Below are positions 1 through 64,000 of a stretch of DNA of 64,000 nt, piece by piece. Position numbers and translations under genes: made by a program. The notes below the pieces were generated by a model, which was given only the letters and a program-made list of their open reading frames with translations, ran no database searches and was not told where the DNA came from. Numbering within the stretch: the stretch's first letter is position 1; each line of letters begins with the position of its first letter. The DNA lies in assembly GCA_016928575.1 (NCBI GenBank), contig JAFGKK010000002.1:1-64000 (forward strand), read 5' to 3'. The stretch is from Anaerolineales bacterium. Its GTDB lineage: Bacteria; Chloroflexota; Anaerolineae; Anaerolineales; RBG-16-64-43.

Positions 1-598
1 GAGGTGGGGTTCGTTCATGGAATAGAACACCTTGGACTCGGCCGGGATTCGTTTTTCGATCAACCTTTTTGCAGTGGAGTCATTGATTCAATGTTACTAC
101 TCAGCCTCCCCCTCATCCGCCCTTCGGGCACCTTTCCCGGAATTGCGCCGGGACCGGCTTCCCAGCCTCATGTCTGCGGATGAATATATGCATTTGATCA
201 CAGCCCTTCGGCTTAAGCGATGGGCTGGGAGAATGGATCCCGTCACTGTCCCGCGTTCTGCGCGGGACAGTGACGGGAGGATGGGATGAGGGGGGAATAA
301 TTGGGCGGTTTTTAAGCGATTTTTCCAATACTTGCATCAGGCTGAGTAAATACGATTCAATCTGTTAAAAGCCCCGTGGGAATTAGGAGGATAGGACAGT
401 GACTCGTCGGAAGAACGAGCGGATACGAAATCAAAATGATGCCGCAGCGTTGCGGACGATCCGGAGATGCTTTGCGGAGGATGGCGGCGCGGCCGGACTT
501 GGGGCCGCTTCGCTTCCCGAGGAGGCTGTTCCACGCCGCGCCGGCACCCGGCCGGAGGGTATCGACCGAGGCGATCAGTGTAAAATCGATTGGATGTG
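1..598. other. Spacer before the first supported gene
   Basis: No convincing gene lies in this stretch. It holds a MITE-like repeat (about 102-300) and a short GTG-initiated frame at 399-599. That frame has a fair Shine-Dalgarno (AGGAGG, 385-390) but encodes a low-complexity 66-residue product with no recognisable features. A TAAAAT box at 581-586 could be the -10 of the gene starting at 599; no matching -35 is clear. Confidence 0.5.
102..300. repeat. MITE-like dispersed repeat, copy A
   Basis: The segment opens with a CCTCCCCCTCAT-type sequence and closes with the complementary ATGAGGGGGG type, giving imperfect terminal inverted repeats. It contains an internal palindrome around GTCCCGCG..CGCGGGAC (about 248-270). 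The order of motifs (CCTCCCCCTCAT, GGGCTGGGAGAA, ATCCCG, TGTCCCGC, GGACA.TGACG, GGGATG) recurs at 22286-22510. No transposase is present, so mobility is only inferred. Confidence 0.5.
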
Positions 599-1564
599 AT
601 GCGCCGTATCGCGGCATCCTTGAAGCGCCGCGGCCCGCCGCCGGAAAATGGGGCGCCGAAAATGATCGGAGAAGGAAGGGAGCGGATTGATTTTCGCCGC
701 CACGGTTTGCTTTCGGCACCGCGGCGGAAACAATGGTGGTCGTTCGAGGGGCTGGATGAGATCCGCAGGCTGTATTTTGTGGTCCTGGCCCTGGAGAGTT
801 TTCCCAGCAGTTGCGTCTCACTGCTGACGGTCAATTACGAGAGCGGGGAGCGCTGGGAGGAACAGCACCTGGGCTCCCTCCGGGCGGCGGCGGGCGCTTC
901 CGTTGACGTGGAAGCGCGGGGCGGTTGGGGAAGGGTTGCATTCCGCGGGCGGGCCGAGGACGGATGGGAGATCGACGTGCGCACGCCCCGCCTGCGGATC
1001 GAATGCCGACAACAAGCGCGCACTCCCCCGCACGCCAACCGCTTGCTCGCGCGCTCGGTCGACTACCGCATCCTGCAGTTTCCCCTGAACGCGGCCGAGG
1101 GGAGGATCGCGCTGGAAGGCTGCGAATTTCCCTTCCAGGGATACGGATACTTCGAGCATCCCTGGGGGGTTCAACCGCGCCATTCGGCGGCCAATTGGCT
1201 TCACTTCTGGACTCCGGATTCGGCCGGGGTGGTGATGGATTGCCTGTACGACACGGGGATCCCGCACCATTACACCTGCCTCTGGCTTGCGGACGGCTGG
1301 CAATACCTGGCCTCGCCGGCCCAATTTTCTTTCACACCCGGCGAGATCGTCCGTCCCTGGCAGATCCGCTCGCCGGATCTCGAACTGACGGTCCGCCCGC
1401 TGCATGTCCACCATTCCGTAATGCGTCTGCCGCCGCTCGTTCCCAGCATCGATATCGATTATTATGAACTCCTGTGCGCCGTCGAGGGCGCCGCCTGGCG
1501 GCGCGGGGAAACGATCGAAATCCGCGGGATCGGCAAGTTCGACCACAATTTCAATCTGTGGTAG
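599..1564 (+). CDS. Lipocalin-like / CrtC-type hydratase-fold protein
   Basis: A protein of about 321 residues with features of the two-lobed lipocalin fold shared by carotenoid 1,2-hydratases (CrtC) and AttH-like proteins. The clearest sign is a central G-Y-G-Y-F-E-H-P-W-G stretch, which in that superfamily marks the start of the second barrel. Many Trp, Tyr and His residues follow (HFW, HHYTCLW). There is no signal peptide. Start choice is uncertain: ATG 599 lies 12 nt after a TAAAAT box, and ATG 662 is an alternative that removes a basic leader. It is followed after 43 nt by a dehydrogenase, so the two may act on the same lipid or isoprenoid substrate. That pairing is inference, and the enzymatic activity is not established by motif. 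Confidence 0.6.
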   Translation: MRRIAASLKRRGPPPENGAPKMIGEGRERIDFRRHGLLSAPRRKQWWSFEGLDEIRRLYFVVLALESFPSSCVSLLTVNYESGERWEEQHLGSLRAAAGASVDVEARGGWGRVAFRGRAEDGWEIDVRTPRLRIECRQQARTPPHANRLLARSVDYRILQFPLNAAEGRIALEGCEFPFQGYGYFEHPWGVQPRHSAANWLHFWTPDSAGVVMDCLYDTGIPHHYTCLWLADGWQYLASPAQFSFTPGEIVRPWQIRSPDLELTVRPLHVHHSVMRLPPLVPSIDIDYYELLCAVEGAAWRRGETIEIRGIGKFDHNFNLW

Positions 1565-1607
1565 GCGCGCGGCGGACGCGCCGCCGCATTCACAGAAGGA
1601 GGAATCC

Positions 1608-2342
1608 ATGACCGGTCGATTGAAGGGAAAATCAGTGCTCGTCACCGGCGCCAGCTCCGGGATCGGCGCAGCCTGCGTCCGGGCGCTGGCCGCGGAGGGC
1701 GCGGATATACTTCTCACCGCGCGGCGCCTGGAACGCCTCGAAGCGCTCGCCGCCGAAGTTGCTCTGGCGGGAGCGAGGGCTGGAATCGTCGCCGGCGACG
1801 CCCGCCAGGAGGAAACCGCCCGCCGGGCGGTCGACGCCGCGGTGCAGGCGTTCGGCCGGCTCGACATTCTGATCAACAACGCCGGGGTGGGCAATTACAA
1901 GAACCTGGTTGATACCAGCGCCGAAGAGTACGATGAAATGATGGACAGCAACATGCGCACGACCTTCCTCTTCACCCGCCAGGCCGCGCCGGTGATGATC
2001 GCCCAAAAGGCCGGCACGATCCTGATGATCTCCTCGATGGCCGGGATCTACGGTTTCGCGGGCGAAGCGGCCTATTGCGCCACCAAGTTCGCCCAGGTGG
2101 GTTTCGCCCAGGGAATCGACAAGGAACTGCGGCCGCACGGAATCCGGGTGGGCGTGATCTGCCCGGGCGGGGTTAAGACCGAGTTCGCTATCGGCAAGGG
2201 GCGGACGGAGGAGGGGGTCGCCAAATCGGGAATGCTCGAACCCGAGGACGTGGCGGGAGCCGTCCTGCTGGCTTGCACGCAGTCGCCGAACGCGCGGATC
2301 ATCGAAGTGCAGATGCGGACGATGGCCGAGCCGCTCGCCTAG
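1608..2342 (+). CDS. Short-chain dehydrogenase/reductase (SDR)
   Basis: A classical SDR of 244 residues. It has the cofactor-binding TGASSGIG at residues 13-20, the NNAG motif at 90-93, catalytic Ser near 143 and the Y156-x3-K160 pair (YCATK). The PGGVKTE stretch after the active site is also family-typical. The Arg pair at 39-40 after the second beta strand suggests NADP(H), which is inference. The start at 1608 is supported by a strong AGAAGGAGG Shine-Dalgarno six nt upstream; an in-frame extension to 1464 lies inside the preceding gene and is not needed. The substrate cannot be told from sequence. The closest naming would be a 3-oxoacyl-ACP-reductase-like or serine-dehydrogenase-like SDR. 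Confidence 0.9.
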   Translation: MTGRLKGKSVLVTGASSGIGAACVRALAAEGADILLTARRLERLEALAAEVALAGARAGIVAGDARQEETARRAVDAAVQAFGRLDILINNAGVGNYKNLVDTSAEEYDEMMDSNMRTTFLFTRQAAPVMIAQKAGTILMISSMAGIYGFAGEAAYCATKFAQVGFAQGIDKELRPHGIRVGVICPGGVKTEFAIGKGRTEEGVAKSGMLEPEDVAGAVLLACTQSPNARIIEVQMRTMAEPLA

Positions 2343-2452
2343 CCGAATCCGCGGGCGGTCCCCCGCATTGCGGCGGCCCCCGACGCAAGCCTCGCCGGCG
2401 GGGTTAATTCGGCGTATATTCTGCGTTTCCCCGTACCGTGGCAATCCGCGCC

Positions 2453-2463
2453 TGCTATATAAT
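2453..2463 (+). promoter_or_regulatory. Candidate extended -10 promoter of the lipoprotein gene
   Basis: TGCTATATAAT fits an extended -10 (TGn followed by TATATA/TATAAT). No good -35 lies 17 nt upstream. The ATG of the next gene is about 130 nt downstream. Confidence 0.4.
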
Positions 2464-2596
2464 GAGCCACGGGGCCGTGTGGGAGATTTTTCCGGCAGTA
2501 AATAATTCGGGATCGCGTGCTCGACGGAAACCCGCAAGCGCGCGGTCCCCTTGCATTAATGTGTCCGCCGGAATCCAATGATTCCAGAGGAGGAAC

Positions 2597-3343
2597 ATGG
2601 GCAGGAAGAACGGCTGGATTGCGGCTTTGAGCTTCCTCGCGCTTCTCTGCGCCGGATGCACGGCCCGGCCGACCTTCCTCCAACATCCCCGGCCGGAATT
2701 ATCCTCGGATTTCAGCGCCTTCGCCGATGCGGGCTGTCCGCCGGATGAAAACGGATTGATGCTCTGCTTTCCCGGGAGTCCGCTGGCGGCCTTCGATTGC
2801 GACCGCATCGAACGGCCCGACGGCCTCTTCGGCGGATTGGACCCTGCCCTTCCCATCGCCTATTGCCTTTTCGATTCGTACCGCCATTCCGGAGAAGATT
2901 TCGAACGAGTCATGCAAGTTGAGGAAGAGGGGTTCCTGTATCAAACCGGAGGGATCTCGCAGACCTACGTGCGGTTTGTCGTTTTCCGGGACGGGGAATT
3001 CCAACTGCTCGCCACCCGGGAGGATTTCGCGGCGGCGTTCGCCCCGGTCGATTCGGCCAATGAAGCGCTGGCCTACGCGCTGGCGCACGGCCCCTATTCC
3101 GCCCAATACGGATTGCGCTTCGACCGCGGATTGCGGTACCTCGCCGCAACAGTCGAGGATACCTACGTCGCCGAGACGGATGGCGGCTATCGGGTGCACC
3201 TCTTCCATTATCAATTCTTCGGATGCGGGCCGCACACCACCTCGTCCGTCGATCTCCGGGTGGCGACGGACGGGACGGTGGAGGAAGTGAAAACGGAGGC
3301 GGTGTTTCAGGACCCCAAGGAAGACAGCCTGTGCGTGGATTAG
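2597..3343 (+). CDS. Lipoprotein of unknown function
   Basis: A 248-residue exported protein. A short basic start (MGRKNG) is followed by a hydrophobic core ending in the lipobox L-C-A-G-C, so Cys21 is the predicted lipidation site. The mature part has several Cys residues, including a C..C pair near the N terminus and GCGPH near the C terminus, possibly disulfide bonded. No enzymatic motif or known domain is recognised. The start is set by AGAGGAGG just upstream of ATG 2597. It heads a group of three exported-protein genes on the same strand, with 26 nt to the next start, which suggests joint transcription. Confidence 0.75.
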   Translation: MGRKNGWIAALSFLALLCAGCTARPTFLQHPRPELSSDFSAFADAGCPPDENGLMLCFPGSPLAAFDCDRIERPDGLFGGLDPALPIAYCLFDSYRHSGEDFERVMQVEEEGFLYQTGGISQTYVRFVVFRDGEFQLLATREDFAAAFAPVDSANEALAYALAHGPYSAQYGLRFDRGLRYLAATVEDTYVAETDGGYRVHLFHYQFFGCGPHTTSSVDLRVATDGTVEEVKTEAVFQDPKEDSLCVD

Positions 3344-3369
3344 ACCCTCGGATGGATCGGAGTAAAGCC

Positions 3370-4407
3370 ATGCGTATACCAATCCGCTTTCCCGTTTGGC
3401 TGGCCGGGTTGTCGGCCGTCGGCCTGATTCTGCTGGCAAGTCCGGGCGCGGCGGAAGCCTCCCCGCGGCCCGGAGAAGAGGAACTGCCCGGGTCCGAGGT
3501 CCTGGACCTGGCCGCGGAAGCCCTGGGCTGGACGGAACGGACGAACGGGAAATGGTCCGTTTCGCACACGGAGAAATCCGGAGATGTAAGCGTCTATTCG
3601 ATGATCAAATGGGACGTCTATCCGGTCTCCTATTACGTCTTTGCCGGAAACCAGCACGGAACGCCGTTCGGGGAGACGGAAGGGTTTCAATGGGGAAGCG
3701 GCTGCAGCGAGGCGGGGGGGTGCATTCCGCCGACCAATTCGCAGTACTTCCAATTCAACTTCGACATGAACCGCGACGGCGACAACAACATCGACACCCC
3801 GCCGGAACGGTATTTGGGATTCTTCTGCGAAGTCACCGTGACCGCGCCCAAGGAGAAGCTGTATGCGCCGGCGGCGCAGGTCACGGCGCTGTGCACCAAG
3901 GTGCTGGAAAAAGCCGTCGAGGTGCGCGCCTCGATGCAGATTCCCTTGTGCGTGGGGGTGAATTGCCCTACGACGAAGTGCGAAGGCAACACCCTGTGGA
4001 AGGGCGGAACCTGCGACCCGAAAACCGGCGGATGCGTCTACCCCTCCTTCGAGGATTGCGGCAGCATCGGATGCAATCCGGGCACCGGCGAATGCAACCG
4101 GCCCGAACCCGTCAATCGGTGCGAGGGCGTGACCTGCGACCCCGCGTTTTGCGAGGGCGACGTGAGCTACTCGGACCCGGCCTGCGATCCGGCGGACGGC
4201 GCCTGCGCTTATTTCCGCAAGGACGAGTGCGGAGCGGCCGGATGCAATCCGGACACCGGCCTGTGCAACAACGGGACCGCAGGCAGCCCGTGCGGAGGCG
4301 GTTTGGCGCCCCTGGGGTTGCTGCCGCTGGCGCTGATCGTGCGGCGGCCGAAACGAAATCGTTCGGAGGCCGATTCCGGAGGAGGAAGCGATGCAGACCA
4401 CGGGTAA
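3370..4407 (+). CDS. Cys-rich secreted protein with C-terminal sorting-type tail
   Basis: A protein of about 345 residues with a Sec signal peptide (MRIPIRFPVW..., cleavage near A-E-A-S). The first half is rich in Trp and Tyr and has no known domain. The second half contains two similar Cys-rich units, each of the form CEG-..-CD-..-CNPxTGxCN, around residues 195-240 and 248-297. The extreme C terminus is tripartite: a Cys-Gly-Gly-Gly motif, a hydrophobic segment (LAPLGLLPLALIV) and a basic end (RRPKRNR). This is the layout of C-terminal protein-sorting signals such as MYXO-CTERM or Synergist-CTERM. ATG 3352 is an alternative start. The gene overlaps the next one by 17 nt. Confidence 0.75.
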   Translation: MRIPIRFPVWLAGLSAVGLILLASPGAAEASPRPGEEELPGSEVLDLAAEALGWTERTNGKWSVSHTEKSGDVSVYSMIKWDVYPVSYYVFAGNQHGTPFGETEGFQWGSGCSEAGGCIPPTNSQYFQFNFDMNRDGDNNIDTPPERYLGFFCEVTVTAPKEKLYAPAAQVTALCTKVLEKAVEVRASMQIPLCVGVNCPTTKCEGNTLWKGGTCDPKTGGCVYPSFEDCGSIGCNPGTGECNRPEPVNRCEGVTCDPAFCEGDVSYSDPACDPADGACAYFRKDECGAAGCNPDTGLCNNGTAGSPCGGGLAPLGLLPLALIVRRPKRNRSEADSGGGSDADHG

Positions 4408-5209
4408 AGGAAATGTGCGGCAAGCGGGTTCCCGTCTGCGGTTTGTAATTCTCGGGTCGGTTTGCGCGGTAGGATTCGCCTGCGGCGGAGCGGGGAATCC
4501 CACCCGGGAGCCGTTTGTTAAAGTCACCCCGCCGGGGGGCGGACCGCCGTCCGCGACTGCCGCGCAGGAGCTTCCGACGGCGGAAGCGGCGACGGTCTCT
4601 CCCCAAGCCCCCGCGGCCACGCTGGAATCCACCCGGCCCCTCATCACCCAGGAGACTTTCCAGGACGACTTCGACCTTCCCGCCGGATGGGCCGAGGAGG
4701 ATACGGAACGGTATTCCATGGGCCGGGCCGAGGGCGGCGCGTACCGGATGGAATTCTACCTCGCCAGCGACAGCGAAGTCCTGCTTTCGCTTCAGCCTCA
4801 CGCCTTCTCCTTGCTGCTGAAGGATACGGTGGTGCGTGCGGAAGGCCTGGGGATGAACGAAAACGGCGCTTTTGGATTGGTATGCCGCTGCGGCGATCCG
4901 TTGAATTACTACACCTTTCATATCTCCACGGACGGCCGGTACTGGCTGTACAAACAGGTCGATGGCGCCTGGACCAACCTCGGCAGCGGAACCAGCGGTG
5001 AAATCCGCGAATCGAATGCCCTGGAGTTGAGTTGCAGGGGGGATACCGTCTCCGCCGCGGTGAACGGAACGACCGTGGCGGAGGTTGCCGACGGCAGCCT
5101 GACGGAGGGCAACGCCGGATTGTTCGCCCAGCCCCTGGGCGGCGAGGTTCTGGGCGCCTGGTCGTATTACGCCGCGTTCCAGTTCTTCGAGATGACTGTC
5201 TTTGCCTGA
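4391..5209 (+). CDS. Lipoprotein with LamG/DUF1080-like beta-sandwich domain
   Basis: A 272-residue lipoprotein. The signal segment ends in V-G-F-A-C, making Cys31 the lipidated residue. It is followed by a Pro/Thr/Ala-rich linker and then, from about residue 80, a beta-sandwich domain of the concanavalin-like kind. Typical pieces are DDFDLPAGW, YYTFHISTDGRYWLYK, NALELSCRGDTVSAAVNG and GNAGLFAQ, which match the pattern of DUF1080/LamG-like extracellular domains. Such domains usually bind or present to carbohydrate; no catalytic residues are seen. Its start overlaps the 3' end of the Cys-rich gene by 17 nt, and GGAGGAAGCG lies just upstream, so translational coupling is likely. Confidence 0.8.
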   Translation: MQTTGKGNVRQAGSRLRFVILGSVCAVGFACGGAGNPTREPFVKVTPPGGGPPSATAAQELPTAEAATVSPQAPAATLESTRPLITQETFQDDFDLPAGWAEEDTERYSMGRAEGGAYRMEFYLASDSEVLLSLQPHAFSLLLKDTVVRAEGLGMNENGAFGLVCRCGDPLNYYTFHISTDGRYWLYKQVDGAWTNLGSGTSGEIRESNALELSCRGDTVSAAVNGTTVAEVADGSLTEGNAGLFAQPLGGEVLGAWSYYAAFQFFEMTVFA

Positions 5210-5447
5210 TCCGGCGCTCGAGTCGGTTTGAAAAAATCACGCGCCGCCGCGTTGGTCCGCCTTTTCGCTTCCAGCGCCGAGCCCTTTCTGGATTCTCCCC
5301 GAATGCCTCCGTCTTGCGAAGGTTGGCGCCGGGGAAGGGGCGCTGCTGGAGGAGAATCGGATGCCTGACCGGCACCGGAACGCCGTTAATTTCGCAACGC
5401 GGCCGCGCGCGGAGTCCGCACACTCTGGAGGGAGTGGATCGTCCGGG

Positions 5448-6320
5448 ATGCGCAACGAAAAGGAAATGCTGGACCTGATCCTCGGCGTCGCGAAAGCCGA
5501 TGAACGGATCCGCGCGGTGATCCTGAACGGGTCGCGCGTCAATCCGCACGCGGCGCGGGATCCGTTCCGGGATTTCGACGTGATCTACGTCGTCTCCGAA
5601 GCCGCCTCCTTCCGGCGCGACCGGGATTGGATCCGGCGCTTCGGCGAACTCATGATCCTGCAGATCCCCGAAGAGATGCGGGATCCGCCGGCGCCCGCGG
5701 ATGCATGGTTCGCCTTCCTGGCCCAATTCGCCGACGGAAACCGGATCGACCTGACGATCTGTCCGCAATCCCAATTGAAGGAATTCCTGCACGACAGCCT
5801 GAGCGTGGCGCTGCTCGACAAGGACGGGATCCTGCCGGCGTTTCCGCCCCCCGACGAAAGCGGGTACCTTCCCAAACCCCCGACCGCAGGGGAGTTCCGG
5901 GATTGCTGCAACGAGTTCTGGTGGTGCAGTCCGTACGTCGCCAAGGGTTTGTGGAGGCGGCAGATCGTCTACGCCAAGTATTTTCTGGACGTCGTCCTGC
6001 GGGACCAGTGGATGAAGATGGCCGTCTGGCACGTGGGGGTGAAGACGGAATTCTCGAAGAACACGGGAGCCTACGGAAAATACCTCGAGCAAACACTCGA
6101 GCCCGGACTGTGGCGGCGATTCCTGCGGACGTATTCCGATGCCGAGGTGGACCACATCTGGGAGGCGTTGTCGGCGATGGGGGAATTGTTCCGCGATACG
6201 GCCGTTCCGGTGGCGGAGCACTTCGGGTACGAATACCCGCACGGGGACGACAAGCGGGTCACGGCCCATCTGCGGCACGTGCGCGCGCTGCCCGCCGACG
6301 CCGAGGAGATGTACGGTTGA
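5448..6320 (+). CDS. Aminoglycoside 6-adenylyltransferase family (ANT(6)/AadK-like) nucleotidyltransferase
   Basis: A 290-residue protein that follows the ANT(6) family from end to end: the start MRNEKEMLDLIL, the nucleotidyltransferase signature G28-S29-R30 with Asp42 and Asp44 (FRDFDVI), then DCCNEFWW..PYVAKGLWR and IWEAL..MGELFR. The length fits the family. Known members adenylylate streptomycin at the 6 position using ATP. In an environmental Chloroflexota-like genome the natural substrate may differ, so resistance is only a possibility. Start 5448 is supported by GGAGGGAG about 14 nt upstream. The stop TGA overlaps the TTG proposed as the start of the GH26 gene. Confidence 0.9.
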   Translation: MRNEKEMLDLILGVAKADERIRAVILNGSRVNPHAARDPFRDFDVIYVVSEAASFRRDRDWIRRFGELMILQIPEEMRDPPAPADAWFAFLAQFADGNRIDLTICPQSQLKEFLHDSLSVALLDKDGILPAFPPPDESGYLPKPPTAGEFRDCCNEFWWCSPYVAKGLWRRQIVYAKYFLDVVLRDQWMKMAVWHVGVKTEFSKNTGAYGKYLEQTLEPGLWRRFLRTYSDAEVDHIWEALSAMGELFRDTAVPVAEHFGYEYPHGDDKRVTAHLRHVRALPADAEEMYG

Positions 6321-7507
6321 CGGGCTTACCGCGCCGGACCGCCGCCGGCCGTTGGAATCCGGCGCGCGTATTTTCCTTTGCGAAGGGCATCCACAACGGA
6401 TTCACAGACCGGCCGAAATGGCTGCTGTTGCCCGCGGTACTCCTGCTGGCAACCGGCTGCAGCGGATCCCGGGATGGGATTGCCGCGGCGGAAACCGCAC
6501 CGGTGCCGGCTGGACCGACGATTGCGGCGGCCGGGTGTGCCCGGGCGCTTTCCCCGGACGCGGAGCAGGTCCGGACGTACCTTGATCAGCTCACCTGGGG
6601 CGACGCCCCGGGCGTGATCTCGGGGCAGGATTGCCCGCAGGCAGGCGGCATCTGCGGTCCGGACGCGTATCGACACTACGTCGGCGATTTGCACGCCGCA
6701 TCCGGGGAATGGATCGGAATCCTGCACGTCGATTACGAATACACCCGGATGTTCGACTCCGCCGGGTTGAGCGCCGCGAACGCGGTGCTGATCTCGCATT
6801 GGCGCGCCGGGGGCCTGGCGGCCGTTTCCTGGAGTCCGGTCAATCCGTGGGGGGCGGGCATCCAAACCCAATTCCCCGGCGCGGATCTGGCGGAGCTGCT
6901 GCCCGGCGGCGGCTTGCGGGAATACTGGACGTCTTCGCTGGACCGGATCGCGCGGGCGCTGGCGGAACTGCGGGAAGCGGGCGTGGTGGTCTTGTGGCGG
7001 CCGATGCAGGAGATGAACGGGGATCAATTCTGGTGGGCGAAGCCGAAAGGCCGCCTGCAGGACTCGCACGAGGGATACATCCGCCTGTGGCGCGACCTCT
7101 TCCGATATTTCACCTGCGAAAAAGGGCTCGACAATCTGTTGTGGGTCTTCTCGCCGATGGGCAACCAGGCCTGGTCCGCGTTTCCCTATCCGGGCGGCGA
7201 CTTCGTGGACGTCGTCGCCGGCACCAGCTACGACGACCGTCTGACGGTTTTGGGGTATGCGGATTTCCTGGCCTACGGCAAACCCGTCGGAGTTGCCGAA
7301 TACGGCTGGGGGTTCGGCGCGGCCGACGGAGGACACGACAACCGCCTGATCATCCAAAGGCTGAGGGAGGATTATCCGCGGATCGCGTATTGGATTTCCT
7401 GGAACAGCTGGCCGGGCTTCAAGATGTCGCTGGTCGACAACCTGTTCGCCGCCGAGCTGATGAACGACCCCGGGGTGATCAATCGGGGGGAGATTGCCTG
7501 GAACTGA
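6317..7507 (+). CDS. Glycoside hydrolase family 26-like lipoprotein (beta-mannanase type)
   Basis: The mature part is a GH26 (clan GH-A) domain. The acid/base Glu is in RPMQEMNGDQFWW (about E232) and the nucleophile Glu in VAEYGWGF (about E328), both in family context. GH26 members cleave beta-1,4-mannan or beta-1,3(4)-glucan chains. The N terminus carries a lipoprotein signal ending in L-A-T-G-C (Cys48 with this start). No ATG is available upstream of the signal segment; TTG 6317, overlapping the previous stop as TTGA, is the best candidate and gives a long leader before the hydrophobic core. So the start is uncertain. The overlap with the next gene (14 nt) suggests a co-translated cell-surface glycan cassette. 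Confidence 0.85.
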   Translation: MTGLPRRTAAGRWNPARVFSFAKGIHNGFTDRPKWLLLPAVLLLATGCSGSRDGIAAAETAPVPAGPTIAAAGCARALSPDAEQVRTYLDQLTWGDAPGVISGQDCPQAGGICGPDAYRHYVGDLHAASGEWIGILHVDYEYTRMFDSAGLSAANAVLISHWRAGGLAAVSWSPVNPWGAGIQTQFPGADLAELLPGGGLREYWTSSLDRIARALAELREAGVVVLWRPMQEMNGDQFWWAKPKGRLQDSHEGYIRLWRDLFRYFTCEKGLDNLLWVFSPMGNQAWSAFPYPGGDFVDVVAGTSYDDRLTVLGYADFLAYGKPVGVAEYGWGFGAADGGHDNRLIIQRLREDYPRIAYWISWNSWPGFKMSLVDNLFAAELMNDPGVINRGEIAWN

Positions 7508-8573
7508 ACGCCGTGTCGAACGCAGCACGAGGGTTCAAGGAGGGCGGTTTGAGTCTACGAAACGAGGCCGGACGAGGCCGTGGCTTCCGCCGCGTCCCGG
7601 CGGGGCGGTTCCTCCCGCCGTTTTTTATTTCCTTCTATTCGCATCAGTCCTTTGCGCCTGCTCGCCCGCGGATTTCGGAGATTTGCCCGCGCCGGCAACC
7701 GTGCCCGTCTCCCGCCGCTCTCCCCGGGACGGGATGCGCCAGATGTACGTCCCGGCGGGCGCCTTCCGGATGGGATCGACGGAGGAGGACCTTGACCGGG
7801 TTTTGGCGGAGTGCCCCGGATGCTCGCGGTCGTGGTTTGAAAACGAACTGCCGCAGCACACGGTGCGGCTGGACGCGTACTGGATCGACCGGACCGAGGT
7901 GACCAACGCGATGTTCGCGCAGTTCGTCGCGGCGACCGGCTACGTGACCACCGCCGAGACGCTGGGCGGCGGAATCACCCTCAATCCGCTCTCGCGCGAT
8001 TGGCGGATGACCGCCGGAGCGGAATGGCGCCGCCCGCGCGGCCCGGGGACGGACATCCTCGGACTCGACGGCCATCCGGTGGTGCAGGTGAGCCATTACG
8101 ACGCCGAGGCCTATTGCGCCTGAGCCGGGCGGCGCCTGCCGACCGAGGCCGAATGGGAGAAGGCCGCGCGGGGAACCGACAGCCGCGCGTATCCGTGGGG
8201 CGGCCGGCTGCCGGCGGGCGGCCTGCTGAACTTCGCCGACCGCAACGCGTATCTGACCTCGGCCGACCTCGGCGCCGACGACGGGTACGCCTGGACCGCG
8301 CCGGCGGGAAGTTACCCCGAGGGGGCGAGTCCGTACGGCGCGCTCGACATGGCCGGAAATGTCTGGGAGCGGGTGGCCGATTTCTACGGCGAGGATTACT
8401 ACGCCCATTCGCCGGACGAGAACCCGTCCGGGCTGGAAACGGGCGAGTATGTGATCCTACGCGGAGGTTCTTGGACCCGCCCCGCCGGATACCTCCGCAC
8501 CGCGGTCCGGTACCGCTACCTCAAGGGCAACCGGAGCAGCGGCCAGGGATTCCGCTGCGCGGAGACGGGATGA
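7494..8573 (+). pseudogene. SUMF1/FGE-sulfatase-fold lipoprotein with in-frame TGA
   Basis: One continuous frame of 360 codons is broken only by TGA at 8121-8123. The first part has a hydrophobic segment ending in V-L-C-A-C (lipobox-like, second Cys at about 56), then MVPAGxFxMGS-type sequence (MYVPAGAFRMGST) and DRTEVTNAMFAQFV. After the stop it goes on as [35 protein letters not shown] and GFRCA, all SUMF1 hallmarks. The TGA sits exactly where the family has Trp in Y-C[13 protein letters not shown], so TGG to TGA is a one-base change. Start is TTG 7494 with GGGGGGAG upstream, overlapping GH26 by 14 nt; the stop overlaps the next ATG. It may be a recent pseudogene, an assembly error or a readthrough case. 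Confidence 0.8.
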
Positions 8574-9883
8574 AATCCTCTCCGCAGGAATCCGCCTTGC
8601 GGCGCAACCGGCGACTGCGGATCGGAATCCCGGTCCTTGCGGCGCTCCTGCTGATACCCTTCCTCAGTGTCCTCTTCCGAAGAGTCCCGGCGCCGGCGCT
8701 TTCGCTCGAACAAACCGGGATGAAAAATTTCGACCCCGGGGATTTCGACGCCGTGCATTCCCCCGCGGATCCGGCGGGGCGGGAGTATCTGATATTCGGC
8801 AATGTAGCGCATTCCCAGGCTCCGGATGCGCAAGCCGGGGGCGGAGCCTTTCTCGGACGCTGGGAAGGTTACGGCTACGGTCCGCCGGTAAAACGGGATT
8901 GGAAATACGTGCTTGCGATCCGCAGCATTTCGCCGCACGGGGGAAGCGCCTACTGGTGGGCCGGAACCGACCTCCAATATCCGTCCCAGGTTATGGAAAT
9001 CGAGTTCCGGTTTGTGCCGGGGGATCCCGCCGCCGTCGAATGGAGATTTGAGGAAGGGGGCGCGGAGTTCGTCTGGCGGTTCGCACTCGACCCGCTGAGC
9101 GGCCTGCTCGAAGGATGGCGGACAAGAACATCTTCCGGAGAGGTTTGGGGGCCGGTCGAGCTCGGGCGCGGGCGTGCGTTCCGCGTGTTTCGGGATTATA
9201 CCGCGCATCTGGCGGAGAAGCGCATCCGCGCCGAATTCTACCGCGACGATTGGCTTTCCCGCTACTATGGAAAGGGCTTCCTGGTCTACCTCCCCGAAGG
9301 GTATGAGGAGCGGCCGGAGAAAACCTGGCCGTTGATATTTTTTCTGCACGGGTCCGGGGACCGCGGGGACAATCCCTTCCGCTTGGCGAAAGCCAGCCCG
9401 CTGATGATGATCCGGGAAAAGGGGCCGCTCCCGTTCATCATCGCCGCTCCGCTCTTGGGGGATTCCGCGGACTATGCATCCTTCCCCGAACCCTATCTCG
9501 ACGGAGCGCTGGAGCAGGTGCTGGCGGATTACCGGGTGGACCGCCGCCGAATCTACCTCACCGGGATCAGCATGGGCGGGGAGGCGGCTTACCGGTTCGC
9601 CCGCCATCGGCCGGAGGCTTTCGCCGCGGTCGCGCCGCTGGCGGCTTACCTGTATGCCCCGGAGGGTCTGGCGGCCGCGCGCGATCTGCCCTTTTGGGTG
9701 ATCCATGGAGCGGAAGATGCCGCGGTCCCTCTCGGTATGGCGCAACGCGCGGTCGAGGCCCTGGTCCGGGCGGGGGCGGACGTGAAGTTCACGGTGCTGG
9801 AAGGCTGCGATCACGATGTGTGGACAAGGACCTATCTCGACGATGATTTTTACGCTTGGCTGCTGCAGCACCGCCGCGGTTAA
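8570..9883 (+). CDS. Membrane-anchored alpha/beta-hydrolase (esterase / depolymerase-like)
   Basis: A 437-residue protein. Basic residues and a hydrophobic segment (about 20-40) form an N-terminal signal anchor. Residues about 45-220 form a beta-rich region with no known family. The C-terminal half is an alpha/beta-hydrolase: oxyanion region [11 protein letters not shown], nucleophile Ser334 in GISMGG, Asp383 in HGAEDAAVP and His415 in GCDHDVW. This resembles the PHB-depolymerase/feruloyl-esterase-like secreted esterases with a [16 protein letters not shown] start. The ATG overlaps the SUMF1 stop (ATGA), so the GH26, SUMF1-fold and esterase products probably act together outside the membrane on a polysaccharide, with this enzyme removing acyl groups (inference). 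Confidence 0.85.
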
Positions 9884-10040
9884 GCGGATCCGCTTCGCGC
9901 TGTCGTTCGGGCCGGCTGTGGAGTACGGCCGGAGATTTCCGGGCGAGCACCGTCCCGGCGATGCCGGCGCCAACTCCGTGGCAAGCCCGCATAGAGGCTT
10001 CCGTGGAGACGGAGGCGCGCACGCGCTTGCGCGAATCCTA

Positions 10041-10046
10041 TATAAT
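10041..10046 (+). promoter_or_regulatory. Candidate -10 box of the small basic protein gene
   Basis: A perfect TATAAT within CCTATATAATGG, about 100 nt before the ATG. No clear TTGACA-like -35 is seen at 17 nt. Confidence 0.4.
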
Positions 10047-10145
10047 GGAGATGCAGTCGGCGACCGGCGGCGGACAGCATCGGAGGATCCGCCCGCACGG
10101 GAAGCCTCCGGGATGGAACAGGAAACAAACATGAAAGGAGCAGTC

Positions 10146-10343
10146 ATGGCAAAGAAACCCGTAAAACGCGCGAAGAAGAAAACCACCGGAACCAAACGGA
10201 CGACTCACCGCAGTTCCAAGGGGACGAAACTCTACGCCGTCCGCGATAAAAAGGGCCGCTTCAAGGACATCCAGACCTACAAGCGGGCCCACGGCGCGGA
10301 TATCCGCAAGAAGGCAAAGAAGGAAAAACGGAAGAGTCGGTAA
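10146..10343 (+). CDS. Small Lys-rich basic protein
   Basis: A 65-residue protein in which nearly half of the residues are Lys or Arg. The N-terminal third (MAKKPVKRAKKKTTGTKR) looks like a histone-H1/Hc1-type tail; the core KLYAVRDKKGRFKDIQTYKR followed by AHGADIRKK is more ordered. I believe similar small proteins with the FKDIQ(T/S)YKRAHG core occur widely in bacteria without a known role, but I cannot check this here. Nucleic-acid binding is likely from charge alone. The start at 10146 is preferred over ATG 10131 because AAAGGAG (10134-10140) sits five nt before it. It has its own likely promoter. Confidence 0.75.
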   Translation: MAKKPVKRAKKKTTGTKRTTHRSSKGTKLYAVRDKKGRFKDIQTYKRAHGADIRKKAKKEKRKSR

Positions 10344-10372
10344 ACGACTCCTGTAAAAGCGGGAGAAATCTT

Positions 10373-10411
10373 TCGGGAGACCGCCTTCCGGCAGGAAGGG
10401 AGGTCTCCCGA
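10373..10411. terminator. Hairpin downstream of the small basic protein gene
   Basis: Ten-base arms TCGGGAGACC (10373-10382) and GGTCTCCCGA (10402-10411) enclose a second small hairpin (TTCC..GGAA). There is no good T-run after it, so it may act as a weak terminator or as mRNA 3'-end protection. Confidence 0.4.
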
Positions 10412-10475
10412 TGTCTTGGGCGGGATTGGCGGTTTCGGGAACGCCGCGGCGAAACGGAAACCGGGGAGCGGACGG

Positions 10476-10906
10476 ATGGAACCGATTTTGGCGCGCTGCG
10501 GATATCGTTGCGATCTGTGCCTGGCCTTTCGTCCGAACGTCGAATGCCGCCCCCCGAACCGGAAAAAATGAGCGACGGGTGGCGCAAGTATTTCGGCTTC
10601 CGGATCCCGGCGGAAAAGATCGATTGCGAAGGCTGTCGGACGGATACTCCCGTCCTGATCGATGCGGAATGTCCGGTCCGGCCGTGCGTCCTGCAAAAGG
10701 GGTTGGAGCATTGCGCCGAGTGCGGGGAATACATTTGTGAAAAGCTGAGGGGGAGAATTGTCGACCGCGCGGAATTGGAAAAGAAACGCGGGGAGGGCAT
10801 CCCCGAGGAGGATTACCTCTGTTTCATCAGGCCGTACGAAAATTTTCTGCGGTTGGAGGAATTGAGGAATAACCGGAGCACCTGCCAAGACCGTTCACTT
10901 CCATAG
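10476..10906 (+). pseudogene. DUF3795 Cys-rich protein with an apparent frameshift at A6
   Basis: The beginning MEPILARCGYRCDLCLAFR (ATG 10476) reaches TGA at 10569-10571. The rest of the same family pattern (MSDGWRKYFGFRIPAEKIDCEGC, CPVRPCVLQKGLEHCAEC, RPYENFLRLEEL) follows in the -1 frame up to 10906. The join is the run AAAAAA at 10563-10568, where a -1 slip restores an uninterrupted protein of about 143 residues. The spaced Cys motifs (C-x3-C-x2-C, C-x2-C, C-x2-C) suggest metal binding. The family has no established function. Either a homopolymer error in the assembly or a real slip site explains it. Start supported by GGGGAG about ten nt upstream. Confidence 0.75.
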
Positions 10907-11180
10907 AACAACCGGCACTGCTCAGGCTGTCCATTTCCATGAAAAAAGCGATGCCTGCGTTCCTGATTTTATTCGCCGCTCCGGCGACCGTCCTCGCGAA
11001 GCGGAAGTGGTCGAAGCTGGGAGTCCGGTGTTTTTCTATGATTCGATGCGTTCCGCCCAAGTTCGCCCCCGGTGGAGAACTTACCGAGGGTAGGTGCGGG
11101 CATGGCGATCCGGACACGCGGGAGGACTCCGTTCGGGTAGCCCCCCTTCCTTCCAGGTCCATCCGCCGTTGAAGGAACGG

Positions 11181-12581
11181 TTACCCCGCGGCGTCCCAGC
11201 AGTAGGTGCAGACTTTCTCCTTCGGCAATCCGATCGCTTCCACCATGTCGTTGAGGGTTTGGTAGCGCAGGCTGGTCAGGTTCAAGCGGGTGCGGATGCG
11301 GTCGACCATCGCCCGCTGTTGGGGGGAATCCGGGACCGCGTATTCCGCGAGATTGGGTTCCTCCTGGCCCGCCAGTTCGCGGATCGCCTGGCGGCCGGCG
11401 AGGTCGAAATCCGAGCGCGAGCGCGAAAAATTCAGAAAGCGGCAGCCGAAGATGAGCGGCGGGCAGGCCGGACGCATGTGCACCTCTTTTGCTCCGTAGT
11501 CGTACAGGCGGTCGATCGTCTCGCGCAGCTGGGTGCCGCGGACGATCGAATCCTCGCACAACAGCAGGCGCTTCCCCTGGATCAGGTCGAACACCGGGAT
11601 CAGCTTCATCCGCGCCACGAGATTCCGGATGTGCTGGTCCTGGGGCATGAAACTGCGCGGCCAAGTGGGGGTGTATTTGACGAACGGGCGGCTGTAGGGG
11701 ATGCGGGCTTGGTTGGCGTATCCGATCGCGTGGCCGATCCCCGAATCGGGCACGCCGGCCACCAAATCCACCTCGACGCTGTCGCGGCGGGCGAGGATCG
11801 CACCGCTGCGGTTGCGCATCACCTCGACGTTCACCCCCTCGTAGGAGGAAGCCGGGTAGCCGTAGTACACCCACAGGAACGCGCAGATGCGCAGGCCGTC
11901 GCCCGCGGGGATGAGCTTCTGCATCCCGTCCGGGGTGAGGAGCACGACTTCGCCCGGACCGAGTTCGTAGTGCAAGCGGAAATCCAAATTGGCGAGGGCG
12001 CAGCTTTCCATGGTGGCGCAATACGCACCCTCCTTTTCCCCGATGATGACCGGAGTCCGGCCGAACCGGTCGCGGGCGGCGTAGACTCCCTCGGACGCGA
12101 GCAGGAGCAGCGAGCACGAACCGTCGATGATCGACTGCGCCCGCCGGATTCCTTCGGCGAACGAGGCGCCTTGGTCGATCAGCGAGGCCACCAATTCGGT
12201 GGGATTGAGCTCGCTGCCGCTCATCTCCAGGAAATGCCCGGTGTGGTCGGTGAAAGCCTGCTTGGCGATCGGCTCGATGTTGTTGATCCGGCCGACGGTG
12301 GTCAGCGCGTAGTGGCCGAGGTGCGAGCGGATGATCAGCGGCTGGGCTTCGGTGTCGCTGATGCATCCGATGCCCAGGTTGCCGTCCATTTTTCGCAGGT
12401 CGTCCTCGAACTTTGACCGGAACTGGGTGTTCTCGATGTTGTGAATGGCGCGCTCGAACCCGCGCTTGCCGAGCACCACCATGCCGCCGCGGCTGGTCCC
12501 CAAATGCGAGTGGTAATCGGTCCCGTAGAACAGGTCGTTCACGCAATCTTCTTTGGAGACGACGCCGAAAAAACCGCCCAT
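11181..12581 (-). CDS. Amidophosphoribosyltransferase-like protein (PurF fold) lacking the N-terminal Cys
   Basis: A 466-residue protein with PurF organisation: an N-terminal Ntn-type glutaminase-like domain (YHSHLGTSRGGM, FGRTPVI) and a C-terminal phosphoribosyltransferase domain with the PRPP loop CEDSIVRGTQLR (about residues 340-352). PurF makes 5-phosphoribosylamine from PRPP and glutamine, the first step of purine synthesis. Here the start is MGGFFGVVSKEDC rather than the usual Met-Cys-Gly; the nucleophilic Cys after Met is Gly, and the nearest Cys is residue 13. The variant may use ammonia, or may not be a purine enzyme. The C-terminal CTYCWDAAG has two Cys. RBS AGAAGGAAAG precedes the ATG. 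It stands alone and is convergent with the genes upstream. Confidence 0.85.
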   Translation of the reverse strand: MGGFFGVVSKEDCVNDLFYGTDYHSHLGTSRGGMVVLGKRGFERAIHNIENTQFRSKFEDDLRKMDGNLGIGCISDTEAQPLIIRSHLGHYALTTVGRINNIEPIAKQAFTDHTGHFLEMSGSELNPTELVASLIDQGASFAEGIRRAQSIIDGSCSLLLLASEGVYAARDRFGRTPVIIGEKEGAYCATMESCALANLDFRLHYELGPGEVVLLTPDGMQKLIPAGDGLRICAFLWVYYGYPASSYEGVNVEVMRNRSGAILARRDSVEVDLVAGVPDSGIGHAIGYANQARIPYSRPFVKYTPTWPRSFMPQDQHIRNLVARMKLIPVFDLIQGKRLLLCEDSIVRGTQLRETIDRLYDYGAKEVHMRPACPPLIFGCRFLNFSRSRSDFDLAGRQAIRELAGQEEPNLAEYAVPDSPQQRAMVDRIRTRLNLTSLRYQTLNDMVEAIGLPKEKVCTYCWDAAG

Positions 12582-12768
12582 GAATTCTTTCCTTCTGCGA
12601 GGTGGGATGGATCAAGTTTAACGCTTCTTGCGGATTCTGCCTATATGCCGGACGCGGGGACCGTCTTCGGCCGGGGCGGCCGGCCTTCGTCCGCCGCCGG
12701 CCGCGGATCCGGCTTCGCCGGGGAATTCCGGTGCGCGCACAATCCCGGCGGAAGCGAACCGCGGTTTT

Positions 12769-12777
12769 TGATAGAAT
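12769..12777 (+). promoter_or_regulatory. Extended -10 promoter (TGATAGAAT)
   Basis: TGA followed by TAGAAT, about 84 nt before the SdpI-like gene. The same TTTGATAGAAT string occurs at 34992-35002 before elp3. No -35 match is evident. Confidence 0.5.
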
Positions 12778-12860
12778 AACCGCGCAGGATATTCTCGCTG
12801 GGATGATCGGCCGTGCGGAACTCCGCCGGGGGATTGTCCGCGCGGGCCGCGGGAGGACTC

Positions 12861-13202
12861 ATGGCCATCCTCAAGGCGATCTACATTATCGGAGGGGCGC
12901 TGTTGATCGCGCTTTCCCTCCCCTTGATCCTGCGCCGGATTCCGCCGAACGCCTTCTATGGATTCCGGGTCCGCTGGACGATGGAGGATCCGGAGCTTTG
13001 GTACCCGGTGAACGCGTATGCGGGTAAGTGGATGGCCTTGGTCGGCTGTTGTTCCATCCTGGGTTCGATCGGCCTGGCGCTGCTCCCCGGAATTCCCCTC
13101 GGCCTGTACGCGTTCGGATGCCTTGGAGTTTTCGCCGCCGCGTTCACCCTGGCCCTCGTGCAATCCATCCGCTATCTGCGCGCCATGGACAGCCAGAAGT
13201 AA
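12861..13202 (+). CDS. SdpI/YhfL-like small membrane protein
   Basis: A 113-residue protein with three likely membrane segments (about 8-25, 54-75 and 78-100). Between the first two is the pattern IPPNAFYGFRVRWTMEDPELWYPVNAYAGKW, which matches the SdpI family signature N-x2-Y-G-xR-...-W...N...G. In Bacillus, SdpI is an immunity and signalling protein against the SdpC toxin; most environmental members are uncharacterised. The start is set by GGGAGGA five nt upstream of ATG 12861. Its own extended -10 promoter lies upstream. No toxin gene is seen next to it. Confidence 0.75.
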   Translation: MAILKAIYIIGGALLIALSLPLILRRIPPNAFYGFRVRWTMEDPELWYPVNAYAGKWMALVGCCSILGSIGLALLPGIPLGLYAFGCLGVFAAAFTLALVQSIRYLRAMDSQK

Positions 13203-13326
13203 GCCGCCCCGCGTCATGCGTGGAAAACCGTTTCCCTCCGCGGCGGCGGAGGAGGCGCCCGCCTCGATCCGTTTCCGCCGAAACCGGCGAATCGGAAGAT
13301 CAGCTCGCTTTCGAAAAGGAGAATCG

Positions 13327-14034
13327 ATGAAACCGCCGGCCTGGTTCCACGATCAGACGAGTCCGGCGGGGGGCGATTATTCCGATCCGGCCCAGGCGGC
13401 CGTGTACGATCGGCGCCACCAGAGTTTCCGGGATTACCGCCAGGAAGCCGAAGCCGTGGTGCACGCGCTGGGATTGACGTCCGAGCACAGCGTGGTGGAT
13501 ATCGGCTGCGGCACCGGCGCTTTCGCTTTGAACGCCGCGCCGCTTCTCCGCAAGGTATACGCGGTCGACGTTTCCCCGGCCATGCTGGAATACTGCCGCC
13601 GCCGGGCCGCCGAACGGGATCTGCGGAACTTTGTTTTCCACCGCGGCGGATTTCTCACCTACGAGCACGACGCGGATCCGGTCGATGCGGCCGTTTCCAC
13701 CGCCGTCCTCCACCACCTCCCGGATTTTTGGAAGCACCTTGGCCTGCGGCGGGTGCACCGAATGCTGAGGCGCGGCGGACGGCTCCGCCTTTTCGACATC
13801 GTTTTCCCAGGGGCGATGGAGGACTTCCGCGGGCCGATTGAGGCATGGATCAATTCCATGCGAAAACAGGTCGGCGCCGAGTTCGCCGCCGAAGCCGAAA
13901 CCCATATCCGCGAAGAGTTCAGCACCTACGATTGGATTATGGAAGGATCGCTGACCCGGGCCGGATTCCGGATCGACCGGATTGAGCCGGACCGCGAATT
14001 CGGTGTTGCGTATCTGTGCACCAAGCCGGACTAG
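13327..14034 (+). CDS. Class I SAM-dependent methyltransferase
   Basis: A 235-residue Rossmann-fold methyltransferase. Motif I is VVDIGCGTGAF (about 56-66), the acidic end of beta 2 is VYAVDVSPAML, and motif IV region is AVSTAVLHHL followed by LRRGGRLRLFDIVF. The N-terminal YSDPAQAAVYDRRHQ is common in UbiE-like small-molecule methyltransferases. Substrate unknown. Start fixed by AAAGGAG six nt upstream. A GNAT gene follows after 19 nt, as in several places in this window where a methyltransferase and an acetyltransferase lie side by side. Confidence 0.85.
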   Translation: MKPPAWFHDQTSPAGGDYSDPAQAAVYDRRHQSFRDYRQEAEAVVHALGLTSEHSVVDIGCGTGAFALNAAPLLRKVYAVDVSPAMLEYCRRRAAERDLRNFVFHRGGFLTYEHDADPVDAAVSTAVLHHLPDFWKHLGLRRVHRMLRRGGRLRLFDIVFPGAMEDFRGPIEAWINSMRKQVGAEFAAEAETHIREEFSTYDWIMEGSLTRAGFRIDRIEPDREFGVAYLCTKPD

Positions 14035-14053
14035 CCTTCCCGGCGGCGGCGCG

Positions 14054-14626
14054 ATGAACCTCCGTCTGACGACCTCCCGCCTGTTCCTCCGGCCGCTCGA
14101 AATCCGGGACGCCGCCGGGATGTTCGCCTACCGGTCGTTGCCGGAGGTTTGGCGGTACCAATTCTGGTGCCCTGCGGACGAAGCGGAGATCCGCGCCTAT
14201 ATCCGCGGCCAATCGGCCCTGATGCCCGGAACGCCCGGCGCCTGGTATTCCTTGGCGATCGTATCCAGGGCGGAGGAGAGGATGATCGGAGACATCGGCG
14301 CGCATGTTTCCGCCGATGCTCCCGCCGAAGTCGAAATCGGGATCACTCTTTCCCCCGCCTTTCAGAAGCGCGGATACGCTTTGGAGGCTTTGCGGGAGAT
14401 GTTCCGGTACCTGTTCGACGCGATGGGGATGGAGCGGATCACCGCCTCCGCCGATCCGCGCAATTCGGCGTCCATCCGGCTGTTGGAGCGGGCGGGCATG
14501 CGCCGGGTGGCGGATTTTCCGGGCCGATGGGTCATCCGCGGAGAACGGGTGGATGACGCGGTGTTCTCCATTCCCCGGGAGGCTTTCCTTGTGAGGAAAC
14601 AGGCGGACGGGCCGGATTCCCGGTGA
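14054..14626 (+). CDS. GNAT family N-acetyltransferase (RimJ/RimL type)
   Basis: A 190-residue acetyltransferase. The N-terminal LTTSRLFLRPLEIRDA and the later EIGITLSPAFQKRGYALEALREM (the acetyl-CoA loop with Q/R-x-x-G-x-A-like sequence) and ADPRNSASIRLLERAGM are typical of the RimJ/RimL subgroup that acetylates N-terminal or small amines. No Shine-Dalgarno better than GGCGGCGGC is seen, and ATG 14054 lies 19 nt after the methyltransferase stop, consistent with co-transcription. Substrate not predictable. Confidence 0.85.
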   Translation: MNLRLTTSRLFLRPLEIRDAAGMFAYRSLPEVWRYQFWCPADEAEIRAYIRGQSALMPGTPGAWYSLAIVSRAEERMIGDIGAHVSADAPAEVEIGITLSPAFQKRGYALEALREMFRYLFDAMGMERITASADPRNSASIRLLERAGMRRVADFPGRWVIRGERVDDAVFSIPREAFLVRKQADGPDSR

Positions 14627-14781
14627 CAAATGGGGGTCGATCCGCCCGAATGCAACTCCGGCTTTCGCTGAACCGTACGTATAATTGGCCGGAGCGGCCT
14701 GCATCATCCGGTTGTGCGAATTGAAAGTACTCCCGCTTGGTTGTTCTCAATTGATCCCCTGCTCTCCCGCGAGGTGCCGAA

Positions 14782-15696
14782 ATGGAAACATCCGCCGTCA
14801 TCCACACCATCGGATTGAAAAAGAACTACGGCATCACCCGCGCCCTGCGCGGCCTCACCCTGGAAGTGCAGCCGGGGGAGATCTTCGGATTCCTGGGGCC
14901 CAACGGGGCCGGGAAGACGACCACCATCCGCTGTCTGCTGGATCTCATCCGCCCCAACGGCGGAGAGGTGCGCGTATTGGGGTTGAATCCCCGGAAGGAT
15001 CCGGTCGCCGTCCGGGCCCGCACCGGATATCTGCCGGGCGAATTGCACTTCGATGAAAACATGACCGTCGAAGGCGCACTGCGGTTCCTGAACCGGTTGC
15101 GGGGCGGGAAGGCGGATTGGGGCCACATCGGCCGGATCTGCGAACGGATCCATCTGGACTTGCGCCAAGCGATCCGCAACTTATCCAAAGGGAACAAACA
15201 GAAGGTCGGCGTGGTCCAGGCGCTGATGCACAAGCCGGAATTGCTGATTCTCGACGAGCCGACCTTCGGTTTGGATCCGCTTGTCCAGCGCGAAGTGCTG
15301 CGGCTGGTTCGGGAAGCCCGCCAAGACGGGGCGACTGTTTTCTTCTCCTCGCACATCCTCAGCGAAGTGCAGGAGATCGCCGACCGCGTGGGAATCATCC
15401 GCAAGGGGATCCTGGCGGAGGTGGCCGACAAGGCGGCGCTGATGGGGCGTTCGCTCCTCCGGGCGCGGATCCGGTTCCGAGAGAAGGTGGACGCGAAGGA
15501 TCTGGCAGGCCTGCCGGGGATCACGATCCTCGACCAGGAGAACGGCCGGAGCCTGACCATTCAGATCGAGGGCGAGATGGACCGGTTGATCAAGGCCCTG
15601 GCGGCCTATCCGGTGATGTTTTTCGAATCCGAACGCCCCAGTTTGGAGGAGATATTCCTTTCCTATTATACGGACGGGCCGGAGAAGAAATCCTGA
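14782..15696 (+). CDS. ABC transporter ATP-binding protein (ABC-2 type exporter)
   Basis: A 304-residue ATPase of the CcmA/DrrA class. Walker A GPNGAGKT at 39-46, a degenerate signature LSKGNKQKV (about 134-142, with Lys for Gly as common in the class), Walker B LLILDEPTFGLDP (about 154-166) and the switch SSHILSEV. The C-terminal 80 residues form the accessory domain usual for this class. It energises the permease encoded 33 nt downstream. An isolated TATAAT at 14680-14685 lies about 100 nt upstream and may drive the pair. The exported compound is unknown. Confidence 0.9.
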   Translation: METSAVIHTIGLKKNYGITRALRGLTLEVQPGEIFGFLGPNGAGKTTTIRCLLDLIRPNGGEVRVLGLNPRKDPVAVRARTGYLPGELHFDENMTVEGALRFLNRLRGGKADWGHIGRICERIHLDLRQAIRNLSKGNKQKVGVVQALMHKPELLILDEPTFGLDPLVQREVLRLVREARQDGATVFFSSHILSEVQEIADRVGIIRKGILAEVADKAALMGRSLLRARIRFREKVDAKDLAGLPGITILDQENGRSLTIQIEGEMDRLIKALAAYPVMFFESERPSLEEIFLSYYTDGPEKKS

Positions 15697-15729
15697 CGGC
15701 GATTCGATCCGCACTATCCGGAGGTTGCG

Positions 15730-16593
15730 ATGACGGCGATCTTTTCCAATTCCCTTTCCCGCTTCCGCGGGCAGATCATCGGCTGGGGGCTATCGTTGGG
15801 GACTCTCGCGGCGTTCCTGACGGTTTTCTACGACACCCTCGCCGAGCAAAAGGAAAACTACATCCAACTGATGAGCAGTTACCCCAGGGAGATGTGGGCG
15901 TTCTTCGCCACCAGCGATGCGGCGCAAATGTTCACGCCGGCGGGGTTTCTGAACCTGGAATTCTACTCCTACATGCCTCTGATCATCGGCATCTTCGCCA
16001 TCCTCGGGGGGAGCGGGCTGTTGGCGGGAGACGAAGAGAACGGCACGTTGGATCTCATCCTGGGTCATCCCGTCGGCCGGACGGCGTTGTTCCTGGCCCG
16101 CCTGCTGGCGTTTCTGGCCGCCACCGCCGCCATCCTGGCCGTCACTTGGCTGGGGTTCGCGGCCGCGGTCCCCGGAACGAAGATGGACGTGGGTCTCTGG
16201 GAATTGGTATTGCCCATGGTGTCGCTGCTGGGCATCCTGATTCTCTTCGGCACCCTGGCCTTGCTGCTGAGCATGCTGCTTCCTTCGCGGCGGATGGCGG
16301 CGATGGCGTCCGGGATTGCGCTGGTGGCGTGCTACTTCATCAACGCCCTGGCGCAGATCGACGACGTGCTGGAGCCGCTGGCCAAGATCCTGCCGTTCCG
16401 ATACTATCAGGGTGGCTTGGCGATCGAGGAGATGAACTGGGGCGAGTGGGGGGTGATGCTGGGAATCTCGGCGCTGTTTATAATCGTGGCTTGGTGGCGC
16501 TTCGAACGCCGCGACATCCGCGTGGGCGGGGAGGGTGGCTGGGGGCTTCCGGCCTTCGTCTTTGGCAAGCGAAAAGCGGCGGCGGAGGATTAA
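15730..16593 (+). CDS. ABC-2 type transporter permease
   Basis: A 287-residue protein with about six membrane segments, starting with an amphipathic helix (MTAIFSNSLSRFRGQIIGW) and including the conserved coupling-type loop AGDEENGTLDLILGHPVGR, which matches ABC-2 permeases of the Nod/DrrB-like class. A large extracellular loop follows the first segment (about 35-80). It partners with the ATPase just upstream. The next gene starts 53 nt further on. Confidence 0.85.
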   Translation: MTAIFSNSLSRFRGQIIGWGLSLGTLAAFLTVFYDTLAEQKENYIQLMSSYPREMWAFFATSDAAQMFTPAGFLNLEFYSYMPLIIGIFAILGGSGLLAGDEENGTLDLILGHPVGRTALFLARLLAFLAATAAILAVTWLGFAAAVPGTKMDVGLWELVLPMVSLLGILILFGTLALLLSMLLPSRRMAAMASGIALVACYFINALAQIDDVLEPLAKILPFRYYQGGLAIEEMNWGEWGVMLGISALFIIVAWWRFERRDIRVGGEGGWGLPAFVFGKRKAAAED

Positions 16594-16646
16594 GAAAAGC
16601 CTCCCTCCGCGCCGGAATCGATGGATAAATCGGCAAAGGAGGGTGC

Positions 16647-17651
16647 ATGCCTTTGGCTCCCGAGGAAATCCGCAGCGCGGTGGATTGGCTTCTGGAAAAG
16701 CAGGATCCCGGCGCGCGTTGCCTCGCGCTCCGGGATCTTTGTCGGGACCGGGAAGGGGCCGCGAAGGAAAGGAAGCGGGCGCACGCCGAGGGGCCGATCG
16801 CGGCGATCCTCTCCAAGATGGCCCCCGAAGGTTATTGGTCGAAGAGCGGCCCGGGGTACAACCCGAAATATTTTTCCACGGTGTGGTCGATCATCCAGCT
16901 GGCGGAACTCGGCGGATCGGTCGAGGCGGACAAGCGGATCGCACGGGCTTGCGGATATTTCCTCGACCACGGGTTGGCGCCGGGCGGCCAGGTCACCGCA
17001 TCCGGCGCGCCCTCCGGAACCGCGGATTGCCTGCAGGGCAATATGGTCTGGGCGCTGGCGGCGCTGGGCTGCGAGGATCCGCGGCTGGACCGCGCGTACG
17101 AGTGGATGGCCCGCAGCGTCACCGGCGAAGGGATTGCCCCGCTGACGGAGAAGAACGCCGAACGCCGCTATTACGCGGGCCAGTGCGGTCCGGATTTCGC
17201 CTGCGGATCGAACAACAAGAAGCCCTGCGCCTGGGGCGCGGTGAAGGTGATGCGCGCCTTCAGCGTCCTCCCCGAAAAAAAGAGAAATCCGCTGATCCGG
17301 CGCGCGATCGACCGCGGGAAAAAATTCCTCTTCAGCGCGGATCCCGCCACCGCCGCCTACCCCTGCGGATGGACGGCCAAGCCCAGCCAGAGCTGGTTTA
17401 AGTTCGGGTTTCCGGTCTTTTACGTCACCGATGTGCTGCAGATCCTCGAGGTCCTGACGGCGCTGGGATGCGGCGCGGACCGCCGGTTGAAAAACCTCGT
17501 CGGCCTGGTGGAGGGGAAGCGGACCCAAGAGGGCCGATGGCTCCTGGAATACGGGTACGCGGGGAAGACGTGGATCGATTACGGCCCAAAAAAGAAACCC
17601 AGCAAATGGGTGACTTTGAGGGCATTGCGGGCGTTGGGGGCAAGTGTTTAG
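16647..17651 (+). CDS. Terpenoid-cyclase/prenyltransferase-fold protein
   Basis: A 334-residue all-helical protein. Repeated stretches such as YNPKYFSTVWSIIQLAELG, DCLQGNMVWALAALG, GRWLLEYGYAGKTWIDYG and VTLRALRALGA fit the alpha/alpha barrel repeats of squalene-cyclase-like and prenyltransferase proteins. The catalytic DxDD motif of squalene-hopene cyclases is not seen, so it is probably not a cyclase. A Cys-containing segment (CGPDFACGSNNKKPCAWGA) could bind metal. Start supported by AAAGGAGGG upstream. Proteins like this are sometimes misnamed as nitrogen-fixation proteins; nothing here supports that. Confidence 0.7.
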   Translation: MPLAPEEIRSAVDWLLEKQDPGARCLALRDLCRDREGAAKERKRAHAEGPIAAILSKMAPEGYWSKSGPGYNPKYFSTVWSIIQLAELGGSVEADKRIARACGYFLDHGLAPGGQVTASGAPSGTADCLQGNMVWALAALGCEDPRLDRAYEWMARSVTGEGIAPLTEKNAERRYYAGQCGPDFACGSNNKKPCAWGAVKVMRAFSVLPEKKRNPLIRRAIDRGKKFLFSADPATAAYPCGWTAKPSQSWFKFGFPVFYVTDVLQILEVLTALGCGADRRLKNLVGLVEGKRTQEGRWLLEYGYAGKTWIDYGPKKKPSKWVTLRALRALGASV

Positions 17652-17720
17652 TTGTTTTTCGCGAAAACGTCCAGATTCAGAACGGCGTTTTTCATGGATG
17701 GAAGGAATGGGTGCCGCCGA

Positions 17721-18161
17721 ATGGAGACATGCATCTTCTGTCGAATAATCAGGCGGGATACTCCCGCCTCCGTGGTCTTCGAAGACGAGGAGATTCTGGC
17801 GTTTATGGATATCCAGCCGGTGAATCCCGGCCATGTGCTGGTGATCCCGAAACGCCATTGGGCGTCTCTTTCCGATATTGCGCCGGAGGCATTCGCCCGT
17901 GTTTCCGCCGTCTCGCAGAAGGTGGCCGCAGCCCTTCGGCGGAGCGGCATCCGCTGCGAAGCGGTAAATCTGATCCTGGCCGACGGGGAGGCGGCCGGTC
18001 AGGAGGTATTCCATCTGCACATGCACGTCATCCCGCGGTTTGCCGGAGACGGCTTTGGATTTCAGTTCAATCCGGGATACGCGCAACTCCCCGAACGCCG
18101 GGAATTGGATGAATGCGCGCGCCGAATTCACTCCGCGATGACATCGATTCCCCGGCCTTAA
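17721..18161 (+). CDS. HIT family hydrolase
   Basis: A 146-residue histidine-triad protein. The start METCIFCRI carries the C-x2-C zinc pair, and the active site H98-L-H100-M-H102 (HLHMHVIPR) is intact, with PGHVLVIPKRH earlier. Members hydrolyse AMP-linked nucleotides (AMP-lysine, Ap4A and similar). ATG 17721 is chosen because it begins the family domain; an in-frame ATG at 17694 would add nine residues. The methyltransferase-GNAT gene starts 22 nt downstream. Confidence 0.9.
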   Translation: METCIFCRIIRRDTPASVVFEDEEILAFMDIQPVNPGHVLVIPKRHWASLSDIAPEAFARVSAVSQKVAAALRRSGIRCEAVNLILADGEAAGQEVFHLHMHVIPRFAGDGFGFQFNPGYAQLPERRELDECARRIHSAMTSIPRP

Positions 18162-18183
18162 GACCGTCGCCCCGGGGTCCGGC

Positions 18184-19662
18184 ATGAAATCCCATTTGTT
18201 CCGGCTTTGGTATTCGATTCAATATTGGTTTCACCCGCCCTGGGATACGGGCATCCCCGCTCCGGAGTTGGTGCGGACGATCGCGGATCTTCCTCCCGGA
18301 CGGGCGATCGACATCGGATGCGGAACGGGGACCAACCTGAGGTTTCTGGCGGAGCGCGAATGGCGCGTCACCGGGGTGGATTTCACCCCCCGCGCGATCG
18401 CCAAAGCCCGCCGGAAGCTTAGCTCGTTCTCCCCGACCCTGATCGTCGCGGATGTGACCGATCTGGCCTCGCTGTCCTTGCCGGGCCCCTATGATTTGGC
18501 GCTCGACATGGGTTGTTTCCACGGATTATCTCCGGAGGAACGGAAGCGGTATGCGGCGGGACTGGCGCGCTGGATCCGGCCGGGGGGGATCTATTTGTTG
18601 TACGCTTGGCAGCCGGCCTTCCCCGGGGATTCCGACGGCGTCTCGCGGGAAAATGTGGGGCGGTGTTTTTCGAAGGATTTCGTCCTGTGGCGCTACGAGC
18701 AGGGAACAGGGCATCCCTCGGCCTGGTATTATTTCCACCGTAAAAAATTTTCAAAGAGAACTGATTTTCGCAACTCAGGCAGTCCGTTGAAACGGTCGGC
18801 GGAAAGCATGAAAGTCCACTCCTACAACGACGCCGTCGAATTCCTCGCTTCCGCCGGGCCGGCATTGGAAGCCCGCGAAGTGTTGAACAGCTTGATGCTG
18901 GGAATCTGCGGCCAGATCGTGAAGCACCCGGAACGCTATCCTCCCAAGGTGTGTTTGAAAACCGTCGAGGCCGCGGGCGCCCCGGCCCTCGCCGCGACGA
19001 TGACCCCGCCGCAGAAACTGATCGTTGCCGGTGCAGGCGAAGCATGGGGAGAGAGCACGGAGGCGCTCGCGGCATCTCTGATCCATGAGGGATGGAGAAT
19101 CTCCGGCGTAATCGGTCCCGGTCCGCTGGCCGGGGCGGTGAGTGAGAAACTGGCGGCGGCCGGCGGATGCCGCTTCCAAACGGAACACCGGCTGCGGTTG
19201 TACAGCCTATCCGGCGTGGAGACGGCGGTCGGCGCCCGCGGCCGGTTGCGGCAGGCGTCGGCCGCGGAACTCGAGACGGCGCGGGTATGGTGGCATGCGG
19301 CGCGGGTTGAGATGTTCGGCAAGGCGGATCTTGAAGAATCCCGCCGCTCGGCGGGATACCGGCTGGGGGACGGAGAGCTTTACCTTTGGGAGGATCGCGA
19401 ACCGGTTTGCATGGCCGTCTCCACCCGTCCGACGAAAAGCGGAATCTGCATCGGCATGGTCTACACGCCGCCGGACTTCCGCAACCGGGGGTATGCCACC
19501 GCCTGCGTCGGAGAGCTCTGCCGCCGGATGTTGTCTGAAGGCCGTGCCTTTTGCACCTTGTTCGCGGATTTGGCCAATCCGATCTCCAACCGCATTTATA
19601 TGAACATCGGATTTCGACCGGTCGGCGACTTCGAGGAGTATGGTGTTCTTGAGGGGGATTAA
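18184..19662 (+). CDS. Methyltransferase-GNAT two-domain protein
   Basis: A continuous 492-codon frame encoding two enzymes. Residues 1-200 are a SAM-dependent methyltransferase (AIDIGCGTGTN near residues 41-51, DMGCFHGL, RPGGIYLLYAW). From Met209 (ATG 18808) a GNAT protein begins: MKVHSYNDAVEFL, an N-terminal helical domain, and a C-terminal acetyltransferase core GMVYTPPDFRNRGYATACVGELC and DLANPISNRIYMNIGFRPV. The link region is AT-rich with a run of six A. One extra A would end the methyltransferase with TGA at about 18770 and leave a separate GNAT gene with GGAAAG before ATG 18808. So this may be a true fusion or two genes joined by an indel. Confidence 0.8.
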   Translation: MKSHLFRLWYSIQYWFHPPWDTGIPAPELVRTIADLPPGRAIDIGCGTGTNLRFLAEREWRVTGVDFTPRAIAKARRKLSSFSPTLIVADVTDLASLSLPGPYDLALDMGCFHGLSPEERKRYAAGLARWIRPGGIYLLYAWQPAFPGDSDGVSRENVGRCFSKDFVLWRYEQGTGHPSAWYYFHRKKFSKRTDFRNSGSPLKRSAESMKVHSYNDAVEFLASAGPALEAREVLNSLMLGICGQIVKHPERYPPKVCLKTVEAAGAPALAATMTPPQKLIVAGAGEAWGESTEALAASLIHEGWRISGVIGPGPLAGAVSEKLAAAGGCRFQTEHRLRLYSLSGVETAVGARGRLRQASAAELETARVWWHAARVEMFGKADLEESRRSAGYRLGDGELYLWEDREPVCMAVSTRPTKSGICIGMVYTPPDFRNRGYATACVGELCRRMLSEGRAFCTLFADLANPISNRIYMNIGFRPVGDFEEYGVLEGD

Positions 19663-19747
19663 ATCGAATCCGCGAAGTGCTCGCAGAGACACCGGAAGGG
19701 CATCCAGAATAGATTGTGCAAAACCCTCGTGCTTTTGGTGGATTTCT

Positions 19748-20650
19748 TCAGACGGCCTGGGGCGACGGATCCCAGACGGGCCAGGGGACCTGGATCCAGG
19801 AAGTGTAACCGTGTTTTTCGGCGGCATAGAGCCTGGCTCCGGAAAGTTGCGAGCATCCGGGCTCGTCGGGGATCACCACCGCGGGATTGGCAACGTTGAC
19901 TCCGGTGTAGCCGACCGGGGCGAAATACAGCTGTCCGGCGTGACAAACCCAGGCTTCCACCAGGTAGCCGCGGTAGTCGTCCTCGGTCATCCAGATCGAT
20001 TGCCACATGACGGTGACGTTGTTCCCGTCGCGCCAGGCTTCAACGACTCTGACCGGCCGGTAGAGTTCGGAGGCGGGCAGCAGCGAGGTGTAAGGCGGCG
20101 CGTCGAACACGTCCCCGCGGACGACTTCCACCAGCGAGGAATTGACCCAGCAGATGTTTACCCCTCCGACCGCGCGGACATACAACCAGACGCTCGGCTC
20201 CCAGATTCCGGATTGCTTCTGGGCGAGGATTTCCCGCCAGCCGATCACTTCCATCAGGTTGCCCTCAAACAGGTCGTACTCGTACAGGTAGCCCACTCCC
20301 GGGCCGTACCGGCATTGCGACCACATTCGGACGCGGATCCGGGGCGGGGAGTAGGTGGGGGTCGGGGTGGGCGTGGATGCGGCCGTGGCCGTGCCGGTGG
20401 TCGTGGGCGTTCCGGTCGGGGTCGGACTTGTATCGGGCGTGAACGACGGGCTGGCGGTCACGGGGATTTCGACGATCCGGGTGACTTCGACGGTGTGGAC
20501 CGCCGTGTGGACGACGGGGGAGGGGGGCGCCGCCGTGCCCGCCGCGGGGGAAGGCGGCGGATGGCAACCGGCGGACATCCAGGCCAGGAAGCCTCCGCAG
20601 ACGACAACCGCACCAATCCGGAGCGGAGCCGGGGAATGTAAGGATGCCAT
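19748..20650 (-). CDS. Lipoprotein with SH3-like and Thr/Pro-rich regions
   Basis: A 300-residue lipoprotein. The lipobox M-S-A-G-C gives lipid Cys29. A Thr/Pro linker (about 60-95, PTPTGTPTTTGT..) follows, then a bacterial-SH3-like stretch (VRMWSQCRYGPGVGYLYEYDLFEG..WEPSVWLYVRAVGG..CWV) and a C-terminal domain of unknown family with two Cys. The SH3-like parts of such proteins usually bind cell-wall components, which is inference here. The start at 20650 fits AGGA eight nt upstream and the promoter 18 nt upstream; a longer in-frame form has no support. Confidence 0.75.
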   Translation of the reverse strand: MASLHSPAPLRIGAVVVCGGFLAWMSAGCHPPPSPAAGTAAPPSPVVHTAVHTVEVTRIVEIPVTASPSFTPDTSPTPTGTPTTTGTATAASTPTPTPTYSPPRIRVRMWSQCRYGPGVGYLYEYDLFEGNLMEVIGWREILAQKQSGIWEPSVWLYVRAVGGVNICWVNSSLVEVVRGDVFDAPPYTSLLPASELYRPVRVVEAWRDGNNVTVMWQSIWMTEDDYRGYLVEAWVCHAGQLYFAPVGYTGVNVANPAVVIPDEPGCSQLSGARLYAAEKHGYTSWIQVPWPVWDPSPQAV

Positions 20651-20667
20651 TCGTGATCCTGGCCGAC

Positions 20668-20676
20668 ATTCTAACA
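20668..20676 (-). promoter_or_regulatory. Extended -10 promoter of the SH3-like lipoprotein gene
   Basis: On the minus strand the sequence is TGT-TAGAAT, 17 nt before the ATG at 20650, predicting a leader of only about ten nt. Confidence 0.55.
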
Positions 20677-20834
20677 TCGCCTGTGCGGATTGTTTAGCCG
20701 GCGGCGCCCGAAGCGCGGGACTGCACAAGGGACTTTTGTTTCCCGCCCGGATTTTCCATCCTGTGATACACTTATTTTCCATCCTCATTGTTCCCCTGCA
20801 GGGGGACTCATTCGCCGGCTTCAATGGAGAAGCA

Positions 20835-21152
20835 ATGGAGACGAAATTGTACGTTGGCAATCTGCCGTATTCCACCACGGAGGAGGACTTGCGGGATCTG
20901 TTTTCGCAGGCCGGCTCGATCAAATCCGTCACGATCATCAAGGACCGCGACACCGGTCGTTCCAAGGGATTTGGCTTCGTGGAGATGGAAACCCAGGCGG
21001 AAGCTCAGCAGGCGATCAGCATGCTGAAAGAAACCAAGCTGGGGGAGCGCGCCCTGACCGTCAACCTGGCCCGGCCGCGTGAAGACCGCGGCGGGCGCGG
21101 ATTCGACAAGGGGCGCGGGGGCGGCCGCGGCGGATTTCGCCGGGATTGGTGA
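20835..21152 (+). CDS. RRM-domain RNA-binding protein
   Basis: A 105-residue single-RRM protein: RNP2 LYVGNL at 5-10 and RNP1 KGFGFVEM at 44-51, followed by a Gly/Arg-rich tail (GGRGFDKGRGGGRGGFRRDW). Bacterial members of this type (cyanobacterial Rbp-like) bind single-stranded RNA and often respond to cold. A leader of some 60 nt contains CCCCTGCAGGGG, a 12-base palindrome. Two terminators follow the stop directly. Start supported by GGAGAAGCA before ATG. Confidence 0.92.
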   Translation: METKLYVGNLPYSTTEEDLRDLFSQAGSIKSVTIIKDRDTGRSKGFGFVEMETQAEAQQAISMLKETKLGERALTVNLARPREDRGGRGFDKGRGGGRGGFRRDW

Positions 21153-21162
21153 CCGGAAACCT

Positions 21163-21188
21163 TTCCGCCCCGGCGGGAACCGTTTTTT
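21163..21188 (+). terminator. Rho-independent terminator after the RRM gene (first of two)
   Basis: TTCCGCC and GGCGGGAA pair with one bulged G, followed by six T (21183-21188). Confidence 0.7.
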
Positions 21189-21202
21189 CTGCCGTAATAT
21201 CG

Positions 21203-21239
21203 GCGCCCAACCGGAATCTCCGGCCGGGCGCTTTTTTTT
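21203..21239 (+). terminator. Rho-independent terminator (second of two)
   Basis: Outer stem GCGCCC / GGGCGC and inner stem CCGGA / TCCGG, then eight T (21232-21239). This is the strongest terminator in the window. It lies inside the longest possible frame of the following hydrolase, which argues that the hydrolase starts further downstream. Confidence 0.85.
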
Positions 21240-21265
21240 CCGAGTGGATTGGAGAGGAGGAGCGG

Positions 21266-22255
21266 ATAACCGGCTGGATTATTCTACTCGCCGCGTGCGT
21301 CCTCGCCGCCGGCGCCTTCCTTTTTCGTCCCTTGCCCGACATTCCCTTCCGCCCCCGCCTTCGTCCGGCGCGGGATTACGCCGAGGCCGTCGCGAGGATC
21401 TTGGCGTGGCAGGCGAAGGAGGCGGCGCGCGTCCTTCCCGAGGCGCGCATCCGGTTTCTGACCCATGGGCGCCGGACCGAGCAGGCGGTCGTTTTCGTCC
21501 ATGGGTACACCAACTGCCCGGAGCAGTTCGCCAAGTTCGGGGAACTGGTTTTTCAGGCGGGGTTCAATGTGTTGATTGCGAATCTGCCCCGCCACGGCTT
21601 GCCGGATCGGATGACCATCGAACATGCGGGCCTCACGGCGGAGGAACTGGCTGAGTACGCGGATGAAACGGCCGATATCGCCCGCGGATTGGGCGAGCGG
21701 GTGACCTTTGCCGGTATCTCGCTTGGCGGCGTGGTCAGCGCCTGGGTTTGGGCGTCCCGCCCCGATATTCCCTCCGCGGTCCTGATGGCGCCGGTGTTCG
21801 GTTTGAAACCCGTCCCCGCGGGATTGACGGTCCCCGCCGTCAACCTGTTCTCGGCCCTTCCGAATTTCTTCAGCTGGTTTCACCCGGGGAAACGGATGGC
21901 GGGGACGCCGGATTATACCTACCCGCGGTTCTCGACCCGCGCCCTGAGTCAAATCCTCCGGATGGGTGCCGCCGCCCGGCGGCGCGCCGAACGCAATCCC
22001 CCCGCCGGCAAGGAGTTGTTGCTCATCGTCAATCCTCGGGATTGGGCGGTGAACAATTCCTTGGCCTGCCGGATCGTCGACCGCTGGCGGTGCCTCGGGG
22101 CATCGGTTGCGATTCGCCGGTTGGATGAATCCTGGGAGCTGGAGCACGATTTCGTCGATCCCGGCCAGCCCGGTCAACCGATCGGCCGAGTCTATCCGTT
22201 GTTGCTGGAATGGATGGGCGGGAGGAAAACGCCTGCGCCGTCCGCGGAAGGCTGA
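21266..22255 (+). CDS. Alpha/beta-hydrolase, membrane-anchored (serine aminopeptidase/monoglyceride-lipase-like)
   Basis: About 329 residues. A hydrophobic anchor (WIILLAACVLAAGAFLF) is followed by an alpha/beta-hydrolase: VVFVHGYTNCPEQF at the oxyanion site, nucleophile Ser in GISLGGVV, and a final segment LLIVNPRDWAVN (acid) and ELEHDF (His). The start is a puzzle. The only common start codon upstream is TTG 21146, which overlaps the RRM stop and would place two strong terminators inside the coding sequence. A very good GGAGAGGAGGAG lies just before ATA at 21266, which would give MTGWIILL... if it were ATG. I place the start there provisionally. No promoter is clear. Confidence 0.75.
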   Translation: MTGWIILLAACVLAAGAFLFRPLPDIPFRPRLRPARDYAEAVARILAWQAKEAARVLPEARIRFLTHGRRTEQAVVFVHGYTNCPEQFAKFGELVFQAGFNVLIANLPRHGLPDRMTIEHAGLTAEELAEYADETADIARGLGERVTFAGISLGGVVSAWVWASRPDIPSAVLMAPVFGLKPVPAGLTVPAVNLFSALPNFFSWFHPGKRMAGTPDYTYPRFSTRALSQILRMGAAARRRAERNPPAGKELLLIVNPRDWAVNNSLACRIVDRWRCLGASVAIRRLDESWELEHDFVDPGQPGQPIGRVYPLLLEWMGGRKTPAPSAEG

Positions 22256-22285
22256 TGGGACCGCGAGTAAGAAAACGGATCGCCA

Positions 22286-22510
22286 AAGCCTCCCCCTCAT
22301 TCGCCCGCCCGTCGCTTATCCTCGCTTCGCTTGGGACAGGTGCTCGGGATAAATGCTCAGGACAAGATTCCAGGCCCGATAAGAGCCGAAAAAGGATGTG
22401 CTTCTTCGAAGCTGTCAATCTAGAGAGAGGGGCTGGGAGAAAAAATCCCGGAACGTCTGTCCCGCACTCCGCACAGGACAATGACGCCAGGAAGGGATGG
22501 GGGAAAATGT
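22286..22510. repeat. MITE-like dispersed repeat, copy B
   Basis: It shares with 102-300 the motifs CCTCCCCCTCATYCGCCC, GGGCTGGGAGAA, ATCCCG, TGTCCCGC, GGACA.TGACG and GGGATG in the same order. It is longer than copy A because of extra sequence at about 22310-22430. Confidence 0.5.
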
Positions 22511-22612
22511 TACTCCTCAGGCATCTTATTTCAACTGAATAATCTCAATACAACACCACCAGTGTAATAGGTTTTATCCGTCACCCCGGCGTGGCTCCCC
22601 CGCGCCCGCCCT

Positions 22613-22654
22613 CGCGCCCGCCCTCGCGAAGCGAGGGGAGCGAGGGAAGCGGGG
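22613..22654. repeat. GC-rich dispersed repeat with CCTCGCGAAGCGAGG hairpin
   Basis: The reverse complement of this 42-base stretch matches 52397-52438 at roughly 38 positions by eye, and a more diverged copy lies at 23036-23096. Confidence 0.5.
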
Positions 22655-22829
22655 TTCGAAGCCGCGGGGTCCTGTATCTATTGAAGATTCCCTGGATGCC
22701 GGCTAATTCCCCTCCGGCAAAGAACACGCCGAGGGCGGACGCCGGTATGACGATCGCCAGCTGAGGAGTAACAAATTTTTTTTCGACCGTTGACGATTTT
22801 CTTGTCTCGGGGCGAGCGGATTGAAATCG

Positions 22830-22966
22830 CTGAAAAAGTACGGATAGTTGGTCGAGTAGCCCCGAAGGGGCGTTGCGAGACCACAGAAATATCGAAGAAC
22901 AAGGTTGTTCAGCCGTCATTCAGTGGTCTCGGTACGCACAAACCGCTACTCGACCGCCTTTTTCAG
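22830..22966. repeat. Nested inverted-repeat element, 137 bp, MITE-like
   Basis: Ends CTGAAAAAG (22830-22838) and CTTTTTCAG (22958-22966) are inverted repeats. Inside, GGTCGAGTAGC (22850-22860) pairs with GCTACTCGACC (22945-22955), and GCGAGACCAC (22875-22884) with GTGGTCTCG (22923-22931). AATC flanks both ends and could be a target duplication. No coding capacity. Confidence 0.65.
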
Positions 22967-23035
22967 TAATCTCAGAATTAAGAAAGACCCAGGGGTGTGC
23001 AAGAGAAGGATCAGTATTTGCTAAAGGGCTATGCC

Positions 23036-23096
23036 CGTGCCCGCCCTCACGTCCGCACTCGTGAAGCGAAGGGAGCGGGCGGGAGAATGAAGCGGG
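23036..23096. repeat. Diverged copy of the GC-rich dispersed repeat
   Basis: CGTGCCCGCCCTCACG..GTGAAGCGAAGGGAGCG..GAAGCGGGG follows the layout of 22613-22654 with substitutions and insertions. Confidence 0.4.
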
Positions 23097-23267
23097 GCGG
23101 ACGCATCGGGCTTTCAGCGAGGAATAACGGCATCCCGCCGAAACCGCGCGGAAGCGGCATACTGCCGGCGGCGGGGAATTTCTTTGCCAAGCCGTCCTTA
23201 CACTTCGCGGAAAACCCCAAGATGGGTTTCGACGGACGGCCGGGGCGTTGACATTCCCCGCGGTGTT

Positions 23268-25685
23268 TCAGCGGTTGAACATCCCCGCCAGGAATAACTC
23301 CACCGGTTTCCCGTGGATCGACGGAGAAGCGTCGCGCAATGCGACGGCCGGATAATATCCCCAAGAGAAAAAGCCGGAGATCCAATCGCGCTCGGCCGCC
23401 GCAAGCAGCAGCGCCTGGTAGGACCGGGTTTGGGCGTCGAAATCCGGGTTGAGCGTCAGCGCCAAGTTCGAGCCCGAAAGGATCTGCGACAGCGGCAGGC
23501 AGGCGCCCATGGCGTCGCGCGGACAACCAGCATCGGCTCCGCCCAAGGAGGCGTAGGCCGGGGCAAGCAGGATCGGTTTGCCCAGCGCACGGAGGCCGGC
23601 CAGTTTTTCGTCCAGCAAGGCGCCGGCGGCGGATTTCATCTCCTCGGGCGTGTTGGTTCCGGAAACCAGCGGGCCGCTGACGCGGACCAGAATTTCGTCG
23701 ATCTCGTCGAAGAACTGCGGCACCGCCGGGAAGGCGTCGGTCAGCGGATATTCGACGGCGATCTTCCCGGCATACCGCAGGCGGATGTTGCGCACCAGCA
23801 CGCGCCACCGGGTTTCGATGTCGGCCGGCGTGCCCGGAATGCCCGGCATGGCGTGGAGCATGTCCGCCCGGCTGATGACCAATTCTTCAACACCGTTCTG
23901 TTGGGCGACGTCGGCGTAGGTGAACAGAAGGTTGGCGTACGAGAGGAAAAAGGAATCCCACCAGGCGGTGTCGCGCGGTGCGGTATCCCACCAATCCGAC
24001 GTCAGCCCCGTCAGCGCCTCCACGGCGGGGGCCAGGGCTGGCTGCATTCCGGCCGCGCGCAAATGGGCCAGCTGGGCGACCACGTCCTGATACAGCGGGG
24101 ACGCCAATTCCGGAAGGAAGCGGATCTCCGGCAGGGGGGCGTTCGCGCCGAGGTACCATTGTGGGCTGAGGAAGACGGTTCCGGCGCGCAGGGAGATCAG
24201 GTCGGAGATGACGGAATCATACGGAGGCGCCCAGCGCTCGGAAGCGAACACCACGCCGAACCGCAGGCCGGCGGGCATGGCGGCGGACGGTGCGGGATGC
24301 AGGGCGGAGGCGGTATCCGGCCAGGCGGTCCAGCCCGGCACCGTATCCACGGTCGTCTGCGGATCGGCGGTCACCTGGAACTGCCTCTGGGCGGCCTGAT
24401 CGCCGGCGGTGGCCAGATCGTCGGCCACGCCGCACATTCCGTTGCGGCAATAGCGGTAGGAAATCGGCCCCGGCCATTCCAAGGGACTCTCCAGCGAATA
24501 GGTCCACTGCTGGGGCCCGGTCATCCACATCGGGATCGGGCGCATCCAGATGCCCTGGAACGGGCTGAATTGAATGTAGACCTTTTCCGAGGAGGGAGTT
24601 CCGGCCGGCGTGAGAACGTTGAAGGTGACGGATCCGCTGGCGCTTGACCGCCAGGAAATCACGCCGTCCTCGACGATGGTGTCGTACTCGGGGACGATGT
24701 AATCGCGCAGCACCATGCGTCCCTGCGAGTCGCGTTCGGCGTTCCAGAATCCGTCGCCCAGCGTGTACTTATAGCGGATGTGCGCCCCGACCGGAAGCGA
24801 CAGAGAGAGGATGTAGGTTCCGTCGTCGAGCGGGGTCAGGAGCGGGGCGCGGGCCGGTTCGACCATGGTCGAGGCCGCGCCGGGCAGAAAGGTGTTGCCG
24901 AGCATGAGCAGGCTGCCCGCCATCCGGATTTGCGCGCCGGGCGGGGTTTCCGCCTGCGGAACGTAGACGTGGAAGGAGATCGTCACCCGGGGAGACGGCG
25001 AGAGCGCGAGGTTGGCCGGCGTGTCCTGACCGTCGGCCACGATCGCCTCCTGGATGAACGGGCGGTAGCCGCCGTCCATGTCGAAGGCGATCAGGATCTG
25101 TTTTCCGGTCGGCACCCCGCTGAGCATATAGAACCCGTTGGTGTCGGTGAGGGTGCGCATGCCGGCCGTCCCGACCGTCAAACCCGGGATTGCCAGCCCG
25201 CTGACCGCGTCGCGGACCAAACCGCGGATCCGCCCGGTGGTTCCGTGGAAATCGGTCCCGGTCCAATGCGCGACCGTATCCTCCACCTGGTTGTTGCCCG
25301 AAGCGTAGTAGGTTCGGTAATCCACCATCGCCGAGCCGGAGGAGGCCTCAACCTCGCCGCTCTGCAGGCTGTACCGGTAATGGACGAGCGCGTTGCGCGG
25401 GAAATCCAGCTGCAGCTGCCACAAGCCGGCGTCGGCCTTTTTCATTTCGTAGCGGATCGGATTGAGCGTTAAACCGGTGACCTCGTCGAGGATGTTCAGG
25501 ACCACCTTATCGCCCTCGGGAGTATCCGCCGGAACGCGGACCAGGAAGGTGACGGCAAAAGTCGGGAGGGGCAAGGGGGTGGCGATCGGGTACGGATTGC
25601 CGCCGCCCCCGCTGCAACCGGCGAGAAAGAGCGCGGCCAGCAGGGAAGCGATCCCCGGCCGGGAAAGGATGGATCGAAACCTCAT
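23268..25685 (-). CDS. Large lipoprotein with starch-binding-like modules and TIM-barrel-like C terminus
   Basis: An 805-residue lipoprotein (lipobox L-A-G-C, Cys24). After a short Pro-rich linker come beta-sandwich modules of the CBM20 kind: about 40-120 (TFLVRVPADTPEGDKVVLNI, LVHYRYSL), about 230-345 (ISFHVYVPQAETPPGAQIRM, HIRYKYTLGDGFWNAERD) and about 345-450 (VTFNVLTPAGTPSSEKVYIQ, SYRYCRNGMCG). A carboxypeptidase-regulatory-like unit (GLVRDAVSGLAIPGLTV, about 145-225) is inserted. The C-terminal 330 residues look like a TIM barrel of the GH113-like type (LRFGVVFASERW, LVISRADML, WGYYPAVAL), but the catalytic Glu pair cannot be assigned. Start by GGAGGCGT before ATG. Confidence 0.75.
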   Translation of the reverse strand: MRFRSILSRPGIASLLAALFLAGCSGGGGNPYPIATPLPLPTFAVTFLVRVPADTPEGDKVVLNILDEVTGLTLNPIRYEMKKADAGLWQLQLDFPRNALVHYRYSLQSGEVEASSGSAMVDYRTYYASGNNQVEDTVAHWTGTDFHGTTGRIRGLVRDAVSGLAIPGLTVGTAGMRTLTDTNGFYMLSGVPTGKQILIAFDMDGGYRPFIQEAIVADGQDTPANLALSPSPRVTISFHVYVPQAETPPGAQIRMAGSLLMLGNTFLPGAASTMVEPARAPLLTPLDDGTYILSLSLPVGAHIRYKYTLGDGFWNAERDSQGRMVLRDYIVPEYDTIVEDGVISWRSSASGSVTFNVLTPAGTPSSEKVYIQFSPFQGIWMRPIPMWMTGPQQWTYSLESPLEWPGPISYRYCRNGMCGVADDLATAGDQAAQRQFQVTADPQTTVDTVPGWTAWPDTASALHPAPSAAMPAGLRFGVVFASERWAPPYDSVISDLISLRAGTVFLSPQWYLGANAPLPEIRFLPELASPLYQDVVAQLAHLRAAGMQPALAPAVEALTGLTSDWWDTAPRDTAWWDSFFLSYANLLFTYADVAQQNGVEELVISRADMLHAMPGIPGTPADIETRWRVLVRNIRLRYAGKIAVEYPLTDAFPAVPQFFDEIDEILVRVSGPLVSGTNTPEEMKSAAGALLDEKLAGLRALGKPILLAPAYASLGGADAGCPRDAMGACLPLSQILSGSNLALTLNPDFDAQTRSYQALLLAAAERDWISGFFSWGYYPAVALRDASPSIHGKPVELFLAGMFNR

Positions 25686-25799
25686 ACGCCTCCAAAGACT
25701 GCAGATACGCGTTTTATCTTGCGCAGCTCCCTCGTCCTTCCCCCGGAGGACATCTCCTAAATGATACCCGAGAACGGAAATTTTGGCGGTTTCCGCACC

Positions 25800-25821
25800 G
25801 ACCCTAAGGGTTCCCAAGGGT
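25800..25821 (-). repeat. 22-base dispersed repeat, inverted copy
   Basis: Its reverse complement begins ACCCTTGGGAACCC and is identical over 22 bases to two copies at 36682-36703 and 36721-36742. It lies just after the DUF1461 stop. Confidence 0.7.
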
Positions 25822-25840
25822 CGGCGCGTCCCGGCGTTCC

Positions 25841-26515
25841 TCAGGCCGCCGGCTTCCGCCTTTTCCACAGGCGCGGGAGGATGCCGGCGATGAACCAGAC
25901 GGCCAGGCAGGTGGAGAGCATGCCGGCCGCCGCCGCGATAAATCCGTCCTGCCAGAACGTCACCGGAAACAGGCGGATGAGGGTGTCGGTGTACGGAAAG
26001 AGCCAGGTTTCGCCGGTGAAAAAGACGTGGTGAAACGTCACAAACGCCCAATCCCAGGCCAGCCCCACGACGATCAGGACCGCGACCAGGAATCCGAAGG
26101 TCCCGATCCCGGCGGCGGCGAGGGTGCGGCGGAGAAGCGTCCGGTCCTTCCACAGCAGGAATCCGCATCCGGCAAGAAAAAACAGCCCCAAAGCGGTCAA
26201 GAGGATCCTGGCGGCGCGGACCAGAACCTGGACGTCGACCATGTGCTCGACTTCGCGTTCGTTGTACAGTGGCGATCCGTTTGCCAGGCGGTAGCCGGCG
26301 AAATAATCCCCGCCCGCATCCGACAGCAGGTATTCACGCGAGATATTCGCCCACCGGATTCTTTCCTGGGTCGTGAACCCGTAGCTGTCGGGGGGAAATC
26401 CCGGTCGGCGGTATTCCCATTCCACAAAAAATGGCAGCAGCATGATCCGAACCCAGGCCAGGAAGACTACAAGCGGGAAAGCCAAGGTTAGGAAGATTCG
26501 TACGGCGGTCTTCAT
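25841..26515 (-). CDS. DUF1461 (TIGR01906-type) integral membrane protein
   Basis: A 224-residue protein with four to five membrane segments (about 8-28, 105-122, 133-155, 190-212). The region between the first two includes YGFTTQERIRWANISREYLL and NEREVEHMVDVQVLV, which matches the DUF1461 pattern. Function of the family is unknown. ATG 26515 with GGGAGA five nt upstream is preferred; ATG 26533 would overlap the preceding stop as ATGA. It is probably co-transcribed with the spermidine-synthase-like gene upstream. Confidence 0.8.
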   Translation of the reverse strand: MKTAVRIFLTLAFPLVVFLAWVRIMLLPFFVEWEYRRPGFPPDSYGFTTQERIRWANISREYLLSDAGGDYFAGYRLANGSPLYNEREVEHMVDVQVLVRAARILLTALGLFFLAGCGFLLWKDRTLLRRTLAAAGIGTFGFLVAVLIVVGLAWDWAFVTFHHVFFTGETWLFPYTDTLIRLFPVTFWQDGFIAAAAGMLSTCLAVWFIAGILPRLWKRRKPAA

Positions 26516-26529
26516 GGGATCTCCCGCGT

Positions 26530-28095
26530 TCATTGCGGAGCCAGCTGCGGCAGGCGCCCGGAAAGCACGAATTGGACAACCATGGCGTTGGTCAGCAATT
26601 CGATCGGCGCCCAATCGTCGGTGAACACACGGCCGCCCTCCGGCGTGGGCTGCAGATTCTGGATCGTCCATTCCAGGACGGTGAGCAGCTCCGATCGGAT
26701 CCCTCCGGCGGCGGCCAGGGCTTTGTAGTTGTCCAGCAGATTCTGGACGCCGGTGGGCCGGACGGTGGCGAAGAGGATGCTGTTCATGCTGAACGGGACG
26801 TCGGCCACGTAAACGCTGGGGAAGACCGCCTGCAAGGTTGCGGCCAGCCCTTCGATCAGCCGGCGGTCGTCGGGCAGGCGGGCGACGTTGATCGTCACCA
26901 CGCCGTCGGACGCAAGCCGCGCGCGGACGGTCTCGAAAAATTCGCGGGTCGTCAGGTGCGGCGGGATGTAGGGCGGACGGTAGGCGTCGATCGCGATCAC
27001 CGAGAAGATCCGCCGGCTGTGGGCCAGCCCCCAGCGCCCGTCCACCGCCAGCGCCGTGAGGTTGGGCTGGGTCATGCCGAAAAACTCCCGGCCGACTTCG
27101 AGGATTGCCGGATCGATTTCGTAGCCTTCGATCGGGATCGGACCGTAGACCTGCGTGTATTGGTTGGCGGAGGTGCCGGCCGCCAGCCCGACGATAGCCA
27201 AGGAGGCGACCTGCGCCGGATCGCGCGGGGGATCGTTGAAAAACGGGGCGGCTAGGAAATAATCCCAGGTCCCCCCGGTCAGCAGCAGCGCCGGGGCGTA
27301 GACCGAATGCATGCCTTCGCCCTCATTTAAATGAAGGTAGCGTACGCCGTCCCGTTCCACCACCTGGATGTAGTTGTAGGCGGATTCGCGTTCGAAGATC
27401 TGGCCGGGCGTATTTTTGATCGGGTGTCCCGTGCCGACCGCATACAGGAGGAGCAGGACCAGCGGCATCCACAAGCCCCTCACGGCGGCGCGCCGGTCGG
27501 TCCGCCACAAACCGGCAAGCGCCACCAGCAGGAGCAAGGCTGCGAAGACGAAGAAGGTGCGCGCGGTTCCGATCGAGGGGATCAGCCACAGCACGGGCAA
27601 AAAGGTGCCGACGATCGATCCGAGTGTGGAAATCGCATACAGCCGGCCGGAGATGTTACCGGCGCGGCTCACGTCGCGGATCGCCAGCCGGATGGCGAAG
27701 GGGGAGATGCAACCCATCAGCGTCACCGGCACCGAAAAGAGCACCAGCACCGCCGCGAAGGACCCCAGCACGACCGCCGCGTCGAGCTTTTCCACCGCCG
27801 CAGCGGCCGCCAGCAGGACCGGCCGGCTGACGACGGGCACCGCGCCGGTGGTCAGCGCCGCCCAGGCCATGATCCGGTAAAAAATGACCGGGTTGGGGTT
27901 GCGGTCCGCCCAGCGCCCGCCGAGGAAGTATCCGGCGGTGAGGTAGACGAGGATCAGCCCGATGATGTTGGCCCAGACCAAGTTGCTGGTTCCGAAAACG
28001 TTGCCGAGCAGCCTCGACGCGGCCAGTTCCACCGCCAGGGCGGTCATGCCGGAGACGAAGACGGCCAGCGATAGGAAGCGCGACGATGGATTCAT
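26530..28095 (-). CDS. Fused MFS / spermidine-synthase-like membrane protein
   Basis: A 521-residue protein. The N-terminal 210 residues carry about seven membrane segments beginning FLSLAVFVSGMTALAVELAASRLLG, the usual start of the fused-MFS/spermidine-synthase family. The C-terminal half is a spermidine-synthase-like Rossmann domain (YNYIQVVERDGVRYLHLNEGEGMHSVY, IEGYEIDPAILEVG, SVIAIDAY..IPPHLTTREFFE). The polyamine-synthase catalytic Asp context is altered, so activity is uncertain; family members are of unknown role. RBS GGGAGAG precedes the ATG; -10 TATAAT lies upstream. Confidence 0.88.
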   Translation of the reverse strand: MNPSSRFLSLAVFVSGMTALAVELAASRLLGNVFGTSNLVWANIIGLILVYLTAGYFLGGRWADRNPNPVIFYRIMAWAALTTGAVPVVSRPVLLAAAAAVEKLDAAVVLGSFAAVLVLFSVPVTLMGCISPFAIRLAIRDVSRAGNISGRLYAISTLGSIVGTFLPVLWLIPSIGTARTFFVFAALLLLVALAGLWRTDRRAAVRGLWMPLVLLLLYAVGTGHPIKNTPGQIFERESAYNYIQVVERDGVRYLHLNEGEGMHSVYAPALLLTGGTWDYFLAAPFFNDPPRDPAQVASLAIVGLAAGTSANQYTQVYGPIPIEGYEIDPAILEVGREFFGMTQPNLTALAVDGRWGLAHSRRIFSVIAIDAYRPPYIPPHLTTREFFETVRARLASDGVVTINVARLPDDRRLIEGLAATLQAVFPSVYVADVPFSMNSILFATVRPTGVQNLLDNYKALAAAGGIRSELLTVLEWTIQNLQPTPEGGRVFTDDWAPIELLTNAMVVQFVLSGRLPQLAPQ

Positions 28096-28121
28096 GCACT
28101 CTCCCGTTTTGCGTTGTGGGG

Positions 28122-28127
28122 ATTATA
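28122..28127 (-). promoter_or_regulatory. -10 box for the MFS/spermidine-synthase-like gene
   Basis: TATAAT on the minus strand, 26 nt before the ATG at 28095. It is separated by about 120 nt from the divergent -10 of the next gene. Confidence 0.5.
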
Positions 28128-28245
28128 CCCTTGCCTCCCCCTCGCATTGCCCCTCTCCTAAACAATCCTCCGTATATTTGGCGTTTTTTTTCCATCCATG
28201 ATCCGTCTCCGAAAAACGCGAACATGGCGGGGGTAAGGAGGGGAT

Positions 28246-28251
28246 TATAAT
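28246..28251 (+). promoter_or_regulatory. -10 box placed for leaderless transcription of the MFS gene
   Basis: TATAAT ends seven nt before ATG 28259, so the predicted transcription start falls on or next to the ATG. No -35 match and no Shine-Dalgarno in the seven bases between. Confidence 0.6.
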
Positions 28252-28258
28252 CCGCCGG

Positions 28259-29572
28259 ATGAATCACTCCGCATTGTCCCGACGCGACCACCGACTCAAT
28301 TGGTTGGGATTTCTCACCGATTACACTTTCTTCTCGATCGGGCTGACCTTCGCCGGGCTCAGCACCACCCTGCCCGCCTTCGCCTCGCGCCTGACGGACA
28401 GCCCCGCGATGATCGGCCTGGTGGGAGCCCTCTGGCACGGCGGATGGCTGCTGCCCCAGATCTTCGCCGCCAATTTTCTTTCCACCGCTCCCCGCAAGCT
28501 GCCGGCGATCAAACTGCTCGGATGGATCGGCCGGCCCGTATTCCTCGCGTTCGGCGTGTTCCTCTTCCTGCACGGAGCCGCCCTGCCCGGGTTGATCCTC
28601 GGACTGTTGTTTTTTTCCAGTTTCCATTTCGCCTTTATGGATTCGATCGCCGGCGTGGCTTGGTTCGATGTGCTTGGAAAATCGTTTTCGCACCGCGAGC
28701 GCGGGCGGGTGATCGGGACCGGTCAGGCGCTGTCGGGTTTGGTGTCGATCGGGGCCGGAGGAATCATCGGATGGATTCTGCGGTCCTCCGCATTGGCCTA
28801 TCCCTTCAATTATGCGTTGATCCTGATCCTGGCCTCGCTCTGCTTCCTGATCGCGCTGGGAGGCATGTACTTGGTCCGCGAACCGGTGGAACCGGTGGCG
28901 TCCGAGCGGCAGAGAATGGTCGAATACCTGCCCCGGCTGGTAAAGTTGATCCAAACCGACCGCGCGTTTCTGAGGGTGAACGCCTCGCGGATCCTGATCG
29001 CCTGTTGCGGCCTGGCTTCGCCCTTCTTCGCCGTGTACGCCATCAAGGACCTTGGGATCGCCGAGGCCAATGTCGGCTATTTCGCGATCGCCCAGACTAT
29101 CGGAAGCGCGCTGGCCGGATTGGTGTTCGGATGGGTCGCCGACCGCCGGGGATCCCACATGGTAATCCGGATCGTGGGCGGAGTGTATCTGCTGGCTCCG
29201 TGCCTCGTCCTGGCGGCCGGAATCCCGGCCGGGCTGGGATCGGCGCTTCCGGTGATTCTGGTCACGGCGGCCTTTCTGTTCCTGGGGCTGGGCGACGGAT
29301 CGATCATGCTGGGTTTTCTCAACTACGTCCTTGAGATCTCGCCTTCGGACCAGCGCCCGGTGTATGTCGGGTTGACAAACACGATCACCGGCGTGATCGT
29401 CCTGTATCCATTCATCGGCGGAACCCTGGCCGACGCGGGCGGGTATCCGATGGTGTTCGCGCTGGCGGCCGCCGGCATCGCCGCCGGATGGTTGACGGGA
29501 GCCTCCTTGCCGGGGCGGGCGGAGGCATCTGCAAGCGGCATGGAAAGCCTCGGGGAAGGAACTGCCGGATAA
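28259..29572 (+). CDS. MFS transporter
   Basis: A 437-residue protein with about 12 membrane segments. Typical pieces are the loop DRRGSHMVIRIVGG (the MFS motif G-x3-D-R-x-G-x-R-like), and a central hydrophilic loop (about 210-230). The family of such BtlA/YjiJ-like MFS proteins has no assigned substrate. It is preceded by a -10 box seven nt before the ATG, predicting a leaderless mRNA. A 41-codon membrane peptide gene follows after 39 nt. Confidence 0.88.
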   Translation: MNHSALSRRDHRLNWLGFLTDYTFFSIGLTFAGLSTTLPAFASRLTDSPAMIGLVGALWHGGWLLPQIFAANFLSTAPRKLPAIKLLGWIGRPVFLAFGVFLFLHGAALPGLILGLLFFSSFHFAFMDSIAGVAWFDVLGKSFSHRERGRVIGTGQALSGLVSIGAGGIIGWILRSSALAYPFNYALILILASLCFLIALGGMYLVREPVEPVASERQRMVEYLPRLVKLIQTDRAFLRVNASRILIACCGLASPFFAVYAIKDLGIAEANVGYFAIAQTIGSALAGLVFGWVADRRGSHMVIRIVGGVYLLAPCLVLAAGIPAGLGSALPVILVTAAFLFLGLGDGSIMLGFLNYVLEISPSDQRPVYVGLTNTITGVIVLYPFIGGTLADAGGYPMVFALAAAGIAAGWLTGASLPGRAEASASGMESLGEGTAG

Positions 29573-29611
29573 TAACCGGCGCGAAACCGATCCTGCCCTC
29601 GCAAAGGCGGA

Positions 29612-29737
29612 ATGACGCTGGGCGCGTTTTTTCTTGCTGTCCTCATCTTCTGCTTGGTCTTCGGCGCGGCCGGTTGGGTCCGCAAGGGCGTTCGGAACAT
29701 CCGTGAGGGACTGGGGACGGGTGACCATTCTCCTTAA
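29612..29737 (+). CDS. Small single-pass membrane protein
   Basis: A 41-residue frame, ATG ACG CTG..TAA, with AAAGGCGGA directly upstream. The first half is hydrophobic (TLGAFFLAVLIFCLVFGAAGW) and is followed by a basic segment (VRKGVRNIREG), giving a type-like single helix with cytoplasmic tail. Translation signal and amphipathic layout support it; no homolog is recalled. It may be part of the MFS transcript. Confidence 0.45.
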   Translation: MTLGAFFLAVLIFCLVFGAAGWVRKGVRNIREGLGTGDHSP

Positions 29738-29975
29738 CAAAGTGCTTAAAAAGACGGTCGGGCCCCTACCCGCGTCGGACCGGGCTCAACCGCTGACTTT
29801 CCCTTTTTCAATCACCCTGTTGGAGGGGGAATCTCGTTCCGGCCGGGGGCAATTTCGCCGATTGCGATTCATTCCGGTTCCGCCTGGCCTTGGATGGAAG
29901 GCTGCGGCGTTGCGCCGAGCGCTGAACCAACTCGTCTGCGCAATCCCATCCGAGTGGATGGGAGGGGAAATGGGC

Positions 29976-30003
29976 TTGGATATGGGCAGGCCGCTCCTAT
30001 AGT
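29976..30003 (+). promoter_or_regulatory. Weak promoter of the receiver-GAF gene
   Basis: TTGGAT (29976-29981), 16 nt spacer, TATAGT (29998-30003). A TACAAT at 30003-30008 is an alternative -10. ATG is about 70 nt downstream. Confidence 0.35.
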
Positions 30004-30076
30004 ACAATCGGTTCGTCGGTCTCCCGCGGCGGAGTTGCGGGGGATCGCCGATACTCGCGCGGAGCGCGCATTCCGC

Positions 30077-31720
30077 ATGGCTGGATCGCCGTCGAAAACC
30101 GGAAATGTCCGCCAACCCCTTCCGCGGGTGCTTGTCCTCGCGGATATGCCGGAATCCGGCGAGTGGCTGGTGCGCGAAGTGCTGTTGCCGAGGGGATTCC
30201 CGGCCGAAGTCGCCCGTCCGGATTCTCCGCCTGCCGACGTGTTGGCGATCGACCTGACCCAATTGCAGGGATTGCAGGTCACCGGTCTGCGCCAGCGGCG
30301 GGAGCTAGGCGAGAACGCTCCGGCCATCGTGATGGCCAGCCGGATCAATCCCGAACTTGCGCGCGACCTGTTCCGCCTCGGCGTCAAGGATTTCCTTCTC
30401 AAGCCCTGCAAGCCCGACGACATCGTCCAATCCATCCTGAATGCCTTCCGCCAGTCCGCCGTCCAGGCGGGAGAGCGGCAGAACGTGGATGAACTGCGCA
30501 GCAACATCGAACAGCTGCGCCGCCGCAACGAAGAATTGCGCTCCCTGCTCGACGTCGGCCGCGCGGTAACGCAAACCCGCCAGGCGGATCTGCTTTTGCG
30601 GCAGATCGTCGAGGCCGCCGCCTACCTGACCGGAGCCGAGGACGCGGGCATCTACATGCTCGAGGATTCCTCCGGCGACATCATCCTGCGGGCCAGCAAG
30701 GAATCCCAAGGCGGGCGGGCGATGACCAACCGCATCCCCGTCTCCGACGAATTCGTCAATCAGGTGCTCAAATCCGGCCAGACGGTCGTCCGCCAGAAGA
30801 GCGGACAGGTTAACCTGAAGGTAAAAACCGGGTACATGGTCCAGACCCTGGCGAACGTCCCGATCTGGGTCGAGGGGCATATCGGCGGCGTGCTGGGAGT
30901 CTACAACCGCTCGGCCCAGGTCAACTTCAGCGAGCATCACGTCCAATTGCTGCGCGGGTTGGCGGCCTGGGCCGGGGTGGCGCTGGAACGGCTGATGCGC
31001 TCGCCGGCCGGCGACGCGGCGCCCGCGGGAGGAACCTCGCCGCTTCCGGCGGCCGTATCTCCGGCGGAATTCCGCCAGGCGATGATGACCTTCATCGCCG
31101 AAGTGGCGAAAGTCGTCGGCACCAATCCGAACCTCCCCAACCGCGCCAACCTGTGGAAGTTGAGGTCCCAGGTCGAGGAATGGTTGAAGCGGATTCCGGC
31201 AGAGGCCAAGACCGCCCCGCCCGCGTCCGCCGGAACCGAGGTATTCCAATACCGCAAGGCGATCGGGGAAGCGCTGTTGGCGGTGCGCCAGGCGGCGGAA
31301 ATGCGCAAGGTCCCGATCCTCACCCAGCTGGCCGGGGAATTTCCCAATGTGTTTGGCAATCCGCAGGCCGCGCAATCCGGTCTGCAAACTCTGTTCGGCT
31401 GGTCGATCGCCCGCAGCAACCGCACGCCGATCGACCTGGTGCTGTTCCGCCTAAAGGGCGGCGAACCGAGCGGGCCGTTCGCCATCACCCACGCCGACAA
31501 ACTGCCGCTCGGCGAGTGGGTGGTGCTTTCGATGGTCGATTCCGGCCCGGCCCTCACGTCGGACGAGCTTGCGGAAATCCGCCGCGCAACCGCGCAAATG
31601 CAGCCGATCTCGCCCCTCGGGGCGGCCAACCGCCAGATCCGCGGGGGAAAAGGCCTCTTATGGGTGGAGGAGAGTTCGGAACCGGTGACCATCTACGTCG
31701 GATTCCGCGCGGCCGGATAA
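30077..31720 (+). CDS. Receiver-like and GAF domain regulatory protein
   Basis: A 547-residue cytoplasmic protein. Residues about 15-130 form a response-regulator receiver-like fold: VLVLADMPESG, Asp in LAIDLTQ at the phosphorylation position, VMASR and Lys in DFLLKPCKPDD. A coiled-coil linker (VDELRSNIEQLRRRNEELRSLL) leads to a GAF domain (about 165-315, LTGAEDAGIYMLED..GVLGVYNR). The remaining 230 residues include a helical part and a C-terminal domain that resembles the ATP-binding part of a histidine kinase in outline only (VLSMVDSGPALTSDELAEI, GLLWVEESSEPVTIYVGF), without its motifs. The 19 nt gap to the TGQ-repeat gene suggests a two-gene operon. Confidence 0.75.
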   Translation: MAGSPSKTGNVRQPLPRVLVLADMPESGEWLVREVLLPRGFPAEVARPDSPPADVLAIDLTQLQGLQVTGLRQRRELGENAPAIVMASRINPELARDLFRLGVKDFLLKPCKPDDIVQSILNAFRQSAVQAGERQNVDELRSNIEQLRRRNEELRSLLDVGRAVTQTRQADLLLRQIVEAAAYLTGAEDAGIYMLEDSSGDIILRASKESQGGRAMTNRIPVSDEFVNQVLKSGQTVVRQKSGQVNLKVKTGYMVQTLANVPIWVEGHIGGVLGVYNRSAQVNFSEHHVQLLRGLAAWAGVALERLMRSPAGDAAPAGGTSPLPAAVSPAEFRQAMMTFIAEVAKVVGTNPNLPNRANLWKLRSQVEEWLKRIPAEAKTAPPASAGTEVFQYRKAIGEALLAVRQAAEMRKVPILTQLAGEFPNVFGNPQAAQSGLQTLFGWSIARSNRTPIDLVLFRLKGGEPSGPFAITHADKLPLGEWVVLSMVDSGPALTSDELAEIRRATAQMQPISPLGAANRQIRGGKGLLWVEESSEPVTIYVGFRAAG

Positions 31721-31739
31721 ATAGAGAAGAGGGAAAACC

Positions 31740-32522
31740 ATGGAGAGGATGCCCCGCGATCTTGTTCCGACCGCGGTCATCAGCCAGAATTACCGCGTCA
31801 ACGGATTGGTCTCGGTGTCCGCCGCGGGATTGATCGGCCTGCTCAGCGATCAGACCGAATCCTACATCGAGATCGAAAAAGCCTCGCTCGTCCGCCTGCA
31901 CCGCCCGCAGGAGGTCGTCGCCCAATTCAATACCTGGGGGATGGTCAAATCGCGCATCATCGCTGTGCTGTGCGAGAAGACCTCCGACCTGGGGCGGATC
32001 ACCATCGCCCGGGCCGGATACCAGCGCCTGGTCTCCTACCGCATCTGGGCCAGCCTGCACGGGTTTGAGATGTTCGGAATCCTTGAGAGTCCGGGCAAGT
32101 TCGATTTTTCCTCGCAGATGCTCCAGGGCAAATTGCAGTTTTCCGCGCTCTTCAACGCCACGCTGATCCCGGTGTATTTTCCGCAGCTCGTCACCCGCGC
32201 GCCGGCGATCCTTTTCAACCGCCAGATGCTGGAGGGGATTGGCGTCATCGGCGAAGTCGAGGAGCAGGCCGCGGCCGAAGAAAAACGGGTCGGCCAAACC
32301 GGTCAGTTGGGGAGGATGAGCACCGGACAATTGCGGACCGGGACGGGCCAGTTTTCCCGGTCGGGCGGTACGGGGCAAATCCCGCGGACGGGAACCGGGC
32401 AATTTCCGCGCGCGCGGACCGGACAGCTCGGCTCGGGAGACCAGGAATGGCCGTTGCGCGGCGGGACGGGCCAAATCCCGCGCGGCGGAGGGACGTCCGG
32501 TGAGGAGGAAGAACCGGGGTAA
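31740..32522 (+). CDS. Protein with DUF6812-like domain and C-terminal TGQ repeats
   Basis: A 260-residue protein. Residues about 10-175 hold two beta-rich units; the first (VISQNYRVNGLVSVSAAGLIGLLSD..YIEIEKASLV) resembles DUF6812. From about 180 a low-complexity tail repeats T-G-Q-(L/F/I)-x-R at spacings of about 7-11 residues (TGQLGR, TGQLRT, TGQFSR, TGQIPR, TGQFPR, TGQLGS, TGQIPR) and ends in acidic GEEEEPG. It has no signal peptide. The tail could mediate binding or assembly (inference). AGAGAAGAGGG precedes ATG 31740. Likely same transcript as the GAF gene. Confidence 0.7.
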   Translation: MERMPRDLVPTAVISQNYRVNGLVSVSAAGLIGLLSDQTESYIEIEKASLVRLHRPQEVVAQFNTWGMVKSRIIAVLCEKTSDLGRITIARAGYQRLVSYRIWASLHGFEMFGILESPGKFDFSSQMLQGKLQFSALFNATLIPVYFPQLVTRAPAILFNRQMLEGIGVIGEVEEQAAAEEKRVGQTGQLGRMSTGQLRTGTGQFSRSGGTGQIPRTGTGQFPRARTGQLGSGDQEWPLRGGTGQIPRGGGTSGEEEEPG

Positions 32523-32769
32523 TCCGCAAGATCCGGATGGCGGCCGAACCCAGCGCCGACGGAAACGGAGACCCGCCGAAAGCGATCCGGATGAAAAGGA
32601 AAGTCGATCGCCCGTTTATTGATCCGGGTTAGCCCAAGTCGGTGGAAATTCCGATTCTTTTGGACGCGCGGTCGAAAAGGGAAGAAGCTTTCTTGATGAA
32701 GGGAAGCACTCGAGAGGGGGCTTTTTTTCTATGCGACGGTGCGCATGCGTACTCGGATTGACCGTTTCC

Positions 32770-32778
32770 TGGCATAAT
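32770..32778 (+). promoter_or_regulatory. Extended -10 promoter (TGGCATAAT) for leaderless M23 gene
   Basis: TGG followed by CATAAT, ending six nt before ATG 32785. The predicted start site coincides with the initiation codon. Confidence 0.55.
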
Positions 32779-32784
32779 TGGTTC

Positions 32785-33525
32785 ATGGTCCGATCAGCCT
32801 CTCGCACCTTTCCGGCCGCTTTCCTTGGAATTTGCTTGACGGCTTGCGGTGCAGCGTCATCAACTCCGCCGGCGGTATCGTCCCCAACGAACGCCTTTCA
32901 TCCGACGGGCATCAACCTTGCCGGCAAACGGATTGCTACCACGCCCTCGGCGACGCCGACGGTAACGCAACCGCCCGCCGCAGCGACGGCCACGCAAACC
33001 GCCACCCCCTCCCGGACGAAGAATCCCCACAAGTACGTCTTCCCCGTCCAGCCGCAGGAGAAGGCCGATTTCGCCGAGGGCGGCCACGCTTACCCGGCCA
33101 CCGATATTTTCACCGACGTCGGTTCGGATTTCGTGGCGGTGACGGCCGGGGTGGTGGATTTTGTCCGGTATAAAGATATTTGGGATCCGGTGACCGACGA
33201 TCCGGCCGTCGCCGGCGGGCTGTGCGTCGCGATCATCGGCGACGACGGGGTCCGCTATTACGGATCGCATCTCTCGGAAATCGCGGTGGGCATCCGGCCG
33301 GGAGCACGGGTGGAGGCGGGCCAGCTCCTCGGCCTGACGGGGACCTCCGGAAACGCGCGCGACACTACGCCGCACCTGCACTTCGGGATCTCGCACCCCA
33401 CGTACCCCGAGGATTGGAAAACCCGCCGCGGCGAACTTGATCCGTACCCATACCTGGTGGCTTGGTCGCGCGGGGAGGAGGTCACGCCGCGGTTTCCAAC
33501 CCCGACGCTGACCCTGGCGGCCTGA
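32785..33525 (+). CDS. M23 family metallopeptidase lipoprotein (LytM-like)
   Basis: A 246-residue lipoprotein with lipobox L-T-A-C (Cys21), a Thr/Pro/Ala-rich linker (about 50-78) and an M23 domain: H-A-Y-P-A-T-D (zinc His and Asp), GVRYYGSHLSEI, GQLLGLTGTSGNARDTTPHLHFGI with the H-x-H pair. M23 enzymes cut peptidoglycan cross-bridges or serve as inactive activators; the zinc residues look present. A longer frame to 32731 exists, but ATG 32785 directly follows the -10 box and starts a proper signal peptide. Confidence 0.88.
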   Translation: MVRSASRTFPAAFLGICLTACGAASSTPPAVSSPTNAFHPTGINLAGKRIATTPSATPTVTQPPAAATATQTATPSRTKNPHKYVFPVQPQEKADFAEGGHAYPATDIFTDVGSDFVAVTAGVVDFVRYKDIWDPVTDDPAVAGGLCVAIIGDDGVRYYGSHLSEIAVGIRPGARVEAGQLLGLTGTSGNARDTTPHLHFGISHPTYPEDWKTRRGELDPYPYLVAWSRGEEVTPRFPTPTLTLAA

Positions 33526-33555
33526 TTCGGAATCGGAAAGCGCAAAGGAAGACGA

Positions 33556-34213
33556 ATGTCCCGCAATCCCAAGGGATGCTTTTTTCTTGGTCCGGCCGTT
33601 TTTCTCGCATGGTTTCCTGCATCCTGCGCGGGGGGGGCCGGGCGTGCCATCCGCACTGGATTCCCCTCCGGCATCCGCTCCGACCGCCGTCCCGACCGAT
33701 ACGGCGGTTTTCGCATCGGTCCTCCCGCGGGCACCTTCTCCGACCCTGGCGGCAAGCGAAACGGAAATGCCGACCCTCGCCGCAACTTGGCCGTACAATC
33801 GTCCGGCCAGGTATTACATCTACCAATGCGTCTCCTGCCTCCCCTCGGCTCCGCCCATGACCATTCAGCGCATGACCTTTTGCATTACCGCGGTGGATGT
33901 GCGCGGCGATTTGACTATGCAATTCAACGTAACGTGGACGGCCGAGTTGGAGGAATGCAAGAACTACGTCCTGCAGCCGGATTTGGATAACCACCGGTTG
34001 TATCTGGAGGATGACTTGGAGAATGCCTATCGCCATACCGGATCCGGCGGTTGCGCCGCGGAGCGAAAAGTATTTGTTCCCCCGACGGACGATTGCACGG
34101 GCTGGTTTTTATTCCCTCCGGCCAAGTCGTCCGCCCGTGCTTTCCGTTTCATCGATTCCAACAATTGGGTGTCGGTCGAGAACATCGTTCTTGGGCCGCG
34201 GGAGCCAGCCTGA
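33556..34213 (+). pseudogene. Lipoprotein gene split by a G8 tract (possible phase-variable gene)
   Basis: ATG 33556 with AAAGGAAGA upstream starts a signal peptide MSRNPKGCFFLGPAVFLAWF ending in P-A-S-C (Cys24). Immediately after, a run of eight G (33630-33637) puts the frame out; in the next frame a Pro/Ala/Thr linker (VPSALDSPPASAPTAVPT..) and a Cys-rich domain (YYIYQCVSCLP, FCITAVDV, ECKNYVL, SGGCAAERKVFV, DCTGWFLF) run to TGA at 34213. With seven or ten G the protein is continuous, about 217 residues. The domain has no known family. The homopolymer placement at the signal/mature border is the classic site of phase variation, but could also be a read error. Confidence 0.75.
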
Positions 34214-34326
34214 CCGATCGGGTCCGGCATGCCGACCAGGGTTCCTCCCCATCCCGGAAAACCGCTCGGAACCGCCCCTTCTCCGCCGTGGTCCGCGGAA
34301 AGGCAATCGCGCCGCGAGGGAAGGGC

Positions 34327-35046
34327 TCAGACGGGAGTCCACACCGCGTAATCCGCAAGCCTTCCCCCCTCGCCGTCGGATTCGAAGCGTTCGGTTTCCG
34401 TGAATTCCGAATCCTCCGCCAAGGTGGATCTTTCCCGCTCGTCGACGATGTGCACGTACCGCAGACCGCGCCCCTCACTCCGCCAATCCAGCAGGTAATC
34501 CCCGCTATCGACGTCGGATTCCGATAGTCCGATTTCTTCCCAGGCGACGGTCCGCATCCGCAGCTTCGGACTGCGCCGGAACTGCCAAGTGGAGAGGAAC
34601 AACCATCCGCCGGGAACGAGCATGCGCCGGCAAGCACGCAGGAATGCGAGGCGCCTTTGCGCATCGGGAATGTGGTGCAGGACGGCGAACGCCAGGACGA
34701 AACCGAACGGTTCCGCCGCCGGCATGCGGTCCCATCCGGATTCGAAAAAATCCGCTTGCCGGAATTCCGCGGGAAACGGAAAATCCGCGCTGCGGGCGAT
34801 CTCCAAGAGCGGGTCGCTGAGATCCAATCCGAGGTAGCGGCAGGGAGGGTTGTGCGCGGCGAGCCAGCGCGCCGCGTTTGCGTTTCCACAGCCGAGGTCG
34901 GCGACGGCGGAGAGGGGCGGAATCCGCGCCAGCAACCGCCGGGCGCCGGGTTGGATCCGACCGCGCGTGGCGGAAAACGGCGCGGCGAAGGTTTGATAGA
35001 ATGCCCGATTAAGATCGGCGAGGCGGCAGGCGATGTCGGACTTCAT
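34327..35046 (-). CDS. Trm9-like SAM methyltransferase (tRNA wobble-uridine type, inferred)
   Basis: A 239-residue class I methyltransferase. AFYQTFAAPFSATRGR (the F-S-x-T-R motif) precedes motif I VADLGCGNAN (about 48-57), then DLSDPLLEIAR, AVLHHIPD and a C-terminal part GDYLLDWRSEGRGLRYVHIV and WTPV. The F-S-x-T-R start, V-L-H-H and the DYLxxW..RYxHxxxxxEL order are those of Trm9/ALKBH8-type enzymes that methylate cm5U at the tRNA wobble base. It is divergent from elp3, whose product makes cm5U, and their coding 5' ends overlap by 14 bp. A -10 box lies eight nt upstream of the ATG. Function inferred from motif order and neighbour. Confidence 0.75.
   Translation of the reverse strand: MKSDIACRLADLNRAFYQTFAAPFSATRGRIQPGARRLLARIPPLSAVADLGCGNANAARWLAAHNPPCRYLGLDLSDPLLEIARSADFPFPAEFRQADFFESGWDRMPAAEPFGFVLAFAVLHHIPDAQRRLAFLRACRRMLVPGGWLFLSTWQFRRSPKLRMRTVAWEEIGLSESDVDSGDYLLDWRSEGRGLRYVHIVDERERSTLAEDSEFTETERFESDGEGGRLADYAVWTPV
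34992..35002 (+). promoter_or_regulatory. Extended -10 promoter of elp3
   Basis: TTTGATAGAAT, with TGA before TAGAAT, 30 nt before ATG 35033. It lies inside the divergent methyltransferase gene. Confidence 0.5.
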
Positions 35047-36673
35047 ACCCGGGGATTATACAGAAGAAGAACGGCGAAGGCTCGAGGCGTGGAAACGCAC
35101 CCGGGATTACACTGATCCGGAGCGCCGGGCCGCCGCCCGCGCGATTCTGCTTGAGATGGCGGGCGGGGGCGAACTCCGCGCCGCGCTGCACCGCCATCCG
35201 GCGCGCGGGAGTTACCTGAGCAAGGATTTCCTCGTCGCCGAATACCGGCGGATGGCGGCGGCGGGCGAGTTGTCCGCCGATCCTGGCCTGTTGGAGCGCT
35301 TGCGGATGAAGCCGGTGCGCTCGCTTTCCGGGGTCGCCACCGTCAGCGTGCTCACCCGCCCCTACCCGTGTCCGGGGGAGTGCGTCTTCTGCCCGGATGA
35401 TGCGCGCATGCCCAAAAGCTACATCGCCGACGAGCCGGGCGCCCTGCGCGCCGCACAGAACGCCTTCGATCCGTACCGCCAGGCCGCCAGCCGGCTAACG
35501 TCGCTCGAATCGGTCGGCCATCCGACCGGCAAGGTCGAGTTGCTGATCCTCGGCGGAACCTGGAGCGCCTATCCGCGGGATTACCGCGAACGCTTCGTCC
35601 AGCGCCTGCTGGATGCCCTGAACGGGGAAGACTCCAAATCCCTTGCCGACGCCCAGCGGAGGAACGAATGCGCCCCCCGGCGCAACGTCGGTCTGGTGGT
35701 GGAGACCCGACCGGATTCGGTTACGGCGGATGAATTGCGCCGCATGCGCACGCTGGGGGTGACCAAGATCCAGGTCGGCGTCCAAAGCCTCGACGACCGG
35801 ATTCTCGGATTAAACCGCCGCGGGCACGACGCCGCCGAATCCCGCCGGGCCTTCCGCCGGATGCGCGCCGCCGGTTTTAAAATCCAGGCGCATTGGATGC
35901 CGAACCTGCTTGGGGCGACTCCCGAAAGCGACCGCGCGGATTTCGCCCGGCTGTTCGACGATCCGGAAATGCGGCCGGACGAGCTGAAGATCTATCCCAC
36001 GGTCCTTGTCCGCAACAGCCCGCTGTACGCCTTTTTCGAGCGCGGCGAGTACCGCCCGTATTCCCACGCGGAACTGGTGGAATTAATGGCGGCGATCAAA
36101 CCGACGATCCCGCCGTATTGCCGGGTCAACCGGCTGGCGCGGGATATCCCCGGGCATCACGTCGCGGCGGGATCGAAGCGCTCCAATTTGCGCGAGGACG
36201 CTCAGCGCCTGCTCGCCGCCCGCGGCTTGCGCTGCCGCTGCATCCGCTGTCGGGAAGTGCGCGAAAAAAAGATAATGCGCCAAGACCTGCAATTGTCGGA
36301 CCTGGCCTACGAAGCGGGCGGGGCGCTGGAGCGGTTCCTTTCCTTCGTCACCCCCGAAGAAAAACTGGCCGGATACCTGCGGCTTTCGCTTCCCCGGAAG
36401 CGGCATCCGGAGATCGATTGGGCCGATTTAAGGGATGCCGCAATCATTCGCGATCTCCATATCTATGGACAAACGCTTCCGCTTGGGGAAAGCCGGGAGG
36501 GCGCCGCGCAGCACCTCGGCTTGGGCGGGGACCTGCTCGCGCGCGCGGAGGAGATCGCGCGCGGATCCGGTTTCCGCGCGCTGGCCGTCATTTCGGCGGT
36601 TGGGACGAGGGAATACTACCGGGAGCGGGGCTTTGCGGACGGGGAGCTATATCAGGTGAAGCCGCTCTCCTGA
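35033..36673 (+). CDS. elp3: Elp3-like radical-SAM tRNA carboxymethyluridine synthase
   Basis: A 546-residue Elp3. The radical-SAM cluster is C113-x3-C117-x2-C120 in RPYPCPGECVFCPDD, preceded by KPVRSLSGVATVSVLT and followed by PKSYIADEPGALRA. Later family stretches are ETRPDSVTADEL, IQVGVQSLDD, ELKIYPTVLVRNSPLY, RVNRLARDIPGHHV and a zinc-type CRCIRCREV. The C terminus is a GNAT domain (HLGLGGDLLARAEEIARGSGF, YYRERGF). Elp3 acts on U34 of tRNAs to form 5-carboxymethyl derivatives from acetyl-CoA and SAM. Bacterial Elp3 from Dehalococcoides is the structural model. Divergent Trm9-like gene overlaps the first 14 bp. Confidence 0.93.
   Translation: MSDFIPGDYTEEERRRLEAWKRTRDYTDPERRAAARAILLEMAGGGELRAALHRHPARGSYLSKDFLVAEYRRMAAAGELSADPGLLERLRMKPVRSLSGVATVSVLTRPYPCPGECVFCPDDARMPKSYIADEPGALRAAQNAFDPYRQAASRLTSLESVGHPTGKVELLILGGTWSAYPRDYRERFVQRLLDALNGEDSKSLADAQRRNECAPRRNVGLVVETRPDSVTADELRRMRTLGVTKIQVGVQSLDDRILGLNRRGHDAAESRRAFRRMRAAGFKIQAHWMPNLLGATPESDRADFARLFDDPEMRPDELKIYPTVLVRNSPLYAFFERGEYRPYSHAELVELMAAIKPTIPPYCRVNRLARDIPGHHVAAGSKRSNLREDAQRLLAARGLRCRCIRCREVREKKIMRQDLQLSDLAYEAGGALERFLSFVTPEEKLAGYLRLSLPRKRHPEIDWADLRDAAIIRDLHIYGQTLPLGESREGAAQHLGLGGDLLARAEEIARGSGFRALAVISAVGTREYYRERGFADGELYQVKPLS
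35055..35060 (-). promoter_or_regulatory. -10 box for the Trm9-like gene, leaderless placement
   Basis: TATAAT on the minus strand, eight nt before the ATG at 35046. It lies inside the elp3 coding region. Confidence 0.55.
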
Positions 36674-36681
36674 TCGGAGGA

Positions 36682-36742
36682 ACCCTTGGGAACCCTTAGG
36701 GTCGGGGGCAACCCTTGTCTACCCTTGGGAACCCTTAGGGTC
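36682..36742 (+). repeat. Two direct copies of a 22-base repeat
   Basis: Copies at 36682-36703 and 36721-36742 are identical (ACCCTTGGGAACCC start) and separated by 17 bases. A third, inverted, copy is at 25800-25821. Both places are just after a gene end. Confidence 0.7.
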
Positions 36743-36757
36743 GGGGGATTCTCCGCC

Positions 36758-36786
36758 TTGCCATAATCACCCCTTTTCGATATACT
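36758..36786 (+). promoter_or_regulatory. Promoter of the rpsF-ssb-rpsR operon
   Basis: TTGCCA (36758-36763), 17 nt spacer, TATACT (36781-36786). This is the best sigma70-type match in the window. An overlapping extended -10 (TGCCATAAT, 36759-36767) is also present. Confidence 0.7.
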
Positions 36787-36794
36787 CCCGCCCG

Positions 36795-36883
36795 TTGCCG
36801 CGGGCTCGGCCCGCGTTTCCGCTCCCCACCCGGACGCCTGTCCGGCCAAGGGGGGGCAATCCCGTGGAAAGGAGGTTATCCTC
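36795..36883 (+). promoter_or_regulatory. Structured rpsF leader, possible S6:S18 autoregulatory element
   Basis: TTTCCGC and GTGGAAA can form a closing stem around CCCC..GGGG pairs and an inner hairpin CCGGAC-GCCT-GTCCGG. S6:S18 leader motifs upstream of rpsF are known in many bacteria and place a CCG in an internal loop; I see CCG candidates but did not fold it. AAAGGAGG precedes the ATG. Confidence 0.4.
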
Positions 36884-37171
36884 ATGCGCAACTACGAAGT
36901 CGGTTTAATTTTCCACCCGGATACCAATCCGCAAGCCCTTGACGATCTCCTTAATAAAATCAAAGGCTGGGTAACGGAGGCGGGAGGCACCGTCGCCAAG
37001 GTCGACACGTGGGGCAAACGGCGCTTGGCGTATGCCATCCGCAAACAGCGCGACGGCGTTTACGCCTTCCTGTATGCGGACATGCCCGGCGCGGTCCCGG
37101 CCACGCTCGAACGGAATCTGCGGCTGACGGAATCGATTCTGCGGTTCGCCATTATCCGTACCGGGAGTTAG
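36884..37171 (+). CDS. rpsF: 30S ribosomal protein S6
   Basis: A 95-residue S6: MRNYEVGLIFHPDT at the start, KVDTWGKRRLAYAIRKQRDGVYAFLYADM in the middle and ESILRFAIIR at the end. Length is normal. First gene of the rpsF-ssb-rpsR operon, with AAAGGAGG nine nt before ATG. Confidence 0.98.
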   Translation: MRNYEVGLIFHPDTNPQALDDLLNKIKGWVTEAGGTVAKVDTWGKRRLAYAIRKQRDGVYAFLYADMPGAVPATLERNLRLTESILRFAIIRTGS

Positions 37172-37225
37172 CGCGGCGGACGCGGCCGCGGCGCGGGATT
37201 GGCGCCGCCGGTCAGGAGCGGTTTG

Positions 37226-37615
37226 ATGTCAAGAAGCCTAAACAAAGTGATGATCATCGGGTACCTCGGCCGGGATCCGGAGATGCGCTACACCTCGTCC
37301 GGAAAGCCGGTCACCACGTTTAGCGTGGCGACCAACCGAGTCTGGAGCAGTTCCAGCGGCGAACGCCACGAGGAAACCGAGTGGTTCACCGTTGTGTCCT
37401 GGGGAAATTTGGCCGAGATCTGCAAACAGCATCTCAGCAAGGGGTCCCAGGTCTATGTCGAAGGCCGCCTGCAAACCCGCCGCTGGGAAGACGCCGACGG
37501 AAAAAAGCACGCGGCCGTCGAGATCGTAGCCGGCGAAATGATCCAACTCGGCGAAAAACGGGATGCCTCCGGCTCGGCCAACTACCCGGCGGTCGAAGAG
37601 GACTATCCCTTTTAG
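37226..37615 (+). CDS. ssb: Single-stranded DNA-binding protein
   Basis: A 129-residue SSB with an OB fold (LNKVMIIGYLGRDPEMRYT, ETEWFTVVSWG, GSQVYVEGRLQTR) and the acidic C-terminal tip EEDYPF used for protein contacts. The linker is short. ATG 37226 is preferred over an upstream extension because it begins the domain (MSRSLNKV). Lies between rpsF and rpsR as in many bacteria. Confidence 0.96.
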   Translation: MSRSLNKVMIIGYLGRDPEMRYTSSGKPVTTFSVATNRVWSSSSGERHEETEWFTVVSWGNLAEICKQHLSKGSQVYVEGRLQTRRWEDADGKKHAAVEIVAGEMIQLGEKRDASGSANYPAVEEDYPF

Positions 37616-37710
37616 CGCGGCCCGGTGCAGGCGACTCCCGGGTTCCCGGCAACTCAGGATTCCGCCCCCCGGCGGAGTCCGGGAATGGATAACCGGCGGC
37701 GGAGGCCGCC

Positions 37711-38031
37711 ATGGAGGAAAGCATGGACGTTGGGCAAGAAACCCCGAGAACGGAAGAATCAACTCCGTCTGAAAGCAGCGGCGGCGGAGGCGGAGGCGGC
37801 GGGCGCGGGCGCGGCGGATACGTCCGCAAGCCGCGCGTTTGCCAATTCTGCGTGGAGAAAATAAATGTGATCGATTACAAACAGGCGGATATGCTGCGCA
37901 AGTTCGTCATGGAGCGCGGCAAAATCCGGCCCCGGCGCCAGACCGGCACCTGCGCCCTGCATCAACGGGCCCTGGCGGTGGCGGTGAAGCGCGCCCGGCA
38001 CATGGCCTTGCTGCCCTTTGCCGATGAATAA
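37711..38031 (+). CDS. rpsR: 30S ribosomal protein S18
   Basis: A 106-residue S18 with core [24 protein letters not shown] and [26 protein letters not shown]. The C-x2-C indicates the zinc-type form. The N terminus carries a Gly-rich extension ([15 protein letters not shown]). ATG 37723 is also possible, since GGAGG sits five nt before it; it would drop four residues. Confidence 0.96.
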
Positions 38032-38108
38032 CTGCATCCGCATCACATACAAAGCCCTTCCCGGCCGTCTTGAAGGCCGACGGCCGGGAAGCGGACGTGG
38101 AGGTGGAT

Positions 38109-39428
38109 ATGCCATCCAGACCGGCGAAAAAGAGTGAAGCCCTGACTCGAAAACAACGCCGCCACCTGCGGCGGGACCAAGCCCAAACCCGCTTGGTGCT
38201 GGCTGTCTCCGGTGTGATCCTCGCGCTGGTGGTGGGCGTGATCGGATTCGGGTACGTGAACACCTACTTTCTGCGCGTCAACGACCCCGCCGCGATCGTC
38301 TACGGCGAAACGATCACCATCGGAGAGGTTCAGAAGGAGATCCGCTATCAGCGCCTGCAATTGGTGGCTTCCTACCAGCGCTTGAACGGGGCCGCCAGCG
38401 CCCCCCTGATCGATCCGGCCGATGCCGCGGCCTTGCGGGCTCAGGCGGATCAGGTGAAGCTGACGCTTTCGGACGACGCCGCGCTGGCGGACCAGGCCTT
38501 GACGTTCCTGATCGACGCCGCCATCGCCCGGCATGAGGCGGACTTGCGCGGAATCATCGTCTACGAAGAGGACATCGAGGCGGAAGTGAATTCCATCCTG
38601 GGATACATCCCGGCCGCGACCCTCACGGCGATGCCCTCGCCCACCAAATCCCGCACGCCGACCGTGACCGCAACCCACACCCTTACCCCGACGGTCACTC
38701 CGGGCGGTCCAACCCTTACTCCGACGTCGACCGAGACGCCGACCCTGACCCCAACCCTTACGCCGACCATCGGCGGCACGGTGACGGCCACCCGCACTTC
38801 GACCCTGACCCCGACCGCGACCAAGATTCCCACCGCGACGCCCTTCACCGAGACGGCCTACCAGAAGTATTACCAGCTCTACCTCACCAACATCGAGCGC
38901 CAGACGGGCATCTCCGAGGCGGAGTTCCGCGAACGGGTGCGCAACGAACTGTTCATCCGTTTCGTCCGCGACGCGGTCGTGGCCGACGTGAAGCCCGTCG
39001 AGGAACAGGTTCACTTGGCGCAGATCGTGCTGAACGACGAAACCGTCGCCTACCGGACGCTGGGACGCCTGTTGCGCGGCGAACCGTGGAACACCGTCTT
39101 GCAGGAAGTCTCCGTCGACGAGGCCAACAAGGCCAAGAACGGCGACATCGGCTGGATCCCCATGTCGAATCCGCCGACCGACCTGGAGACTCAGGCCTTC
39201 GAGCTGGAAAAGGGCGAGCTCAGCAAAGTGATTCAGACCGAGGCCAATACCTGGGTGATCCTTAAATTGTTGGATAAAGGCCCCCGGCCGATCACCGGCG
39301 AGAAGTTGGAAGCGGCGCAGAACGTAGCCTATCAGGAATGGCTGAACGGAATCCGCAACGACACGACCATCGTGGATAAGAAGGGGGTTCCCGATGAATT
39401 GATACCGTCCGAGCCGGATATTCCCTAG
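38109..39428 (+). CDS. Membrane-anchored parvulin-type peptidyl-prolyl isomerase
   Basis: A 439-residue protein with one N-terminal membrane helix (about 28-50), a SurA/PrsA-like N-domain, a Thr/Pro-rich insertion of about 70 residues (roughly 175-245, LTPTVTPGGPTLTPT..) and a C-terminal parvulin domain (VHLAQIVLNDETVAYRTLGRLL, DIGWIPMSN, GELSKVIQTEANTWVILKL). It probably assists folding of exported proteins, which fits the many lipoproteins here. The insertion between chaperone and isomerase parts is unusual and probably extracellular. Start by GGAGGTGG. Confidence 0.88.
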   Translation: MPSRPAKKSEALTRKQRRHLRRDQAQTRLVLAVSGVILALVVGVIGFGYVNTYFLRVNDPAAIVYGETITIGEVQKEIRYQRLQLVASYQRLNGAASAPLIDPADAAALRAQADQVKLTLSDDAALADQALTFLIDAAIARHEADLRGIIVYEEDIEAEVNSILGYIPAATLTAMPSPTKSRTPTVTATHTLTPTVTPGGPTLTPTSTETPTLTPTLTPTIGGTVTATRTSTLTPTATKIPTATPFTETAYQKYYQLYLTNIERQTGISEAEFRERVRNELFIRFVRDAVVADVKPVEEQVHLAQIVLNDETVAYRTLGRLLRGEPWNTVLQEVSVDEANKAKNGDIGWIPMSNPPTDLETQAFELEKGELSKVIQTEANTWVILKLLDKGPRPITGEKLEAAQNVAYQEWLNGIRNDTTIVDKKGVPDELIPSEPDIP

Positions 39429-39447
39429 CCGGTGCGGCGCATTTTCC

Positions 39448-39488
39448 GAAACGGCCATGGGCGCGGATTCCGCGCCCATGGCCGTTTC
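39448..39488. terminator. Perfect 19-bp hairpin between convergent genes
   Basis: Arms 39448-39466 (starting GAAACGGCCATGGG) and 39470-39488 pair perfectly around ATT. The T-run after it is weak, so termination on either strand is likely but not certain. Confidence 0.65.
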
Positions 39489-39619
39489 GGTTCTCCCGAT
39501 TTCCAGGATTCCCGCCGGAGCTTGCCTCCGTGTTTCAAGGGTCGTCGCGGGAATGATTGATGGTTATGGCGGGGTCCCGTTTTCCCGTTCCTCGATCTCC
39601 TGTCGCGGACAACCCCGGC

Positions 39620-40924
39620 TCATTCGTATTTGAGGGCCGCCACCGGCTCCAGCCGGGCCGCGCGCTGGGCCGGATACAAACCCGAGAGCACGCCGATCGC
39701 GGTGGCAAAGAGGACGGCCAGAATGGGCAGCCACGCGGGGATGGCCGTAATCGACGCGGACGTGCCGGCGGCGGCCGCCGCCCCCTGGCTTTGCAGGTAC
39801 ACGCCGTAAAGGAGGTTGGCCGCGCCGCTGAGAAGGAAGCCGAGCACTGCGCCGCCCAACCCGCCGATTAATCCGATCGCCCCGGCTTCCCCCAGGAAAA
39901 TGAACATCACCGCGCGGTTCGAGGCGCCGAGCGCCTTCATTAACCCGATCTCGCGCGTCCGTTCGTAAATCGCCATCGTCAGCGTGTTGGCGATTCCCAC
40001 CCCGGCCACCAGCAGGGCGATTCCCCCCACGCCGCCGAGCACGGCCTGGATCATCAGAAACACCATGTTCAACGCCTGCATCATCGTGCGGGCCGACATG
40101 GCGTAGAAGCCGCGCATCAACAGTTCCGACTCGATCGTCAGGCTGTCCTCCGGCGAGCGGGGGACGATCGACGCCTGGCTGTACCCCTCCCGGGCGCGGT
40201 TGACCGGCTGCCCGGCAACCCATTCGTTCAGGGCTTCGGCTTCCGTCAGCGGCAGGAACAGCATGTAGTCATCCTGCCCGCCGCGCTCGGTCAGCACCCC
40301 CGCGATCCGCAGGCGGATGGAGCGGGTTTCCCGCTTCCCCTCGTCGTCGGTCCGATCGACCGTCAGGGTCAGGGATTGTCCGACGAGATCCTCGGGCTGG
40401 AAGGCGACCTTCTCCCGGCGGACGGGATCGACGAAGCTTTCGAGGGTCTTGGCGCCCAGCAGCGCCGATCCGCGGCCGAGGGCCAGCGTTCCCTTTTGCA
40501 CCGTCCAACCCATTCCGCGGAGGACGGAGGGGTCCACGCCCATCGGTGTGACGAACAGGTGAAGCTGGCGCATCGTCAGCGCGCTCGACGCTACCGTTTC
40601 GCGGGGGGTGACGGCCAGCACATCCGGCCTGCGGCGCATCTCTTCGAGGAAAGCCGTGGTGATCGCCTCGTCGTTCATCGCCCCCGCGCCCGTGGATCCG
40701 CCGAAGGCCCGCAGGACCGCGCCCGGGAGCACGGTGATCTCGTTCATCGACCCGACCGAGCTGGATACGCTTTCCATGCTGGATTGGTACAAGCCCATCC
40801 CGAGCGCGATCAGCACCACCACCGCGGTCGTGCCGATGATCACACCCACCGCCGAGAAGGCGGCCCGGAACCGCAGGCGGTTTAGGTTTTGGAGGATGAG
40901 CCGGAACAGGTCGCGGGTCTGCAT
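39620..40924 (-). CDS. MacB/FtsX-type ABC transporter permease
   Basis: A 434-residue permease. The first helix region ILQNLNRLRFRAAFSAVGVIIGTTAVVVLIALGMGL, a large periplasmic-side domain (about 60-290) and three C-terminal membrane segments with ERTREIGLMKALGASNRAVM, LSGLYPAQRAARLEPVAAL are characteristic of MacB-type permeases. It moves no substrate across the membrane itself but works as a mechanotransmission pump. The last gene of the Yip1/ATPase/CARDB-like cassette. Confidence 0.9.
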   Translation of the reverse strand: MQTRDLFRLILQNLNRLRFRAAFSAVGVIIGTTAVVVLIALGMGLYQSSMESVSSSVGSMNEITVLPGAVLRAFGGSTGAGAMNDEAITTAFLEEMRRRPDVLAVTPRETVASSALTMRQLHLFVTPMGVDPSVLRGMGWTVQKGTLALGRGSALLGAKTLESFVDPVRREKVAFQPEDLVGQSLTLTVDRTDDEGKRETRSIRLRIAGVLTERGGQDDYMLFLPLTEAEALNEWVAGQPVNRAREGYSQASIVPRSPEDSLTIESELLMRGFYAMSARTMMQALNMVFLMIQAVLGGVGGIALLVAGVGIANTLTMAIYERTREIGLMKALGASNRAVMFIFLGEAGAIGLIGGLGGAVLGFLLSGAANLLYGVYLQSQGAAAAAGTSASITAIPAWLPILAVLFATAIGVLSGLYPAQRAARLEPVAALKYE

Positions 40925-40927
40925 CGC

Positions 40928-42223
40928 TTATCCGCCGAAGCCCAGGAAAGCCAGGATCGCGTTCCAGATGATTTCGAAAACCGATTGGCTTTCGCCCGCA
41001 TCGGCCGCCTCCGCCTCCGTCGCGGCGGCTTCCGCAATGGTGAACTGGAACGTATGGGTCCAGGTCTGCGGCTGGTTGAACTCGTCGAGGTAATGGACGG
41101 TCAGCGTGGCTTCGGCCGGCCCCGCCTCTTCGGCGACCGCGGTGGCGATCAGCGAGGTCGAGGTGCTTTCGTTGAGCGGCCCGGAGTAGACCGAGCCGTT
41201 GGTGATCTCGAGTTCGTCGCTGGTCAGTTCGACCGTCCCGGCGTTGATCGGCTGGGTGCCGATGTTGATCACTTCCACCGCCAGCTCGAAGGACTCCCCG
41301 GCGATCAGCGGCGAGGGCAGATCGCCGATCAGGCCGGCCTGCAGGGCGGGCCGGGTCCGGATTTTGAGATAGACGACCTGGTTGTCGGTCAATTCGACTC
41401 CCAGGACGTTGCGGTAGGAAAGCGCAACCGGAACCGGATACAGCCCCGCCGTCGACCCGCCGTCGACCTCCAGCGCGAAGACCGCCTCGGCCGTTTGATG
41501 CGCCGGGATTCGCGCGATGTGGCCGACGTTCCCCTTGCCCACGGTGGCGAACGGTTTGGGCCCTTCCTCGCCTCCCAAGCGGATCAGCACCTGTTCCGCG
41601 TTCCCGGCGCTGACGTTCGAAAGCCGGATCCGCAGGGTGCACGGATCGCCGGGGGCGGGGACCGCCGGTTCGGTGCCGAGGGAGTCGATCAGCAGGGCGG
41701 GGTGGTTCCATCCCGGCTCGCCGAAGGTCAGGCGGACGGGCTCGTCGCCGGAGTATCTGACGGTGATGTCGTCTTCGTCGTCGTAGGAGGAATAATCGAA
41801 GTGGATCACCGGCTGGACCCGCCCGCCTTCGTCGGCGCCGTCTAGCATCATGTGCAGGACTGCCTCCGCCGAAGCGCCGGGATAGAGGTAGGAAAAGCCG
41901 AACACGGCGCTTCCGCTCTCGGTCCCGACGTAGTCGTTGGCCGGCACGGTGCCGACCACTTGGTTGGCGGTGATTGATCCGATGTTGGAGACCGTCAACC
42001 GCAGGTCGAAGGCCCGCGGATAGCTTTCCTCCCGGCCGGTTTGCGGAAGGACTTCGGCGGCCGAGACCACCACCATCGGCCGGCCGTAAATGGTGACATC
42101 GGCCGCGCCGGCGGGCTTCCCGCCGGCCGCCAGGGCCGCGGCCGCCAGCAATAACCCGCCGGCGAACCGCAGGAGCGACGGGCGGGATGTATGCATCTTG
42201 GAAAAAGCAGGTGTCGGATTCAT
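40928..42223 (-). CDS. Secreted CARDB-like repeat protein of the MacB cassette
   Basis: A 431-residue exported protein with signal peptide (LLRFAGGLLLAAAALAAGG..AGA). Beta-sandwich CARDB/COG1361-like units are seen at about 75-190, 190-300 and 300-400 (LRLTVSNIGSITANQVVG, LRIRLSNVSAGNAEQVLI, ELAVEVINIGTQPINAGT). The C-terminal NAILAFLGFGG is a short hydrophobic tail. The ATG overlaps the ATPase stop as ATGA. ATG 42196 is an alternative start. It probably serves as the external partner of the permease. Confidence 0.8.
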   Translation of the reverse strand: MNPTPAFSKMHTSRPSLLRFAGGLLLAAAALAAGGKPAGAADVTIYGRPMVVVSAAEVLPQTGREESYPRAFDLRLTVSNIGSITANQVVGTVPANDYVGTESGSAVFGFSYLYPGASAEAVLHMMLDGADEGGRVQPVIHFDYSSYDDEDDITVRYSGDEPVRLTFGEPGWNHPALLIDSLGTEPAVPAPGDPCTLRIRLSNVSAGNAEQVLIRLGGEEGPKPFATVGKGNVGHIARIPAHQTAEAVFALEVDGGSTAGLYPVPVALSYRNVLGVELTDNQVVYLKIRTRPALQAGLIGDLPSPLIAGESFELAVEVINIGTQPINAGTVELTSDELEITNGSVYSGPLNESTSTSLIATAVAEEAGPAEATLTVHYLDEFNQPQTWTHTFQFTIAEAAATEAEAADAGESQSVFEIIWNAILAFLGFGG

Positions 42224-42918
42224 AAATTCTTCTCCGCGTTGTGGTTGATCCAGCGCCCGTCGAGCATGCGCAGGACCCGCTGGGCGTGCCGGGCGATTCG
42301 TTCATCGTGGGTGACGACCACCAGCGTGCGGCCGTCACGGTGCAGGCGCGTTAGCATCTCCATAACTTCGTGCCCGGTGGCCGAATCCAAATTGCCGGTT
42401 GGTTCGTCGGCCAGCAGCAGATCGGGTGAATTGGCGAGCGCGCGGGCGATGGCCACCCGCTGTTGTTCGCCGCCGGAAAGCTCGCTGGGCTTGTGGTGCC
42501 GGCGGTCCGCCAGGCCCACCTCCGCCAGCAGCCGCTCCGCCCGCGCCGCCCGCTCGCGGTGCGGCACGCCCGCAAACACCATCGGGAAGGCGACGTTGTC
42601 GAGCGCGGTCATCGTCGCCAGCAATTGGAAGGATTGGAAGATGAAGCCCACCCGGTCGCGGCGGTAGCGGCACAGGGCGTCCTGATCGAGGGAGGTGATC
42701 TCCCGCCCCTCGACCCAGATCGTCCCCGAGGTGGGGCGGTCCAATCCGCCGAGGACGTTGAGCAGGGTGGATTTTCCCGAACCGGAGGGGCCCATCACCG
42801 CCACGAACTCCCCGCGCCGGATTGAAAGATCCACCCCGCGCAGGACCTCGAGCGCCTTCCGCCCCAGGTGGAATTTCTTGCGCAGTTGTTCGGCGCGCAG
42901 AAAGACCTGCGGATTCAT
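42220..42918 (-). CDS. MacB/LolD-type ABC ATP-binding protein
   Basis: A 232-residue ATPase with Walker A GPSGSGKST, Q-loop FQSFQLL, signature LSGGEQQRVAIARAL, Walker B LLLADEPTGNLD and the H-loop VTHDERIA. The GEFVAVMGPSGSGKSTLLNVLGGLDRPTSG opening is standard for LolD/MacB ATPases. The ATG 42918 follows the Yip1 stop after seven nt. Confidence 0.96.
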   Translation of the reverse strand: MNPQVFLRAEQLRKKFHLGRKALEVLRGVDLSIRRGEFVAVMGPSGSGKSTLLNVLGGLDRPTSGTIWVEGREITSLDQDALCRYRRDRVGFIFQSFQLLATMTALDNVAFPMVFAGVPHRERAARAERLLAEVGLADRRHHKPSELSGGEQQRVAIARALANSPDLLLADEPTGNLDSATGHEVMEMLTRLHRDGRTLVVVTHDERIARHAQRVLRMLDGRWINHNAEKNL

Positions 42919-42925
42919 GCCGGGG

Positions 42926-43699
42926 TCATCCCATGAAGGATTGGCTGAGTGCGACGCTGGCGGATGCCATGGCGACCGGCGGAATGAGCGAGAGAATCCA
43001 ATACAGGATGGTGATAATCAGGCTTTTAACCCGCGTCACCTTGGCGCAGACGAGGACGCCGACGAAGATGAGGATCAGATACCATATTTCGAAAAGCGTG
43101 ATCCTGCTCAGGATCGGCGCCAGCCCGGCGGTGAGCGGGGTGATCTCGGAAAGGACGTCCGCCTTTAAAAGGTACGACAATCCCGGCTGCCCGGTGGCGC
43201 CCCTCGCCAGCGTGCCGATCACCAGGAAGATCTTGGAGAGGATCGCCGCGGCGGAGGCCCAGACGGTCATCGAGAAGATCGAACCAAAGCGGGCTTGTCC
43301 GCCGAACGCCAAGCTGAGCAGATACAGCAAACCGGCCGCCGAAAGCCACAGGATCGGCCACGATATCGTCTCCAGGATGCCCGTGGCGGCCACCAGGAAG
43401 ACGGGATTGGTGGAAAACTCCCGTTGTTGCTCCAGAACCGCGCGCTGTTCCTCGGTGAATTGCGAACTGGTTTGTTCCATAATGGAATCGTAGCCCTCGA
43501 CCGCCTCGCGCTGGGTGATCGGCAAGGTGACGATCGGAGCCAGCCAGACAACGGCCAGCATGACGAGGGCCGGCCACAGGAAATGCGGTTTTCCGGTCTG
43601 GTCCAGCTGGGTAAACGCCGCTTTGGGACGGATGATCAGCGCAAGCAGAAAACGGGGAAGGCTCATGCTTGGTTTATTTTCCGCATTCGGGGTTTCCAT
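42926..43699 (-). CDS. Yip1-domain membrane protein
   Basis: A 257-residue protein with five membrane segments (about 40-60, 110-135, 150-170, 195-215, 225-250) and the Yip1 opening RFLLALIIRPKAAFTQLD..KPHFLWPALVMLAVVW. Such proteins often precede ABC cassettes and may help membrane insertion or folding; the mechanism is unknown. It has its own -10 box. Confidence 0.85.
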   Translation of the reverse strand: METPNAENKPSMSLPRFLLALIIRPKAAFTQLDQTGKPHFLWPALVMLAVVWLAPIVTLPITQREAVEGYDSIMEQTSSQFTEEQRAVLEQQREFSTNPVFLVAATGILETISWPILWLSAAGLLYLLSLAFGGQARFGSIFSMTVWASAAAILSKIFLVIGTLARGATGQPGLSYLLKADVLSEITPLTAGLAPILSRITLFEIWYLILIFVGVLVCAKVTRVKSLIITILYWILSLIPPVAMASASVALSQSFMG

Positions 43700-43723
43700 G
43701 ATTTTCTCCTTAAGTTCTTCTGG

Positions 43724-43729
43724 ATTATA
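43724..43729 (-). promoter_or_regulatory. -10 box of the Yip1/MacB cassette
   Basis: TATAAT on the minus strand, 24 nt before the ATG at 43699, with AAGGAG between. It begins a transcript distinct from the upstream ABC-2 operon. Confidence 0.5.
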
Positions 43730-43736
43730 CGCATCT

Positions 43737-45362
43737 TCACAATTCCTGTTGCTCGAAGGCCCCCACCGAGAGGATTAGGCAAAGCAGGATCAGCGCTCCG
43801 GCGGAGGCGAGCGCGCCGCCGTTCGCGGCGGCGGGCGGCACGGCGCCGGCGGCTGTCCGCGCGGTCTGCTCGGCCCAGCTCAACAGCCCGCCCGGGAACA
43901 GCGTTCCGTAACGGGGTATCGAGCCCGCCAGCATCAGCGCCACGGACAGCCCGAAACCGATCGCGCCGGCGGCGGCGGTCGATTTGGCAAGCGTGCTGCC
44001 CAACAGTGCCAGTGCCGCGAAGGTCAGGAGCCAAATCAGAAGCAGTCCGTTGGCCAGGAAAAAGGGCGCCGCCTCCAGCGGCCCGAACAACACCAGCGTG
44101 TAGTAGTAGGCTCCGGCGCCCGAGAGCAGGAAGCAGGCGGCGTACATCACGGCCTGGGCGGCGAACTTGGCGGCCAGAAACGCCCAGCGCGGCATCGGCT
44201 TGGCCAGGACCATCGGCGCCACCCCGCGCTCCTTCTCGCCGACGACCGCCCCCATTCCCAACAGGACGGCGAGCAGGAATCCGAATTGGGTCAGGTTCTT
44301 CAGGTACTGACTCATGCCGTCGGCCGCGGTCGGTTCGGGGATCATCGCGGCGAACTGCTGCATCTCGGGGATCGATTTGAGCATCTCGGGAACCAGTTTG
44401 GCGATCAACGGCGATCCCATCCCGAACACGAGGAATACCGCCCCGGTGACCAGGAAGCGCTTGGTCCGCCACAACTGGGTGAGTTCCTTCCCGAACGCGG
44501 TAAGGAAGACCAATGCCTCGCCGCGCAGTCCGCTGCGCATTCTTTCCGGAGTCGACGGGGATGCGGACGATTCCTCCCGCCGGTAACGGCGGATCTGCCG
44601 CGCCGCCCACAGGTATCCCGGAACGAGCATCGCCACAAAAACCAGCTCGAACAACAACGGCCGATCGGCAAGACGCTGGATGCCGTAGACCGCGGCGAAG
44701 TCCACCGCTGCGTGGTACAGCACGGCCAGGGGGATGTAGTATCCCTTGCGGCGCAAACCCGCTCCGGTGAAGGCTTTCCAGACCAATAACGAAAACACCA
44801 GATGCGCGGAGACGGCGATGATCCGTTCCAGCAGCGGGACGGCGCTGTGCCACGGTTGGCCGGCGAGGTAGTCGAGCTGCGCCTGGAGCGCCGTCCGCTG
44901 GACCGGCGCGAGTCCCAGGGATGTCAGGTCCGTGCCGATCAACGGCAGGAGCGTACTGACGGTGGCGGCTGTGAGCACTCCGCCGAAGATCATCGATTCG
45001 ATCCCGCCGTGACCCAGCCCGAGCATCGCCGCATCCGGCAGGCGCATCCATGCGGGGCGCGCCCGGCGGATCACGGCGTATCCGGCGGCGCGCATCAGTT
45101 CCTCGCACAACCCGGCGGTCAGGCCGGCGATCAGCGCCGTCTGCAGGATCGGCGGATCGGCGGCGCCGCCGCCGGGTAGCAGGCCGGCGCGCGCCAACCA
45201 ATCGTTCAGCGGCAGATGGACGACCTGCGAGAGTAAGAAGGTCAGGCTTCCGACGCCGAACAACAGCCAGGGCGTGCGCCGGATCCGGCGCAGGATGGCG
45301 GCGAAGACCACCGGGACGAGGATCATCAAACCGACAGCGATTGCGTACAGGACGGTCAACAT
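43737..45362 (-). CDS. YhfC intramembrane protease-ABC-2 permease fusion
   Basis: A 541-residue membrane protein with two parts. Residues about 1-260 follow the YhfC family: AGLTAGLCEELMR (E-E), AMLGLGHGGIESMIFGG (the H-G-G-x-E motif) and LYHAAVDF. YhfC proteins are predicted glutamic-type intramembrane proteases. After a charged linker (RRYRREESSASP) comes an ABC-2 permease (about 290-541) beginning GKELTQLWRTKRFLVTGAVFLVFGM with VVGEKERGVAPMVLAKPMPRWAF. Fusion of the two is unusual; the frame is continuous with no stop. The protease may regulate or process the exporter or its substrate (inference). Confidence 0.82.
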   Translation of the reverse strand: MLTVLYAIAVGLMILVPVVFAAILRRIRRTPWLLFGVGSLTFLLSQVVHLPLNDWLARAGLLPGGGAADPPILQTALIAGLTAGLCEELMRAAGYAVIRRARPAWMRLPDAAMLGLGHGGIESMIFGGVLTAATVSTLLPLIGTDLTSLGLAPVQRTALQAQLDYLAGQPWHSAVPLLERIIAVSAHLVFSLLVWKAFTGAGLRRKGYYIPLAVLYHAAVDFAAVYGIQRLADRPLLFELVFVAMLVPGYLWAARQIRRYRREESSASPSTPERMRSGLRGEALVFLTAFGKELTQLWRTKRFLVTGAVFLVFGMGSPLIAKLVPEMLKSIPEMQQFAAMIPEPTAADGMSQYLKNLTQFGFLLAVLLGMGAVVGEKERGVAPMVLAKPMPRWAFLAAKFAAQAVMYAACFLLSGAGAYYYTLVLFGPLEAAPFFLANGLLLIWLLTFAALALLGSTLAKSTAAAGAIGFGLSVALMLAGSIPRYGTLFPGGLLSWAEQTARTAAGAVPPAAANGGALASAGALILLCLILSVGAFEQQEL

Positions 45363-45380
45363 TGCGGATCGCTTTCCGGA

Positions 45381-46364
45381 TTACGAACTCATCTTCAGGA
45401 AAATCTCTTCCAGCGACGGCCGGACCCACTCCAACCGGTCGGTTGTCAAACCGTGCTTGACGATCAGCGGCATCAGCTCGCGCTTTCCGTCGGCCGCGCT
45501 GTGGACCAGGATGCGGACGACCGGACCTTCGCGGACGATGTTCGCCACCCACGGACGGCCGCGTAATTCCTCATGGAAGGCCGCCTGCGCGCCGCCTTCC
45601 CCGGCGGCGGTCGGATCCCATTCCACCTCGGCCGCGTTCACCGGATAGCGCGCGAGCAGTTGCTCCATGCCGGAGATCAGCAACAACCGCCCTTGGTGCA
45701 ACACCGCCAGCGAATCGCAGACCCGTTCGACGTCGTTGAGGATGTGGCTGGAGAAGAACACCGTCCGCGGCCCGCGGATCCGCGAAATCATCTCCAACAC
45801 TTCGTGCCGTCCGGCCGGGTCGAGCGAACTGGTCGGCTCGTCGAGCAAGAGGACCGGCGGATCGCCGATCATCGCCTGGGCGATTCCCAGCCGCTGGATC
45901 ATCCCGCCGGAAAATCCGCCGATCCGGCGGCGGGCCGCTTCATTCAGTCCGGAAAGCTCGAGCAATTCCTCGATCTGCCGCCGGCGCGCCTGCGCCGGCA
46001 GTTCCAAGATCCGGCCGACGTAACCCAGATATTCGCGCGCGCTCATCCAGGAATAGAAGGCGGGATTTTGGGGCAGGTAGCCGAAACGCGCCCGCGCCAG
46101 GCGGTCGGCGCCGGTGGTCTCGCGCCCGTCGATCCAGGCTCGGCCGGCGCTTGGAAACGCCAGGCCGGTCAGCAGACGCATCGTCGTCGTCTTCCCGGCG
46201 CCGTTTCGGCCGAGGAATCCGAACACCGATCCGCGCGGAACGGCCAGGTCCAATCCGTCCAGCGCCCGGATCGCGCCGTAGGTTTTCGACAATCCGCGGC
46301 AGAAGATTGCCGCCCTTTCGGGAGATCCCGGAACGGGAAAACGCGGATCGTTCTCCACCGGCAT
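45381..46364 (-). CDS. ABC-2 exporter ATP-binding protein
   Basis: A 327-residue ATPase with Walker A GRNGAGKTT, signature FSGGMIQRLGIAQAM, Walker B VLLLDEPTSSLDP and SSHILNDV. A C-terminal extension of about 85 residues is typical. The best start is ATG 46364 with GGAGAGG just before it. It overlaps nothing but lies 17 nt from the PLDc_N gene, and its partner is the YhfC-permease fusion 18 nt downstream. Confidence 0.9.
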   Translation of the reverse strand: MPVENDPRFPVPGSPERAAIFCRGLSKTYGAIRALDGLDLAVPRGSVFGFLGRNGAGKTTTMRLLTGLAFPSAGRAWIDGRETTGADRLARARFGYLPQNPAFYSWMSAREYLGYVGRILELPAQARRRQIEELLELSGLNEAARRRIGGFSGGMIQRLGIAQAMIGDPPVLLLDEPTSSLDPAGRHEVLEMISRIRGPRTVFFSSHILNDVERVCDSLAVLHQGRLLLISGMEQLLARYPVNAAEVEWDPTAAGEGGAQAAFHEELRGRPWVANIVREGPVVRILVHSAADGKRELMPLIVKHGLTTDRLEWVRPSLEEIFLKMSS

Positions 46365-46380
46365 CCTCTCCAGGTTCAAC

Positions 46381-46578
46381 TTATTCTTCCACCCGTCCGG
46401 CGGCGAAATAAACGATCGGTCCGACCATCTCGCCGAAAATGATGATCACCGCCCACAGCCACTTGGGGCCGCGCGTTTTTTCCCGCCGCCGCAGGTCGAG
46501 CAGCGCCGCCGCCATCAGGATCAATTGGATGACGACCAGGGGGATGATCAGCGGCAGGTATTGTTGCAGGGTTTCCAT
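46381..46578 (-). CDS. PLDc_N domain small membrane protein
   Basis: A 65-residue protein with two membrane helices (about 8-26, 39-58) and the PLDc_N pattern LLDLRRREKTRGPKWLWAVIIIF..GPIVYFAAGR. It is the kind of small protein seen at the head of ABC-2 bacteriocin- or antibiotic-resistance-type operons. The start follows AGGAGAA, and ATG 46608 would be a less likely start. An AT-rich operator-like region lies upstream. Confidence 0.8.
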   Translation of the reverse strand: METLQQYLPLIIPLVVIQLILMAAALLDLRRREKTRGPKWLWAVIIIFGEMVGPIVYFAAGRVEE

Positions 46579-46612
46579 GGGGAATTCTCCTGTTCCGACC
46601 GAGGCCATTCCG

Positions 46613-46655
46613 TATATAAAGTATCAAATGTATTATTGAACTAATTGTATCAACG
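46613..46655. promoter_or_regulatory. AT-rich promoter/operator region of the ABC-2 operon
   Basis: Two direct GTATCAA repeats (46621-46627, 46648-46654) 27 nt apart, and TATATA-type boxes, in an otherwise GC-rich genome. Precise promoter elements could not be fixed. Confidence 0.4.
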
Positions 46656-46811
46656 ATCGGATCGGCTGTCAAGGAAGGGGTTATGGGAAACCGACCGCGT
46701 CAGCGGGATTGGCGTGCCGGCGCCGGGGTGAACCCCGGCGCGATCGGATTCGGCACCTTCGACATCTTGATCCGGAAAAACCCTTCGGCGCGGTTGAACC
46801 AAAGCTGATTA

Positions 46812-47510
46812 TTAAATTGATCTGTTCCCCGCCGACGGCCTCTTTTTTCCTTCCAAAAGTTCCCGCCAGATTTTGCGTTCCCCGCCCACCGTCGTCGTTT
46901 CGCCGTGGCCGGGGAGGATTTCGACGCTTTCCGGCAGGGCCAGGATTCGGCGCACGCTCTCCATCAGCTCCGCCTCGTTGCCCCCCAAGAGGTCCGACCG
47001 GCCGACTCCGCCGCCGGCGAAAAGCGTGTCGCCGGAGAACAACCAGCCGCGCTGACGCTCGTAAAAACCGACGCCGCCCGGCGAGTGGCCCGGCAGGGGA
47101 ATCACTTCAAAGGCGAGGCCGCCGAGGGGGATTTTTTCCCCCGCTTTGAGTGCGTGCTGGGGCTTCGGCTGATCGGGGATTTTTAATCCGAAGAGCTCCG
47201 CGCCGCCGTGAATCCACCACAGCGGGAGATCCGCCGGATGCAGGGCGATCGGACAGCGGGCCTTCTCCGCCAGCTCCCCGCAGGCGGCCATGTGGTCGAA
47301 GTGGCCGTGCGTGACCAGCACCCAGACCAGCGTCCATTCGTGCATCGCCAGCGAATGCTCGATGCGCCAGGTTTCGTCGCCCGGATCGATGACGGCCGCC
47401 TTTCCGCTGGCGATGTCCGCCGCCAGATAGCAGTTGGTCTGCAGCGGGCCGACGGTCAGGCGGACGATTTCCCCCTTTCGGTGCGGCGTCGCAGGGATTT
47501 TCTTGGTCAT
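46812..47510 (-). CDS. MBL-fold hydrolase (hydroxyacylglutathione hydrolase-like)
   Basis: A 232-residue metallo-beta-lactamase-fold protein: T-H68-G-H70-F-D72-H73 binds two metals, with PLPGHSPGGVGF, FSGDTLFAGGGVGR and LPGHGETT following. The closest group is GloB-like thiolesterase enzymes that release a thiol from acyl-glutathione-like substrates. In a Chloroflexota-like host the thiol may differ. The ATG overlaps the previous stop (ATGA), and no Shine-Dalgarno is seen, so translation is likely coupled. Confidence 0.88.
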   Translation of the reverse strand: MTKKIPATPHRKGEIVRLTVGPLQTNCYLAADIASGKAAVIDPGDETWRIEHSLAMHEWTLVWVLVTHGHFDHMAACGELAEKARCPIALHPADLPLWWIHGGAELFGLKIPDQPKPQHALKAGEKIPLGGLAFEVIPLPGHSPGGVGFYERQRGWLFSGDTLFAGGGVGRSDLLGGNEAELMESVRRILALPESVEILPGHGETTTVGGERKIWRELLEGKKRPSAGNRSI

Positions 47511-48151
47511 CGGATTTTGGTTTTCCGGCGCAGGATCGGGCGGGCGGGCCGCTCGGCGCCCTGCAACAGGTTGAGGGCGAGGAGGCCCAGGCCGAACACC
47601 CCGCCGAGCACGCCGAAGAACAGCAGAGGGTATTTCCATCCCTGCGGGCCGGGAAATGCGGAATAGGGGAAGGACCGCGCCCAGACGGGCTGTTGAACGT
47701 AGACGCCCTGGGCGTCCGCGGCGCCGGCTTTAAAGAGGAACAGATTGAACTGGCCGCTGCCGGCCGCCGGCCTGAGGAGCGACCAGTAGAAATGCGCCGG
47801 CTTGTCCATCTGCAGGGGGGTGGAAATCTGCCCGGCGGGCGCCACGTTTAAGGTCGCGGATTGGATCTCGGCCACGACCACCGGGCTGGCTTCCCCGGCC
47901 GGCGGAAAATCCGCCGCGGCCCCCTGCGGCCGCAGGATCGCGTTCACCGAGACGATCTCCCCCGCCGGCCCGAAGCGCGGATAGCGCACCTCGAGGAGAT
48001 AATCCTGCGGCAGAAGGCTCGATTCAATCAGGAAGGACTCGGTGCGGTAACTCGTCGGCCAAAGCGCGTAGGTTGCCAGCAGGGCGGCGGCGGCCGCGAG
48101 GACGATGCCGATAACCCTGTGGTTCCTGCGGGAACGGCGGCGGATGTCCAT
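47507..48151 (-). CDS. Two-helix membrane protein of unknown function
   Basis: A 214-residue protein with N-terminal (about 13-32) and C-terminal (about 173-197) membrane segments and an external domain between, of no known family (beta-rich, SFLIESSLLPQDYLLEVRYPRF). Start is probably ATG 48151, six nt after a TATAAT box, rather than ATG 48169, which would place the initiation codon inside the promoter region. It is translationally coupled to the MBL gene. Confidence 0.7.
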   Translation of the reverse strand: MDIRRRSRRNHRVIGIVLAAAAALLATYALWPTSYRTESFLIESSLLPQDYLLEVRYPRFGPAGEIVSVNAILRPQGAAADFPPAGEASPVVVAEIQSATLNVAPAGQISTPLQMDKPAHFYWSLLRPAAGSGQFNLFLFKAGAADAQGVYVQQPVWARSFPYSAFPGPQGWKYPLLFFGVLGGVFGLGLLALNLLQGAERPARPILRRKTKIR

Positions 48152-48157
48152 TCCGGG

Positions 48158-48163
48158 ATTATA
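48158..48163 (-). promoter_or_regulatory. -10 box with leaderless placement for the membrane protein
   Basis: TATAAT on the minus strand, six nt before ATG 48151. Confidence 0.55.
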
Positions 48164-48408
48164 CGACATGCGGAAGGGGATTTCTTGATCAAGATCACGG
48201 AATTCCTTGCGAATGGAACGGCCGAAAAAAGCACAAACGGCGCATCGGGGAAAAAACCAAAGGGTGTGTTTTTCCCCGCGACTTTCCCAAATGGAGCGAG
48301 ACGGAACTCCTGGTTCTGCCGAAACAAGGGAAAGCCGCTTGATGAAATTTCTTGCGCCCGAACAATGAGGACGGATTAATCCGCCCGGGGATACGCCGAA
48401 CTGCAGGC

Positions 48409-48417
48409 TGATATAAT
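48409..48417 (+). promoter_or_regulatory. Extended -10 promoter of ruvB, leaderless placement
   Basis: TGATATAAT, six nt before ATG 48424, with no Shine-Dalgarno between. This is the clearest of the leaderless candidates. Confidence 0.65.
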
Positions 48418-48423
48418 CAATTC

Positions 48424-49470
48424 ATGGAAAAGGAACGCCTGGTTTCCTCCAATCTGCGCGGCGAGGAAGCCTTTGATCCGGCCTTGCGCCCGACGACTCT
48501 GGCCGAAGTGATCGGCCAATCGCGGATCAAGGAAAACCTGGAAGTCCAGATCGGCGCCGCGCGCGAGCGGGGCGAGCCGCTGGACCACACGCTGTTCTAC
48601 GGCCCGCCCGGCTTGGGCAAGACCACCTTCGCCCACGTCCTGGCGCGCGAGATGAGCGTCTCGATCAAAGTCACCTCCGGTCCGGCCATCGAGCGGGCGG
48701 GGGATCTGGCCGCGATCTTAACCAACCTTCAGCAGGGCGACATCCTTTTCATCGACGAGGTCCACCGTCTCGGCCGCGCCATCGAAGAAGTGCTTTACCC
48801 GGCGATGGAGGATTTCTCCCTCGACATCGTCATCGGCAAGGGGCCCAGCGCGCGCTCGATCCGCCTGCACATGCCGCCCTTCACCGTCGTCGGCGCCACC
48901 ACCCGCCTGGCGATGGTCAGCTCGCCCCTGCGGGCGCGGTTCGGGGCCGTCTACCGGGTGGATTTTTACGACCCCGATTCGATCGCCGAGATCGTCCGCC
49001 GCGGCGCCTTTCTGCTCGGGGTGCAGATCGACGAGGGCGGGGTGCGCGAGATCGCCCGCCGGGCGCGCGGCACGCCGCGCGTGGCGCTGCGCCTCCTGCG
49101 GCGCGTGCGCGACTACGCCCAAGTGCGGGCCGGCGGCGCCGTCGACCTGGGGGTGGCGCGTTCCGGAATGGACTTGCTCAACGTCGATTCGCTCGGCTTG
49201 GATGAGATCGACCTGCGGGTTTTGCGGACGATCATCGAAAAATACGGCGGCGGGCCGGTCGGGCTGGCCACCATCGCCGCCTCGATCAGCGAGGAGCCGG
49301 AGACGATCATGGACGTCTACGAGCCGTACCTGCTTCAGCTCGGCTTCCTCGACCGCACCCCGCAGGGGCGCACGGCCACCCGCCTGGCGTACGAACACCT
49401 CGGGCTGGAATTCCGTCGGCCGGAACAACCCAGCCTGTTTTCCGGGGACGGCGGCGATCCGCCGAAATGA
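48424..49470 (+). CDS. ruvB: Holliday junction branch-migration ATPase RuvB
   Basis: A 348-residue RuvB. Walker [10 protein letters not shown] at 60-68, Walker [10 protein letters not shown] near 107-115, the sensor/arginine region ([18 protein letters not shown]), and the winged-helix end ([37 protein letters not shown]). Length is normal. It is expressed from an extended -10 promoter directly before its ATG. The RuvA and RuvC genes are not in this window. Confidence 0.97.
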
Positions 49471-49673
49471 ATTCGCGCTTTCTTCATTAATAGCGTGTTG
49501 AAGCAGGGATATTCGAGCGGTTGAACAGCCCCGGCGGTTGACCGGGGCGGATCGTAACCGCCTCCCGTATCGCGGTCTCGATCCGCCCGCAGAGAACGCG
49601 GGCTGGTCGACCGGTTGTTTTCGATGCCCTGGTAGATGACCGACTGCTTGGGATCAATCCCCCGAGGCCGCTG

Positions 49674-51227
49674 ATGTCGAACCGCAAGCGGGCGGGCAAC
49701 ATCCTGCCCCTCTTTGTCCTGGGAGCGCTGATCGGCTGTGGACCGATCGCGCTGTATCCGACGTCCACGCCCGCATTGCCGTCCGCCGCCGCCACGGCCA
49801 CCGCAACCCGCACCCTCCCGCCGCCGAGCGATACCCCGACCGCCACACCGACCAAGACCCCCATCCCCACCGAGGATGTTCCGCCGTATCCCACCCCGTG
49901 GCCGGAAGGATTCACGCCCACCGCGCGGCCCACCCCCACCCGCGGACTTGCCCCCACCGCCACACTCGGCGCGATGCAATCCTGCCCGGCTCCAACGGAG
50001 GAAATTCCCGATGTGCACGGCTTGGACAATCCGGCGGAATACGAGGCGATGTTGCTTGCGTACCTGGCGGCCAGAGGCGAATTGGAAACCTTCCGGGAAG
50101 CCGTGGTCGCCGGCGGCGGGCCGATTCCGGAAGAGTACCTCCGAATCACGGTTGTCCATGCCGAGGTCGACAACGATTCCGTCGAGGAATGGATCCTCAG
50201 CATCCGCCAGCCGTTTGCGGCGGAAGGAATCTCCACCCCCTCCGGCGGAGAGGCGCACCGGACGGCGGTGTTCGTCATAGGCTGCCGCGACCGCCGCTAC
50301 GCAACCCTGAAGGTTCTTGTCCTCGACCGGGCGGAGGGGGACATGGCTTCGGGCTTGCTGGCGGTCACGGACCTCAACGCAAACGGGGTCAATGAGATCG
50401 TTATCGCGACCGTGGAATCCGTCAGCGAACAGGGCGGCCAAAGCCTGTTCGCCAAGGTCCTGGAATGGGAAGGAGAGAACTTCCGGGAGTTGTTGCTGCC
50501 GGAAGGCGGCGGATCCGCCGACCGGGCGTTGAACGCCGGTGTGGAATTCCGGGACGTGGACGGCAACGGAACCCGGGAGATTCTTCTTCCATGGAACGCC
50601 TGGCCGGACGGGGCGGGGGTGGATTGCGAACTCGGCCCCGGCCGCAACTCCGCGGCGGTGTGGATGTGGGACGGCGACCGCTACCATTACATGTGGCGCG
50701 AGTTCGCCCCGCCGCAGTACCGCTTCCAAGCCGCCTACGACGGCGATTACTACGCCTACCTCGGCCTGTATCGCGCGGCGGAGACGATGTACCTGCGGGC
50801 GGTGTACGATTCCTCGCTCCGCCCGGCCTCTCCCGCGGATTGGCAAAAAGACGGAGGCTGTCCGGCGGCGGACGGTTTGACCCCCAATCCGGCTGAACAG
50901 CAGAAGATCCGGGCCTACGCCTGGCTGAGGCTGGTGGAGCTGTTCGTCCGCGTCGGCCGGGTGCGGGAAGCGGAGATGCACTGGGACTACCTGCGCAAGG
51001 GCTATCCGATCGGCGTGCCCGGGCACATCTACGCCTACCTGGGATCCGCGTTCTGGTGGGAATACGCAAAGGATTCCGACATTTCCGCCGCGTGCGCCGC
51101 GGTCCGGCGCGAAGCGCAGAAATTCGAAGCGGAAGTGTTCGGACCGTTCGGTTCCTACGGTGCCCACAATCCGGGGCCGACGCTGGAAAGCATCTGCCCC
51201 TTCGACGCCCCGCCCGGCGGCACCTGA
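49674..51227 (+). CDS. Lipoprotein with Thr/Pro-rich linker and VCBS/FG-GAP-like region
   Basis: A 517-residue lipoprotein (lipobox L-I-G-C, Cys22). A Thr/Pro linker (about 30-100, PTATPTKTPIPTEDVPPYPTPW) precedes a beta-propeller-like region with repeats such as DLNANGVNEIVIA and DVDGNGTREILLPW (FG-GAP/VCBS-like calcium motifs, about 220-310). The C-terminal part is helical, with tetratricopeptide-like arrangement (RAYAWLRLVELFVRVGRVREAEMHWDYL). Its stop overlaps queA's start by one base, but the two have no functional link that I can see. Confidence 0.78.
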   Translation: MSNRKRAGNILPLFVLGALIGCGPIALYPTSTPALPSAAATATATRTLPPPSDTPTATPTKTPIPTEDVPPYPTPWPEGFTPTARPTPTRGLAPTATLGAMQSCPAPTEEIPDVHGLDNPAEYEAMLLAYLAARGELETFREAVVAGGGPIPEEYLRITVVHAEVDNDSVEEWILSIRQPFAAEGISTPSGGEAHRTAVFVIGCRDRRYATLKVLVLDRAEGDMASGLLAVTDLNANGVNEIVIATVESVSEQGGQSLFAKVLEWEGENFRELLLPEGGGSADRALNAGVEFRDVDGNGTREILLPWNAWPDGAGVDCELGPGRNSAAVWMWDGDRYHYMWREFAPPQYRFQAAYDGDYYAYLGLYRAAETMYLRAVYDSSLRPASPADWQKDGGCPAADGLTPNPAEQQKIRAYAWLRLVELFVRVGRVREAEMHWDYLRKGYPIGVPGHIYAYLGSAFWWEYAKDSDISAACAAVRREAQKFEAEVFGPFGSYGAHNPGPTLESICPFDAPPGGT

Positions 51228-52285
51228 TGCGCCTCAACGACTTCGAATACTCGCTTCCGCCCGAATACATCGCCCAATCCCCGCTCGAGCCGCGCGATTC
51301 CTCGCGGCTGATGGTGCTGGACCGCGCGGCGGGCGGGCTGAGGCACACCGTCTTCCGCAACATTGGCGAATTCCTCTCGCAGGACGACCTGCTGGTGTTC
51401 AACGATACGCGGGTCATCCCGGCCCGGCTGGCCGCCGTGAAGGAAAAAAGCGGCGGCAAGGTGGAGGTCCTCCTTCTGCGCCGGCTCGAAGCGCAGGTTT
51501 GGGAGGCGCTGGTCGGCGGCAAACACGTCCGGGTTGGGACGCGGGTGTCCCTGACCGGCGGCGCAGGCCTGACCGGTCTTCCGAGACCGATCAGGTCTGA
51601 GGATGCGCTTTCGGCCGAAGTCGTCCGCGATCTCGGCGGATCGCGGAGGATTCTGCGCTTTTCCCAGCCGATCACCCCGCGCCTTTCGCGGATCGGCTCG
51701 ACCCCCCTGCCGCCCTACATCCACGAAACCCTGCGCGATCCGGAACGCTACCAAACCGTGTTCGCCCGGGATCCGGGATCGGCGGCGGCGCCCACCGCCG
51801 GGCTGCACTTCACGCCGGAGCTGCTCGTTCGGCTGCGGGACGGCGGCGTGCGGACCGCCTTCGTCACCCTGCACGTCGGATTGGACACCTTCCTGCCGAT
51901 CGCCGAGCCGGACGTGGAATCGCACGAGATCCACGCCGAGTGGATCCGCGTGCCGGAGGAGACGGCCGCCGCCGTGCGCGAAACCCGCGCCCGCGGGCGG
52001 CGGGTGGTCGCCGTCGGCACCACCTCCGTGCGCGCGCTGGAAAGTTCGGCCGCCGCCGGGGGCGGGGCGGCCGCCTACGAGGGTGATACCCGCCTGTACA
52101 TCACGCCCGGCTACGAATTCCGCGCGGTGGATTCGATGATCACCAACTTCCACCTTCCCCATTCGACCCTGCTGGTGATGGTCAGCGCGTTCGCCGGCCG
52201 CGAGCGAATCCTCGCCGCCTACGAGGAAGCCAAGCGTGAGGGCTACCGCTTTTATTCCTTCGGAGATGCGATGTTGATCGTGTAA
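51227..52285 (+). CDS. queA: S-adenosylmethionine:tRNA ribosyltransferase-isomerase
   Basis: A 352-residue QueA with DFEYSLPPEYIAQSPLEPRDSSRLMVL, LLVFNDTRVIPARL, GSTPLPPYIH, AAPTAGLHFTPELL and ITNFHLPHSTLLVMVSAFAGRE, all standard. It builds epoxyqueuosine in tRNA from SAM. Start ATG 51227 overlaps the previous stop (TGATG). Queuosine and Elp3-type modifications in the same window both act on the tRNA anticodon loop. Confidence 0.97.
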   Translation: MRLNDFEYSLPPEYIAQSPLEPRDSSRLMVLDRAAGGLRHTVFRNIGEFLSQDDLLVFNDTRVIPARLAAVKEKSGGKVEVLLLRRLEAQVWEALVGGKHVRVGTRVSLTGGAGLTGLPRPIRSEDALSAEVVRDLGGSRRILRFSQPITPRLSRIGSTPLPPYIHETLRDPERYQTVFARDPGSAAAPTAGLHFTPELLVRLRDGGVRTAFVTLHVGLDTFLPIAEPDVESHEIHAEWIRVPEETAAAVRETRARGRRVVAVGTTSVRALESSAAAGGGAAAYEGDTRLYITPGYEFRAVDSMITNFHLPHSTLLVMVSAFAGRERILAAYEEAKREGYRFYSFGDAMLIV

Positions 52286-52396
52286 AAGAACTTGTGTGTC
52301 TGCCAAGCTTGTTCAAACGTGAAAAGAAACCGGATCTACTCACCTCCCCTTCGCCCTCTTCTCCCTTTCCCGGCTTACCTCCGCTTTCTTCGCTTC

Positions 52397-52439
52397 CCCC
52401 GCTTCCCTCGCGTTCCTCACTTCGCGAGGGCGGGCGCGG
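52397..52439. repeat. GC-rich dispersed repeat, copy at 52.4 kb
   Basis: CCCCGCTTCCCTCGCG..CTTCGCGAGGGCGGGC is nearly the reverse complement of 22613-22654. It lies just before the purine nucleoside phosphorylase promoter. Confidence 0.5.
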
Positions 52440-52449
52440 TTGTTCATTG

Positions 52450-52455
52450 TATAAT
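52450..52455 (+). promoter_or_regulatory. -10 box with leaderless placement for the nucleoside phosphorylase gene
   Basis: TATAAT seven nt before ATG 52463, with no Shine-Dalgarno between. Confidence 0.6.
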
Positions 52456-52462
52456 CCGAATC

Positions 52463-53332
52463 ATGGCAGGACGCATTCCACGCCACCCATCCGTCAAACC
52501 TTCCATCGCTCCTTCGGAAATCCGCAAAGCGGCAGATGTTGTGCGCCGGCGCATCCGCATCCAGCCGGAAGTCGGCATCATCCTCGGATCCGGAAGCGGA
52601 GCGGCGGCGGATGCCGTATCCTCCCCCCGGACTGTTCCCTATGATCGGATCCCTTACTGGCCCCTGTCCACCGTCCAGGGACATGCCGGCCGGCTGGTGG
52701 CGGGAACGCTGGGGGGAAAGCGCGTCGCCGTGATGCAGGGCCGAGTCCACTTCTTCGAGGGATACCCGGCCGAGTGGACCGCCTTTCCGGTGCGGGTGCT
52801 GCGGCGGTTGGGAGCCTCCATTCTGATCGCCGTCAACGCCGCCGGAGGGGTCAACCCGGAGTTCCAACCCGGCGATCTGATGTTGATCACGGACCACCTC
52901 AACCTGCTGGGGTTTGGCGGCGCCAACCCTTTGCGCGGCCCGAACGACGAACGGCTGGGCCCGCGGTTTCTGGACATGAGCCGGGCGTACGATCCCGGAT
53001 TGCAGCAGGCCGCGTGGCGGGCGGCCGCCGAGAACGGATTGTTCCTCCGCCACGGCGTTTACGCCGGCCTGGCCGGGCCGTCCTATGAGACGCCCGCCGA
53101 ACTGCGGTTTCTGCGGATGATCGGCGCCGACGCGGTCGGCATGTCGACCGTCTCGGAGGTGGTCGCCGCCCGGCACGGGGGCTTGCGCGTTTTGGGAATC
53201 TCGGTGATAGGCAACCGCGCGAACCTCGACGGTTCCCATCCGGCCGAACACGAGGAAGTGTTGACGGCAACAAGCCGGGCGGTTCCCCGTCTGATCCGCC
53301 TCTTGGAAAGCGTCCTGCGGGTGGCGGATTAA
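52463..53332 (+). CDS. punA: Purine nucleoside phosphorylase (trimeric class)
   Basis: A 289-residue PNP. GIILGSGSGAAADAV, VQGHAGRLVAGTLGGKRVAVMQGRVHFFEGYP, NAAGGVNPEFQPGDLMLITDHLN, YAGLAGPSYETPAELRFLRMIGADAVGMSTVSEVVAARHGG match trimeric PNPs that split purine nucleosides with phosphate. ATG 52463 lies right after the -10 box; a long upstream in-frame extension is low complexity and unlikely. Confidence 0.95.
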   Translation: MAGRIPRHPSVKPSIAPSEIRKAADVVRRRIRIQPEVGIILGSGSGAAADAVSSPRTVPYDRIPYWPLSTVQGHAGRLVAGTLGGKRVAVMQGRVHFFEGYPAEWTAFPVRVLRRLGASILIAVNAAGGVNPEFQPGDLMLITDHLNLLGFGGANPLRGPNDERLGPRFLDMSRAYDPGLQQAAWRAAAENGLFLRHGVYAGLAGPSYETPAELRFLRMIGADAVGMSTVSEVVAARHGGLRVLGISVIGNRANLDGSHPAEHEEVLTATSRAVPRLIRLLESVLRVAD

Positions 53333-53334
53333 CC

Positions 53335-54027
53335 ATGGTTGCCTTCCTGACCTTCCTGCAAGACTACCAAATGGTGGCGTTCTATCTGCTGGGGCTGATC
53401 GGCCTGCGCTTCCTGATCCTGTTCATCGCCGCGCAGTACCGAGTTTCCAAGGCCAAGTTCGGCCTGGAACAGGAATTGTCCCAAGGCCAGCGGAACAGCG
53501 CGGCCGCAAAGTTCCTGATCGCCGCGGCGGCGGGAGTCGCCATTCATGCGGCCGTCCAGTACGGCTTGCCGGAGGCCCGGCGGGCGGAGCAGATCCGGAT
53601 CAGCGCCGATTCGGCCGGCCTTCCGACCATCACCCCGACCGCCACGCCCTTCGAGCTGTTCGGCGTGGATGTCAGCGGATGCACCAATCCGAATGCGCGC
53701 ATTTTGGATCCCGAGCCGGGGGACGCGGTCAAGGGCAGGGTGACGATCCAAATCGTCGCCGCCATCGAAAAATTCGCGTTCTTCAAACTGGAACTCGGCA
53801 CACCGGAAGAACCGGACGTGTGGGTGCTTTTACACACCAACAATCCGTCCGGATCCGCCGCATCGCAGCCCGGATCGAAGGCGGAACCGGGCTCCTTTTC
53901 CTGGGAATGGGACAGCACGACGGTGAATCCGGGCGTGTACCATTTGCGCTTGACGGTGTTCCGGGACGATTTATCGTATCCGACGCCGTGCGTGATTCCC
54001 ATCCAGGTGCTGGCGCCGGATTCGTAG
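53335..54027 (+). CDS. Membrane protein with extracellular Ig-like domain
   Basis: A 230-residue protein with a first helix (about 17-34) and a second (about 58-76), followed by a Thr/Pro-poor linker and an Ig-like beta domain (RILDPEPGDAVKGRVTIQIVAAIEKFAFFKLELG, GVYHLRLTVFRDDL). Only two nt separate it from the phosphorylase gene, so it is in the same transcript. It may be a surface-presented domain; the family is unknown to me. Confidence 0.7.
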   Translation: MVAFLTFLQDYQMVAFYLLGLIGLRFLILFIAAQYRVSKAKFGLEQELSQGQRNSAAAKFLIAAAAGVAIHAAVQYGLPEARRAEQIRISADSAGLPTITPTATPFELFGVDVSGCTNPNARILDPEPGDAVKGRVTIQIVAAIEKFAFFKLELGTPEEPDVWVLLHTNNPSGSAASQPGSKAEPGSFSWEWDSTTVNPGVYHLRLTVFRDDLSYPTPCVIPIQVLAPDS

Positions 54028-54316
54028 CGTGGTCCGGCGCGGCTGAATCCCGCAAGGCCGTTTACAGATCGACTCGGAAAGGATTCGCTAATCCGCACAC
54101 CGAATTCGCACGCCCATGACTTTCGTACGGAGGAATGCGGGTTAATAAACCATTAAAAAGGCGATGGGGATATGCTTTTCCTGCGCGATGACACCGGGAT
54201 CGTTTTTCCCGCGATTATTTCTTTTTTTTCTGATCCTGTATGCGTTCGACGCTTGTCCGATTTTCTTTTTTCCACAGCATGGATTTCCGCGCAATCGTTC
54301 CTTTTTCGGAATAATC

Positions 54317-54325
54317 TGGTAGAAT
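54317..54325 (+). promoter_or_regulatory. Extended -10 promoter of the 7TM-GAF gene
   Basis: TGG followed by TAGAAT. The predicted transcript start is at about 54332, leaving a leader of about 175 nt. Confidence 0.55.
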
Positions 54326-54331
54326 AGGATC

Positions 54332-54505
54332 CATAAACCGATACTTCTGAAAAAGAATCTCATCCCGAGCGCCAGCATTCGACGCGGTTTTCGACGGGGC
54401 GAGGCCTCGGAATGCAATGTTCAGAAGTTTTGAAGTCCTCCATACCGTAGCCAGGCAACCCCGGGAGAGGGTTGGAGTTATTTCAATATCATAACAGCAG
54501 GTTGA
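54332..54505 (+). other. Long structured leader of the 7TM-GAF gene
   Basis: Contains several potential stems: CGAGGCCTCG (10-base palindrome), CAACCC-CGGGAGA-GGGTTG. The GTAGCCAGGCAACC string is reminiscent of the end of c-di-GMP-I riboswitches, but the GCAAA core of that class is absent. No class assigned. Confidence 0.3.
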
Positions 54506-56434
54506 ATGGTAGCGTTCTTGCTCAATGCCTTGCCGATCCTCAACCGAATCCTGGTAGCCGGCATCGCGATCACCGCGTTTTCGCTGTTGCTTTATGCGCT
54601 GACGTTTAATTTGCGCGAAAGGGTCACGCGCGTCTTCGCGTTAATCCTCGGCTGCATCGTCCTGATCGCCGTGGCGGACGGATTGGCGTCCACCGCCCGC
54701 GATCTGGTCGAAGCGGAGATCTGGTTGCGGGTCCAATGGGTCGGCACGGCGCTGCTGCCCGCGGTCTACCTGCACTTTTCCGACGCGCTTCTGGCGTCGA
54801 CCGGGCGGCCGTCGCGCGGACGAAGGCGGCTGGCGGTGCGGGCCAATTATTTCCTCGCCGCCGCACTGATCGCCCTGATAACGCTGACCGACCTGTTCCT
54901 GGGCGGGATCGCCCTCGACGGGGGGCTGGCCCACCTTGAGGCCGGCCCGTACTTCTGGGTCTTCATCGCCTATGCGGCGCCGGTGCTCGTCTGGACCGCC
55001 ATCAACCTCGTCCGCGCCTACCGCCGCTGCCAGACGTCCACCAGCCGCCGCCGGATGATTTACCTGATGGTCGGGACCCTCGCCCCGGGCATGGCCGCCT
55101 TCCCCTACCTGCTGCTGCTCGGCCGGGTCGCGGAACTGCACCCCTTGCTGATGCGCATCGGATTGGTGCAGTCGAACCTGATGGTTGCCGGCCTGCTGGT
55201 CGTCCTGGCGTACGCCACGGCGTATTTCGGCGTGACCTATTCGGACCGGGTGGTGAAAGGCCGGCTTTTCCAATGGCTGTTGCGCGGACCGCTGGTCGCC
55301 GGCGCCGCCCTGGGGGTATTGATCACCGCCACGTACCTTTTCGACCGCGTCGGGCTGACCGGGTCGCGCCTGATCCTCGTCGCCCTGGTGATGGTGATCG
55401 TGCTGTTGCAGTTCGCGATCACCGTCGGCCGCCGCCCGGTCGAGCGGATGATGTTCCTGGAGACCCGCTCCGACCGGGAAGAAATCCGCCGCCTGCAATG
55501 GCTGGAGGAGCGATTGCTGACCGGATCCGATCTGCGCCAGTTTCTCGAATCCCTGCTGGCGGCTCTCTGCGATCTCACCCGCTCCCCGGCCGCGTTCGTC
55601 ATCGAATGGAACGACGAAGGCGCCGCCTTCCTGGCCGGGGTGGGGCCGCGGGCGATGCTGCCGCTGGAGGCGGACCTCTCCAAGTTGCCGAAGCCGGAGG
55701 TGCTGGAATACATCCCCGGCGCGGGAAGCCTCTTCCGCTGGGGCGGATTTTGGCTGATCCCGCTGCACGGACCCGAAAGCGACGAGATGATCGGCCTGCT
55801 GGGACTGGCGGCCGTCTCCGAGCGCCTGGAATTGAATCCGGACCAGCGCGATTCCCTCGGGCGGTTGACCGTCCGCGCGGCCGGCGCGCTGGCGGACGAG
55901 CGGCTGCAGCGGGAAGTCTTCGCTTCGCTGAACCGGCTGATCCCGGACGTGGAGCGGATCCAGTCGCTCAGCGCGGCCGCCCGCTACGGACAAGCCGGCT
56001 TGATGGCCGCCCCGGCCAACGGCGGGGCCGGCGCCGCCGACCTCGCCCAATGGGTGCGCGAAGCGCTCACCCATTATTGGGGCGGGCCGAAGCTCAGCGC
56101 CAGCCCGCTGCTCGGCCTGCGCATCGTGCGCGAGGAGCTGGATTCGCACGACGGCAACACGGTCAACGCCCTGCGGGCGGTCCTGCGCCGGGCGGTCGAA
56201 CGGGTGCGTCCGGAGGGCGAGCGGCGCTTCACCAGCGAGTGGCTGCTCTACAACATCCTGGAGATGAAATTCCTGGAAGGCAAGCGGGTCCGCGACGTCG
56301 CGCTGCGCCTGGCGGTTTCGGAGGCGGACCTGTACCGCAAGCAGAAAGTGGCGATCGAGGAACTGGCCCGGGTGATCGCCGAAATGGAGCGGCAGTCGAA
56401 CGAACCGGCGACCGATTATGAGATCGTCGGCTGA
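54506..56434 (+). CDS. 7TM-GAF membrane sensor with helical C-terminal regulatory-like domain
   Basis: A 642-residue protein. Seven to eight N-terminal membrane segments (about 10-300) have the layout of the histidine-kinase N-terminal 7TM module. A GAF-like domain follows (about 340-460). The C terminus (about 500-642) contains SEWLLYNILEMKFLEGKRVRDVALRLAVSEADLYRKQKVAIEELARVI, in which RDVALRLAVSEADLYRKQ resembles a helix-turn-helix of the sigma70 region 4/LuxR kind. There is no kinase domain, so it may act as a one-component membrane sensor, or the C-terminal part may contact RNA polymerase (inference). Confidence 0.7.
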   Translation: MVAFLLNALPILNRILVAGIAITAFSLLLYALTFNLRERVTRVFALILGCIVLIAVADGLASTARDLVEAEIWLRVQWVGTALLPAVYLHFSDALLASTGRPSRGRRRLAVRANYFLAAALIALITLTDLFLGGIALDGGLAHLEAGPYFWVFIAYAAPVLVWTAINLVRAYRRCQTSTSRRRMIYLMVGTLAPGMAAFPYLLLLGRVAELHPLLMRIGLVQSNLMVAGLLVVLAYATAYFGVTYSDRVVKGRLFQWLLRGPLVAGAALGVLITATYLFDRVGLTGSRLILVALVMVIVLLQFAITVGRRPVERMMFLETRSDREEIRRLQWLEERLLTGSDLRQFLESLLAALCDLTRSPAAFVIEWNDEGAAFLAGVGPRAMLPLEADLSKLPKPEVLEYIPGAGSLFRWGGFWLIPLHGPESDEMIGLLGLAAVSERLELNPDQRDSLGRLTVRAAGALADERLQREVFASLNRLIPDVERIQSLSAAARYGQAGLMAAPANGGAGAADLAQWVREALTHYWGGPKLSASPLLGLRIVREELDSHDGNTVNALRAVLRRAVERVRPEGERRFTSEWLLYNILEMKFLEGKRVRDVALRLAVSEADLYRKQKVAIEELARVIAEMERQSNEPATDYEIVG

Positions 56435-56587
56435 GCAGGATGAATCGAAATTCGAAAACCGGAGATTGCGGCGCGCCCTCAGCCCCCGGACTGGCCCGGA
56501 CGGGGCGGGCTGACCGGCACGAGGCGCGGGGGGCGCCCGCAATGAAGCCAAGATAAGGACAATCCAACTTTCAAGGATGGAAAACGC

Positions 56588-57742
56588 ATGAAAAACCTGT
56601 ACTCCCTGACCCCGAAACAACTCACCTCGATCACGCGCAACTCGCACCCTCCCGTCCAGCCCTCCGCGCCGCCGCCGACCTCCTCCGCCCCGGCGCGCCC
56701 GGCGCGGCCGGCGGAATCACGGGCGGCCTACGAGCCGGCCTCCCCCAACACCCCCAGCGAATCCTGGTGGTCATCGGTGCTGGGCGAAGAAGGCGGCGGA
56801 GGGCGGCCGCCGGCCGGCGAATCCGGCGCCTCGGACCGCCGCCCGGCCGCTTCGGATTGGGCGGCCGCCCGCGAACTCTACGAAAGCGACGGGATCGCCG
56901 ATCTTCACGTGACCGGCGTCAACCGCGGCGGCCTCCTGGTGGAAGGGGGCGATATCCGCGGCTTCGTCCCGCTCTCGCACCTGATCGGCGTGCCTTCGCT
57001 GAACAGCGACGAGGAGCGGCAGACGGTGATGTACCGCAAGATCGGCCAGACCATCCGCGGAAAGATCATCGAGTTCGATCCGGAAAAGGGGCGGGTGGTG
57101 TTTTCGGAGCGGGCCGCCCAGGCCGCCCCCGGCCGCCGGGCCGAACTGCTCTCCAAACTGCAAGTCGGCGAACGGATCCAGGGCGAAGTAACCAACATCA
57201 CCAACTTCGGGGTCTTCATCGATCTGGGGGGGATGGAAGGCTTGGTCCACCTGTCGGAGATTTCCTGGGGGCGCGTGCACAACCCCGCGGATTTCGTCTC
57301 GATCGGCCAGAAGGTCGACGTCGAAGTAATCAGCATCGACCGCGACCAGGGCCGGGTCGCACTCAGCCTCAAGCGCCTGCAGGCCGATCCGTGGGTGACC
57401 GTTCCCGAACGCTACGTGCCCGGCGCATGGGTGCCCTGCAAGATCACCCACGTGACGAATTTCGGCGCCTTCGCCGCGTTGGAGGAGGGCGTGGAAGGGT
57501 TGATCCACATCTCGGAGTTGGCGGACGGGCCGTTCTCGCACCCGCGCAACATCGTCGCCGAAGGCGAGGAAGTGACTGCGCGCGTGCTTTCGGTGGAAAG
57601 CCAGACCCGCCGGCTGGCGTTGAGCCTCCGCAAGCCGCGCGAGGATTCCGGCTCGGAGGCGGCGGCCCCGGCCGAACCTGACGATTCCGCGGCCCCGGCG
57701 GAAGCAACGGATTCCGCAGCGGCAACGGACATCGAGGGATGA
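56588..57742 (+). CDS. Three-domain S1 RNA-binding protein
   Basis: A 384-residue protein. After a Pro/Ala-rich N terminus come three S1 OB-fold domains: about 98-170 (degenerate), 192-266 (VGERIQGEVTNITNFGVFIDLGGMEGLVHLSEI) and 278-350 (PGAWVPCKITHVTNFGAFAALEEGVEGLIHISEL), then a Glu/Ala-rich tail. It is similar to short ribosomal-S1-like proteins of non-proteobacterial groups that assist translation initiation or RNA turnover. The stop overlaps the ftsK start (ATGA). Confidence 0.88.
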   Translation: MKNLYSLTPKQLTSITRNSHPPVQPSAPPPTSSAPARPARPAESRAAYEPASPNTPSESWWSSVLGEEGGGGRPPAGESGASDRRPAASDWAAARELYESDGIADLHVTGVNRGGLLVEGGDIRGFVPLSHLIGVPSLNSDEERQTVMYRKIGQTIRGKIIEFDPEKGRVVFSERAAQAAPGRRAELLSKLQVGERIQGEVTNITNFGVFIDLGGMEGLVHLSEISWGRVHNPADFVSIGQKVDVEVISIDRDQGRVALSLKRLQADPWVTVPERYVPGAWVPCKITHVTNFGAFAALEEGVEGLIHISELADGPFSHPRNIVAEGEEVTARVLSVESQTRRLALSLRKPREDSGSEAAAPAEPDDSAAPAEATDSAAATDIEG

Positions 57743-60075
57743 AAAATTCCCCTCCCGGACGCTCCCCTGCCCGGCTTCCCAAGGGCTGGGAGCGGATCGC
57801 CCAGCTGCTGGTGCTGGTCCGCCCGTACGCGGAGGACGTGGCGGTCGTCCTGTTGGGATTGTCCGCCCTGTTATGCCTGATCGCCCTGTTGGGCTTGGCG
57901 CACGGCAGTCTGATCGACGCCCTGGGAGGGTTGTTGCGGCGGTGGCTGGGCTGGGGGGCGGCGTTTCTTCCGCTCGCCCTGCTGTGGACCACTGCGAAAC
58001 TGCTCCTTGCCCGGCTCGGTAGGGATCGACCGGTATCCTGGACGCGCGTGATCGCGGTGGAATTGGCGGTTCTCGCCGGCCTGGGATTGGCGTCGCTGGC
58101 CGCCGCACCGACGCTGGCGGAATCCGAATCCGGACGCGGAGGGGGGTTGATCGGCTGGGGGATTCATTATCTCCTCGGACAAATCATGAGTCCGATCTGG
58201 GAGGGAATCCTGCTTGCCGCGCTGATCGCGGTTCTGGCGGGATACGGGCTCGACCTATCCCTGGAGACAATCCTCCGCCCGGCGGGAACGGGCGCGGCCG
58301 GAAAGGTTACGCGCGGCCGCCCCTCGCCTCCGGCGGCGGTTCCCCCCGAGGCGGGAGCCGTCGGAGAGGCTTCCGTGAAAAAGACGGCGTCGGCGGCCCC
58401 GGCGCCGCCGGCGAAAATCGAATTGCCGGCTAAGCAGGCCGCGCGCCTGCCGGACGCTTTCCGCAAGAACCTCAAACCCGGGCCGGCGCTGATCGAAAAG
58501 CAGGCGCCGGCGAGGATCAAGCGCGAGCGGGGCCTGCCGTCGATCGGGATCTTCGAAGGCGGAGAACTGACCGCCCCGTCGATCCGCGAGATCAACCAGA
58601 TCGCCGGGACGATCGAGAAGACCCTCGCGGAATTCGGCGTCCCGGCGCGGGTGATTTCGTTCCGCACCGGCCCGACCGTCACCCAATACGGCGTGGAGCC
58701 GGGCTTCGTGGAAAAAGCCGGCTCCGACGGCGAACTGCGGCGCGCGAAAGTGCGCGTTTCGCAGATCTCCTCGCTCACCGACGATTTGGCGCTGGCGCTG
58801 GCCGCGCCCACCCTGCGGATCGAGGCGCCCGTGCCCGGCCAATCCTACGTCGGGATCGAAGTCCCCCACCGGCGGACGTCGCTCGTCCGCCTGCGGATGG
58901 TGATGGAATCGGCCGCCTTTCAGAAGGTCAAATCTCCGCTGGCGGTGGCGCTCGGCTTGGACGTGGCCGGCGCGCCGCATTGCGCTGACCTGGCCGGCAT
59001 GCCGCACCTGCTGATCGGCGGGACGACCGGCTCGGGGAAATCGGTGTGCATCACCGCGCTCACCGCCTGCCTGGTGGCCAACAATCCGCCCGAGCGGCTG
59101 CGGCTGGTGCTGATCGATCCGAAGATGGTCGAGCTGGTGCGCTTCAACGGCCTGCCGCACATCCTCGGGCGGGTGGAAACCGAACTCGAGCGGATCGTGA
59201 CCGTCCTGCGCTGGTGCACGCGCGAGATGGACCGGCGCTACAAGCTGCTCGAGGAACTCCGCGCGCGGCACATCGACGATTACAACCGCAAGGCGGCCGC
59301 GCGCGGGGAGGGCGAACCCCTCCCGCGGCTGGTCGTCCTGCTCGACGAGATGGCCGACCTGATGATGACCGCGCCGGACGAGACCGAGCGCCATCTGATC
59401 CGCCTGGCGCAGATGGCCCGGGCGGTCGGGATCCACCTGGTGGTGGCCACCCAGCGCCCAAGCACCGACGTAGTGACCGGATTGATCAAGGCCAACTTCC
59501 CGGCGCGGATTGCCTTCGCGGTTCCGTCCTCGATCGAGAGCCGGGTGATCCTCGACACCCCCGGCGCCGAATCCCTGCTCGGGCGGGGCGATATGCTGTA
59601 CCTTTCGCCGGAGGCCGGCGCGCCGGTCCGCCTGCAGGGTTGTTTCGTCACCGACCGCGAAATCACACGGTTGATCGATTTCTGGAAGGAACAATATCCG
59701 GAGGAGGAACCCGGCGCCCCGCAGGCCGAACCCAAACGGGAGGCAAAAGCCTCCGCGAAGGCGGCCGAACCCGCTCCCGCCGCCGCTTCCCTGCAGGCGC
59801 CCTGGGAGGATATGGTCCGGGAGCCGGCGGACGCTGACGAAGGCGCGGAGGAAGAGGAGATCGACCAGGCGGCTCAAATCATCCGGCAGTACGGCAGGGC
59901 AAGCGCCTCGCTGCTGCAGCGCAAGATGCGCCTGGGCTACCCGAAGGCGGCCCGGCTGATGGATGAACTCCAAAAGCGGGGGATCATCGGACGACAGCAA
60001 ACGGGCGGTAAGACCCGCGAGGTCCTGCGGCGCGGGGAAGGCGCGGACGACGGGGAAAACGGCGAGGACGAGTAA
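57739..60075 (+). CDS. ftsK: DNA translocase FtsK/SpoIIIE
   Basis: A 778-residue FtsK. Four N-terminal membrane segments (about 25-160), a Pro/Ala-rich linker, the beta-domain (VISFRTGPTVTQYGVEPGF), then the RecA-like motor with Walker A GGTTGSGKS at about 427-435 and Walker B VVLLDEMADLMM, and a winged-helix gamma domain (DQAAQIIRQYGRASASLLQRKMRLGYPKAARLMDELQKRGIIG). It pumps chromosomal DNA at division septa. The linker is short compared with E. coli FtsK. Confidence 0.96.
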   Translation: MKNSPPGRSPARLPKGWERIAQLLVLVRPYAEDVAVVLLGLSALLCLIALLGLAHGSLIDALGGLLRRWLGWGAAFLPLALLWTTAKLLLARLGRDRPVSWTRVIAVELAVLAGLGLASLAAAPTLAESESGRGGGLIGWGIHYLLGQIMSPIWEGILLAALIAVLAGYGLDLSLETILRPAGTGAAGKVTRGRPSPPAAVPPEAGAVGEASVKKTASAAPAPPAKIELPAKQAARLPDAFRKNLKPGPALIEKQAPARIKRERGLPSIGIFEGGELTAPSIREINQIAGTIEKTLAEFGVPARVISFRTGPTVTQYGVEPGFVEKAGSDGELRRAKVRVSQISSLTDDLALALAAPTLRIEAPVPGQSYVGIEVPHRRTSLVRLRMVMESAAFQKVKSPLAVALGLDVAGAPHCADLAGMPHLLIGGTTGSGKSVCITALTACLVANNPPERLRLVLIDPKMVELVRFNGLPHILGRVETELERIVTVLRWCTREMDRRYKLLEELRARHIDDYNRKAAARGEGEPLPRLVVLLDEMADLMMTAPDETERHLIRLAQMARAVGIHLVVATQRPSTDVVTGLIKANFPARIAFAVPSSIESRVILDTPGAESLLGRGDMLYLSPEAGAPVRLQGCFVTDREITRLIDFWKEQYPEEEPGAPQAEPKREAKASAKAAEPAPAAASLQAPWEDMVREPADADEGAEEEEIDQAAQIIRQYGRASASLLQRKMRLGYPKAARLMDELQKRGIIGRQQTGGKTREVLRRGEGADDGENGEDE

Positions 60076-60159
60076 GACCGCGGCAGGCGCACTTGATTTG
60101 CCTGCCAAGGCGTAGAGAACGCCAATTTGTGACTGCTCAGCATCCCGCCATCGTCCAAT

Positions 60160-60264
60160 CCTCACTCCCCAACCCCTTGACCCCTTCCCCCTCTCCTGGC
60201 ATACCCCCGCTCCGCGAGGACAGGCGCCAGGAGAGGGGGAAGGGGACTGGGGACAGAGGTGAGG
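60160..60264. repeat. Intergenic palindromic element, 20-bp perfect stem
   Basis: Arms 60181-60200 (CCCCTTCCCCCTCTCCTGGC) and 60226-60245 pair perfectly around a 25-nt loop; flanking CTCACTCCCC/GGGG..GGTGAG extends the inverted repeat imperfectly. It is similar in composition and plan to 62037-62107. Confidence 0.6.
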
Positions 60265-60414
60265 GAGAAAAAGGCGGGATATCCATTTGAATTGAAACGG
60301 ATTGAGCAGCAATGCTTTTTATTGAAGAAGTCTTTGCGCTCTTCGCGTCTTTGCGGTGGAAAATGGGTTTTTCCGACGAAGAATTCCATAGTCTGCGGGG
60401 GGGGTACGGCGGGG

Positions 60415-60443
60415 TTGACAGAACCTGCCCCCGCCGGTAGCAT
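60415..60443 (+). promoter_or_regulatory. Promoter of the phosphatidyltransferase-lgt operon
   Basis: TTGACA (60415-60420), 17 nt, TAGCAT (60438-60443), a good -35 with an acceptable -10. ATG is about 38 nt downstream. Confidence 0.6.
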
Positions 60444-60480
60444 CACAGCGGCCGGGGAAACCCGCCGAAAAGGGAACTGG

Positions 60481-61098
60481 ATGCAGAGTCAAAATCCGCC
60501 GGCCGTCCGCCCGGCGACTTTCACCGATCGGATGCGGGCGCAATTCAAAGGCGTCCTGGACGCCGTCGGAGGAGCACTCGGCCGGCTGGGGATCTCCCCC
60601 AACGCCGTCACCCTGCTCGGATTGGCGGGCTCGGCGGCGGGCGCGGTTTTGCTGGCGCTGGGGAAGATTCCGCTGGGCGGGTGGGTGATCCTCCTGAGCG
60701 GCGCGACCGACGCGCTCGACGGGACTCTGGCGCGCCTGCAGGGGAAGGCCAGCCGGTTCGGAGCCTTCCTGGATTCGACCGCGGACCGCTTTTCGGAATT
60801 TTTCCTGTTCGCGGGGCTGGGGGTGCATTTCGCGCTCGGCGCGGACGTTTTGGGCGTGGGGCTGACGTTCGCGGCGGCGATCGGCTCGGTGATGGTTTCC
60901 TACGAAAAAGCCCGCGCCGAAGCCCTGGGGTTCGAATGCAAGGTCGGCTTGCTCACCCGCATGGAGCGCTACATGGTGCTCTGCCCGCTGCTGATCCTGA
61001 ATCTGCCGCTGGCGGCGGTCGGGGCGGTGGCGGTTCTCGGCAACTTCACCGCGCTGCAGCGGATCTGGCATGTCCGCGGCCAAGCCGGCGGCGCATGA
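60481..61098 (+). CDS. CDP-alcohol phosphatidyltransferase
   Basis: A 205-residue protein with the full motif D80-G-x2-A-R-x8-G-x3-D98-x3-D102 (DALDGTLARLQG..GAFLDSTADR) and six membrane segments. The family makes phosphatidylglycerol phosphate, phosphatidylinositol phosphate or cardiolipin from CDP-diacylglycerol; the substrate cannot be fixed. Its neighbour is lgt, which takes diacylglycerol from phosphatidylglycerol, so a PG-related role is plausible. Start by AAAAGGGAA. The next gene starts 31 nt after it. Confidence 0.88.
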   Translation: MQSQNPPAVRPATFTDRMRAQFKGVLDAVGGALGRLGISPNAVTLLGLAGSAAGAVLLALGKIPLGGWVILLSGATDALDGTLARLQGKASRFGAFLDSTADRFSEFFLFAGLGVHFALGADVLGVGLTFAAAIGSVMVSYEKARAEALGFECKVGLLTRMERYMVLCPLLILNLPLAAVGAVAVLGNFTALQRIWHVRGQAGGA

Positions 61099-61129
61099 AA
61101 GATCATTTTTCGCACGGGAGAGGTACGCC

Positions 61130-61981
61130 ATGAGTTTTGACGAGTTGGGCATTCGCTTCGGGGTCGTGTACGTCCGCTATTACGGAATCATCCTCATGTC
61201 GGCGGCGCTGCTGATCGCCTGGGTGGGCGAGGTGCTCGCCCGCCGCAAGGGATACGATCCGGAAATCGTCTGGGACATGTTCCTGTGGGTCGTGGTGGGC
61301 GCGGTGGTCGGCGCGCGGATCTGGCACATCCTCACCCCGCAGCAGAGCATGGTCGACATGGGCATGGACACCGTCTACTACCTGACCCATCCCTTCGACG
61401 CCCTCAACCTGACCAAGGGCGGCCTCGGCTTTCCGGGGGGTGTCATCGGCGGTGCGATCGCCATGATCATTTACGTCCGCCGCAACAACCTTTCGTTCCT
61501 GGTGTGGGGCGACATCGCCGTTCCGGGAGTTGCCATCGGCCACGCCTTCGGCCGGCTGGGAAACTGGATCAACCACGAAGTCTACGGGAGGCCGACCGAT
61601 CTCCCATGGTCGGTCTACATCCCGCCGGAATACCGCATTACCGAGTACGCGAACGAGGACCGCTACCATCCCCTGTTCCTGTACGAGATGCTCTTGAACA
61701 TCGTCAACTTCGCCATCCTGATCCTCTTGGGCCAGAAGTATTCCGCCAAGCTGAAGGACGGCGACCTGATCCTGGTCTACCTGCTCAACTACGGGCTGAT
61801 CCGCTTCTTCTTGGAATACGTCCGGCTGGATTATTCCCCGCTGGCGGGAACCAGCCTCAACGTCAACCAGATCACGATGGCGGTGACGGCGGTGGGGGCG
61901 GTCGCCATCCTGATTTGGCGGCACGGACTCGGGGATTGGATCCGGGCCCGCCGCACGGCGAAGGAGCCCACCACGATCTAG
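61130..61981 (+). CDS. lgt: Prolipoprotein diacylglyceryl transferase
   Basis: A 283-residue Lgt with seven membrane segments and the signature GHAFGRLGNWINHEVYGRPT, preceded by GLGFPGGVIGG. ATG 61130 with GGGAGAGG upstream is used. It moves diacylglycerol from phosphatidylglycerol to the lipobox Cys of prolipoproteins; at least nine candidate substrates are encoded in this window. It ends in a strong terminator. Confidence 0.96.
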   Translation: MSFDELGIRFGVVYVRYYGIILMSAALLIAWVGEVLARRKGYDPEIVWDMFLWVVVGAVVGARIWHILTPQQSMVDMGMDTVYYLTHPFDALNLTKGGLGFPGGVIGGAIAMIIYVRRNNLSFLVWGDIAVPGVAIGHAFGRLGNWINHEVYGRPTDLPWSVYIPPEYRITEYANEDRYHPLFLYEMLLNIVNFAILILLGQKYSAKLKDGDLILVYLLNYGLIRFFLEYVRLDYSPLAGTSLNVNQITMAVTAVGAVAILIWRHGLGDWIRARRTAKEPTTI

Positions 61982-61990
61982 CGCGTGGCG

Positions 61991-62028
61991 ACGGAGAGAC
62001 GGAAGGCGAGTCTCTCCGTTTTCTTTTT
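61991..62028 (+). terminator. Rho-independent terminator of lgt
   Basis: Arms ACGGAGAGAC (61991-62000) and GTCTCTCCGT (62010-62019) with a nine-nt loop, then TTTCTTTTT. Confidence 0.88.
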
Positions 62029-62036
62029 CCGCCTCA

Positions 62037-62107
62037 CCCCTATCCCCCGTCCCCTCCCCCCTCTCCCGGCATATGCCGGAAGTGGGGGGAGGGGACGGGG
62101 GTAGGGG
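62037..62107. repeat. Intergenic palindromic element around CCGGCATATGCCGG
   Basis: A 14-base perfect palindrome (62066-62079) flanked by C-rich and G-rich arms (CCCCTATCCCCCG.. and ..CGGGGGTAGGGG). It resembles 60160-60264 in plan. Confidence 0.6.
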
Positions 62108-62119
62108 GCGAAGAGGATC

Positions 62120-63064
62120 ATGATCGAAGCCGACGGGTTGACCAAACGCTACGAACGGATAACCGCGGTGGACCGCCTGAGGCTGAGGATCGGGCGGGGG
62201 GAAATTCTCGCCCTGCTCGGGCCCAACGGCGCGGGAAAAACCACCACCACCCGGATGCTGGCGGGGATCCTCCGGCCGGATTCGGGAGGCGCCCGCGTCG
62301 GCGGATTCGACGTCCTCGCCCAAACCGAGTCCGTCCGGGCGGCGGTGGGCGTGCTGACCGAACAGCACGGCCTCTACAACCGGATGCGCTGCGGGGAATA
62401 CCTGGATTTTTTCGGCGCGCTCTACGGCCTTTCACCCCGCGAACGGAAGGAGCGCGCCGGCCGCTTGCTGAGGGACCTGCGCCTGGACGTGGATTCGGAC
62501 GCCTGGCTGGCCGAGTTTTCCAAGGGGATGCGCCAACGGCTGGCGCTGGTGCGGGCCCTCCTGCATTCCCCGCGGATCCTCCTGCTCGACGAACCCACTT
62601 CAGCGCTGGATCCGGAATCCGCGCGCGTGGTCCGCGATCTTTTGCGGTCGATGCGCGCAGACGGGTGCGCCATCCTGGTGTGCACCCACAATCTTTCGGA
62701 AGCGGAGGAGCTTGCGGATCGGATCGCCATCATCCGCCGCGGGCGCCTGATCGCCGAAGGGACGGCCGGCGAACTGCGGGCCCGGATGCTGGGTCCGGCC
62801 GTGTTCGAGCTGCGCCTGGCGGAGGCAAACGACGACCTGGAGCCCGCCTTCGAGGGGCTGGCGGGGGTGGTGAGCCGCGAACCCGGTCGGATCCGGTTCC
62901 GCGCGGCGGATCCGCGCCGGTCCAATCCGGAGATTCTCCGCCGGGCGGCGGAGCGGGGTGCGATGGTGATGGAGCTGCGCGAGATCACCCCGTCGCTCGA
63001 ATCGGTCTACCTGCAGGCGGTGGCCGAGGACGAGCGGCCGGAGCCGGCCGGGGAGGCCCGATGA
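62120..63064 (+). CDS. ABC-2 exporter ATP-binding protein
   Basis: A 314-residue ATPase: Walker A GPNGAGKT at 34-41, signature FSKGMRQRLALVRAL, Walker B LLLDEPTSALDP and the H-loop TH in CTHNLSEAEEL. A C-terminal accessory domain of about 90 residues. Its stop overlaps the start of the permease (ATGA). Similar to NatA-type ATPases. Confidence 0.93.
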   Translation: MIEADGLTKRYERITAVDRLRLRIGRGEILALLGPNGAGKTTTTRMLAGILRPDSGGARVGGFDVLAQTESVRAAVGVLTEQHGLYNRMRCGEYLDFFGALYGLSPRERKERAGRLLRDLRLDVDSDAWLAEFSKGMRQRLALVRALLHSPRILLLDEPTSALDPESARVVRDLLRSMRADGCAILVCTHNLSEAEELADRIAIIRRGRLIAEGTAGELRARMLGPAVFELRLAEANDDLEPAFEGLAGVVSREPGRIRFRAADPRRSNPEILRRAAERGAMVMELREITPSLESVYLQAVAEDERPEPAGEAR

Positions 63065-64000
63065 ACGCGCCGGCAGCGGCGGTCTCCCTGCGCTTCCGGG
63101 CGGCGCGCCTAGGGGCGCTGGTCAAACGGGAGGTGCGCGACCAGCTCCGCGATTGGCGGGTGGTCATCCCGATGGCCATCCTGACCCTCTTCTTCCCGGT
63201 CCTGATGAATTTCGCCGCCCGGGCGGTGATCAATTACGTCAACCAATACGGCGGGCAGGTGGTGGCCGAGGCGGTCTTCCCCTTCCTTTTAATGATCGTC
63301 GGTTTCTTCCCGACCTCGGTCGGCCTGGTGATCGCCCTGGAGAGCTTCGTGGGGGAGAAGGAGCGCTTCAGCCTGGAGCCGCTGTTGGCGACTCCGTTGA
63401 CAGATCTCGAACTGTTCCTCGGCAAGGTCTCGGCCTCGGTCCTCACCCCGCTGGCGGCCGCGGGATTGGGGATCACGGCCTACCTGGCGGGGATGTACTT
63501 CCTGGCCGGCTGGTTTCCGCCGCTCGAGCTGCTATTCCAAATCGTCATCCTCACCGCGGCCCACGCCGTGTGCATGGTTTCGGCCGCGGTGGTCATCTCG
63601 GCCCAGACCAACTCGGTCCGCGCCGCGAACCTGCTGGCGTCGTTCGTGATCGTCCCCTTCGCGCTGCTGATGCAGGGCGAAAGCATGGTGATGTTCTACC
63701 GCATGTACGGGGCGCTGTGGTGGGTGATCGCCGGGGTGGTCCTGCTGGCGGTGATCTTCATCCGCATCGGCCTGCGCCAGTTCCGGCGCGAGGAATTGCT
63801 CTCGCGCGAAGTCGAGGAGTTGCGCTTCGACCGGATGGGCGCCTACTTCTGGCGGGCCTTCAGCGGGGGCGCGCGCCATCCCCTGGCCTGGCACCGCCTG
63901 GCCGTCCTGCCCGCGCTGCGCCGCACGCTGCCGGCCTTTCCGTGGACGGCGGCGGCGCTGGCCCTCGGCGCCGTCCTCGGGATCGTTCTTTCGGAGCGGT
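63061..64000 (+). CDS. ABC-2 type permease, truncated by the window end
   Basis: From ATG 63061 the frame stays open to the last base: at least 313 residues. A long N-terminal cytoplasmic part (FRAARLGALVKREVRDQLRDWR) leads into membrane segments (about 33-50, 70-95, 125-150, 155-178, 180-200, 220-240) with GEKERFSLEPLLATPLTDLELFLGK, a NatB/ABC-2-type loop. The 3' end is outside the window. The region after about 260 (GGARHPLAWHRLAVLPALRR) suggests a longer protein than usual permeases. Confidence 0.85.
   Translation, partial: MNAPAAAVSLRFRAARLGALVKREVRDQLRDWRVVIPMAILTLFFPVLMNFAARAVINYVNQYGGQVVAEAVFPFLLMIVGFFPTSVGLVIALESFVGEKERFSLEPLLATPLTDLELFLGKVSASVLTPLAAAGLGITAYLAGMYFLAGWFPPLELLFQIVILTAAHAVCMVSAAVVISAQTNSVRAANLLASFVIVPFALLMQGESMVMFYRMYGALWWVIAGVVLLAVIFIRIGLRQFRREELLSREVEELRFDRMGAYFWRAFSGGARHPLAWHRLAVLPALRRTLPAFPWTAAALALGAVLGIVLSER

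Follow-up and report, generated by a model that had tools for sequence, protein, structure and literature searches.

In most bacteria the xm5 side chain at U34 is made by MnmE-MnmG. Elp3 alone, in the form of archaeal MinElp3, makes cm5U in vitro (cited in PMC7663514 and PMC7694415), and Trm9-Trm112 converts cm5U to mcm5U (PMC5372719, PMC7694415). Elp3 and Trm9 genes are clustered in Sulfolobus solfataricus (PMC2584109). Among bacteria, Elp3 was placed in one clade (Dehalococcoides) by a 2020 review, according to which direct evidence of cm5U derivatives is lacking there (PMC7663514). In a catalogue of the same year only archaea and eukaryotes are credited with mcm5U (PMC7694415). According to a 2017 review, no gene significantly similar to Trm9 or to other Trm112 partners was detected in bacteria (PMC5372719). 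No report of a bacterial Trm9 was found in the literature searched, preprints and most subscription papers being outside this search.

The window, i.e. the whole stretch of DNA analysed, 64,000 nucleotides in length, carries elp3 and, in divergent orientation, the gene of a Trm9-like methyltransferase. The two genes probably encode enzymes of a bacterial pathway that act one after the other on the wobble uridine, cm5U34 being formed first and mcm5U34 from it. The pair is not restricted to the window. Nearly all relatives with Elp3 in two Chloroflexota classes possess it.

Divergent genes and their start region

Both open reading frames are located exactly at the coordinates given in the preliminary description and share 14 bp at their starts (Table 1). 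Facing -10 boxes had been claimed as well. The respective words are present, each inside the opposite gene; a sigma-70 scan gave no -35/-10 pairs. The 14-bp overlap and the TATAAT and TAGAAT words are kept in one same-family relative belonging to a sister genus, PLND01000051 (G232), in which the start codon of the methyltransferase gene is GTG.

Table 1. Positions of the genes, start-region elements and methyltransferase motifs in the window
Feature	Position	Strand	Remarks
Methyltransferase gene, Trm9-like class I SAM	34327-35046	-	ATG, 239 aa; ORF table and sequence
elp3, radical SAM and acetyltransferase tRNA U34 enzyme	35033-36673	+	ATG, 546 aa
Shared start regions, 14 bp	35033-35046		ORF table and sequence
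TATAAT, possible -10	35060-35055	-	Inside elp3, 8 nt upstream of methyltransferase ATG; kept in L012
TAGAAT, possible -10	34997-35002	+	Inside methyltransferase gene, 30 nt upstream of elp3 ATG; kept in L012
FSATR motif, residues 24-28	34963-34977	-	Alignment A1; R28 matches ScTrm9 R29
VLHH motif, residues 122-125	34672-34683	-	Alignment A1; H125 matches ScTrm9 H115
C-terminal lid DYLLDW...RYVH, residues 183-199	34450-34500	-	Alignment A1; R196 and Y197 invariant

Retention of the overlap and of both -10-like words in the sister genus agrees with a regulatory switch, in which the shared start region and the opposed -10 boxes would make the two proteins mutually exclusive. Such a switch is highly improbable. 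Beyond the window's family the overlap is lost, the matched domains of the two genes are 26 to 1999 bp apart in other Anaerolineae, a cysH-type gene often lies between the two genes, and a full promoter match is absent. In other genera the distance between the methyltransferase gene and elp3 is 26-140 bp or 1-2 kb, or a cysH-type gene intervenes. The earlier proposal that the overlapping starts make expression mutually exclusive or linked is not supported, because the family alone has kept the 14-bp overlap. A switch role of the overlap was dropped on these comparative grounds. The conserved feature is the divergent neighbourhood of the methyltransferase gene and elp3. A common divergent promoter region serving both genes is plausible.

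Downstream of elp3, on the same strand, apparent rpsF, ssb and rpsR genes (S6, single-strand binding protein and S18) are located at 36884-38031. The 20-bp word GGGAACCCTTAGGGTCGGGG occurs three times in the window, at 36688-36707 and 36727-36746 (+), both directly 3' of elp3, and at 25796-25815 (-). One of the copies has 1 mismatch; 0.03 are expected.

The 546-aa protein is certainly Elp3. It matches TIGR01211 over the full length with 494 bits (curated cut-off 350) and, in the PDB, DmcElp3 (5l7j) with an E-value of 1.8e-111. The radical-SAM cysteines C113, C117 and C120 are invariant across 52 Elp3 loci. The acetyl-CoA site was checked at residues K77, K193, E386, H388 and Y441 (DmcElp3 numbering). 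The window protein has K167, K283, H476 and Y528 at the sites of K77, K193, H388 and Y441, and D474 at that of E386. The latter position is occupied by Glu at 27 of 29 Anaerolineae Elp3 loci and by Asp in the window and at one other locus. The protein has an N-terminal extension of about 90 aa (window 35033-35300). The extension is mostly 80-110 aa long in Anaerolineae Elp3s and is absent from most Dehalococcoidia Elp3s. In archaeal Elp3 the N-terminal extension matters for tRNA binding (PMC6367351). Formation of cm5U34 is the activity predicted for the window Elp3.

Distribution of the gene pair in Chloroflexota

The sample of 301 genomes was drawn from across the phylum Chloroflexota; genome-wide checks were made by family searches. 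The class names Anaerolineae and Dehalococcoidia were derived from the relative PLND01000051 and from the DmcElp3 match. Elp3 was detected above the cut-off in 52 of the 301 genomes. Homologues of the window methyltransferase (family A1) were detected in 28 of the 301, all belonging to one class and comprising the window's family, every sampled member of the window's order, and three further families. Elp3 is present in 28/28 of the A1 genomes, with 4.8 expected by chance. The A1 gene and elp3 are neighbouring and divergent in 24 of these genomes, the window included. This does not hold for G176, G144 and G240, nor for G096, where the contigs are split. A search of genome contigs with the single protein yielded PLND01000051, of the same family, as the one true relative, besides a partial match in Herbaspirillum.

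In many members of f2, the largest family of Anaerolineales, a gene of about 250 aa lies between the pair in the orientation of elp3. A CysH-type gene was observed directly upstream of elp3 in L075, L077, L078, L080, L083, L085, L090 and L096; in L096 the methyltransferase gene is on another contig than elp3. The intervening CysH-type gene looks like an ordinary phosphoadenylyl-sulfate reductase of sulfate assimilation.

A second family (A2) was found by a search of the Elp3 genomes without family A1, using the A1 profile. In Dehalococcoidia the best matches of this profile are short methyltransferases, mostly of 212-250 aa, adjoining elp3. A divergent A2 neighbour is present at 23 of 23 Dehalococcoidia Elp3 loci, the matched domains lying 7-282 bp apart. 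In genome G007 (L050) the A2 gene is divergent to elp3. The Dehalococcoides group carries the pair, because the Elp3 of this genome is 93% identical to the structurally solved DmcElp3 of D. mccartyi. The preliminary description had left the conservation of the pair to a search of other Chloroflexota; linkage of the methyltransferase gene and elp3 proved to be conserved in two classes, in 24/28 A1 genomes and in 23/23 Dehalococcoidia Elp3 genomes.

G192 (L060, L100) is the sole genome among the 52 with Elp3 in which a Trm9-like gene was not found: neither A1 nor A2 adjoins elp3, and no full-length match is located elsewhere. It is a naturally occurring example in which the end product may be cm5U or ncm5U. 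The genome belongs to the same class as the window and is estimated to be 100% complete.

Relation of the methyltransferases to Trm9

The F-S-x-T-R, V-L-H-H and DYLxxW..RYxH motifs, on which the original assignment was based, are all present in the window methyltransferase. The lid consists of D-Y-L-L-D-W (residues 183-188) and R-Y-V-H (residues 196-199). The A1 profile and alignment comprise 27 homologues of the window protein. Of 606 ORFs with a length of at least 180 aa, 26 contain the lid motif, and 26/26 belong to the family of the window methyltransferase. As a search pattern, the lid caught 25/27 A1 proteins and only 5/22 A2 proteins; it is thus A1-specific and no general test for Trm9.

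In a PDB search with the single sequence of the window methyltransferase, Yarrowia Trm9 (5cm2) was second, with an alignment extending into the C-terminal region. With the A1 profile it was first of 170 matches (E 5e-15, positions 25-219) and, among the best 60 of the 170, the sole match spanning the C-terminal lid. Trm9 was also the top match of the A2 profile (E 3.4e-21). The AlphaFold models of the window methyltransferase and of one A2 protein had pLDDT values of 94.6 and 91.3, respectively. In Foldseek comparison of the window model with the PDB, Trm9 ranked 1 of 1976 (E 3.1e-13); rank 1 was likewise obtained with the A2 model, and with both models the lead of Trm9 over other class I methyltransferases was modest. 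The A1 and A2 profiles are alignable over 189 columns. The C-terminal part alone matches Trm9 with 23.8 bits in A2 and with 6.8 bits (weak) in A1. With Yarrowia Trm9 as the whole-genome query, the elp3 neighbour was the only match in 10/10 Dehalococcoidia genomes. In the window's genome the window gene came first, with a weaker match (E 3e-6); in several Anaerolineales relatives the elp3-linked gene came second or was not found.

The window methyltransferase matches only generic methyltransferase models of Pfam and NCBIfam, every NCBIfam match being under the cut-off, and the host genome has 48 matches to PF08241. These generic matches and numerous PF08241 proteins are consistent with an unrelated small-molecule or quinone-type methyltransferase that merely adjoins elp3. 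This identity is very unlikely in view of the presence of Elp3 in all 28 A1 genomes, adjacent in 24, the restriction of the lid motif to this one methyltransferase family, and Trm9 as the best PDB match. The Trm9-type enzyme of the preliminary description, for which a structural comparison with Trm9 had been suggested, is thus borne out in so far as Trm9 is top by profile and by fold. Homology did not assign the protein to an unrelated small-molecule family.

In yeast Trm9, residues R29, H115, R241, Y243 and N271 serve tRNA binding and activity (PMC5372719). The A1 counterparts of R29, H115 and R241, mapped by alignment, are R28, H125 and R196, invariant in the 27 sequences. The Y243 position is occupied in A1 by V, A, C or T (V198 in the window), and an Asn matching ScTrm9 N271 was not found in the alignment of the 27 A1 sequences. 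Residues D224, G225 and Y233 are invariant residues of A1's own. The window protein is named Trm9-like, and not a full member of Trm9, because Y243 and N271 are unmatched in A1. In the A2 alignment all five residues have counterparts: R21, H114, R170, Y172 (in 21/22) and N210 (in 22/22). When further methyltransferases from these genomes were included in a tree, A1 and A2 each formed a good clade, and Trm9, itself on a long branch, joined A1 (94/79). A2 took no firm position, and a single clade of A1, A2 and Trm9 was not recovered because of long branches.

The unconserved Y243 and N271 positions, the invariant residues peculiar to A1, and a tree that does not show A1 and A2 as one clade would suit a methyltransferase of the Elp3 pathway with specificity changed in A1, acting on another atom (e.g. 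2'-O) or forming another product. This possibility is regarded as unlikely: the equivalents of R29, H115 and R241 are invariant, Trm9 leads by profile and fold, and A1 occupies the same genomic position as A2, which keeps all five residues.

Probable wobble-uridine pathway and known systems

MnmG is present in 121 of the 301 Chloroflexota genomes. It was found together with Elp3 in 0/52 genomes (20.9 expected; P 7e-14, genomes being treated as independent). No family is shared by Elp3 (17 families) and MnmG (31 families), with 6.5 expected (P 8e-5). Both P values are uncorrected for deeper phylogeny. Full-length MnmE was found in 5/5 MnmG genomes versus 0/15 Elp3 genomes tested; in the latter, MnmE matches are partial only and cover the GTPase region. 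Since Elp3 never occurs with MnmG, and full-length MnmE is absent from the 15 genomes tested, MnmE-MnmG appears to be replaced by Elp3 in these Chloroflexota. Neither Elp3 nor MnmG was detected above the thresholds used in 128 of the 301 genomes, several of which are nearly complete.

MnmA exceeds the cut-off in 14 of the 15 Elp3 genomes examined for MnmE, as it does in 5/5 MnmG genomes. The genome of the window contains tRNA genes Arg-UCU, Lys-UUU, Gln-UUG, Glu-UUC, Gly-UCC and Leu-UAA. The organism thus possesses U34 tRNAs, a 2-thiolase, Elp3 and the Trm9-like enzyme, and is devoid of MnmEG. Two Trm112p matches, both weak (24.6 and 22.9 bits; cut-off 22), were obtained in the window's genome; neither adjoins the pair. 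Such matches are near-ubiquitous (54/60 genomes of the class) and hence uninformative on a complex with Trm112.

CmoM, too, is a SAM-dependent carboxyl methyltransferase with U34 as its site of action. A Chloroflexota counterpart of CmoM, methylating cmo5U34 to mcmo5U and not cm5U34, would therefore be of the same general type; it is extremely improbable. The linkage is to elp3, and CmoB was above the curated cut-off in 0/20 genomes tested (15 with Elp3 and 5 with MnmG), on which grounds CmoM identity was rejected.

In the preferred reading, that of two consecutive steps at U34, Elp3 would act without other Elongator subunits and by acetyl-CoA and radical SAM chemistry form cm5U34 (5-carboxymethyluridine) in target tRNAs such as Lys-UUU, Glu-UUC, Gln-UUG, Arg-UCU and Gly-UCC. 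The Trm9-like neighbour would methylate the carboxylate of cm5U34 with SAM to give mcm5U34; the presence of MnmA makes mcm5s2U34 possible as well. The Elp3 and Trm9-like route would operate in place of MnmE-MnmG. The conversion of cm5U34 to mcm5U34 is thus the putative reaction of the methyltransferase, and its independence, like that of Elp3, from other Elongator subunits and from Trm112 is a prediction. For the two-protein bacterial mcm5U pathway proposed in the preliminary description, the results computed here (Elp3 identity, Trm9-like sequence and fold, divergent linkage in two classes, and absence of MnmEG) make the pathway likely; the accompanying expression switch is abandoned. The Dehalococcoidia counterpart, the apparent replacement of MnmEG and the mismatch of A1 at Y243 and N271 go beyond that description. 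It is slightly more likely than not that MnmEG has been replaced in the two Chloroflexota classes by Elp3 and a Trm9-like enzyme without an adjacent Trm112 gene, so that mcm5(s2)U34 would be formed. Anaerolineae and Dehalococcoidia may each have recruited a Trm9-type enzyme separately to this same divergent place.

The methyltransferase is a candidate second enzyme for bacterial Elp3 in the same organisms, and the predicted purpose of bacterial Elp3 is that of a stand-in for MnmEG. The predicted product, mcm5U, is checkable by mass spectrometry. If the prediction is true, the Elongator/Trm9 wobble pathway extends to bacteria, in a minimal two-enzyme version suitable for mechanistic work, and these Chloroflexota carry a nucleoside so far assigned to eukaryotes and archaea.

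The window methyltransferase resembles yeast Trm9 and the methyltransferase domain of human ALKBH8 in the class I SAM fold, the FSxTR-like motif with its N-terminal Arg, the HH motif, the W...RYxH lid and the proposed place after Elp3 in the pathway. It differs from them in being bacterial, in the location of its gene next to elp3, and in the lack of conservation of Y243 and N271 in A1. Unlike in Trm9-Trm112, no Trm112-like gene was seen beside the window pair. The archaeal Elp3 and Trm9 of Haloferax volcanii and Sulfolobus are similar in the absence of other Elongator subunits, the presence of a Trm9 homologue and, in Sulfolobus, the gene cluster; archaeal thiolation is performed by Tuc1/Ncs6-type enzymes, whereas MnmA is present here. 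DmcElp3 (5l7j) belongs to the same enzyme family as the window Elp3, and in G007 a Trm9-like gene is divergent to elp3. DmcElp3 differs in lacking the N-terminal extension of Anaerolineae Elp3s (PMC6367351) and in that the neighbour is A2 and not A1. MnmE-MnmG (GidA) likewise provides the xm5 side chain at U34, by a chemistry different from that of the Elp3 route.
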